A stretch of 32,145 nucleotides of DNA, taken from positions 1 through 32,145 of the forward strand of contig JAIXTK010000228.1 in the NCBI GenBank assembly GCA_027483995.1, given 5' to 3'. The position numbers and the translations under genes were made by a program. Shown piece after piece: positions 1 to 32,145 of the stretch. The stretch comes from Acetobacteraceae bacterium. Its GTDB lineage: Bacteria; Pseudomonadota; Alphaproteobacteria; Acetobacterales; Acetobacteraceae. The notes under the pieces were generated by a model. That model was not told the origin of the DNA and did not search any database. It worked only from the letters and a program-made list of their open reading frames with translations. The number at the start of each line of letters is the position of its first letter. Position 1 is the first letter of the stretch.

Positions 1-38
1 CCGTCCCGGCAGAACGCATCGTGGTTGGGGGGAAGTAA
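1..38 (+). CDS. 3' end of a D-2-hydroxyacid dehydrogenase paralogue (partial)
   Basis: Read from base 3, the + strand encodes VPAERIVVGGK followed by TAA at 36-38. This is almost the same as the C-terminus (VPAERIVVAGR) of the dehydrogenase encoded on the opposite strand just downstream, and the first 27 bases match that gene exactly in inverted orientation. The simplest reading is that the window begins inside the last codons of a second, convergently transcribed copy or close paralogue of that dehydrogenase. Only twelve codons are visible, so the function rests on this match alone. An inverted duplication limited to the gene end is the alternative. Confidence 0.55.
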   Translation, partial: VPAERIVVGGK

Positions 39-281
39 GGCCAGGGCTCTGCCCTGGACCCGGCAGGGGCGCTGCCCCTGCACCCCGCCAGGGACCTGAG
101 GTCCCTGGACCCACATCAGTTTGTTCCGCCTTCGGCGGGGGAGGGGCCATCGAGGCGGTAGAGAGACCCGGATGGCCCCTCCCCCGCCGAAGGCGGAAAA
201 GTGAAGGGGTCTGGGGCCTAAGGCCCCAGCGGGATCCAAGGGCGGAGCCCTTGGTCGGGGCCCGGGGCGGAAGCCCCGGCC
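39..281. terminator. Array of nested hairpins between two convergent genes
   Basis: This gap between two convergent stop codons is nearly all secondary structure. Three small hairpins (41-57, 63-81, 88-108) come first. A long perfect inverted repeat follows, with arms 124-151 and 171-198 and a 19-base loop. Three more small hairpins (211-229, 236-254, 262-279) close the array. The second set is the mirror image of the first, in the same order when read from the other strand. Its likely role is bidirectional transcription termination, although no U-run follows any stem. Function is inferred from position. Confidence 0.6.
124..198. repeat. 28-bp perfect inverted repeat
   Basis: Arms 124-151 and 171-198 are exact reverse complements and enclose 19 bases. 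Each arm also contains a shorter palindrome (CCGCCTTCGGCGG, at 126-138 on the left). The cruciform lies at the centre of the hairpin array between two convergent dehydrogenase genes, and the arms are the symmetry axis of the whole 1-320 region. Confidence 0.85.
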
Positions 282-1253
282 TTACCTCCCCGCAACCACG
301 ATGCGTTCTGCCGGGACGGGCTGGCCGGTGAGGTGGGCGGCGATGCATTCGGCGGCCATGAGGCCCATGTTGACCAGCGAGCCGTCGGTCACGCCCGAGA
401 CGTGCGGGGTGGCGAGCACGCGGGGGTGGGTGCGCAGGGCGTAGTCGGCGGGGGGCGGCTCGGTTTCGAACACGTCCAGCGCCGCGCCGGCGATGTGGCC
501 GCTGTCGAGGGCTGCGTGCAGGGCGGCTTCGTCGATCAGGCCGCCGCGGGCGGTGTTCACCAGCCAGCTGCCGGCCGACATCTGGGCCATGGCGGCGGCA
601 TCGATGATGTGGTGGGTCTGCGGCGCGTAGGGGCAGTGCAGCGACAGCACCTCGCTGTGGCGCAGCAGGGTGGGCAGGTCGGGCGCGGCGGCCACGCCGT
701 CGGGCAGGGCCGTGGCGCCGCCGGGGCGGCCGAGGGCCATGATGTGCATGCCGAAGGGCTGGGCGAGCAGGGCCACGTCGCGGGCGATGGCGCCGAAGCC
801 GAGCAGGCCGAGGCGCAGGCCCCTGATGTCGCGCACCTTGGTGGCGCCGCCGCGCCAGTTGCCGGCGGCGATGGTCTCGCCCAGGGCGCGGAAATCCTTG
901 GCCATGGCCAGGATCATGGCCAGCGTATGCTCTGCCACCGCGCGGGTGTTGGAGCCCGGGGCACGGGCCACCATGATGCCGCGGGCGCGGGCGCCTTCCA
1001 GGTCCACGTCGTCCACGCCCACGCCGTGGCGGGCGACGATCGACAGGCGGGCGGAGGCATCCAGCGCCGCGGCGGTGACCGGGCCCTGGCGGGTGAGGAT
1101 GGCGTGCGCCTGGACCTCGCGGGTGAGGGCCGCGACCGCTTCGGCACTGGGGTAGGGCGCCATGTAGTGGATGGTGCAGCCGGCCGCCTCCAGCACCGCC
1201 ACGGCGGGTTCGGCCAGGCGCGGGGAGGTCATGATCACGTCGAACCGGCTCAT
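282..1253 (-). CDS. NAD-dependent D-2-hydroxyacid dehydrogenase (SerA-like)
   Basis: A 323-residue protein of the D-isomer-specific 2-hydroxyacid dehydrogenase family, which oxidises D-2-hydroxyacids or reduces 2-oxoacids with NAD(P). The Rossmann motif GFGAIA is at residues 152-157. The catalytic Arg lies in NTARGG (R236), the Glu in DVFETEP (E263) and the His in TPHVSG (H284). It lacks the C-terminal ACT domain of long phosphoglycerate dehydrogenases, so calling it SerA would be too specific; a hydroxypyruvate or other 2-oxoacid reductase fits equally well. The ATG at 1251-1253 overlaps the stop of the upstream acyltransferase gene (ATGA), which fixes the start and indicates translational coupling. 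It is the last gene of a three-gene operon that ends in the hairpin array, opposite a convergent near-copy of its own 3' end. Confidence 0.85.
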   Translation of the reverse strand: MSRFDVIMTSPRLAEPAVAVLEAAGCTIHYMAPYPSAEAVAALTREVQAHAILTRQGPVTAAALDASARLSIVARHGVGVDDVDLEGARARGIMVARAPGSNTRAVAEHTLAMILAMAKDFRALGETIAAGNWRGGATKVRDIRGLRLGLLGFGAIARDVALLAQPFGMHIMALGRPGGATALPDGVAAAPDLPTLLRHSEVLSLHCPYAPQTHHIIDAAAMAQMSAGSWLVNTARGGLIDEAALHAALDSGHIAGAALDVFETEPPPADYALRTHPRVLATPHVSGVTDGSLVNMGLMAAECIAAHLTGQPVPAERIVVAGR

Positions 1254-2086
1254 GCTTCCGGCTCCCGTGTGGTGCGCTCGTAGTGCTTGAAATACTTGTC
1301 GGTGATGAGGTCGGTCTTCACCACGATGGCCACGTCCACGGTGTTGAACTGGCTGTCGATCACCGCGCCGTCGCCGACGAAGCCGCCCAGGCGCAGGTAG
1401 CCCTTGATCAGCGGTGGCAGGGCGGCCAGGGCGCGCAGCGGTGCGACCGTGGCGGGATCCAGGCGCCGCATCTCCACGTAGCGCGCGGCGACGGCGCGCG
1501 GGCGCAGCTCCGGCGGGGCCAGGTGATGGGCGTGCAGGTAGGTCAGCTCGGTGGCCAGCGCGTCGGGGTCGGTGCCCGGCAGGCTGGCGCAGCCGAACAT
1601 CAGGCCGATGCGATGGCGGAAGACATAGGCGGCGATGCCGCGCCACAGCAGTTGCATCACGGCGCGGTTGCGGTGGGCCAGGTCCACGCAGGAGCGGCCG
1701 AGTTCCATCACCTCGCCGGGGAAGGCGATCACGGCGCCAAGCTCGTATTCGTCGGCGGAGTAGAAGCCGCCGGCGCGCTGGGCCGCCTGGCTGCGGATCA
1801 GGCGGTAGGTGCCGACCACGCCTTCCGGGCCCGGGCCGATGGCGTGGTCGACCACCAGCAGGTGGTCGGCCACCGCGTCGAACCGGTCGCGGTCGCGGTG
1901 GGTGGCGCGGGTGGCGTCATCGGGGTGGGCGCCCATTTCCTCGTAGAAGATGCGGTAGCGCAGCGCCTGGGCGGCATCGATCTCGGCGGCAGTGGTGGCG
2001 ATGCGCACGCCGAGCGTGCCGCTGCGCAGCTCGCCGAAGCCGGCCTCCGGGTCGGCGGGGGCATCGAGCATGGTGGGAATGTTCAC
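1250..2086 (-). CDS. olsB: L-ornithine N-acyltransferase (OlsB family)
   Basis: A 278-residue GNAT-fold acyltransferase. It resembles OlsB, which transfers a 3-hydroxyacyl chain from acyl carrier protein to ornithine in the first step of ornithine-lipid synthesis. Family features visible are the acceptor-side stretch RYRIFYEEMGA, the central ELGRSCVDLAHRNR region, FGCASLPG, and a C-terminal segment with SQFNTVDVAIVVKTD. The start is a GTG at 2084-2086 that overlaps the Fur stop codon (GTGA); an in-frame ATG five codons later is the alternative. The gene is coupled on both sides, to fur upstream and the dehydrogenase downstream. The second ornithine-lipid enzyme, OlsA, is not in the window. 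The family call is fairly secure; the exact substrate is inferred. Confidence 0.78.
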   Translation of the reverse strand: MNIPTMLDAPADPEAGFGELRSGTLGVRIATTAAEIDAAQALRYRIFYEEMGAHPDDATRATHRDRDRFDAVADHLLVVDHAIGPGPEGVVGTYRLIRSQAAQRAGGFYSADEYELGAVIAFPGEVMELGRSCVDLAHRNRAVMQLLWRGIAAYVFRHRIGLMFGCASLPGTDPDALATELTYLHAHHLAPPELRPRAVAARYVEMRRLDPATVAPLRALAALPPLIKGYLRLGGFVGDGAVIDSQFNTVDVAIVVKTDLITDKYFKHYERTTREPEA

Positions 2087-2547
2087 GGGCGGCGGGTCCC
2101 GTTCGGCGCGCGCTTCGGCGCGGCGGCTTCGGTGGGCTGGGCCTCGCGCCGGCGGCCGAACAGCTCCAGCCGGTGGGAGACGAGGTCGAAGCCCAGGCGG
2201 ATGGCGATGGCCTTCAGCACGCGCTCATGCTCCGGGTCCTCGAACTCGATCACGCGGCCGGTCTCCACATCGATCAGGTGGTGGTGGTGGCCGTGCTCGG
2301 TGGGTTCGTAGCGGGCGCGGCCGCCGCCGAAATCCCGGCGTTCCAGGATGCCGCGCTCCTCCAGCAGGCGCACGGTGCGATAGACGGTGGCAATCGAGAT
2401 GCGCGCATCCAGCTGCACCGCGCGGCGGTACAGCTCCTCCACGTCGGGGTGGTCGTCGGCGTCTGACAGTACGCGTGCGATCACGCGGCGCTGCCCCGTC
2501 ATCTTGAGGCCCCGTTCGACGCAGAGGCGTTCGATGCGGCTTTCCAT
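2083..2547 (-). CDS. fur: Fur family metal-responsive transcription regulator
   Basis: A 154-residue Fur-family repressor. It has an N-terminal winged helix whose recognition helix carries the family signature ATVYRTVRLL (residues 53-62), followed by a dimerisation and metal domain. That domain holds a His cluster, HGHHHH, at residues 85-90, then LIDVETGRVIEF. The CxxC pairs that bind structural zinc in enterobacterial Fur are absent; the only Cys is in the N-terminal helix. This matches the alphaproteobacterial Fur/Mur branch, where iron or manganese is sensed without that site. The start at 2545-2547 has GGGAGA seven bases upstream; an upstream in-frame ATG would add 12 residues with no homology. 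It is the first gene of a coupled operon with olsB and the dehydrogenase. Whether iron, manganese or another metal is the effector cannot be told from sequence. Confidence 0.88.
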   Translation of the reverse strand: MESRIERLCVERGLKMTGQRRVIARVLSDADDHPDVEELYRRAVQLDARISIATVYRTVRLLEERGILERRDFGGGRARYEPTEHGHHHHLIDVETGRVIEFEDPEHERVLKAIAIRLGFDLVSHRLELFGRRREAQPTEAAAPKRAPNGTRRP

Positions 2548-2612
2548 CCGATCTCCCGTGCCCACCGTGGCCCACGCCCCCAATTGCTGCCTTCAGGGCA
2601 TGGCGGCGCCCA

Positions 2613-2644
2613 ACGGCACGGGTGGGCCGCACCCACCGTGCCGT
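2613..2644. terminator. Strong GC hairpin downstream of mucR
   Basis: ACGGCACG (2613-2620) and GTGGG (2622-2626) pair with CCCAC (2632-2636) and CGTGCCGT (2637-2644), leaving one bulged G and a five-base loop. It lies about 85 bases past the mucR stop and 66 bases before the fur start on the same strand. It could end mucR transcripts or lie in the fur leader. There is no U-run, so termination is an inference from position and stem strength. Confidence 0.4.
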
Positions 2645-2727
2645 ATCAGGACCTGCGTAGCCGATCGGGGCTCGCCGTGTCCATGCAGGGGGGGCGGGCT
2701 GCCCCGCCGTTCAGCCCCGCGCGTTGC

Positions 2728-3135
2728 TCAACGGGCGCGCGGCTTGGTGCCGAGGCCGATCTTCTTGGCCAGGGAGGAGCGGTGGCTGGCGTAGTCCGGC
2801 GCGACCATGGGGTAGTCGGCCGGCAGGCCCCAGCGCTCGCGATACTGGTCGGGCGTGAGGTTGAAGGAGGTCTTGAGGTGGCGCTTCAGCATCTTGAGCT
2901 TCTTGCCATCCTCCAGGCAGATGATGTGGTCGGCGAAGACGGATTTCTTCACCGGCACGGCGGGCGTTGGCTTATCGGCCTGCGCCGGCTCGCGCCCCAC
3001 GGTGGACAGGGTGCGGTACACGTCCTGGATCAGGGCCGGCAGGGCATCCGGCATCACGTTGTTCTTGGAGACATGGGCGGACACGATCTGCGCTGTCAGC
3101 GCCAATACATCGGCAGTTCCGGCGTCGTCGGACAT
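2728..3135 (-). CDS. mucR: Ros/MucR family transcriptional regulator
   Basis: A 135-residue protein with the MucR layout. The N-terminal oligomerisation region (residues 1-45) is followed by a variable linker and the single prokaryotic zinc-finger domain with ICLEDGKKLKMLKRHLKTS. The highly conserved tail YRERWGLPADYPMVAPDYA comes next. MucR proteins act as nucleoid-like silencers on AT-rich DNA and in relatives control exopolysaccharide, motility and cell cycle. C73, D76 and H86 of the finger are present. The final ligand, usually His about four or five residues after H86, is Ser90-Phe91 here, so zinc binding may be weakened or lost. The start at 3133-3135 has AGGGG upstream. The gene is divergent from a small tusA-like gene across about 100 bases that include an AT-rich TATATATGAAT stretch, a plausible autoregulatory site. 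Confidence 0.88.
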   Translation of the reverse strand: MSDDAGTADVLALTAQIVSAHVSKNNVMPDALPALIQDVYRTLSTVGREPAQADKPTPAVPVKKSVFADHIICLEDGKKLKMLKRHLKTSFNLTPDQYRERWGLPADYPMVAPDYASHRSSLAKKIGLGTKPRAR

Positions 3136-3238
3136 TCATGGCCCCTTTCATGGGTTTGGACTTGCCGTATATATGAATCGGGCGACACCGCTTCGCAACG
3201 GACGTTTTTGCGGGACGACAACATTGGACGAGGTGGCC
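3136..3238. promoter_or_regulatory. Divergent mucR/tusA intergenic region
   Basis: This 103-base gap separates two divergent start codons and must hold both promoters unless one is read from further away. The stretch CCGTATATATGAATC (near 3166-3180) is unusually AT-rich with several TpA steps for this GC-rich window, the type of DNA that MucR proteins prefer. I could not fix convincing -35/-10 pairs on either strand. Confidence 0.35.
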
Positions 3239-3487
3239 ATGGCCGAGGACGGCGACACAGCGGCGGACCGCACGCTGGACATCACGCGCGACCTCTGCCC
3301 GATGACCTTCGTGCGCACCCGCCTGGCGCTGGACCGGATGGCGCCGGGGCAAACATTGCTGGTGGTGCTGAAGGGCGAGGAGCCGCGGCGCAACGTGCCG
3401 CGCAGCGCGCGCGACCACGGCCACACGGTGCTGTCGGAGGAAACCGGGCCGGACGGGCTGACGCGGCTGCTGCTGCGCCGCGCCTGA
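3239..3487 (+). CDS. TusA-like sulfurtransferase
   Basis: An 82-residue protein of the TusA/SirA fold, a family that carries persulfide sulfur for tRNA thiolation, molybdenum cofactor synthesis or sulfur oxidation. The hallmark CPMT follows a short beta strand near the N-terminus (LDITRDLCPMTFVRTRLAL), in place of the common CPxP, and the active-site Cys is kept. The rest (PGQTLLVVLKGEE, then RNVPRSARDHGHTVL) matches the alpha/beta sandwich. The ATG at 3239 is preceded by GAGG. An in-frame ATG at 3174 would add 22 residues that do not look like family sequence. The stop lies five bases from the convergent phasin stop. The sulfur acceptor is unknown. Confidence 0.72.
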   Translation: MAEDGDTAADRTLDITRDLCPMTFVRTRLALDRMAPGQTLLVVLKGEEPRRNVPRSARDHGHTVLSEETGPDGLTRLLLRRA

Positions 3488-3492
3488 GCGCC

Positions 3493-3972
3493 TTATGCCT
3501 TGGCCTGCTTCACCAGGTCGCGCAGTTCATCGAGCGCTTCGGCCACGCGGCTGTTGAGGGCGCCGAGCGCCTCGCCATTGGCCTTCTGGATCAGCTCGCC
3601 CATCTCGCGGGTGTTGGCCACCGCGCGTTCATAGGTGGCCTTCAGCAGTTCGGCCTGCTTGGCGGCCTTGTCTTGCGGGCCGTCGCCGCCGGCCAGGGCC
3701 TTCAGCGTTTCCGTCAGCTCCGCCATCGTTTGCTGCATGATTTCCATGTGCCGGCGGGCGACCGCCTGCGCACCTTCCAGGGCGATGCGGTTGGCGGCCG
3801 ACAGCGCTTCCAGGTTGCGCTGGTGGGCGCGCATCAGCGCATCGGCCCCCGGGGCGCCGGGCAGCTTGAGGTCGCCCAGCATCTTCTGGAATTCCTCCAC
3901 CCCCGGCAGGGTGCCGCCGGGCCAGGACATGTTCTGCCAGGGATTGGGCGGCCACGACTTGTCGCTGGGCAT
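3493..3972 (-). CDS. Phasin family protein
   Basis: A 159-residue, Ala-rich, mostly helical protein with the phasin pattern. A Pro/Trp-rich start (residues 1-25) leads into long amphipathic helices such as NLEALSAANRIALEGAQAVARRH, with a heptad-like Ala/Leu spacing through to LRDLVKQAKA. Phasins coat polyhydroxyalkanoate granules and set their size and number; some serve as general stress proteins. The start at 3970-3972 has AGGAAGGA upstream. It is four bases downstream of a TetR-family gene on the same strand, so the two are very likely one operon. No PHA synthase or depolymerase lies in the window. Confidence 0.82.
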   Translation of the reverse strand: MPSDKSWPPNPWQNMSWPGGTLPGVEEFQKMLGDLKLPGAPGADALMRAHQRNLEALSAANRIALEGAQAVARRHMEIMQQTMAELTETLKALAGGDGPQDKAAKQAELLKATYERAVANTREMGELIQKANGEALGALNSRVAEALDELRDLVKQAKA

Positions 3973-3976
3973 GGAA

Positions 3977-4585
3977 TTATCCTTCCTGTTCCGTGAAGGG
4001 TACGTCGGGCGTGGGTTCGGCGGCGCGGCGTGGGGAGAGCCATCCGGCGGCTTGTTCGGCGCGTGACAGGGCGCGGTCCAGGGCTGCCATGGTGGCGGAG
4101 AGGTCGGCGCTGTCGTCCTTCTGCCAGGCCTGCACAGTGTAGCCCCAGACGGCGAGCAGGCCGGCGGCGCGCAGGGGCAGGGGGCCACCGCCGCAGCCGG
4201 AGGCGTCCAGCAGCCAGGCCATGCTGCGCAGGCTGGCGCCGGCCAGCAGTGCTGCGGCCAGGGGATCGAAGGGCACGCCGCGCAGCAGGGCGATCACGCC
4301 GGCGCGGTGGGCCTGCAGGAAATCGATGCGGCGCATCACGAGATCAAACAGCCGATCGCGCGGCAGGCCCTCGGCCGGGGCGTCCTTCAGCGCGAAGGCG
4401 TCGGCCATGGCGCCGAAACGCCGCAACAGGGCGCAGCGATCGGGGATGTGGCGCCGGGCGGCATCGAGCGGGAGGCCCGCGGCGCGTGCGGCGGCAGGGA
4501 TGGAGAGCCGCGCCCAGCCGCGCGCGGCAATCTCCTCGAAACAGGCGGCGACGAGGGCCGCTTCAATGTCCGGTGCGTCGTCCAT
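3977..4585 (-). CDS. TetR family transcriptional regulator
   Basis: A 202-residue protein with an N-terminal helix-turn-helix of the TetR type: IEAALVAACFEEIAARGWARLSIPAAARAAGLPLDAARRHIPDR spans two lead helices, the turn and the recognition helix (about residues 8-50). An all-helical ligand domain follows. The recognition region is less typical than in classical TetR proteins, and some resemblance to COQ9-like folds cannot be excluded. It lies directly upstream of the phasin gene with a four-base gap, so control of granule-associated genes or of its own operon is the natural guess. Upstream lies the compound palindrome that separates it from proC. The ligand is unknown. Confidence 0.68.
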   Translation of the reverse strand: MDDAPDIEAALVAACFEEIAARGWARLSIPAAARAAGLPLDAARRHIPDRCALLRRFGAMADAFALKDAPAEGLPRDRLFDLVMRRIDFLQAHRAGVIALLRGVPFDPLAAALLAGASLRSMAWLLDASGCGGGPLPLRAAGLLAVWGYTVQAWQKDDSADLSATMAALDRALSRAEQAAGWLSPRRAAEPTPDVPFTEQEG

Positions 4586-4647
4586 GGGCGGAAGATGGGG
4601 GCGCGGGGCGGGAATGTCACCCGGATTTCAGGGGGGAAGAAAGGATT

Positions 4648-4683
4648 CTTCTTTTTCTGAAGAAAAAGAAGCAAAAAGACTTT
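4648..4683 (+). repeat. AT-rich hairpin repeat, copy 1
   Basis: A 36-base unit: perfect hairpin with arms CTTCTTTTTC (4648-4657) and GAAAAAGAAG (4662-4671) around loop TGAA, then CAAAAAGACTTT. The same 36 bases recur exactly at 23496-23531 and 30381-30416. It is sharply AT-rich in a GC-rich setting and lies in the proC-tetR gap. Confidence 0.9.
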
Positions 4684-4687
4684 ATGA

Positions 4688-4724
4688 GTTTGATGCGGAA
4701 AGGCCCGGTCTCTCCGCATCAAAC
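4688..4724. terminator. GC hairpin within the proC-tetR compound palindrome
   Basis: GTTTGATGCGGA (4688-4699) pairs perfectly with 4713-4724 around a 13-base loop. Two AT-rich hairpins facing each other flank it (4648-4671 and 4740-4763), so the whole 4648-4763 block is one large imperfect palindrome. It lies just past the proC stop on the minus strand. Read that way, the stem is followed about a dozen bases later by T-rich DNA, so it may end proC transcripts. Termination is inferred. Confidence 0.5.
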
Positions 4725-4727
4725 GAA

Positions 4728-4763
4728 CAAAAGTTTTTTGGTTCTTTTTTTCAAAAAAGAACC
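4728..4763 (-). repeat. AT-rich hairpin repeat, diverged inverted copy
   Basis: Read on the minus strand this is a 24-base hairpin with arms GGTTCTTTTTT and AAAAAAGAACC followed by AAAAAACTTTTG. It has the same length and layout as the three exact copies but different bases: outer stem pairs GG/CC and TTTTTT/AAAAAA replace CT/AG and TTTTTC/GAAAAA. It faces copy 1 across the central GC hairpin. Confidence 0.7.
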
Positions 4764-4770
4764 GCTTGCT

Positions 4771-5571
4771 TTACCCTGCCAGCTCCCGCGAGCGCTTCGT
4801 GGCGGCCGCAATCGCCTTGGAGAGTGCGGCCGGCATGGCGTCTGATTCCATCAGCACGGACAGCGCCGCCGCCGTGGTGCCCCCGGGGCTGGTGACGTTC
4901 TTGCGCAGTTGGGCCGCGTCTTCCGCGCTCGCTGCGAGCAGGGCGCCGGAGCCGGAGACGGTTTCGCGGGCCAGCTGGCGGGCCAAAGCGGGGGGCAGGC
5001 CCTGTTCCAGCCCGGCCTGCTCCATCAGTTCGGCCAGCAGGAACACATAGGCCGGGCCGCTGCCGGAAACGGCGGTGACGGGGTCGATCAGGCCTTCGTC
5101 GTCCACCCAGGCCACGGAGCCGATGGCGGCGAGCAGCGTGTCGCACAGGGCGCGCTGGGCGGCGGAGACGCCGGGGCCGGGGCAGGCGACGGTCACGCCC
5201 TGGCGCACCGCGGCCGGGGTGTTGGGCATGGCGCGCACGATGGCGGCGTTGTCGCCGAGCAGGGTGCGCATGCCCGAGAGGGTGCGGCCGGCCATGATGG
5301 AGAGCATCACGGCATCGCCGGCGAACCGGGCATAGAGCGGCAGGGTCTCGGCGGCGTTCTGCGGCTTCACGGCCAGCACGATGGCGGCGGGCCTGAAGCC
5401 GGCGGGGATGGCGGCGGCATCGGCCACCACCGTCACTTCCGGGCCCGGCGAAGGCGGCAGCATCGGGTCCACGGCGATGGAGGGGGCCAGGCCGCGTTCG
5501 CGCCAGCCGGCGAGCATGGCGCCGCCCATCTTGCCGAAGCCGACGAGCAGGATGGGGGGGATGTTGGTCAT
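4771..5571 (-). CDS. proC: Pyrroline-5-carboxylate reductase
   Basis: A 266-residue cytosolic enzyme that reduces 1-pyrroline-5-carboxylate to proline with NAD(P)H, the last step of proline synthesis. The N-terminal Rossmann domain has GFGKMGGAM at residues 11-19 and the nucleotide-domain stretch IVRAMPNTPAAVRQG. The C-terminal helical domain carries the ProC signature, including VSGSGPAYVFLLAE and VTSPGGTTAAAL. Length matches the family. The ATG at 5569-5571 has GGAGG eight bases upstream; longer readings run into the YbjN gene. A YbjN-domain gene ends 31 bases upstream on the same strand, so the two are probably cotranscribed. Downstream lies the compound palindrome. Confidence 0.95.
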   Translation of the reverse strand: MTNIPPILLVGFGKMGGAMLAGWRERGLAPSIAVDPMLPPSPGPEVTVVADAAAIPAGFRPAAIVLAVKPQNAAETLPLYARFAGDAVMLSIMAGRTLSGMRTLLGDNAAIVRAMPNTPAAVRQGVTVACPGPGVSAAQRALCDTLLAAIGSVAWVDDEGLIDPVTAVSGSGPAYVFLLAELMEQAGLEQGLPPALARQLARETVSGSGALLAASAEDAAQLRKNVTSPGGTTAAALSVLMESDAMPAALSKAIAAATKRSRELAG

Positions 5572-5602
5572 GGGCGTGCCTCCGCGTGAAGGCATAAGCA
5601 AA

Positions 5603-6106
5603 TCACGCTTCGCCGACGCACTCCAGCATGGCGGCCTGCAGCGCCTCGGCGGGGGACTTGCCGCCCCAGAGCACGAACTGGAAGGCGGGGAAGAAGCGCT
5701 CGCATTCGCTGATGGCGATGTCCACCATGTCTTCCAGGCTTTCGGCGGAGGCGCCGGGGGCGCCGCGCAGCAGCACGGAGTGGCGGAAGACCGGCATCCC
5801 GTCGGCGGCATCCAGGCCGAAATGGCCGATCCACAGCCGGTCATTGGCCAGGGCCAGCAGTTCATAGAGTGCCGCGCGGCGGCGTTCCGGCACCTTCAGG
5901 TCGAAGGCGCAGGTGAAGTGCATGGCGCTGATTTCGTTCGACCAGGAGAAATACAGCCCGTAATCGCACCAGCGGCCGGGGGCTTCGGCGGCCATTTCGG
6001 ATTCGCTGCGCCGGTCGCACAGCCAGTCATTGGCCGCGACGATCTGCTCGACGACATCCAGCGGATTGGCGGCCAGGTCGCTGTAGGTGGCTGCATGGGC
6101 GGACAT
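5603..6106 (-). CDS. YbjN domain-containing protein
   Basis: A 167-residue protein of the YbjN superfamily, built around a fold like that of type III secretion chaperones. The visible core runs from PLDVVEQIVAANDW through WCDYGLYFSWSNEISAMHFTCAFD to ELLALANDRLWIGHFGLD and ends with FPAFQFVLWGGKSPAEALQAAMLE. Its function is not established; it is a conserved soluble protein often found next to proC in alphaproteobacteria. The start at 6104-6106 is supported by GGGAGA seven bases upstream, and the reading frame further upstream shows no conserved sequence. It is likely cotranscribed with proC. About 190 bases separate it from ubiK upstream. Confidence 0.8.
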   Translation of the reverse strand: MSAHAATYSDLAANPLDVVEQIVAANDWLCDRRSESEMAAEAPGRWCDYGLYFSWSNEISAMHFTCAFDLKVPERRRAALYELLALANDRLWIGHFGLDAADGMPVFRHSVLLRGAPGASAESLEDMVDIAISECERFFPAFQFVLWGGKSPAEALQAAMLECVGEA

Positions 6107-6296
6107 GCGGTGTCTCCCCAAGGGTGAACGGTGCCGCGACTTCGGTCGCCACACGCATAAGCCTAGGCAAGTGCTTGGGGGTGTCGCAAGAGCGAATCAA
6201 GAGACAGTCGTATGAACTTAAACTGCCGTGTTAAGATTCGCGTATGCTGCGGGTGCGTTAGCATCTGTCCCGCGCAGCGGACCCTCACGCCCAGAC

Positions 6297-6602
6297 CTAG
6301 GCGATCATGCCGGGCCCGCCGCCACCGGGCTTGCGGGTGAGTGCCTCCAGCTTCGCCTCCAGGGCTGCGAGGCGGGCTTCGGCGTTTTCTTGCGCCTCGC
6401 GGGCGCGGGCGGCCATGGCGGCCACCACCTCGAACTCCTCGCGGCGCACAAGGTCGAGCCGGCGCAGCGTTTCGTCCACGCGGGCGCGGACCATGGCCTC
6501 GGCCTCGTCCTTCAGGCCGGCGAAGGCCGAGACGGCGCCACCGGCGATGCCGGCGAGGTCGCCGAACAGGCGGGGGCGGTTGGCGGGGGGAATCTCGGCC
6601 AT
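6297..6602 (-). CDS. ubiK: UbiK-like ubiquinone biosynthesis accessory factor (BMFP domain)
   Basis: A 101-residue protein matching the membrane fusogenic BMFP/YqiC/UbiK family. An amphipathic N-terminal half (LFGDLAGIAGGAVSAFAGLKDEAEAMVRARVDETL) leads into a C-terminal coiled coil (REAQENAEARLAALEAKLEALTRK). In enterobacteria UbiK assists the ubiquinone biosynthetic complex together with UbiJ. The characteristic RRLDLVRREEFEVV segment, where the family normally has a VSREEFDVQ-like motif, is present. The start at 6600-6602 has GGAG nine bases upstream. It is divergent from hldD across 86 bases that contain a tandem repeat. The family is clear; a ubiquinone role in this organism is taken from the family. 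Confidence 0.82.
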   Translation of the reverse strand: MAEIPPANRPRLFGDLAGIAGGAVSAFAGLKDEAEAMVRARVDETLRRLDLVRREEFEVVAAMAARAREAQENAEARLAALEAKLEALTRKPGGGGPGMIA

Positions 6603-6632
6603 GCCGTGTCTCCAGGGGCTGCGCCCAAGCGC

Positions 6633-6664
6633 CTATACGACAGGGGTCGGCTATACGACAGGGG
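6633..6664. repeat. Tandem 14-bp repeat in the ubiK/hldD intergenic region
   Basis: CTATACGACAGGGG occurs at 6633-6646 and again at 6651-6664, an 18-base period. A third TATACG follows at 6675-6680, nine bases before the hldD start. The motif contains a -10-like TATACG, so this may be overlapping promoter elements or a paired operator between the divergent genes. Confidence 0.6.
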
Positions 6665-6688
6665 CGGGGGCGATTATACGCCGATTCC

Positions 6689-7663
6689 ATGATCCTGGTC
6701 ACCGGAGGCGCCGGCTTTATCGGCTCGAATCTGCATGCGGCGCTGGTGCGCCGCGGGCTGGAAACCGTTGTCGTGGACCGGCTGCGCAGCAACGGCAAAT
6801 GGCGCAACCTGGCCGCCCATCCGCCGGCGCGGATCGTGGCGCCGGAGGAGCTGGATGGGTTCCTGGACGGGCATCCGCCGGTGGAGATGGTGTTCCATCT
6901 CGGCGCCATCAGCTCCACCACGGCGACAGACGGCGACCTGGTGTGGGCCGCGAACGTGGAGCTGCCGCAGCGCCTGTGGCGCTGGTGCGCGGCGCGCGGG
7001 GTGCGGATGGTCTATGCCTCCTCCGCCGCCACCTATGGCGATGGCGGGCAGGGCTTCGAGGACGGGCTGGAGGGGCTGGAGCGGTTGCGGCCGCTGAACC
7101 TGTATGGCTGGAGCAAGCACGCCTTCGACCTGTGGGTGGCCCGCGCCCTGGCCACCGGCGCGCCGCGCCCGCCGCAATGGGCGGGGCTGAAATTCTTCAA
7201 CGTCTATGGCCCGAACGAGGCGCACAAGGGCGCGATGATCTCCGTGGTGAAGGTGAAGCTGGACGAGGTGCGCGCCGGCCACGCGCCGCGCCTGTTCCGC
7301 TCCGACCGGGCGGATGTGGCGGATGGCGAGCAGCGGCGGGATTTCATCTGGGTGGGCGATACCGTGGATGTGATGCTGTGGCTGCTGGACCATCCCGGCG
7401 TGAACGGGCTGTTCAACCTGGGCACCGGCACTGGCCGCACCTACCGGTCGGTGGCCGAGGCGGTGTGCCGTGCTTCCGGCACCGCGCCCGGCATGGAGTT
7501 CATCGACATGCCGGAGGTGCTGCGCGGCCGCTACCAGAGCTTCACGGAGGCGCCGATGGGCCGGCTGCGCGCGGCGGGCTTCGCGGGGCAGTTCACCTCG
7601 CTGGAGGAGGGCGTGGCGCGGTATGCCGCCATCGTGCGGCGTGATCCGGATGGGGTGGCATGA
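6689..7663 (+). CDS. hldD: ADP-L-glycero-D-manno-heptose 6-epimerase
   Basis: A 324-residue extended short-chain dehydrogenase. It converts ADP-D-glycero-D-manno-heptose to the L-glycero form used in LPS inner core assembly. The N-terminal NADP loop is TGGAGFIGS (residues 5-13). The catalytic Tyr-Lys pair lies in YGWSK (Y139, K143), with YASSAATYG upstream. Family-specific stretches are HLGAISSTTATDGD, FFNVYGPNEAHKGAM and the sugar-side RRDFIWVGDTVDVMLWLL. The ATG at 6689 lacks a convincing Shine-Dalgarno sequence but is the only start that leaves the Rossmann strand at the usual place. It is the first gene of a tightly packed + strand run; its stop overlaps the lgt start. The rest of the heptose pathway is elsewhere. 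Confidence 0.92.
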   Translation: MILVTGGAGFIGSNLHAALVRRGLETVVVDRLRSNGKWRNLAAHPPARIVAPEELDGFLDGHPPVEMVFHLGAISSTTATDGDLVWAANVELPQRLWRWCAARGVRMVYASSAATYGDGGQGFEDGLEGLERLRPLNLYGWSKHAFDLWVARALATGAPRPPQWAGLKFFNVYGPNEAHKGAMISVVKVKLDEVRAGHAPRLFRSDRADVADGEQRRDFIWVGDTVDVMLWLLDHPGVNGLFNLGTGTGRTYRSVAEAVCRASGTAPGMEFIDMPEVLRGRYQSFTEAPMGRLRAAGFAGQFTSLEEGVARYAAIVRRDPDGVA

Positions 7664-8457
7664 GCTTCGAACTGTTCCCCGACAGCACCACGCTGCTGGT
7701 GCTGGGCCCCCTGGTGCTGCGCTACTACGCGCTGGCCTATATCGGCGGGCTGGTGATCGGCTGGCGCTGGATGCGCCGGCTGGTGGAGCGCACGCCCGCG
7801 GTGGCAACCCCGCTGCAGGCGGATGACTACCTCACCTGGGCCACGGCGGGCGTGGTGCTCGGCGGGCGGCTTGGCTACGTGCTGTTCTACCAGCCGGAGA
7901 AGTATTTCGCCGACCCTGTGGCGATCTTCCAGGTGTGGCAGGGCGGCATGTCGTTCCATGGCGGCATGCTGGGCGTGGCGATCGCCACCTTCGCCTTTTG
8001 CCGCAAGCATGGCATCCCGCTGTGGGGCTTTGCCGACCGGGTGGCGGTGGTGGCGCCGGTGGGGCTGTTCCTGGGCCGCGTCGCCAACTTCATGAACGGC
8101 GAGCTGTGGGGCCGCGAGGCACCGCCCGGCCTGCCCTGGGCGATGCGCTTCGCCCATGGCGGCGATGTGCTGCGCCACCCCAGCCAGCTCTACCAGGCCG
8201 GGCTGGAGGGGCTGCTGTTGCTGGCGGTGATGGTGGTGCTGGCCCGCAGCGATGCGGTGCGGGCGCGAACCGGGATGCTCACCGGCGTGTTCCTGTGCGG
8301 CTACGCGGTGGCGCGCATCATCGGCGAGTTCTTCCGCGAGCCGGATGCCTATCTCGGCTACCTCTATGCCGGCGCCACGATGGGCCAGCTGCTGAGCCTG
8401 CCGATGCTGCTGCTGGGGCTGGGGCTGGTGCTGGTGATGGTCGCGCGCGCGCGATGA
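7660..8457 (+). CDS. lgt: Phosphatidylglycerol-prolipoprotein diacylglyceryl transferase
   Basis: A 265-residue polytopic inner-membrane enzyme that attaches diacylglycerol from phosphatidylglycerol to the lipobox Cys of prolipoproteins. About seven membrane segments can be seen. The HGGMLG motif is at residues 100-105 and the Lgt signature GRVANFMNGELWGR at 139-152; the latter holds the essential Arg and Asn-rich loop. A third conserved block, HPSQLYQAGLEG, follows. The ATG overlaps the hldD stop (ATGA), and its own stop overlaps the next start in the same way, so expression is coupled along the run. A likely substrate, the lipoprotein gene, lies in the same run. Confidence 0.96.
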   Translation: MSFELFPDSTTLLVLGPLVLRYYALAYIGGLVIGWRWMRRLVERTPAVATPLQADDYLTWATAGVVLGGRLGYVLFYQPEKYFADPVAIFQVWQGGMSFHGGMLGVAIATFAFCRKHGIPLWGFADRVAVVAPVGLFLGRVANFMNGELWGREAPPGLPWAMRFAHGGDVLRHPSQLYQAGLEGLLLLAVMVVLARSDAVRARTGMLTGVFLCGYAVARIIGEFFREPDAYLGYLYAGATMGQLLSLPMLLLGLGLVLVMVARAR

Positions 8458-9431
8458 GCGGGCCGGAGCGGCTGGACCATTTCATGGCCCGGGCCAACGC
8501 CGCCTACTACGCCGGGCCGGATCCGCTGGCCGGCTTCACCACGGCACCCGAGATCTCCCAGGTGTTTGGCGAACTGCTCGGCGCCTGGGCCGCGGTGGCG
8601 TGGCAGGCGATGGGCGCGCCGGAGGATGCGATCCTGGCCGAGGCGGGGCCCGGCCGCGGCACGCTGATGGCCGATGCGCTGCGGGTGCTGCGCCGGGCGG
8701 CGCCGGATCTGGCCGGGCGGGTGCAGCTGGTGGAGACCTCGCCCTCCCTGCGCGCGCGCCAGGCTTCGGTGGTGCCGGGGGCCGCGTGGCACGACCGCAT
8801 CGAGGACCTGCCCCCTGCCCCGCTGCTGCTGCTGGCCAATGAGTTCCTGGATGCCCTGCCGATCCGCCAGAGCGTGCGCCGTGGCGCCGGATGGATGGAG
8901 CGGCATGTGGCCGGGGGCGCCTTCGTGGAACTGCCCTGCCCTGCCCCGCCGGGCCCCGACGCGGCCGAGGGCGAGGTGGTGGAATGGAGCGATGCCGCGC
9001 GCGCCGTGATGCGGCATGTGGCCGGCCGCGTGGTGGCGCATGGGGGCGTGGCGCTGTTCATCGACTATGGGCCGGAGCATTCCGCGCCCGGTGACAGCCT
9101 GCAGGCGGTGCGGGCTGGGGAGGCCGCGGACCCGCTCGGCCCGGCGGGCGAGGCCGACCTCACCGCCCATGTGGATTTCGCCGCCCTGGCCGCCATCGCG
9201 CGCGAGGCAGGGGCTACGGTGCAGGGGCCGGTGGCGCAGGGGGTCTTCCTCGCCCGTCTTGGCCTGTTCGAGCGCAGCCGGGCGCTGGCCGGCCGCCAGC
9301 CGCCCGCCACCGCCGGCGCGCTGATGCAGGCCGCGCAGCGCCTGGCCGAGCCGCATCTGATGGGGCGGCTGTTCAAGGCGATGGCGGTTTGCCACCCTGC
9401 GCTGCCCCCCCTGCCGGGATTTGCCGCATGA
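8454..9431 (+). CDS. MidA/NDUFAF7-family SAM-dependent methyltransferase
   Basis: A 325-residue protein of the class I methyltransferase family that includes human NDUFAF7 and Dictyostelium MidA. In mitochondria this enzyme dimethylates an Arg of a complex I subunit during assembly. The family start FTTAPEISQVFGELLGAW (residues 28-45) is followed by the SAM-binding motif AEAGPGRGTLM (62-72), LLLLANEFLDALPIRQ and a terminal FKAMAV block. The N-terminus is shorter than usual: the leading helices and the YY of the ARYM...GYY region survive only as FMARANAAYY. The ATG at 8454 overlaps the lgt stop, so the short form is probably real. A complex I assembly role is taken from the family. Confidence 0.85.
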   Translation: MSGPERLDHFMARANAAYYAGPDPLAGFTTAPEISQVFGELLGAWAAVAWQAMGAPEDAILAEAGPGRGTLMADALRVLRRAAPDLAGRVQLVETSPSLRARQASVVPGAAWHDRIEDLPPAPLLLLANEFLDALPIRQSVRRGAGWMERHVAGGAFVELPCPAPPGPDAAEGEVVEWSDAARAVMRHVAGRVVAHGGVALFIDYGPEHSAPGDSLQAVRAGEAADPLGPAGEADLTAHVDFAALAAIAREAGATVQGPVAQGVFLARLGLFERSRALAGRQPPATAGALMQAAQRLAEPHLMGRLFKAMAVCHPALPPLPGFAA

Positions 9432-10189
9432 CCGAAGCCGAGTTCGTCGCCGCCCCCGGAATCGCGGCCCGGCACGGGTTCTTCACCCGCCGCGGCGGCG
9501 TTTCCACCGGGCCCTATGCCAGCCTGAACTGCGCCTGGTCGGGCCAGGATTCGCGCGATGCCATCCTGGAGAACCGCCGCCGCGCCGCCGCCGCCGTGGG
9601 GGCGGAATTGCCGAACCTCATCGGCCTCACCCAGGTGCACGGGCCGGACGTGGTGCGGGTGGAAACCCCCTGGCGCCCCGGCGAGGGCCCGCGCGCCGAT
9701 GCCGCCGTGACCGCCACGCCCGGCATCGCCATCGGCATCGTGACGGCGGATTGCGCCCCGGTGCTGTTCGCCGATGCCGAGGCGGGCGTGGTCGGTGGCG
9801 CCCATGCCGGCTGGCGCGGCGCGCTCTCCGGCGTGCTGGAGGCGACACTCTCCGCCATGGAAGCCCTGGGGGCGGACCGGCGCCGCATCGCCGCTGCCGT
9901 CGGCCCCTGCATCGGCCAGGCGAGCTACGAGGTGGCGGCCGATCTGCGCGACGCCGTGCTGGCGCGCGACCCCGAAGATGCCCGTTTCTTCGCCGATGGC
10001 CGGCCCGAGCGCTGGCAGTTCGACCTCGCCGGCTATTGCGCGCAACGCCTGCGCGCGGCCGGGACCGGCACGGTGGAGGCGCTGTTCCTCGATACGCTGT
10101 CCGACGAGGCCCGCTTCTTCAGCCACCGGCGCCGGACGCTCGCCGGCGGTGGCGTGATCGGGCACCAGATGTCGATCATCACGCTATAA
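9428..10189 (+). CDS. pgeF: Peptidoglycan editing factor PgeF (YfiH/LACC1 family)
   Basis: A 253-residue member of the YfiH/LACC1 family, once called multicopper polyphenol oxidases. In E. coli PgeF removes wrongly built peptidoglycan precursors, and relatives act as purine nucleoside phosphorylases. The zinc site is visible as H71 (QVHGPD), C109 (TADCAPVLF) and H126 (GGAHAGWRG). The conserved GPCIGQASYEV and the terminal FFSHRR are also present. Length fits the family. Its ATG overlaps the stop of the methyltransferase gene (ATGA). Within this run it adds an envelope quality-control function next to hldD and lgt. Confidence 0.92.
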   Translation: MTEAEFVAAPGIAARHGFFTRRGGVSTGPYASLNCAWSGQDSRDAILENRRRAAAAVGAELPNLIGLTQVHGPDVVRVETPWRPGEGPRADAAVTATPGIAIGIVTADCAPVLFADAEAGVVGGAHAGWRGALSGVLEATLSAMEALGADRRRIAAAVGPCIGQASYEVAADLRDAVLARDPEDARFFADGRPERWQFDLAGYCAQRLRAAGTGTVEALFLDTLSDEARFFSHRRRTLAGGGVIGHQMSIITL

Positions 10190-10197
10190 GGCACGGC

Positions 10198-10266
10198 ATG
10201 CCCTATCTCTGGATGTTCATGGCGATGATTGTCCTGGCCACGCTGGTGTCCTGTGTCCTGGTCTAG
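10198..10266 (+). CDS. Possible 22-residue hydrophobic peptide
   Basis: An ATG eight bases after the pgeF stop opens a 22-codon frame ending in TAG at 10264-10266. The peptide starts MPYLWMFMAMIVLATLV and would form one membrane segment. AAGG lies about nine bases before the ATG. Its stop lies 14 bases inside the start region of the following lipoprotein gene, so it could be a small membrane protein, a coupling leader that delivers ribosomes to the non-ATG lipoprotein start, or chance. No homology is recognised. Confidence 0.3.
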   Translation: MPYLWMFMAMIVLATLVSCVLV

Positions 10267-11155
10267 GCTCGCCCTGGTCCTGGTGCTGCTGGTCGCCGCC
10301 TGCGGCGACCTGCCGCGGCCGTTCGAGGGGCGGCCGGGGGCGATCGGCTCCCGGTTGTCGCAGCCTCCGCCGGCGCGGCTGGCGGTGGTGCCCACCGGGC
10401 AGGTGCTGCTGGGCGATGCCGCGGCCGGGCAATACGCCAGCGCCGTGGCCGAGGCGATGCAGGAGGAGGCGCTGCCCGCGGTGGCCGAGCCGGTGCGCCC
10501 CGGCGACTGGCGGCTGGAGCTGTCGGCCGCGCTGCGTGGGTCTCAGGTGGTGCCCGGCTTCCGCGTGCGCGACCCCGCCGGGGCGGAGCGTGGCCTGGCC
10601 GAGGCCCAGCCGGTGCCGGCCGCCACCTGGAGCGAAGCCGCACCCGACATGCTGCGCCGCGCCGGGCGGGAGGCAGCGCCGACCATCGCCGGCCTGCTCG
10701 CCGGCATCGAGGCGGCACGGCGCGATGCCGACCCGGACAGCCTGGTGAACCGCCCGGTGCGCATCCATCTGCGCCCGATCACCGGCGCGCCCGGGGACGG
10801 CAACCGCGCGCTGGCCCGCCACATGCGCGAGCAGCTCATGCGCCTGGGCATGACCGTGCAGGACAAGGCCGATGGCGCGGACTATGCCGTGGGGGCGGAG
10901 GTTTCGCTGGCCGACATGCCGGGCAACCAGCAGCGGGTGGAAATCCGCTGGCGCGTGGCCGATGCCCGCGGGGCGGAGGCCGGGCAGGTGGCGCAGCTGA
11001 ACCAGGTGCCGCGCGGCACGCTGGCCGGGCTGTGGGCCGACGTGGCGCTGGTGGTGGCGCAGGAAGCCGCCGGCGGGATCAAGGACGTGATCGGCAACCA
11101 GACCAACCCGAAGCGCGCCACCCCGGCAGCCACACCCCCGGCGGCGGCGCGGTAG
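10253..11155 (+). CDS. Conserved lipoprotein of unknown function
   Basis: About 300 residues beginning with a lipoprotein signal: SWSRLALVLVLLVAAC, with lipobox V-A-A-C and Cys17 as the predicted lipidated residue when the GTG at 10253 is used. A TTG at 10229 would lengthen the signal by eight residues including two extra Trp, which is less natural. The mature part has an Ala/Pro-rich stretch, two beta-rich segments (DWRLELSAALRGSQVVPGFRVRD and DYAVGAEVSLADMPGNQQRVEIRWRV) and a variable Pro/Ala tail. I do not recognise a named family. It closes the hldD-lgt-midA-pgeF run; lgt upstream is the enzyme that would lipidate it. The location is periplasmic, membrane-anchored; the function is unknown. 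Confidence 0.75.
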   Translation: MSWSRLALVLVLLVAACGDLPRPFEGRPGAIGSRLSQPPPARLAVVPTGQVLLGDAAAGQYASAVAEAMQEEALPAVAEPVRPGDWRLELSAALRGSQVVPGFRVRDPAGAERGLAEAQPVPAATWSEAAPDMLRRAGREAAPTIAGLLAGIEAARRDADPDSLVNRPVRIHLRPITGAPGDGNRALARHMREQLMRLGMTVQDKADGADYAVGAEVSLADMPGNQQRVEIRWRVADARGAEAGQVAQLNQVPRGTLAGLWADVALVVAQEAAGGIKDVIGNQTNPKRATPAATPPAAAR

Positions 11156-11189
11156 AGAAACAGCCATGCGGCCTTGAAAGCCGCGCTCG

Positions 11190-11219
11190 TTGGACAGGGG
11201 GGCGGGCTGTTGCTAGAAC
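11190..11219 (+). promoter_or_regulatory. Candidate sigma-70 type promoter for prs
   Basis: TTGGAC (11190-11195) and TAGAAC (11214-11219) are separated by 18 bases, a good match to housekeeping promoters of alphaproteobacteria. It lies in the 184-base gap between the lipoprotein stop and the prs start, about 120 bases upstream of the ATG, and leaves a GC-rich leader. No riboswitch-like structure was recognised in the leader. Confidence 0.45.
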
Positions 11220-11339
11220 GCCGCCGTCAGCTTCGCCCCTCCAGGCCCGCCTTGCGCCGCCGCGGCCGCGCCGTTGCCCCAAGCCGGCTCCGCCGGCCTC
11301 CGGTTCCGGTCCGGATCGCCCCATCTGGATCCCCGCCCC

Positions 11340-12272
<933 letters not shown>

Positions 12273-12282
12273 GGACGACACG

Positions 12283-12834
12283 ATGCCGATGCTCGCCCAA
12301 ACCCGCTTCTGGTTCCTGCGCCATGGCGAAACCGACTGGAACGCCAAGGGGTGGAGCCAGGGCAATGTCGATATCCCGCTGAACGCCACCGGCATCGCCC
12401 AGGCCCAGGCCGCGGCCCCGCTGCTGGTCAACCGCGGCATTGCCAGCATCGTCGCCTCGCCGCTGTCGCGCGCGCATGACACGGCGAAGGTGGCGGGCGA
12501 ACTGCTGGGCCTGCCGGTGCACCTGGATGAAGGGCTGCGCGAAACCGCCTTCGGCGACAAGGAAGGCCAGCCGATGTCGGAGTGGTTTTCGCACTGGGTG
12601 GAAGGCAGCTACACGCCGCCCAACGGCGAAAGCTTCGTCGACCTGCGCACCCGCGCCGTGGCTGCCGTCAACCGCGCGCTGGAACGCCCGGGCCTGGTGC
12701 TGATCGTCGCCCATGGTGCGCTGTTCCGCGCGCTGCGCGCCGAGATGGGGCTGGAGCCCAACGTCCGCACCCGCAACGCCTGGCCGATGCTCTGCGACCC
12801 CGGTGCACCCTGGACGCTGACCGACGCCGCTTGA
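12283..12834 (+). CDS. Histidine phosphatase family protein (phosphoglycerate mutase-like)
   Basis: A 183-residue member of the histidine phosphatase superfamily. The catalytic LRHGETDWN has H14. R63 lies in SPLSRAHDTA, the acidic residue is E87 in LRETAFGD, and the second His is H144 in VAHGALFRAL. It is too short for a glycolytic phosphoglycerate mutase and fits the broad GpmB/CobC-like phosphatase group. The true substrate cannot be told; the location just after prs hints at sugar-phosphate or nucleotide metabolism but proves nothing. GAGG lies eight bases before the ATG at 12283. A hairpin follows the stop codon. Confidence 0.85.
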   Translation: MPMLAQTRFWFLRHGETDWNAKGWSQGNVDIPLNATGIAQAQAAAPLLVNRGIASIVASPLSRAHDTAKVAGELLGLPVHLDEGLRETAFGDKEGQPMSEWFSHWVEGSYTPPNGESFVDLRTRAVAAVNRALERPGLVLIVAHGALFRALRAEMGLEPNVRTRNAWPMLCDPGAPWTLTDAA

Positions 12835-13118
12835 GGTGACGCAGGGGGGAATCGGCCCCCTCGCCGCGGATCGCGGCACAGCGCATCTTCCAACCCACCT
12901 GGCCCCGGCACGGCGTGCATCGGCGGTTTCGCCGGCGCCGTTCTGCGGTGTTCCGGCGCGGTGCGCCCGTAGTCTTCCCAGGTGGACATTTCGATATCGG
13001 CCCTCCTAAGGGAGATGACGGCTTCTGATCGACGACAGCCAGCCGGCGTTGCCTGTTCTTCAAAACTGCTGACAGGTGCACCGATCTGACTTCATGCGGC
13101 CATCGAGGTACCTCACCG
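12835..13118. other. Gap with a small hairpin upstream of the PAS kinase gene
   Basis: This 284-base gap has no convincing gene. AGGGGG (12843-12848) pairs with CCCCCT (12856-12861) just after the phosphatase stop and may end that transcript, though without a U-run. The rest is ordinary GC-rich sequence. The last 20 bases hold the palindrome GAGGTACCTC (13105-13114), whose first half supplies the GAGG ahead of the kinase ATG. I could not place a promoter. Confidence 0.4.
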
Positions 13119-16100
13119 ATGACGCTTCCGGCTCTGGCTGCCTGGGCGAAAATGCCCAGGATTCTCTCGCTCTGGTCCACCAGCATCATCTTCGCCGTTG
13201 CGGTGATGCTGCCCTTGCTGATCCATATGGCGGTCAATATCGGCCAGTCCTTCACGGCGGCCCGGCTCGAAGCCGAGAGCGCCCGCATGGATGCGGCCAC
13301 GCGCACGGCGGTGAACATCGAAACCCACCTCGCCGTGATCGCCCATGCCGTGCGGGCAGCCTCCGCCTCGGCGAGCCTGGCGCGGGGCGAACTCGGCACC
13401 TATGTCGGCGAACTCCGCCTCATGGTGTCCGCGCTCGGCGTTCGATCGGCAACGCTCTACGACGGGCAAGGTGCCATCATCGCCCGGACGGAGGCGAGCA
13501 CCGCGCCACCGATCCCGGTTGAGCAACTGGCCGCGGCATCGGCGAACCTGTTGGGACTGGCCGATATCGGCCCCCGGCCTGAAGAGGTGCGCGCCCTCGC
13601 CATCACCGCCCCCGCCGCCCTGCCGCAGGGTGGCCGCGGCTGGCTGGCGTTCGAGATTGCGCCCCAGCTGTTCGGCACCCTGGGTCTGGCCCGGCTGCTG
13701 GACCAGGATGAGGTGCTGACCGTGCGAGACCGGGCCGGGCGGTTGTTCTGGCGCACCTATGCCCATGATGTGGGGGAACCCCTGCCCGCCAGCATGGCCG
13801 GTGCGCTTGCCTCGGCGGGCGGCGCCGGGGTCTTCCGCAACATCTCGATCCTGACGAAAGAGGCACGGACGCTGGCCTTCACCCATGCCGCCGGGGGCGC
13901 GCTGTTTATCACCAGCAGCATGCCATCGCGGGATCTCTACGCGAGCCTGCCGCTCGGGCCCGTCGGGACCGTGGCGCTGGCGGTGGCCTCGATCGCCGGC
14001 TCCGTTGCGCTGGCGCTGTTCTTCAGCCGCATCCTGGTGGGCGCCTTCCGCCGTGCCGCCCTGGGGCAGGACACCAACGGAATCGGGCTGGCAGAGGCCG
14101 AGGCGCTGGGTGCGGAGGTTCGTGCAGACCGGCAGAGCCTGCTCGGCACCCTGTCCTGCGTGGCGCTGCTGGAAATGCACTGGCACGGGGGCGGCCCGGC
14201 GGCCCGCGTGGCCATCCATCCCTCGCCGCAGTTCAGGTCCCTCATGCACCCCGGGGGCGGCGAGCTTGGGTCGGCCGAGGCGATCGTGGATCTGTTCGAT
14301 CCCCGAGACCAGCCGGCGCTGGCGGCCGCGCTGGCGGATGCCACCACGAAGGGCGGCACCTTCTCGCTGGTGGTCCGCACATGCAAGGCGCAGAACCCGC
14401 CCTCCTGGTTCCGGCTCATCGGGGTCGGGACCCTGGCCCGGGATGGCCAGGCCGGGCGCCTGATCCTGACGCTGGAGGACATCACGCAGGCGCATCTGGC
14501 CGCCAGCGAGCGCGCGGTGAACGAAAAGCGCCTGCAGATGGCGACCGATGCCGCCGAGCTCGGCATCTGGGAGCTGGAGGTGGCCACGGGCCGGCGCTAC
14601 TTCTCCAACCGGCTGTGGCGCATGATCGGCATGGAGCCGCGCGAGGGCGGCCTCACCCGCGACGAGACGCTGGCGCTGGTCCACCCCGATGACCGCGCCC
14701 CCTTCCTGGACCTCAACGCGCTGATCAGCGAGCCGCTGTCCGAATGCCACTATCGCGCCGTGCTGCCCACCCGCGGCATCCGGCACTGGTCCGTCACCAC
14801 CACGGTGATGAGGGACGACGATGGCCGGCCCACCCATGTCATCGGCCTCATCTCCGATGTGACACGGCAGAAGGAAACGGAGCTGGAGGTGCGCAGCCAT
14901 GCCTCGCAGCTCGCTTTGGCCGCCGAGATCGCGGATATCGGCGTGTGGGAACGCGACCAGCCCGACGGGCAGATGCGCTGGATCAAGAAGCCTTCGGTGT
15001 TCGCGCGGTTGCAGGAAGGCCGCAGCTTCTCCTTCCAGCTGGACCTGATGTCGATCATCCACGAAGGCGACCGCGACCGGTTGCGCCGCGATTGGGGCAC
15101 GGTCGATCTGGCCGCCATCGAGGCGCGGATGTACGCGCCCGATGGAACGCCGCTCGATACCTCGCCACGCCAGGAGATCGTGTTCCGTGGCGTGATGATG
15201 AACGGCGACATCCGCCACATCCAGGCCACGCGGGTGTTCCTGCGCGGGCCCTCCGGCCGGATCAGCCGGACCATCGGTGTGTTTGCCGACATCACCGAGC
15301 GGCTGATGCGGGAGCGCGAGATCGCCGAGCGCGAAGCGCGGTTCCGGCTGGCCATCGACGCCGCCGATCTCGGCATGTTCACCATCGATCTGCCGACCGG
15401 CGCGCTGGAGCGGTCGGACCGCATGCTGCAGATGCTGGGATGGCCGGTGACACCGGAGGAACGCCACCGGCCCTATGACGTGCCCTCGCTGCACCCCGAC
15501 GATGCCGCGAAGGTGCTGGCCGACCGCGAGGCCTGGGTGCGCGGGGGCGCGCAGGGGCGGCACCGCGCCACCTACCGCGTGTGGCACCGCGACGGATCCA
15601 TCCGCCACCTGGAGGTGCTGCAGCTGGCGGAGCGCGACCCGGAAGGGCAGCCGGTGCGCATCGTCGCGGCCGTGCGCGACCAGACGGAGATGCACCTTGC
15701 GGCCCAGGCGCTGCAGGACAGCGAGGCCCGGATGCGGCTCGCGGTCGAGGCGGCGGATATCGGGGTCTTCGAGTACGACGTGGAGACGGGGGACGGCTAC
15801 TGGTCGGACCGCGCGTGGCGCATGCGCGGGCTGGAGCCGCGGGACGGCATCCTGGCGCCCGAGAAGGTGATGGCGCTGGTCCACCCCGACGACCTCGCGC
15901 GGACGCAGCATACGGTGGACATTCGGGCCGCACAGTCTGACGGGACAAGCCACGAACACGAGTTCCGGGTGGTTTGGGCCGATGGCACCATCCGCCACAT
16001 CCTGTCCCGCAGCCTCACCCGGCGCGGCGCCGATGGGCAGGGCGTGAAGGTGATCGGCGTGAACATCGACATCACCGAGCGCATCCTGGCAACGCGCCGG

Positions 16101-17972
16101 ATCGAACGCAGCGAGGCGCGCTTCCGGCTGGCGATCGAGACCGCCAACCTTGGCGTGTGGGACTACGACCCGGCGACGGACGAGACCGTGTGGTCCCCGC
16201 GCATGTGGGAGATCCGCGGCCTGGAGGCGTCCGCGGAGCCTGTACCGCTCGATGCGATCGCGGCGACAACGCATCCGGACGACCGGACATGGATCACGGA
16301 CGAGATCCTCTCCCAGCGCGCCGGGCAGCACCGGGGGCTGGTGGAGCGCGAGTATCGTGTGGTCCATCCGGATGGCAGCGTGCGGATCGTGCTGTCGAAG
16401 TCCATCACGATCCATGACGCGGCCGGAAGGCTGCAGCAGGTGATCGGGGTGAACCAGGACATCACGGCGCAGAGGAGTGTCGAGCAGGCACTGCGCGACA
16501 ACGCGGTGCGGTTCGAGCTGGCGACGAAGGCGGCGGGGCTGGCGGTGTGGGAGTGGGATGTGCCGAGCCGGGCGCGCCACTGGTCGCCGGAGATGTGGAT
16601 CATGCGCGGACGGCCCCCCCGGACGGAGCCGCCTGACGAGGCGGAAGCGCTCTCCATGGTGCATCCGGCCGACCGGGCCGAAGCGCAACGGTCACATGAT
16701 CGGGTCATCGCCAACCCCGGGGCGCCGGCCGAATACGAGTACCGCGTCGTGCATCCCGGCGGCACGGTGCGCCACCTGAACATGCGCACCACGCCGCTGC
16801 GCGATGCGGCGGGCAACGTGGTGCGCGTGACGGGCGTCGGCATGGACGTGACGGACCGCCGCCTGGCGACGCAGGCGCTGCAGGAAAGCGAGTCGTTCTT
16901 CCGTCTCGCCAGCGAGGCGGCAGCGCTCGGCGTTTGGGACCAGGACCAGCTGACGGGCGAGGTGCGCTGGTCGCAGCGGATGTGGACCATTCATGGCCTG
17001 GAGCCCAGGGCGGCCCCGCCATCGCGCCAGGAGTTTGAGACCCTGGTGCATAAGGATGATCTCCAGGACGTGCAGTCGCTGCTTGCGCGCCTGCGGGCGG
17101 ATCCCGAAAGCCAGGTCGGCAAGGTGGAGTTCCGGGTCATGTGGCCGGATGGCTCCACCAGATACCTCGACATGCGGGCGATGTCGGTCCACGACGAGGA
17201 AAGGGTGTTGCGGCGCATCATTGGCGTGGTCATCGACTTCACCGAAGCGCAGGAACTTCGTGCCCAGGCCACGGTGGCGGGCAACGTGGCGACGCTGGGG
17301 CAGCTCGCCGGGGGCATTGCCCACGAGCTGGCCCAGCCGCTGCAGGCCATGATCGCGGCGGCCGAAGCGTGCTCGCTGCGCCTGTCCCGGCCCGACGATG
17401 CCGGGGCGGTGGATTACGCGCGCGATCGGCTCGTGTGGATCGCCGGCCAGGCGGCACGGGCCGGCCGGACGATCCAGCACCTGCTGGCCTTCAGCCGCGG
17501 CACCAGCACCAGCGGCGTGACAAGGCTGTCCGATGCCGTCGCGGGGTCGCTGGAGCTGGTGGGGCGCAACCTCTCCCAGGCCATGGTGACCGTGGCGGTG
17601 GATGTGCCGCAGGAGCTGCCGCTGGTACTGGGCGGGCTGGTGGAGGTGGAGCAGGTGCTGGTCAACCTGCTGCTGAATGCCCGTGATGCGCTGGCCGAGC
17701 GTGGGAACAGGCGGGTCGAGATCCGCGCCGCCGGCCGGGAGGACAAGGTGGTGCTGACCGTGGCTGATACCGGTGGCGGCATTCCGCCGCCGATCATCAG
17801 CCGCATCTTCGATCCGTTCTTCACCACCAAGCCGGCCGGCAAGGGCACGGGGCTTGGCCTGGCCATCTCGCAGAAGACGATGATCGCCATTGGCGGCTCG
17901 ATCGCCGTGCGGAACACGGAAACGGGGGCCGAGTTCACCCTCGTGTTCCAGGCGTTGAAGGAGCTGGGGTGA
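13119..17972 (+). CDS. Large membrane hybrid-length sensor histidine kinase with about eight tandem PAS units
   Basis: A 1617-residue sensor kinase. Residues about 18-40 form a membrane helix and residues about 41-278 an extracytoplasmic sensor region of no recognised type. A second helix (about 279-308) follows. A degenerate PAS-like unit (about 330-465) leads into seven clear PAS/PAC repeats of roughly 130 residues, starting near 475, 600, 740, 870, 1000, 1130 and 1260. Most carry a [VL]HPxD-like motif and end in an IGV..DIT segment. The kinase core has the H-box GGIAHELAQPLQAM with phospho-acceptor H1402, the N-box NLLLNARDALAE, DTGGGIP and GTGLGLAIS, so it should be active. The HELxQPL form is typical of FixL/DctB-like kinases. 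There is no HAMP or receiver domain and no response regulator gene nearby. It converges with flhG, 16 bases apart; control of motility is a guess. Confidence 0.9.
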   Translation: MTLPALAAWAKMPRILSLWSTSIIFAVAVMLPLLIHMAVNIGQSFTAARLEAESARMDAATRTAVNIETHLAVIAHAVRAASASASLARGELGTYVGELRLMVSALGVRSATLYDGQGAIIARTEASTAPPIPVEQLAAASANLLGLADIGPRPEEVRALAITAPAALPQGGRGWLAFEIAPQLFGTLGLARLLDQDEVLTVRDRAGRLFWRTYAHDVGEPLPASMAGALASAGGAGVFRNISILTKEARTLAFTHAAGGALFITSSMPSRDLYASLPLGPVGTVALAVASIAGSVALALFFSRILVGAFRRAALGQDTNGIGLAEAEALGAEVRADRQSLLGTLSCVALLEMHWHGGGPAARVAIHPSPQFRSLMHPGGGELGSAEAIVDLFDPRDQPALAAALADATTKGGTFSLVVRTCKAQNPPSWFRLIGVGTLARDGQAGRLILTLEDITQAHLAASERAVNEKRLQMATDAAELGIWELEVATGRRYFSNRLWRMIGMEPREGGLTRDETLALVHPDDRAPFLDLNALISEPLSECHYRAVLPTRGIRHWSVTTTVMRDDDGRPTHVIGLISDVTRQKETELEVRSHASQLALAAEIADIGVWERDQPDGQMRWIKKPSVFARLQEGRSFSFQLDLMSIIHEGDRDRLRRDWGTVDLAAIEARMYAPDGTPLDTSPRQEIVFRGVMMNGDIRHIQATRVFLRGPSGRISRTIGVFADITERLMREREIAEREARFRLAIDAADLGMFTIDLPTGALERSDRMLQMLGWPVTPEERHRPYDVPSLHPDDAAKVLADREAWVRGGAQGRHRATYRVWHRDGSIRHLEVLQLAERDPEGQPVRIVAAVRDQTEMHLAAQALQDSEARMRLAVEAADIGVFEYDVETGDGYWSDRAWRMRGLEPRDGILAPEKVMALVHPDDLARTQHTVDIRAAQSDGTSHEHEFRVVWADGTIRHILSRSLTRRGADGQGVKVIGVNIDITERILATRRIERSEARFRLAIETANLGVWDYDPATDETVWSPRMWEIRGLEASAEPVPLDAIAATTHPDDRTWITDEILSQRAGQHRGLVEREYRVVHPDGSVRIVLSKSITIHDAAGRLQQVIGVNQDITAQRSVEQALRDNAVRFELATKAAGLAVWEWDVPSRARHWSPEMWIMRGRPPRTEPPDEAEALSMVHPADRAEAQRSHDRVIANPGAPAEYEYRVVHPGGTVRHLNMRTTPLRDAAGNVVRVTGVGMDVTDRRLATQALQESESFFRLASEAAALGVWDQDQLTGEVRWSQRMWTIHGLEPRAAPPSRQEFETLVHKDDLQDVQSLLARLRADPESQVGKVEFRVMWPDGSTRYLDMRAMSVHDEERVLRRIIGVVIDFTEAQELRAQATVAGNVATLGQLAGGIAHELAQPLQAMIAAAEACSLRLSRPDDAGAVDYARDRLVWIAGQAARAGRTIQHLLAFSRGTSTSGVTRLSDAVAGSLELVGRNLSQAMVTVAVDVPQELPLVLGGLVEVEQVLVNLLLNARDALAERGNRRVEIRAAGREDKVVLTVADTGGGIPPPIISRIFDPFFTTKPAGKGTGLGLAISQKTMIAIGGSIAVRNTETGAEFTLVFQALKELG

Positions 17973-17988
17973 CGGGCCGCTGCCCTTC

Positions 17989-18804
17989 CTACCCCAGCAG
18001 CCCCTCCACCAGGCGTTCCACATCCCCCGCCGCCGTCGCGTTGGGGTGGCGTTGCAGCAGCAGCGTCTGGCGGCGGATGGCGTCGCGCACGCGGTCGTCG
18101 CGGCGCAGGATGCCGGCCAGCCTGGGGGTGTGGCCCAGGAAGGCGGCGCAGGCGCGGGCCAGCGTGGCGTAGGTGCGTTCGCCGGAGGTGGCGTTGCCGG
18201 CCTGGTTCACCACGATGCGGGCCTCGCCATTGGCCCCCTCGCCTGACATGCGATCGGCGTGGTGCAGCTTCAGCACGGCGTAGGCGTCCGTCAGGCTCGT
18301 CGGCTCCTCGGTGGCGAGCACCAGCAGCAGGTCGGCGAAGGCGGACATGCGGCGGGTGGTGCGGTCGATCCCGGCGCCGAGGTCCAGCACCACGTGGTCG
18401 TAGCGCGTGGCGGCGTCGCGCAGCGTGGCCAGCACGGCCTCCAGCGCCGTGTCGTCCAGGGCGGAGAGCGCGCCGGAGCCGGAGCGGCCGGCCAGGATAT
18501 CGAACCCGCCGGCGTCGTGGTGCTGCACCGCCTGCGCCAGGCTGCGCGTACCCGCCAGCACGGTGGCCAGGTCGTGCGCCGGAATCAAGCCGAGCTGGAT
18601 ATCCACGTTGGCCAGGCCCAGGTCGCCATCGAACAGCAGCACGCGCCGGCCCTGGCGCGAGAGGGCATGGGCCAGGGTGATGGCGAACCAGGTCTTGCCC
18701 ACGCCACCCTTGCCGGAGGCGATGGCGACGATGCGCCCCCGCTTGGCCAGGGCGGGCCCAATGGGGGCAGGCCGGTCTGGAAGAAGGGTCGGGGTGGTGG
18801 TCAT
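17989..18804 (-). CDS. flhG: FlhG/FleN-like MinD-family ATPase
   Basis: A 271-residue MinD/ParA-type ATPase. With FlhF, FlhG limits flagellar number and position. The deviant Walker A GKGGVGKT is at residues 31-38. The switch region FDGDLGLANVDIQLGL follows (about 59-74), and then VVLDLGAGI in the Walker B position with Leu-Gly where many relatives have a second Asp. The N-terminal DQAxxLR-type FlhF-activating motif of some FlhG proteins is not evident in the 22 residues before the ATPase core. The start at 18802-18804 overlaps the flhF stop (ATGA), so the two are coupled. It is the last gene of the flagellar run. Confidence 0.86.
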   Translation of the reverse strand: MTTTPTLLPDRPAPIGPALAKRGRIVAIASGKGGVGKTWFAITLAHALSRQGRRVLLFDGDLGLANVDIQLGLIPAHDLATVLAGTRSLAQAVQHHDAGGFDILAGRSGSGALSALDDTALEAVLATLRDAATRYDHVVLDLGAGIDRTTRRMSAFADLLLVLATEEPTSLTDAYAVLKLHHADRMSGEGANGEARIVVNQAGNATSGERTYATLARACAAFLGHTPRLAGILRRDDRVRDAIRRQTLLLQRHPNATAAGDVERLVEGLLG

Positions 18805-19841
18805 GCGACAGCTTCCGGAGCGGGGTGGGCGGCGGATTGCGGCACCTGCATCAGGCGGCGGGCCAACAGGTCGGGGGTGAAGGGCACCATGCCGTCGGCC
18901 GCACCGGCGCCGATGCCCGCCTCGGCCAGGGCGCAGCCGGCCTCGGCGGCGGCCAGCACGCTGCCGATGCGGCGGGCGGCATCCAGCTTGGTGGCCAGCA
19001 GCAGGTTGCAGCCCAGCGCCACATGGGCGGCGGCGATGTCGGCGGCCTCGGCGGGGTCGAGCCCGGCCGGCAGCACCAGGGCGATGCGCGCGCCGATGGC
19101 GCCGGCCAGCGCGGAAAGCGCCTCGGCCTGGGCGGGGTCGAACAGGTCGCTGCCCGTACTGTCCACCAGCACCGGCGCGCCATCCTCGCGATGGGCGAGC
19201 GCGCGCTGCAGGGCGGCCGGCGTGCTGGCCACCAGCAGCTTCAGGCCCAGCACGCGGGTGAAGGCGGCAAGCTGCTCGGTGGCGCCGGCACGCTGCCCGT
19301 CGGTGGTGACGACCAGGGGCTTGGTGCCCGCCATCACCAGGCGCGTGGCCAGGCGCACCACGCTCAGCGTCTTGCCGGCGCCGGGCGGGCCGGACAGCAG
19401 CAGCGGCGCATCCCCGGCCGCCAGCGGCAGCGTGGCGAAGCGCACGGCGGCGGCCACCGCAAAGGGCAGCGGCCCGCCCCCGAGCTTGCGTCGCAACGCC
19501 GCTGAGGCACCGTGGAATTCCAGCGCCGCGGCCTGCGGCGAGGGCGGCGGTGGCGGTGGTGGAGCCGGTGCCGGTGCCGCGGTGCGCGGTGTGTGTGCAA
19601 GCGGTGTCGGTGCAGGCCGTGCAGGTGCAGGTGCAGGTGCAGGCGGGGCGGGGGCCGGCGGGGGCGCAGCCGGGCGGGCCAGCGGCGGCGGCGGCGCGTC
19701 ATCCGCCTCCAGCCCTGCGGTGATCACCACCCCATCGGCCACGCGCCGGCTGGACAGGATCAATGCATCGGCGCCGAGTTCGGTGCGCACCTGGCGCATC
19801 GCCTCGGCCATCGATGGGGCACGGAAGAGCTTGAGCCGCAT
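18801..19841 (-). CDS. flhF: FlhF, SRP-like GTPase for flagellar placement
   Basis: A 346-residue protein with the FlhF layout. An N-terminal domain begins MRLKLFRAPSMAEAMRQVRTELG and includes LILSSRRV. A Pro/Ala-rich linker (residues about 49-101) and an SRP-type GTPase domain follow. G1 is GPPGAGKT at 151-158 and G4 is TKLD. G3 is DSTGSD rather than DTAGRS, and other contacts look reduced, so GTP hydrolysis may be weak. FlhF usually marks the pole where a flagellum is built. The start at 19839-19841 has AGGA upstream; the longer frame adds 12 residues lacking the conserved MRLKLF start. The linker DNA holds a four-fold GTGCAG hexamer repeat (19619-19642). Confidence 0.88.
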   Translation of the reverse strand: MRLKLFRAPSMAEAMRQVRTELGADALILSSRRVADGVVITAGLEADDAPPPPLARPAAPPPAPAPPAPAPAPARPAPTPLAHTPRTAAPAPAPPPPPPPSPQAAALEFHGASAALRRKLGGGPLPFAVAAAVRFATLPLAAGDAPLLLSGPPGAGKTLSVVRLATRLVMAGTKPLVVTTDGQRAGATEQLAAFTRVLGLKLLVASTPAALQRALAHREDGAPVLVDSTGSDLFDPAQAEALSALAGAIGARIALVLPAGLDPAEAADIAAAHVALGCNLLLATKLDAARRIGSVLAAAEAGCALAEAGIGAGAADGMVPFTPDLLARRLMQVPQSAAHPAPEAVA

Positions 19842-19935
19842 GGCTAGCGTCCTGCCCGCGCAGGCCGTGCAGAACAAGACTCTGATGTCCCGCTCGCATG
19901 CGCTTCCAGGTGGATGGGATGCCGGGGACGGGGCA

Positions 19936-22035
19936 TCAGATGCTACCCAAGGTGCGGATGCGGGCGCGCGGATGGATCTCCGTTTGTGCCATCACCGTGG
20001 TTTCCGGGCGGATGCGCTCCACGATCGCGCGCACATGGGCGCGCAGCGGCGCGCTGGTCAGCAGCACCGGCGCCTCGCCCATCTGCGCCGCGGCGTCGAA
20101 CTCGGTGCGCATGCGGGTCATGAACTCGCCCAGCTGCGTCGGCGCCATGGCCAGCTGCCGCTCCTCGCCCGTGCCCACCAGCGAATCATGGAACGCCTCC
20201 TCCCACGCCTGGGAGAGCGTGATCAGCGGCAGGTAGCCCTGCGGCGAGAGATGCGCGTCGCTCAACTGGCGTGCCAGGCGCGTGCGGACATGGGCGACGA
20301 TGGCCGGGATGGCGCGCGCCCCGCTGCCGCAGGCTTCCTGGATGCCTTCCAGGATCGTCGGCAGGTCGCGGATGGACACGCGCTCGGCCAGCAGCCCCTG
20401 CAGCACGCGCTGCACGCCGCCCACCTGGATCTGCGCCGGGATCAGCTCGCCCACCAGCTTCTGGTGTTCGCGCGGAAGTTCATCCAGCAGCTTCTGGGTT
20501 TCGGCGAAGCTCAGCAGCTCCGCCATGTTCTGCTTCACCAGTTCGGTGAGGTGCGTGGTGAGCACGCTGGGCGGATCCACCACCGTGCAGCCACGGAAAT
20601 CCGCCTCGTCGCGCAGGGCCGCATCGATCCACTTCGCCGGCAGGCCGAAGGTCGGCTCGTGCGTCGGCTCGCCGTCCAGGTCCGGCAGGCCGCCGCGCGG
20701 GTCCATCGCCAGCACCATGGTGGGGCGCACCGTGCCCTGCCCGGCCACGATCTCCTTGATGCGTACGCAATACGTATCGGGTGCCAGCGCCATGTTGTCC
20801 TGGATGCGCACCGGCGGCAGCACGAAGCCCATCTCGGCGGCGATCGCGCGGCGCAGGCCCTTGATCTGCTCCGTCAGCCGCGGCGCCTCGCCACCGGCCA
20901 GCACCAGCAGCCCGTAGCCCAGCTCCACCCGCACCATGTCGATGCGCAGCGAGTCGCTGATCGGCGCCTCGGCCGCGGGTTGCGCGGGGGCTTCCGGCAT
21001 CTCGCCCTCCATGCGCGGCGGGTTCCTGTGGCGCGTCCAGGCACCGAACCCGGCCAGGCCGCCCAGCACCAGGAAGGGCAGCGCCGGCAGGCCCGGCATC
21101 AGCGCCATCACGCCAGAGGCAGCGGCGGCCATCGCCAGCGGCTTCGGGCTGCCGCCCAGCTGGCGCATCAGCGCCACGTCGGTGGAGCCTTCGGTGCCGC
21201 CCTTGGTCACCACGATGCCGGCAGCGACGGAGACCAGCAGCGCCGGGATCTGGCTCACCAGCCCGTCGCCGATGGTCAGCGTGGTGTAGGAGATCAGCGC
21301 GTCGCTGAAGCCCATGTTGTGGCGCATCAGGCCGATCAGCAGCCCGCCCAGGATGTTGATGCCGGTGATGATCAGCCCGGCGATCGCATCGCCGCGCACG
21401 AACTTCGCCGCGCCGTCCATGGCGCCGTAGAAGCCGCTCTCCTCCTCCAGCTCCGCGCGGCGCACCCGCGCCGTCTTCTCGTCGATCAGCCCGGAGGAGA
21501 GGTCGCTGTCGATCGCCATCTGCTTGCCGGGCATCGCATCCAGGCTGAAGCGCGCCGCGACCTCGGCGATGCGGCCGGAACCCTTGGTGATGACCATGAA
21601 GTTCACCACCAGCAGGATGGCGAACAGGATGAAGCCGATCACCACGTCGCTGCCCATCAGGAAGCCGCCAAACGCCGCCACCACGTGGCCGGCGGCCAGC
21701 GGCCCTTCCTGCCCGTGGCTCAGGATCAGGCGCGTGGTGGCCACGTTCAGCGAAAGCCGCAGCAGCGTGGTCAGCAGCAGCAGCGTGGGGAAGCTGGTGA
21801 AATCCAGCGGGCGCTTCAGGAACACCGCCACCATCAGCACCAGCACGGAGGAGGTGATGGAGAGCGCGAGGCCGAGGTCCAGAAGAATGGTCGGCAGCGG
21901 CAGGATCAGCACCGCCACCAGCAGGATCACGCCAATGGCCAGCCATACATCGGTGCCGGGTGCCCAGGGCCGCGCCCGGCCCAGCATTGTGCCGAGCGGG
22001 CCGGAGAGCGCGCCGGCGAGCGGCGACTGCGCCAT
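19936..22035 (-). CDS. flhA: Flagellar biosynthesis protein FlhA
   Basis: A 699-residue export-gate protein. The N-terminal half has about eight membrane helices, starting near VWLAIGVILLVAVLILPLP. The FHIPEP-family stretch FTSFPTLLLLTTLLRLSLN and the cytoplasmic loop with GRIAEVAARFSLDAMPGKQ and IDEKTARVRRAELEEE are both present. The C-terminal half is the cytosolic domain that docks chaperone-substrate pairs. FlhA forms a nonameric ring in the type III flagellar export apparatus. Length is typical. The start at 22033-22035 is only three bases past the flbD stop, so translation is probably coupled and its Shine-Dalgarno sequence lies inside flbD. A 94-base gap separates it from flhF. Confidence 0.97.
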   Translation of the reverse strand: MAQSPLAGALSGPLGTMLGRARPWAPGTDVWLAIGVILLVAVLILPLPTILLDLGLALSITSSVLVLMVAVFLKRPLDFTSFPTLLLLTTLLRLSLNVATTRLILSHGQEGPLAAGHVVAAFGGFLMGSDVVIGFILFAILLVVNFMVITKGSGRIAEVAARFSLDAMPGKQMAIDSDLSSGLIDEKTARVRRAELEEESGFYGAMDGAAKFVRGDAIAGLIITGINILGGLLIGLMRHNMGFSDALISYTTLTIGDGLVSQIPALLVSVAAGIVVTKGGTEGSTDVALMRQLGGSPKPLAMAAAASGVMALMPGLPALPFLVLGGLAGFGAWTRHRNPPRMEGEMPEAPAQPAAEAPISDSLRIDMVRVELGYGLLVLAGGEAPRLTEQIKGLRRAIAAEMGFVLPPVRIQDNMALAPDTYCVRIKEIVAGQGTVRPTMVLAMDPRGGLPDLDGEPTHEPTFGLPAKWIDAALRDEADFRGCTVVDPPSVLTTHLTELVKQNMAELLSFAETQKLLDELPREHQKLVGELIPAQIQVGGVQRVLQGLLAERVSIRDLPTILEGIQEACGSGARAIPAIVAHVRTRLARQLSDAHLSPQGYLPLITLSQAWEEAFHDSLVGTGEERQLAMAPTQLGEFMTRMRTEFDAAAQMGEAPVLLTSAPLRAHVRAIVERIRPETTVMAQTEIHPRARIRTLGSI

Positions 22036-22038
22036 GCG

Positions 22039-23466
22039 CTACATCGCCTCCCCGGCGGCGGCATAGGCGGCAAGCCCGGCCGGCGGCGGCGGCACCCGCA
22101 CGCCAGACGCGCTGTAGTCGCGCAGTTTGTTGCGCAACGCGCGGATGGAGATGCCCAGGATGGTGGCTGCATGGGTGCGGTTGCCCAGCGTGTGGTGCAA
22201 CGTCTCCAGGATCAGGTCGCGCTCCACCTCCTCCATGCGCCGCCCCACCAGGGAGGCAACGCCGGTGGCGCCGGGATCGGCCTGGCCCGCGGGCCCGGGC
22301 GCAGGTGCAGTGGACTGCACCTGCGTGGCCTGTGCCGTCTGCGGCGGCATCTGGCCAGCCGGCAGCGGCGCGGGCGCCACCTCGATCGCTTCGGCTTCGA
22401 TCCAGTCTTCCTGGGCCAGCAGCACCGCGCGATGCAGCGTGTTCTCCAGCTCGCGCACATTGCCGCGCCACACATGCGCCGCCAGGCGCCGGCGCGCACC
22501 TTCGGACAAGGGGCGGTTCGGCAGCCCGTTCACCTCGGCGAAGCGGCGGGCGAAATGGTCAGCCAGCGCCTGGATGTCCTCCGGCCGCTCGCGCAGCGGC
22601 GGCACGTGCAGGCTGATGACGTTGAGGCGGAAATACAGATCCTCGCGGAACCGCCCCGCCGCCACCTCGGCCAACAGGTCGCGGTTGGTCGTGGCCAGGA
22701 TGCGCACATCAACCTTCACCGGCGCGTTGCCGCCGATGCGGTCGATCTCGCGTTCCTGCAGGGCGCGCAGCAGCTTGGCCTGCAGGCGGATATCCATCTC
22801 GCCGATTTCGTCCAGCAGCAGCGTGCCGCCATCGGCCGCCTCGAACTTGCCCACGCGGCGGGCCACGGCGCCGCTGAAGGCGCCCTTCTCGTGGCCGAAC
22901 AGCTCGCTCTCCAGCAGGTTCTCCGGAATGGCCGCACAGTTCAGCGCCACGAACGCGCCCTTCGCCCGGCGGGAGCGCGCATGGATATGCCGCGCCAGAA
23001 CCTCCTTGCCGGTGCCGGATTCGCCGGTGATCAGCACGGAGGCATCGGCCGCCGCCACCTGCTCCGCGCGCTTCAGCGTGGCCTGCATCACGGGGTCGCG
23101 CACCACCACGGAACGGTCGTCACCGGCCACCGCATCCAGGATGGCGGCGATCAGCTCGGCATCCGGCGGCAGCGGCAGGAACTCGCGCGCCCCGGCACGG
23201 ATCGCCGCGGTGGCCAGGTCCGGGTCCGGATCGATCGAGCAGGCCACCACCGGCACGGCAATGCGCTCGGAGACCAGCGCGCGGATCAGCGCGGGAACGT
23301 CCTGGGAGAGATCGCACAGCACCAGATCCACCCTGGGATCGCGCCGCAGCGTGGCCAGCCCCGCATCGCGCGTGTCGGCCTGCTCGATGCGCGCGCCCCG
23401 GCCCATGGCAATGCGCGCTGCCTGGGAGAGCTCGCCGGTAAGGGCGCCGATGATCATCATGCGCAT
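22039..23466 (-). CDS. flbD: FlbD-type sigma-54-dependent flagellar activator
   Basis: A 475-residue regulator of the FlbD/NtrC group. Residues 1-115 are a degenerate receiver: the paired acidic residues after strand 1 are missing (MIIGALTG), D52 remains, and the Lys of the usual FLPKP motif is Leu. The AAA+ domain has Walker A GESGTGKE at 148-155 and Walker [12 protein letters not shown] at 213-223. The sigma-54 contact loop is GAFSGA (195-200) in place of GAFTGA. A Pro/Ala/Gln-rich linker leads to a Fis-type helix-turn-helix ([20 protein letters not shown]). In Caulobacter FlbD switches on late flagellar genes under the control of FliX rather than a kinase. The start at 23464-23466 has only a poor Shine-Dalgarno sequence. 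A repeat-bearing 124-base gap separates it from fliN. Confidence 0.92.
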
Positions 23467-23495
23467 GAGGCTGGTTCCATCCTGGAAGCAAGAGT

Positions 23496-23531
23496 CTTCT
23501 TTTTCTGAAGAAAAAGAAGCAAAAAGACTTT
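23496..23531 (+). repeat. AT-rich hairpin repeat, copy 2
   Basis: Identical over 36 bases to copies 1 and 3: hairpin arms at 23496-23505 and 23510-23519 with loop TGAA, then CAAAAAGACTTT. It lies between fliN and flbD, both on the minus strand. The upstream GGAAGCAAG is also shared with copy 3. Confidence 0.9.
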
Positions 23532-23536
23532 TGTGA

Positions 23537-23575
23537 CTTCAGGCCCGGGCCTGTTGCGTGCGCCCGGGCCCGAAG
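23537..23575 (-). terminator. GC hairpin downstream of fliN
   Basis: Arms 23537-23550 and 23562-23575 pair over 14 positions with one mismatch; the core is GGCCCGGGC/GCCCGGGCC around 11 bases. On the minus strand it begins 15 bases after the fliN stop and is followed by T-rich DNA from repeat copy 2. It is a plausible terminator or attenuator between fliN and flbD, although the T-rich stretch starts about ten bases too late for a textbook terminator. Confidence 0.5.
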
Positions 23576-23590
23576 GGGAGAAGGTCTTCC

Positions 23591-23917
23591 TTAGTTCGCC
23601 CGATCGGCCTTGACGATTTCCGTCATCGTCACGCCCAGGCGGTTGTCGTCCACCATCACCACCTCGCCACGCGCCACCAGGCGGTTGTTGACGTAGATGT
23701 CGATCGCCTCGCCCAGCTTGCGGTCCAGTTCCACCACCGCGCCGCGGCCCAGCTTCAGCAGCTGCGCCACCTGCATGGTGGATTTGCCCAGCACCGCGCT
23801 GACGGTCACGGGGATATCGTACACCGCCTCCAGGTCACGCGCGCTGCGGGCCCCGCCGGTTTCGGTGGCGGCGGCAGAGGGTTCGGCGAGTTCGGCAAGG
23901 TCCATGTCGTCAGGCAT
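23591..23917 (-). CDS. fliN: Flagellar motor switch protein FliN
   Basis: A 108-residue switch protein. The conserved SpoA domain runs from LEAVYDIPVTVSAVLGKSTM through LLKLGRGAVVELDRKLGEAIDIYVNNRLVARGEVVMVDDNRLGVTMTEI. FliN forms the lower C-ring with FliM and FliG and sets rotor direction. An acidic, Ala-rich N-terminal tail of about 28 residues precedes it. The start at 23915-23917 has GGAGAA upstream. It follows fliH after 14 bases on the same strand. FliM is not in the window. A hairpin and a repeat follow the stop. Confidence 0.95.
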   Translation of the reverse strand: MPDDMDLAELAEPSAAATETGGARSARDLEAVYDIPVTVSAVLGKSTMQVAQLLKLGRGAVVELDRKLGEAIDIYVNNRLVARGEVVMVDDNRLGVTMTEIVKADRAN

Positions 23918-23931
23918 TGGAGATTCTCCGG

Positions 23932-24633
23932 TCAGGCCGTGGTGGAAACATGTACGGCAGGCTCAAGCCCCAGCGGGGCGAGGGTCTCGGCCAGCCGTTG
24001 CCGCATCGCCTCGGTGTCGCGCACCGCCATGCCGTGGCGCCAGGCGATGCGTGCGTCGCCCGGCGGCAGCGAATCGCGTGCCTCCACCAGGATGGCGTCG
24101 CGCCGCTCCGGCTCCAGCGCGGACAGCACTTCATCGAGTGCCGCCTGCATGTCGGGGTGGATGCGGATCACGATGCGCGGCTCCTGCGCCAGCAGGCCGA
24201 CGATGTCGCGGGTGAAGCGCGAAAGCTCCGCGGCCCCGTGCCGGGCGCGCAGCGCCGGGAACCCCGCATCCAGCGTGGCCAGCACCAGGGCGGCAAGCTG
24301 GCTGCCCGCGGCATCAACGGCGCCGCGCAGCTGGGCCCCGGCATCGCGCATCTGGTTGATCAACGTGGCCTGCATCGCATGGCGGGCCGCCTCGCGCGCA
24401 TCCGCCGCCTCGGCCCGGCCCTCGCGCAGCCCGTCCTCGCGCGCCGCGGCCACGGCCGCATCCAGCATATCCTGGGTGATCGGCGGCGGCGGCGGTTCGG
24501 CCGGCGCGGCCTCCTCCTCGGCGTCGTCCAGCACGATCACGTTGTCCAGCGGCGCATCGAAGTCGCGCGCGAACAGGGCGAAGGCCGGCTCGGCGCGCGG
24601 CGCCGTCCGGCTCCGGGATTGGGTCGTGGTCAA
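23932..24633 (-). CDS. fliH: FliH/FlbE-like flagellar export stator protein
   Basis: A 233-residue protein in the FliH (FlbE in Caulobacter) position between fliG and fliN. FliH binds and restrains the export ATPase FliI. It has an acidic, Pro-rich N-terminal part (residues 1-50) and a long helix with Ala/Arg/Glu-rich repeats ([27 protein letters not shown]). The C-terminal domain is like the peripheral stalk of ATP synthase, with [10 protein letters not shown] and [21 protein letters not shown]. The start is a TTG at 24631-24633 that overlaps the fliG stop (TTGA); GAGGAG at the end of fliG serves as its ribosome binding site. Sequence similarity to FliH is low, as usual for this family; context carries much of the call. 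Confidence 0.85.
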
Positions 24634-25643
24634 TACACCATCTCCTCATCCTTGCCTTCGCTGATCTCGATCTGGCCCTGCGCTGCCATTTCCTTGGCCT
24701 GCGCCACGATGGAGGCCTGCGCCTCGTCCACCTCGCGCAGCTTGACGGGCCCGAGGGATTCGATCTCTTCGCGCAGCATCTTGCCGGCGCGCTCGCTGAG
24801 GTTGCTGAAGAACAGCTCGCGCAGCTTTTCGGAGGCACCCTTCAGCGCCAGCGGCAGCGTCGACTTGTCCACCGAGCGCAGCAGCGTCTGCACCGCCATG
24901 GGCGTCAGGCGCGCGAGGTCGTCGAAGGTGAACATCAGGCTCTTGATGCGCTCCGCCGCCTCGCGGTTGCGCTCCTCCAGGGCGGCGATGAAGCGCGCCT
25001 CGGCCTGGCGGTCCAGGTTGTTGAAGATCTCCGCCATCATCTCATGCGCATCGCGGCGCGTGCTGCGGGCCAGGTTGCTCATGAACTCGGCGCGCAGCGT
25101 GCGCTCCACGCCGTCCAGCACGTCCTTCTGCACGCTTTCCATGCGCAGCATGCGCATCACCACTTCCATGGCGAAGCTGTCCGGCAGCAGCGCCAGCACG
25201 CGGGCGGCGTGGTCGGCGCGCACCTTGCTCAGCACCACGGCCACGGTCTGCGGGTATTCGTTCTTCAGGTAGTTCGCCAGCACCGCCTCGTGCACGTTGC
25301 CCAGCTTGTCCCACATGGTCCGCCCGGCCGGGCCGCGGATCTCCTCCATGATCTGGGAGACACGCTCGCGCGGCAGCGTCTTCAGCAGCAGCCGCTCCGT
25401 GCCCTCGAAGCTGCCCACGAGCGCGCCGGCGCCGCCGATCTGCTCGGCGAATTCCACGCACAGCCGCTCCACCGTGTCGGACCGGATCGGGCCCAGCTGC
25501 GCCATCGCGGATGAGATCTCCTTGATCTCGTCCTCGTGCATCATGCTGAACAGGCGCGCGCATTGCTCCTCGCCCAGCGCCAGCATCAGGATCGCGGATT
25601 TCTGCGCGCCCGATATCGCCTGCATGTCACCGCCACGGGCCAT
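24630..25643 (-). CDS. fliG: Flagellar motor switch protein FliG
   Basis: A 337-residue rotor protein linking the MS ring to FliM and carrying the torque helix. The N-terminal FliF-binding domain starts [22 protein letters not shown]. The middle domain includes [29 protein letters not shown] with the EHPQT-like motif written as EYPQT. The C-terminal domain has [11 protein letters not shown] and charged residues in [26 protein letters not shown] that face the stator. Length is typical. The ATG at 25641-25643 overlaps the fliF stop by one base (TAATG). Confidence 0.97.
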
Positions 25644-27394
25644 TAGTTGTTGCCTTCCTGCATCCAGGCCCGCACGATCGTCAGGCTTTCCTCGGGATGG
25701 CGTTCCACCAGCTCCGCCAGGCGGCGCAGGGCCGAGGCACGCATCTGCCCGTCCACGTTGCCGATGCTCACCATGCTCTCATCCTCGCCCGCATCGCCGC
25801 CGGCCAGCGCCAGCGCGGTGCCAGACATGCCGCCGCCCATTCCTGCCATGCCGCCTCCCCCGCCGCCGCTGCCGGAGGGTCCCTCCAGCAGCCGCGTCAC
25901 GTCGTTCGCCAGCCCCAGGGACGCCGCGGTGATCGTGCCGTCGGCCCCGATCGCCATCGCACCGCCGCCCGGCAGCCCCGCCACGGCGGAGGCCGGCAGT
26001 GCCTTGTTGCCCAGCTGCGTCACCCGCAGCACCATCGGGCGGAACACCAACAGCAGCGCCAGCACCGCGATCAGGCCCACCACGGCGGTTTGCGCCATGC
26101 GCGTCACGTCGGAAGCATCGATGCCCAGGCCCAGGAAGCCGCGCGGCTCCAGCCCGGCCATGTCCACATCGCCGGCGAAGCGCATGGAAACCACTTCCAC
26201 CTGGTCGCCGCGCGCGGCGTCAAAGCCCATCGCGCTGCGCACCAGCCGGCCGATCCGCTCCAGCTCCTCCGCCGTGCGCGGCTTCCAGGCCAGCACGCCA
26301 TCGGCGCCCTTCTCCTCCGTGCCATCGACCAGCACGGCGATCGTCACGCGGCGGATCTGCGGCTGCTCGCGCACGATGGTGCGCACGGTCTTGCCGATCT
26401 CGAAATTGGTCGTCTCTTCCTGCCGCGCTTCCTGCGTGCCGGCATTCTCGCGGCCCGCATCGGCGTTCGGCAGGTTGTTCTGCACAGAGACGTTGGCGGC
26501 CTGCTCCGTGGTCTTGCTGTTGTCGGTCACGCTCTGGGTGCTGCGCACCACCTGGCCCTCGGGGTCGTATTTCTCCTGCGTTTCCTGCACGCGGTCGAAA
26601 TCCATCTGCACGTTGGCCTCAACCCGCACGCGCCCCTGGCCCAGCCCGCGCTCCAGCATCTCCTCCACCGCGCGCGACAGGCGCATCTCGGTGGCGCGGC
26701 GAATCTCCTCCGCCCCCATGGCCGCGGCCGACGGCCCCACCGCCTCCCCGGCGCGCGCCAGCAGCGTGCCGCGGCTATCCACCACGGAGACGTTGCGCGC
26801 CCGCAGCCCGGGCACCGCGCCGGCCACCAGGTTCACGATTGCCTGCACCGCCTCGCGGTCCAGCCGCCCCGCACCCGCGGTGGTGAGCATCACGGAGGCC
26901 TGCGCATCCTGCTTGTCGCGCGCAAACGGCTCGCGCCGCGGCAGCACCAGGTGCACGCGCGCCGCCCGCACGCCGGTGATGGTGCGGATGGAGCGCGCGA
27001 TCTCGCCCTCCAGCGCCCGCGTCTCGGCGATCTTCTGCTGGAACTGGCTTTGCGTGATGCCGTCGCCGCGGTCGAGCAGCTCGTAGCCGATGGAGCCGCC
27101 GCTCGGCAGCCCATCCCGCGCCAGGGTCACGCGCAGCCGCGCCACCTGGTCGGCCGGCACCAGGATCTGCGTGCCGCCGGCACCGAGCTGGTGCGGAATC
27201 TTCTGCTTGTCGAGGATATCGACGATCTGCCCGGCCTCGCGGGCATCCAGCTCCGAATACAGCAGCGCCATCCGGTCGTTGCCGCCGCGCAGGGCGAGCA
27301 TGCCCAGCAGGCCCAGAAGGCCCACTGCCACCACGCCCATGGCGATCAGCCGCGCGGCGCCCAGGGCCTTCAGCCCTTCCAGCACCGCGTTCAT
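25643..27394 (-). CDS. fliF: Flagellar MS-ring protein FliF
   Basis: A 583-residue MS-ring protein. The N-terminal membrane helix (about residues 17-37) leads to ring-building motifs including [28 protein letters not shown] and [26 protein letters not shown]. The large periplasmic region with [23 protein letters not shown] follows, then a second membrane helix ([19 protein letters not shown]). A Gly/Met-rich stretch and the C-terminal FliG-binding tail ([23 protein letters not shown]) end the protein. The ATG at 27392-27394 has GAGG seven bases upstream; the longer frame adds 14 residues. It is the first gene of the flagellar run. A CtrA-like site lies about 105 bases upstream. Confidence 0.96.
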
Positions 27395-27499
27395 CCGAGC
27401 CTCTGTCGCGTATATCGTGAAGACACGTGGGGCCACATGGCCGCGGGATCTCCTGCATCGCCGGCATCCTGCCGACGACGCCAGAGTGGCGCCCCCAGG

Positions 27500-27515
27500 T
27501 TTTCCTTAGGTTAAC
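27500..27515 (+). promoter_or_regulatory. CtrA-like site upstream of fliF
   Basis: TTTT, seven bases, then TTAAC matches the CtrA consensus TTAA-N7-TTAAC except for two bases of the first half. It lies between fliF and nadK about 105 bases from the fliF start; in Caulobacter early flagellar operons, including fliF, are CtrA targets. A small hairpin (27518-27536) adjoins it. This is a single imperfect motif, so it is weak evidence. Confidence 0.3.
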
Positions 27516-27517
27516 GC

Positions 27518-27536
27518 CCCGGCATTTTCTGCCGGG
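27518..27536. terminator. Small hairpin downstream of nadK
   Basis: CCCGGCA (27518-27524) pairs with TGCCGGG (27530-27536) around TTTTC. On the minus strand it lies about 40 bases past the nadK stop and about 125 bases before the fliF start. No U-run follows. It may end nadK transcripts. Confidence 0.35.
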
Positions 27537-27576
27537 CGATCACGCCGCGCAGCGGTTCAGGCGGCTTGTGTTGCTA

Positions 27577-28338
27577 TCAAACCGTGAACTGCTCGGCGAT
27601 GATCCGCTCGCTCAACCCCTGGTCGGGATCGAACAGCACCAGCGCGCTCTGGCCGCGATCCTCGCGCACCTGCACGCTCAGCACGTCGCGCACCTCGGTG
27701 AAGTCGGCCACCGCCGCCACCGGGCGCTTGTCGCTCTCCAGCACCTCGAACAGCACCTCCGCCGTGCTGGGCAGAAGCGCCCCGCGCCAGCGCCGCGGCC
27801 GGAACGCGCTGATCGGCGTCAGCGGCAGCAGATTGGCCGAAAGCGGCACGATCGGCCCGTGGGCAGAGAGGTTGTATGCCGTGGAACCCGCCGGCGTGCT
27901 CACCAGCACCCCGTCGCAGGCCAGCTCCGCCAGCCGCACCCGGCCATCCACCGTGATGCGGATCTTGGCCGCCTGGCGCAACTCGCGCAGCAAGGCGACC
28001 TCGTTCAGCGCCAGCGCCTGCACTGTGGCACCCTCCGCCGTGGTGGCCACCATGCGCAGCGGATGCAGCTCCGCCATCTGCGCCCGCGCCAGCCGCCCCG
28101 GCAGGTCGTCCTCGTCGAACCGGTTCATCAGGAAGCCGACGGAGCCGCAATTCATGCCGTACACCGCCATGCCGCTGCCCAGGAAGCGATGCAGCGTCTC
28201 CAGCATGAATCCGTCTCCGCCCAGGCTCACCGCCACGTCTGCGTCCTCGGGGCCGCATTCGCCGTAGCGCGCCACCAGCCGCGCCCGCGCTTCCTGCGCC
28301 AGCGCGGTGTCAGACGCCATGAAGGTGATGTGCCCCAT
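27577..28338 (-). CDS. nadK: NAD kinase
   Basis: A roughly 253-residue cytosolic enzyme that phosphorylates NAD to NADP. The alphaproteobacterial NadK features are the start [14 protein letters not shown], the diacylglycerol-kinase-like [14 protein letters not shown] with the GGDG motif, and [11 protein letters not shown]. The NAD-binding core [25 protein letters not shown] and a beta-rich C-terminal domain complete it. Start choice is uncertain: the ATG at 28336-28338 gives the family length, while in-frame ATGs at 28362 and 28395 and a GTG at 28416 would add up to 26 poorly conserved residues; none has a strong Shine-Dalgarno sequence. It stands alone upstream of the flagellar run. Confidence 0.93.
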
Positions 28339-28486
28339 CCGCACCGTGCGCGGCACGGGCATCTCGGGCGGCAAGGCGGGGCCGGAGAGCGGCATGAGGG
28401 TCAAGCCAAGCCCCACAGGAGATCAAACAAGGTCTGGCGCATGCGAGCCTCCCGCCCGGGGTCGGCGGCACCCTACCGGAGCGGCC

Positions 28487-29155
28487 TCAGCGTGGCCAGT
28501 CGATGCGCGGGCCGGCCGGGGGCGAGGGGTTCGGGCCGTCATCGCCATCCTCGCTGCGCCGGCGCAGGAAGCGGTTGGGCACGCGCGGCGGCGGCGGCAG
28601 GCCGGGCTCCGGCGCCTCGGTCGGCATGCCGCCCAGCGGCGGCGGGGGCGGCAGCTCCACCTCGCGCGCAGCCGGGCCGGGCGGCGGCACGAAGCGCGGC
28701 TCGGTGCGCGGGCGCGCCGGGCGGGGTGGCTCCGGCCGGCCCATGTCGGCGCGGTTCATGTCCGTTTGCGCCTTGTCGCGCATATAGGCCAGCATCCGGT
28801 CCGCCACCGGGTCGCCGAAGCCGCCCCCGGCCCCGCGCGGCCGCGGCTCGCGCGCCGCCGGCGGGATCGGCGGCTGCAGCGGCTCGTCATCGTCATCCAG
28901 CCCCGGCAGGCCGCGCCCGCCCCCCCCCTGCGCACGCATCCCCGGCCCGCGCTCCGGCAGCCGCAGGGTCAGCCCGCGGATTTCCTCGTGCAGCGCCTCG
29001 ATCTGGCCTTCCATCTCGCGCAGCTTCGCCCGCAGCCCGAAGGTGCTGAACGGCATCAGCAGGAACAGCGCCAGGTAGAACGCCACCGGCACGAGAACGG
29101 CCACCACCGCCCACCACGGCATCCAGTCCGGCAAGGAGAGCGCTGAGAGATCCAT
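28487..29155 (-). CDS. Proline-rich single-pass membrane protein of unknown function
   Basis: A 222-residue protein not recognised as a named family. One membrane helix (about residues 13-36, WWAVVAVLVPVAFYLALFLLM) is followed by a short coiled coil (LRAKLREMEGQIEALHEEIRGL, about 42-63). A long disordered, Pro/Arg/Gly-rich tail ends in FLRRRSEDGDDGPNPSPP. The conserved-looking middle patch is FGDPVADRMLAYMRDKAQTD. The topology suggests an N-terminal anchor with a cytoplasmic tail. The ATG at 29153-29155 has AAGGG close upstream. It is divergent from the PhnW-like gene across 74 bases, and nadK follows it on the same strand. The composition argues for a real but fast-evolving protein. Confidence 0.7.
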   Translation of the reverse strand: MDLSALSLPDWMPWWAVVAVLVPVAFYLALFLLMPFSTFGLRAKLREMEGQIEALHEEIRGLTLRLPERGPGMRAQGGGGRGLPGLDDDDEPLQPPIPPAAREPRPRGAGGGFGDPVADRMLAYMRDKAQTDMNRADMGRPEPPRPARPRTEPRFVPPPGPAAREVELPPPPPLGGMPTEAPEPGLPPPPRVPNRFLRRRSEDGDDGPNPSPPAGPRIDWPR

Positions 29156-29229
29156 GCCCTTATCATGCCAGCCCTGGATTTCGCCGCAATCCCATGCAAT
29201 CAGGCGCCCGAGCCCCGCGAGGTATCCCG

Positions 29230-30369
29230 ATGAAGCTGCTCATCCCCGGCCCTGTCACCACCCGCCCCGAAGTCCGCGCCGCCATGGCCGAGGACATCGC
29301 GCCGTGGGACAATGATTTCCGCCCCGTCCTGGCCGAGGTGCAGGCCCGCCTGCTGCCCATCGCCGGCGGCATCCCCGGCACCCACGCCGCCCTGGTGCTG
29401 CAAGGCTGCGGCCACTTCATCACCGAGGCCGCCCTGCGCAGCTACCTGGCCCCGATTGGCCACGCAAAGTCCGGCCGCATCCTCATCCCCGCCATCGGCG
29501 CCTATGCCGACCGCATGAAGCGCCTGGCCACCGAAGCGGGCCGCGACGTGGTCTCCCTCGCCCTGCCCGACCAGGTGCCCGCCGACCCCGCCGCGATCGC
29601 CGCCGCCCTGGCCGCCGACCCCAGCATCACCCATGTCGGCGCCGTCTATTCCGAAACCGGCACCGGCGTGATCCACGACGTGGCCGCCCTTGGCGCCGTG
29701 GTGCGTGCCGCCGGCCGCCGCATGATCGTCGATGCCGTCTCCGCCTTCGGCGCCCTGCCCTTCGACCTCGCCGCCCAGCCGGAGGTCGATGCCGTGGTGT
29801 TCACCTCCAACAAGTGCTTCGAGGGCCTGCCCGGCCTCGGCTTCGCCATCGGCCGCCTGGATGGCCTGGAAGCCAACAAGGGCAATGCCGGCAGCTGGAG
29901 CTTCGACCTGCACTCGATCCACGAGCAATCCCTGCGCTCCCCCGGCAGCTTCCGCTTCACCCCCCCGGTGCAGGTGCTCAGCGCCTTCCGCGTGGCGCTG
30001 GACATCTACGAGGCCGAAGGCGGCCGCCCCGCCCGCCACGCCCGCTACCAGGCCAATGTCGACGCGCTCTACACCGGCATCCAGCGCCTCGGCCTCTCCC
30101 CCTACGTGCCGCGCGAACACCAGGGCCCCGTGGTGATGAACACCCACGCCCCGGCCGACCCGGCCTGGAACCTGCAAACCTTCGTCGACGGCCTGAAGCG
30201 CCGGGGGTTCCTCATCAGCAATTTCTACAACACCCCGACCCCGAGCTTCCGCGTCGGCTGCATCGGGGCGATCACGCCGGAGGACATGAACCAGTTCGTG
30301 GCCGCGATCGACGAGGTGCTGAACGAGATGCAGGTGCGGAACCGGTCGCCCAAGGCGGTGGCAGTGTAA
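29230..30369 (+). CDS. PhnW-like aminotransferase (2-aminoethylphosphonate-pyruvate type)
   Basis: A 379-residue class V, PLP-dependent aminotransferase. It most resembles PhnW, which moves the amino group of 2-aminoethylphosphonate to pyruvate to give phosphonoacetaldehyde and alanine. Markers are the start LLIPGPVTTRPEVRAAM with WDNDF, VLQGCGHFITEAAL, the PLP Asp in VDAVSAFGA (D168), the Schiff-base Lys in FTSNKCFEGLPGLGF (K195), and GSFRFTPPVQVLSAF. The close relatives serine-glyoxylate and alanine-glyoxylate aminotransferases lack the NKCxEGxPG form, so PhnW is favoured, but substrate choice within this family is hard to read. No phnX, phnA or phosphonate transporter is in the window. GAGG precedes the ATG at 29230. 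Repeat copy 3 follows the stop. Confidence 0.75.
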   Translation: MKLLIPGPVTTRPEVRAAMAEDIAPWDNDFRPVLAEVQARLLPIAGGIPGTHAALVLQGCGHFITEAALRSYLAPIGHAKSGRILIPAIGAYADRMKRLATEAGRDVVSLALPDQVPADPAAIAAALAADPSITHVGAVYSETGTGVIHDVAALGAVVRAAGRRMIVDAVSAFGALPFDLAAQPEVDAVVFTSNKCFEGLPGLGFAIGRLDGLEANKGNAGSWSFDLHSIHEQSLRSPGSFRFTPPVQVLSAFRVALDIYEAEGGRPARHARYQANVDALYTGIQRLGLSPYVPREHQGPVVMNTHAPADPAWNLQTFVDGLKRRGFLISNFYNTPTPSFRVGCIGAITPEDMNQFVAAIDEVLNEMQVRNRSPKAVAV

Positions 30370-30380
30370 GGAAGCAAGGC

Positions 30381-30416
30381 CTTCTTTTTCTGAAGAAAAA
30401 GAAGCAAAAAGACTTT
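30381..30416 (+). repeat. AT-rich hairpin repeat, copy 3
   Basis: Identical over 36 bases to copies 1 and 2. Hairpin arms are 30381-30390 and 30395-30404 with loop TGAA, then CAAAAAGACTTT, here extended to CTTTTTC. The extension allows a rival pairing of GAAAAAG with CTTTTTC. It lies 11 bases after the PhnW-like stop and 31 bases before the GNAT gene. Confidence 0.9.
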
Positions 30417-30447
30417 TTCCGTTTGCGCGCGTCAGCGTGGGGGAGCC

Positions 30448-30909
30448 ATGGCGGTCACCATCGCGCCCACCGAAGACGACCTCCTGCTGGCCGAATTCTA
30501 CCACCGCCACTGGCTCGACATGGGCCTGCCGCAGGAGGATGCCCTGCCCGACTGGCAGGCCCGGGCGCTCGCCTTCATCGCCCAGGCTCGCGCCCACCGC
30601 GCCTTCGCCGGCTTCGTGGCCTCGGACACCGGGGAACCGATCGGCAGCGCCTGCTGCCACATCGTGGAGCGCGCCTACCCCGCCTTCCGCCGCGCCGACG
30701 CCCCCATCCTCGGCTATGTCTGGGGTGTCTACGTGCAGCCCACCCACCGCGGCGCCGGCATCGGCGCCCGGCTCGTGCGCGCCTGCCTCGATCACCTCGT
30801 CGCCCAGGGCTGCGGCCGCGCCCTGCTCCACGCCGGCGACCGCTCCCGCCCGCTCTACCAACGCCTCGGCTTCCAACCCACCGACGAACTGGCCCGTTCC
30901 CTGCCCTGA
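30448..30909 (+). CDS. GNAT family N-acetyltransferase
   Basis: A 153-residue acetyltransferase of the GNAT fold. The acetyl-CoA loop is visible as VYVQPTHRGAGIGARLVRACL, with RGAGIG at residues 101-106, followed by GCGRALLHAG and the terminal PLYQRLGFQPTDE. The N-terminal part (FYHRHWLDMGLPQEDALPDW) is not typical of any well-studied GNAT and should hold the acceptor site. The start at 30448 has GGGGGAG upstream. The acceptor is unknown. The PhnW-like gene upstream raises the possibility of an aminophosphonate acceptor as in PhnO, but the repeat between them weakens an operon argument. Confidence 0.85.
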   Translation: MAVTIAPTEDDLLLAEFYHRHWLDMGLPQEDALPDWQARALAFIAQARAHRAFAGFVASDTGEPIGSACCHIVERAYPAFRRADAPILGYVWGVYVQPTHRGAGIGARLVRACLDHLVAQGCGRALLHAGDRSRPLYQRLGFQPTDELARSLP

Positions 30910-30964
30910 CCCTGGGGCCTGACCCTGTTTGGAAACCCCACCCGCTTCTTGTAACGTCCGCCCC

Positions 30965-32145
30965 ATGAGCATCGACCTCGAAATCGCCCGCAAGGCCACC
31001 CTTCGCCCCATCGCCGAGATCGCCGCCCGTGCCGGCATCCCGGCCGATGCCCTGGTCCCCTATGGCAAGACCAAAGCCAAGATCGAATGGGACTTCATCC
31101 GATCCCAGGACAGCACGCCCGACGGCGCCCTGGTGCTGGTCACCGGCATTTCCCCCACCCCGGCAGGGGAAGGAAAAACCACCACCACCGTCGGTCTCGG
31201 CGATGCGCTGAACCGCATCGGCACCAAGGCGATGGTCGCCCTGCGCGAGCCCAGCCTGGGCCCCTGCTTCGGCGTGAAGGGCGGCGCCACCGGCGGCGGC
31301 TATGCCCAGGTGCTGCCGATGGAGGACATCAACCTCCACTTCACCGGCGATTTCCACGCCATCACCTCGGCCAACAACCTGCTGGCGGCGATGCTGGACA
31401 ACCACATCTACTGGGGCAACGAGCTCGGCATCGACCCGCGCCGCATCTTCTGGCGCCGCGCGCTGGACATGAACGACCGCGCGCTGCGCGGCATCGTCGG
31501 CTCCCTCGGCGGCGTGGCGAACGGGTTCCCGCGCGAGGACGGGTTCGACATCACCGTGGCCTCCGAGGTGATGGCCGTGCTGTGCCTCGCGAAGGACCTT
31601 GATGATCTCCGCGCCCGCCTCGGCCGCATGGTGGTCGCCGCAAGGCGCGACGGCAGCTTCGTCACCGCGGCGGATCTGCAGGCTGATGGCGCCATGGCCG
31701 TGCTGCTGCGCGACGCGCTGATGCCTAATCTCGTCCAGACGATCGAGGGCACGCCGGCCCTGATCCATGGCGGCCCCTTCGCCAACATCGCCCATGGCTG
31801 CAACTCGGTCATCGCCACCAGGCTGGCGCTGAAGCTCTCCGACGTCGTCGTGACCGAAGCCGGCTTCGGTGCGGATCTCGGCGGCGAGAAGTTCCTGGAC
31901 ATCAAGTGCCGCCAGGCCGGTCTGGCGCCGAGCTGCGCCGTGGTGGTGGCCACCGTGCGCGCGCTAAAGATGCATGGCGGCGTTGCCCGCAAGGATCTCG
32001 GCCCGCAGGATGTGGCGGCCGTCTCCCGCGGCGTGGTCAACCTCGCCCGCCACGTGGAAAACCTGGGCAAGTTTGGCCTGCCCGTGGTGGTGGCGCTCAA
32101 TCGCTTCAACACCGATACCGCCGAAGAGATCGAGGCGATCCACGA
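30965..32145 (+). CDS. fhs: Formate-tetrahydrofolate ligase (5' part, runs off the window)
   Basis: The first 393 codons of an enzyme that joins formate to tetrahydrofolate with ATP to give 10-formyl-THF; the family is about 555-560 residues, so roughly the last 165 are beyond the window. The start region with [13 protein letters not shown] is followed by YGKTKAKI and the P-loop [11 protein letters not shown] (residues 65-75). [57 protein letters not shown] and [12 protein letters not shown] also match. The ATG at 30965 has no Shine-Dalgarno sequence in the ten bases before it. Only 55 bases separate it from the GNAT stop. A role in formate assimilation or C1 supply is known for the family. 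Confidence 0.95.

Follow-up and report, generated by a model that had tools for sequence, protein, structure and literature searches.

A REP/BIME-like hairpin array at gene ends in a genus of Acetobacteraceae, probably inverted and kept paired by events at the DNA level

We found that the 32,145-nucleotide stretch analysed here (the window; Acetobacteraceae bacterium, assembly GCA_027483995.1, contig JAIXTK010000228.1, called C160 below) carries close to its start, at positions 41-279, a seven-hairpin palindrome that is far from a chance structure, since arrays of the same kind recur in a five-hairpin form at about 40 contig positions of its own genome (a single site may be split over two contigs). 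They are present in all nine genomes of the genus, its own included. We interpret the element as a gene-end array resembling REPs and BIMEs, in which DNA-level events, namely template switching and conversion between copies, cause inversion and maintain the pairing, and give this reading a probability of roughly 0.6.

The array in the window and its copies

Three hairpins stand on each side of a central one, which makes the element larger than first described. On the left, the common AAGG end precedes the outermost hairpin 1 (41-57, CCAGGGC-TCT-GCCCTGG), followed by hairpin 2 (63-81, GCAGGGGC-GCT-GCCCCTGC), an extra layer seen at the window locus and its orthologues, and by hairpin 3, the inner C half (88-108, CCAGGGACC-TGA-GGTCCCTGG). 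Central hairpin 4 (124-198; B type, + orientation) has perfect 28-bp arms (124-151 and 171-198) and a 19-nt loop. To its right are hairpin 5, the inner T half (211-229, CTGGGGCC-TAA-GGCCCCAG), hairpin 6, again an extra layer (236-254, CCAAGGGC-GGA-GCCCTTGG), and the outermost hairpin 7 (262-279, CCGGGGC-GGAA-GCCCCGG), after which comes CCTTAC. A covariance model of the two-hairpin half-array (R1) matches at 60-109, with hairpin 3, and at 210-258, with hairpin 5. The element end contains the stop codon (284-282) of a 2-hydroxyacid dehydrogenase gene on the minus strand (282-1253, start approximate); the gene adjoining it (1250-2086, minus strand) resembles an L-ornithine N-alpha-acyltransferase (OlsB-like), below the curated cut-off. 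An outer inverted repeat missed at first (1-48 and 272-319, 94% complementary) takes in an inverted, plus-strand copy of the dehydrogenase gene end at 1-39, the start of the contig, which matches 281-319 with two differences.

All the hairpin stems named in the preliminary description, the central 28-bp arms included, are present, and the array folds far below shuffled sequences (-202.3 kcal/mol for the RNA fold of 36-285 against a shuffle mean of -132.3; z -12.6, reached by 0 of 200 shuffles; z -13.0 on the minus strand). That description also had the same three hairpins, with compensated stems, on both flanks, which proved wrong: the halves are different hairpin types and nearly always an unlike pair. 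Among the 100 cores examined of 112, 91 have one CTGGGGCC and one CCAGGGACC half, one has two of one kind, one has two of the other, and seven are unreadable; the two like-half copies (L118, L142) are at contig ends. There was no Rfam match in the window (24 matches at E <= 1, all under the gathering cut-off and mostly generic hairpins), and the tRNA scan gave nothing useful.

Most copies have five hairpins at fixed spacing, namely outer, inner, centre, inner and outer, and 39 cores were read in the own genome. With window positions 1-330 as query, blastn returned 83 matches in the own genome, a number that includes both strands of a palindrome, and the exact core pattern matched 35 times per strand there. 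At E <= 0.001, blastn found matches in 18 of 40 genomes (the own genome included, and the weakest perhaps due to chance) and none in 16 genomes outside the family. Counts of the core pattern per strand are 25-53 for the own genome and the four genomes most closely related to it, 16-19 for G008 and one for G005; G003 and G007 have none, and there we found five-hairpin arrays with other central stems (L050, L068, L214). R1 has at least 117 matches in the own genome and at least 106-149 in each of the nine genus genomes; with stricter filters it matched 0 of 56 genomes of other families, and one further member of the family had none either. At E <= 0.01 it found nothing elsewhere in the 32-kb window. 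A half-array pattern was detected in 35 genomes of the family out of 100, among them the own genome and a congener; the reversed control pattern had two matches in total. Plasmid records gave three short matches, two in Streptomyces and one in Rhodovastum atsumiense, the latter being a two-hairpin half-array 6 nt past an annotated gene end. The many intergenic copies with covarying stems that had been predicted were therefore found, as the roughly 40 positions, the R1 matches across the genus and covariation above shuffles (see below), with similar copies favoured in the sample because they were taken from the best BLAST matches.

All the genus data appear to come from MAGs, and the protein relatives on titled contigs are MAGs too (12 of 12 titles), two of them from Lake Pavin; the host genus is uncultured and probably from fresh water, and the assemblies are probably short-read. 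By eye, small extra hairpins (e.g. GTCGCGCGAAGGCGCGCGCCGG) are visible inside array stems in L037, L106, L030, L019 and L200. Also by eye, a four-hairpin array stands directly before an atpD-like gene in L058 (G014), which suggests arrays inside the ATP synthase operon of another genus.

Position relative to genes and turnover at shared sites

The arrays sit at the 3' ends of genes. With genes taken from a simple codon-usage caller, whose calls and starts are approximate, the gaps of the 88 copies with both neighbours are tandem in 58 cases, convergent in 29 and divergent in one (34, 18 and one when counted once per site). Gene pairs without a detected core in nine stretches are tandem in 74 cases, convergent in 13 and divergent in 21; for convergent against divergent the difference has a Fisher p of 6e-7, the copies not being independent. 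With the edge of the outer hairpin set 57 nt from the core, the median distance from outer hairpin to stop codon is about 15 nt, and it is 40 nt or less in 111 of 116 cases; at 22 of the 58 tandem sites, the next predicted start is also within 40 nt of the outer hairpin. The suggestion of a bidirectional terminator agrees with this location at gene 3' ends, but a terminator scan of window positions 1-600 found no ordinary U-tract terminator there.

Both flanks match in 42 between-genome pairs from 20 sites, with a mean flank identity of 92.9%; the counts that follow are of pairs, which are not independent events. Of the 40 pairs readable for arm orientation, 23 disagree, and 13 of the 19 readable sites have at least one such difference. 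Arm orientation is effectively randomised, since random orientation would give one half, while loops are slower to turn over (orientation different in 7 of 30 pairs, type in 6 of 36). The near-constant retention of unlike halves suggests that the element inverts as a whole and that half-arms are not exchanged. Looser hand-made groups (21 groups, 66 copies), in which one-flank matches (L004, L026, L151, L154, contig-end copies) were mixed in, point the same way, with differences in 40 of 72 comparisons for arms, 17 of 65 for loop type, 15 of 48 for loop orientation and 27 of 43 for the outer pair; their baseline of about one half for the arms of copies that are not orthologous simply follows from the random orientations assigned to those copies.

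In distant congeners, whose flanks are about 74-86% identical, arrays persist at three of the four sites examined, with changes in sequence and hairpin number: the forms found are four hairpins without a central stem (G005, G008), two hairpins (G008) or a different central stem (G007). At the fourth site, G002 has 3.5 kb of other DNA and no element beside the left flank, and therefore copies are also lost or gained. A further form at those three sites is an AT-rich hairpin array, which replaces the GC-rich one in G003 and G007 (L202, L206; site of L191:3780-4030), its hairpins being TTCTTTTTG..CAAAAAGAA and GTTCTTTTTTTCAAAAAAGAAC. Two contigs, C398 (L004) and C174 (L026), join at the element flanks that belong to different sites in relatives, by recombination between copies, rearrangement or misassembly.

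The site of the window's element shows both orientations within one assembly. Contig C160 begins at window base 1 and belongs to a genome of 5.0 Mb in 501 contigs that is 89% complete. Between the dehydrogenase gene and lnt (apolipoprotein N-acyltransferase), G001 and G006 have the same element; in the own genome the lnt side is on a separate contig, C265, where the start of lnt flanks its element on both sides. Each contig has its junction in duplicate, the dehydrogenase junction on C160 and the lnt junction on C265, with the CCAGGG end in one occurrence and the CCGGGG end in the other. Bases 1-39 could be either a fold-back at the contig end or a junction that comes from strains carrying the element in reverse; for the ends of C160 and C265 we tentatively prefer a strain mixture with both element orientations over a pure software fold-back, since the mirrored arms differ by a few bases. 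In G002 the outer hairpins at the lnt-dehydrogenase site are inverted relative to G001 and G006, and the loop is not. The site is filled in G001, G002, G004 and G006 and empty in the more distant congeners G003, G007 and G008; G005 was left unscored, as the dehydrogenase itself gave no match there.

Pairing and covariation across copies

The stems are 98-99% Watson-Crick in 105 copies. The central stem has 2286 Watson-Crick pairs, 7 G-U pairs and 17 unpaired positions, the four other helices being similar, and unpaired positions in the five helices, in order, number 5 of 782, 5 of 891, 17 of 2310, 3 of 879 and 10 of 798. This count covers the 105 of 117 cores with enough flank (12 near contig ends were left out) and leans to pairing, because the best side hairpin per small window was taken and cores were found by near-complementarity.

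In an alignment of 87 rows, two-sided changes were present in 22 of 41 pairs against 5.0 in shuffles, a number that 0 of 500 shuffles reached, and covariation was above all 500 on every measure and in every slid version. These rows had been preselected for perfect hairpins (6 bp or more, two per side), a filter that 91 of the 117 cores passed and that favours the side helices, and four lnt-site rows were dropped before alignment. In alignment A1, MAFFT shifts 7-bp against 8-bp outer hairpins, and the inner and central helices alone were counted. In a separate covariation test, one of five measures (further pair types) was not above shuffles. The covariation originally proposed is therefore real when read across copies, but not between the halves of one copy.

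The earlier suggestion that the folded form is what is kept does not follow at the RNA level, given that arm and loop orientations differ at the same sites and that there is no excess of G-U on the sense strand among the few events available. Were RNA folding the main constraint, G-U would be expected to be tolerated above A-C on the transcribed strand. The non-Watson-Crick pairs on the mRNA-sense strand of the 58 tandem sites are G-U in 2 cases, A-C in 7 and others in 13 (2 against 7, p 0.18), and on the strands as stored, over all sites, G-U in 10 and A-C in 4. With so few events the argument is not decisive, and avoidance of G-U would be expected in any case from a palindrome that functions on both strands. 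Paired changes need not mean RNA selection, since template switching is reported to make multiple simultaneous paired changes and loop inversions in one step (PMC8794818).

Affinities, mechanism and alternatives

The label 'REP-like' was close to the reading we favour, in that the element works like a REP or BIME, but two of the three REP features tested are absent, and we do not file it as a REP. REPs are palindromes of 20-40 bp, in high copy number and intergenic, and here the hairpins are mostly 17-22 nt, at the small end, with more than 100 half-arrays per genome between predicted genes. None of the tabulated hairpin types (91 copies) has a GTAG/CGTC tag at the stem base; they start with CCAGGG, CGAGGG, CTGGGG, CCAAGG, GCAGGG and the like. 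Mobilisation by a RAYT was set aside: a Y1 (RAYT-like) transposase gene (PF01797) is found in three of the nine genus genomes (L096:1064-1399 on C303 of G000, L094 and L095), near another hairpin family, the C303 gene being the sole Y1 match in the own genome, and these loci of 2.9-3.3 kb lacked all the array motifs looked for. The hairpin near the Y1 gene, GTAGCCCGCATC-TT-GATGCGGGC, looks by eye like an ordinary GTAG-type REP.

BIMEs bind gyrase, IHF or Pol I, and the mosaic of several palindromic motifs that characterises them is also present here, in forms of two, four, five and seven hairpins. Gene conversion was reportedly proposed for REPs by Higgins in 1988. The RIME and ABC mosaic elements of rhizobia are likewise mosaic intergenic palindromes in Alphaproteobacteria, and we liken them to the present arrays by description only. 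According to one account (PMC3733652), REPs and BIMEs are dispersed intergenic palindromes, often paired, as here; REPs are classed by convergent, divergent or unidirectional neighbours, and CGTC repeats are reported missing in Acetobacteraceae. The present arrays differ in having a fixed layout of about 190-240 bp with 5-7 hairpins, a central stem of 24-28 bp and no GTAG/CGTC tag. For Lichenicola cladoniae, another member of the family, the available part of a RepRanger study gives 1,369 REPs in the text and 6,569 in its Table 3, also many generic hairpins near genes; in contrast to our set, these are single palindromes of at most 32 nt by default, and that part holds no analysis of arrays, orientation or orthologues (PMC12306157). 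No named family with this layout appeared in the open-library literature searched.

From its position only, we infer a role of the array at transcript ends: a strong and nearly symmetrical structure about 15 nt past the stop codon would shape or protect transcript ends, and could terminate transcription, alike in either orientation. The whole element may invert between its ends by template switching or by recombination at inverted repeats, and the central loop may invert between its 24-28-bp arms by the same routes. Conversion between dispersed copies would swap cores and keep copies alike within a species; the swaps of loop type mean that exchange between copies is needed. Copying of one arm from the other at the DNA level would keep stems perfect and yield the 'compensatory' changes. 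Hairpins maintained by template switching are described (PMC8794818) with the same simultaneous compensatory changes, loop inversions and perfect Watson-Crick stems, but in RNA genes and with loop inversions rare, whereas here loops and whole elements often differ in orientation.

A possible, clearly less probable reading is that selection on the folded transcript keeps the array, as a bidirectional terminator or 3'-end stabiliser, and produces the covariation, flipping being a harmless by-product of symmetry. The median distance of about 15 nt past stops, the 29 convergent gaps against one divergent and the folding on two strands (z -12.6 and -13.0) speak for it, and the persistence of arrays at orthologous sites in G005, G007 and G008, with sequence and hairpin number changed, would also be expected from selection for a fold. 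However, there is no U-tract terminator in window positions 1-600, at the 22 of 58 tandem sites with the next start within 40 nt a separate promoter would hardly fit, the sense strand shows no enrichment of G-U relative to A-C (2 against 7; not significant), and the whole-stem changes (G003, G007) and loop inversions look like jumps rather than stepwise change. We therefore hold DNA-level upkeep likelier than selection on an RNA fold, since the marks of template switching are present, together with those sense-strand counts, which are not decisive.

A mobile module of the MITE or REPIN kind, with its transposase acting in trans, would explain the dispersed copies and a lnt-dehydrogenase site that is filled in four congeners and empty in three, and is nevertheless quite unlikely: the Y1 transposase, found in only three of nine genomes, has a different hairpin in its vicinity, the divergence between filled and empty sites is too great for a target duplication to be read, and at other sites one position can hold an array of two, four or five hairpins, which is what turnover in place would produce. 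Flipping by a site-specific invertase, as a switch, would fit the difference in arm orientation in 23 of 40 pairs at the same sites (about half expected if random) and the two orientations in one assembly; with no recombinase linked to the element (Y1_Tnp being the sole family searched), and an array so nearly symmetrical that flipping changes little, we consider it very unlikely. Extremely improbable is an assembly artefact, which would account for fold-back ends such as 1-39, mirroring the gene end at the contig start, C265 and C157 of G004 (L149), and for the joined flanks of different sites on C398 and C174, but not for a repeat with many copies inside contigs of several genomes, in which the arms are identified no further than about 60 nt from the flank, a distance covered by a single short read.

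A bolder extension of the preferred reading, DNA-level inversion and upkeep, would make these gene-end palindromes family-wide in Acetobacteraceae, with a dedicated DNA process at cruciforms or replication forks that, inside one population, continually inverts and swaps the nested layers without moving them, structure being inherited but not sequence or orientation; we regard it as unlikely. A functional RNA is often regarded as proven by covariation; the covariation of these arrays is no proof of RNA selection. Each genome offers dozens of copies with paired changes, inverted loops and inverted arms at fixed sites, and the DNA explanation thereby becomes separable from RNA selection. The arrays are a natural counter of in-place inversion at palindromes, and they may explain the broken contigs in these MAGs.
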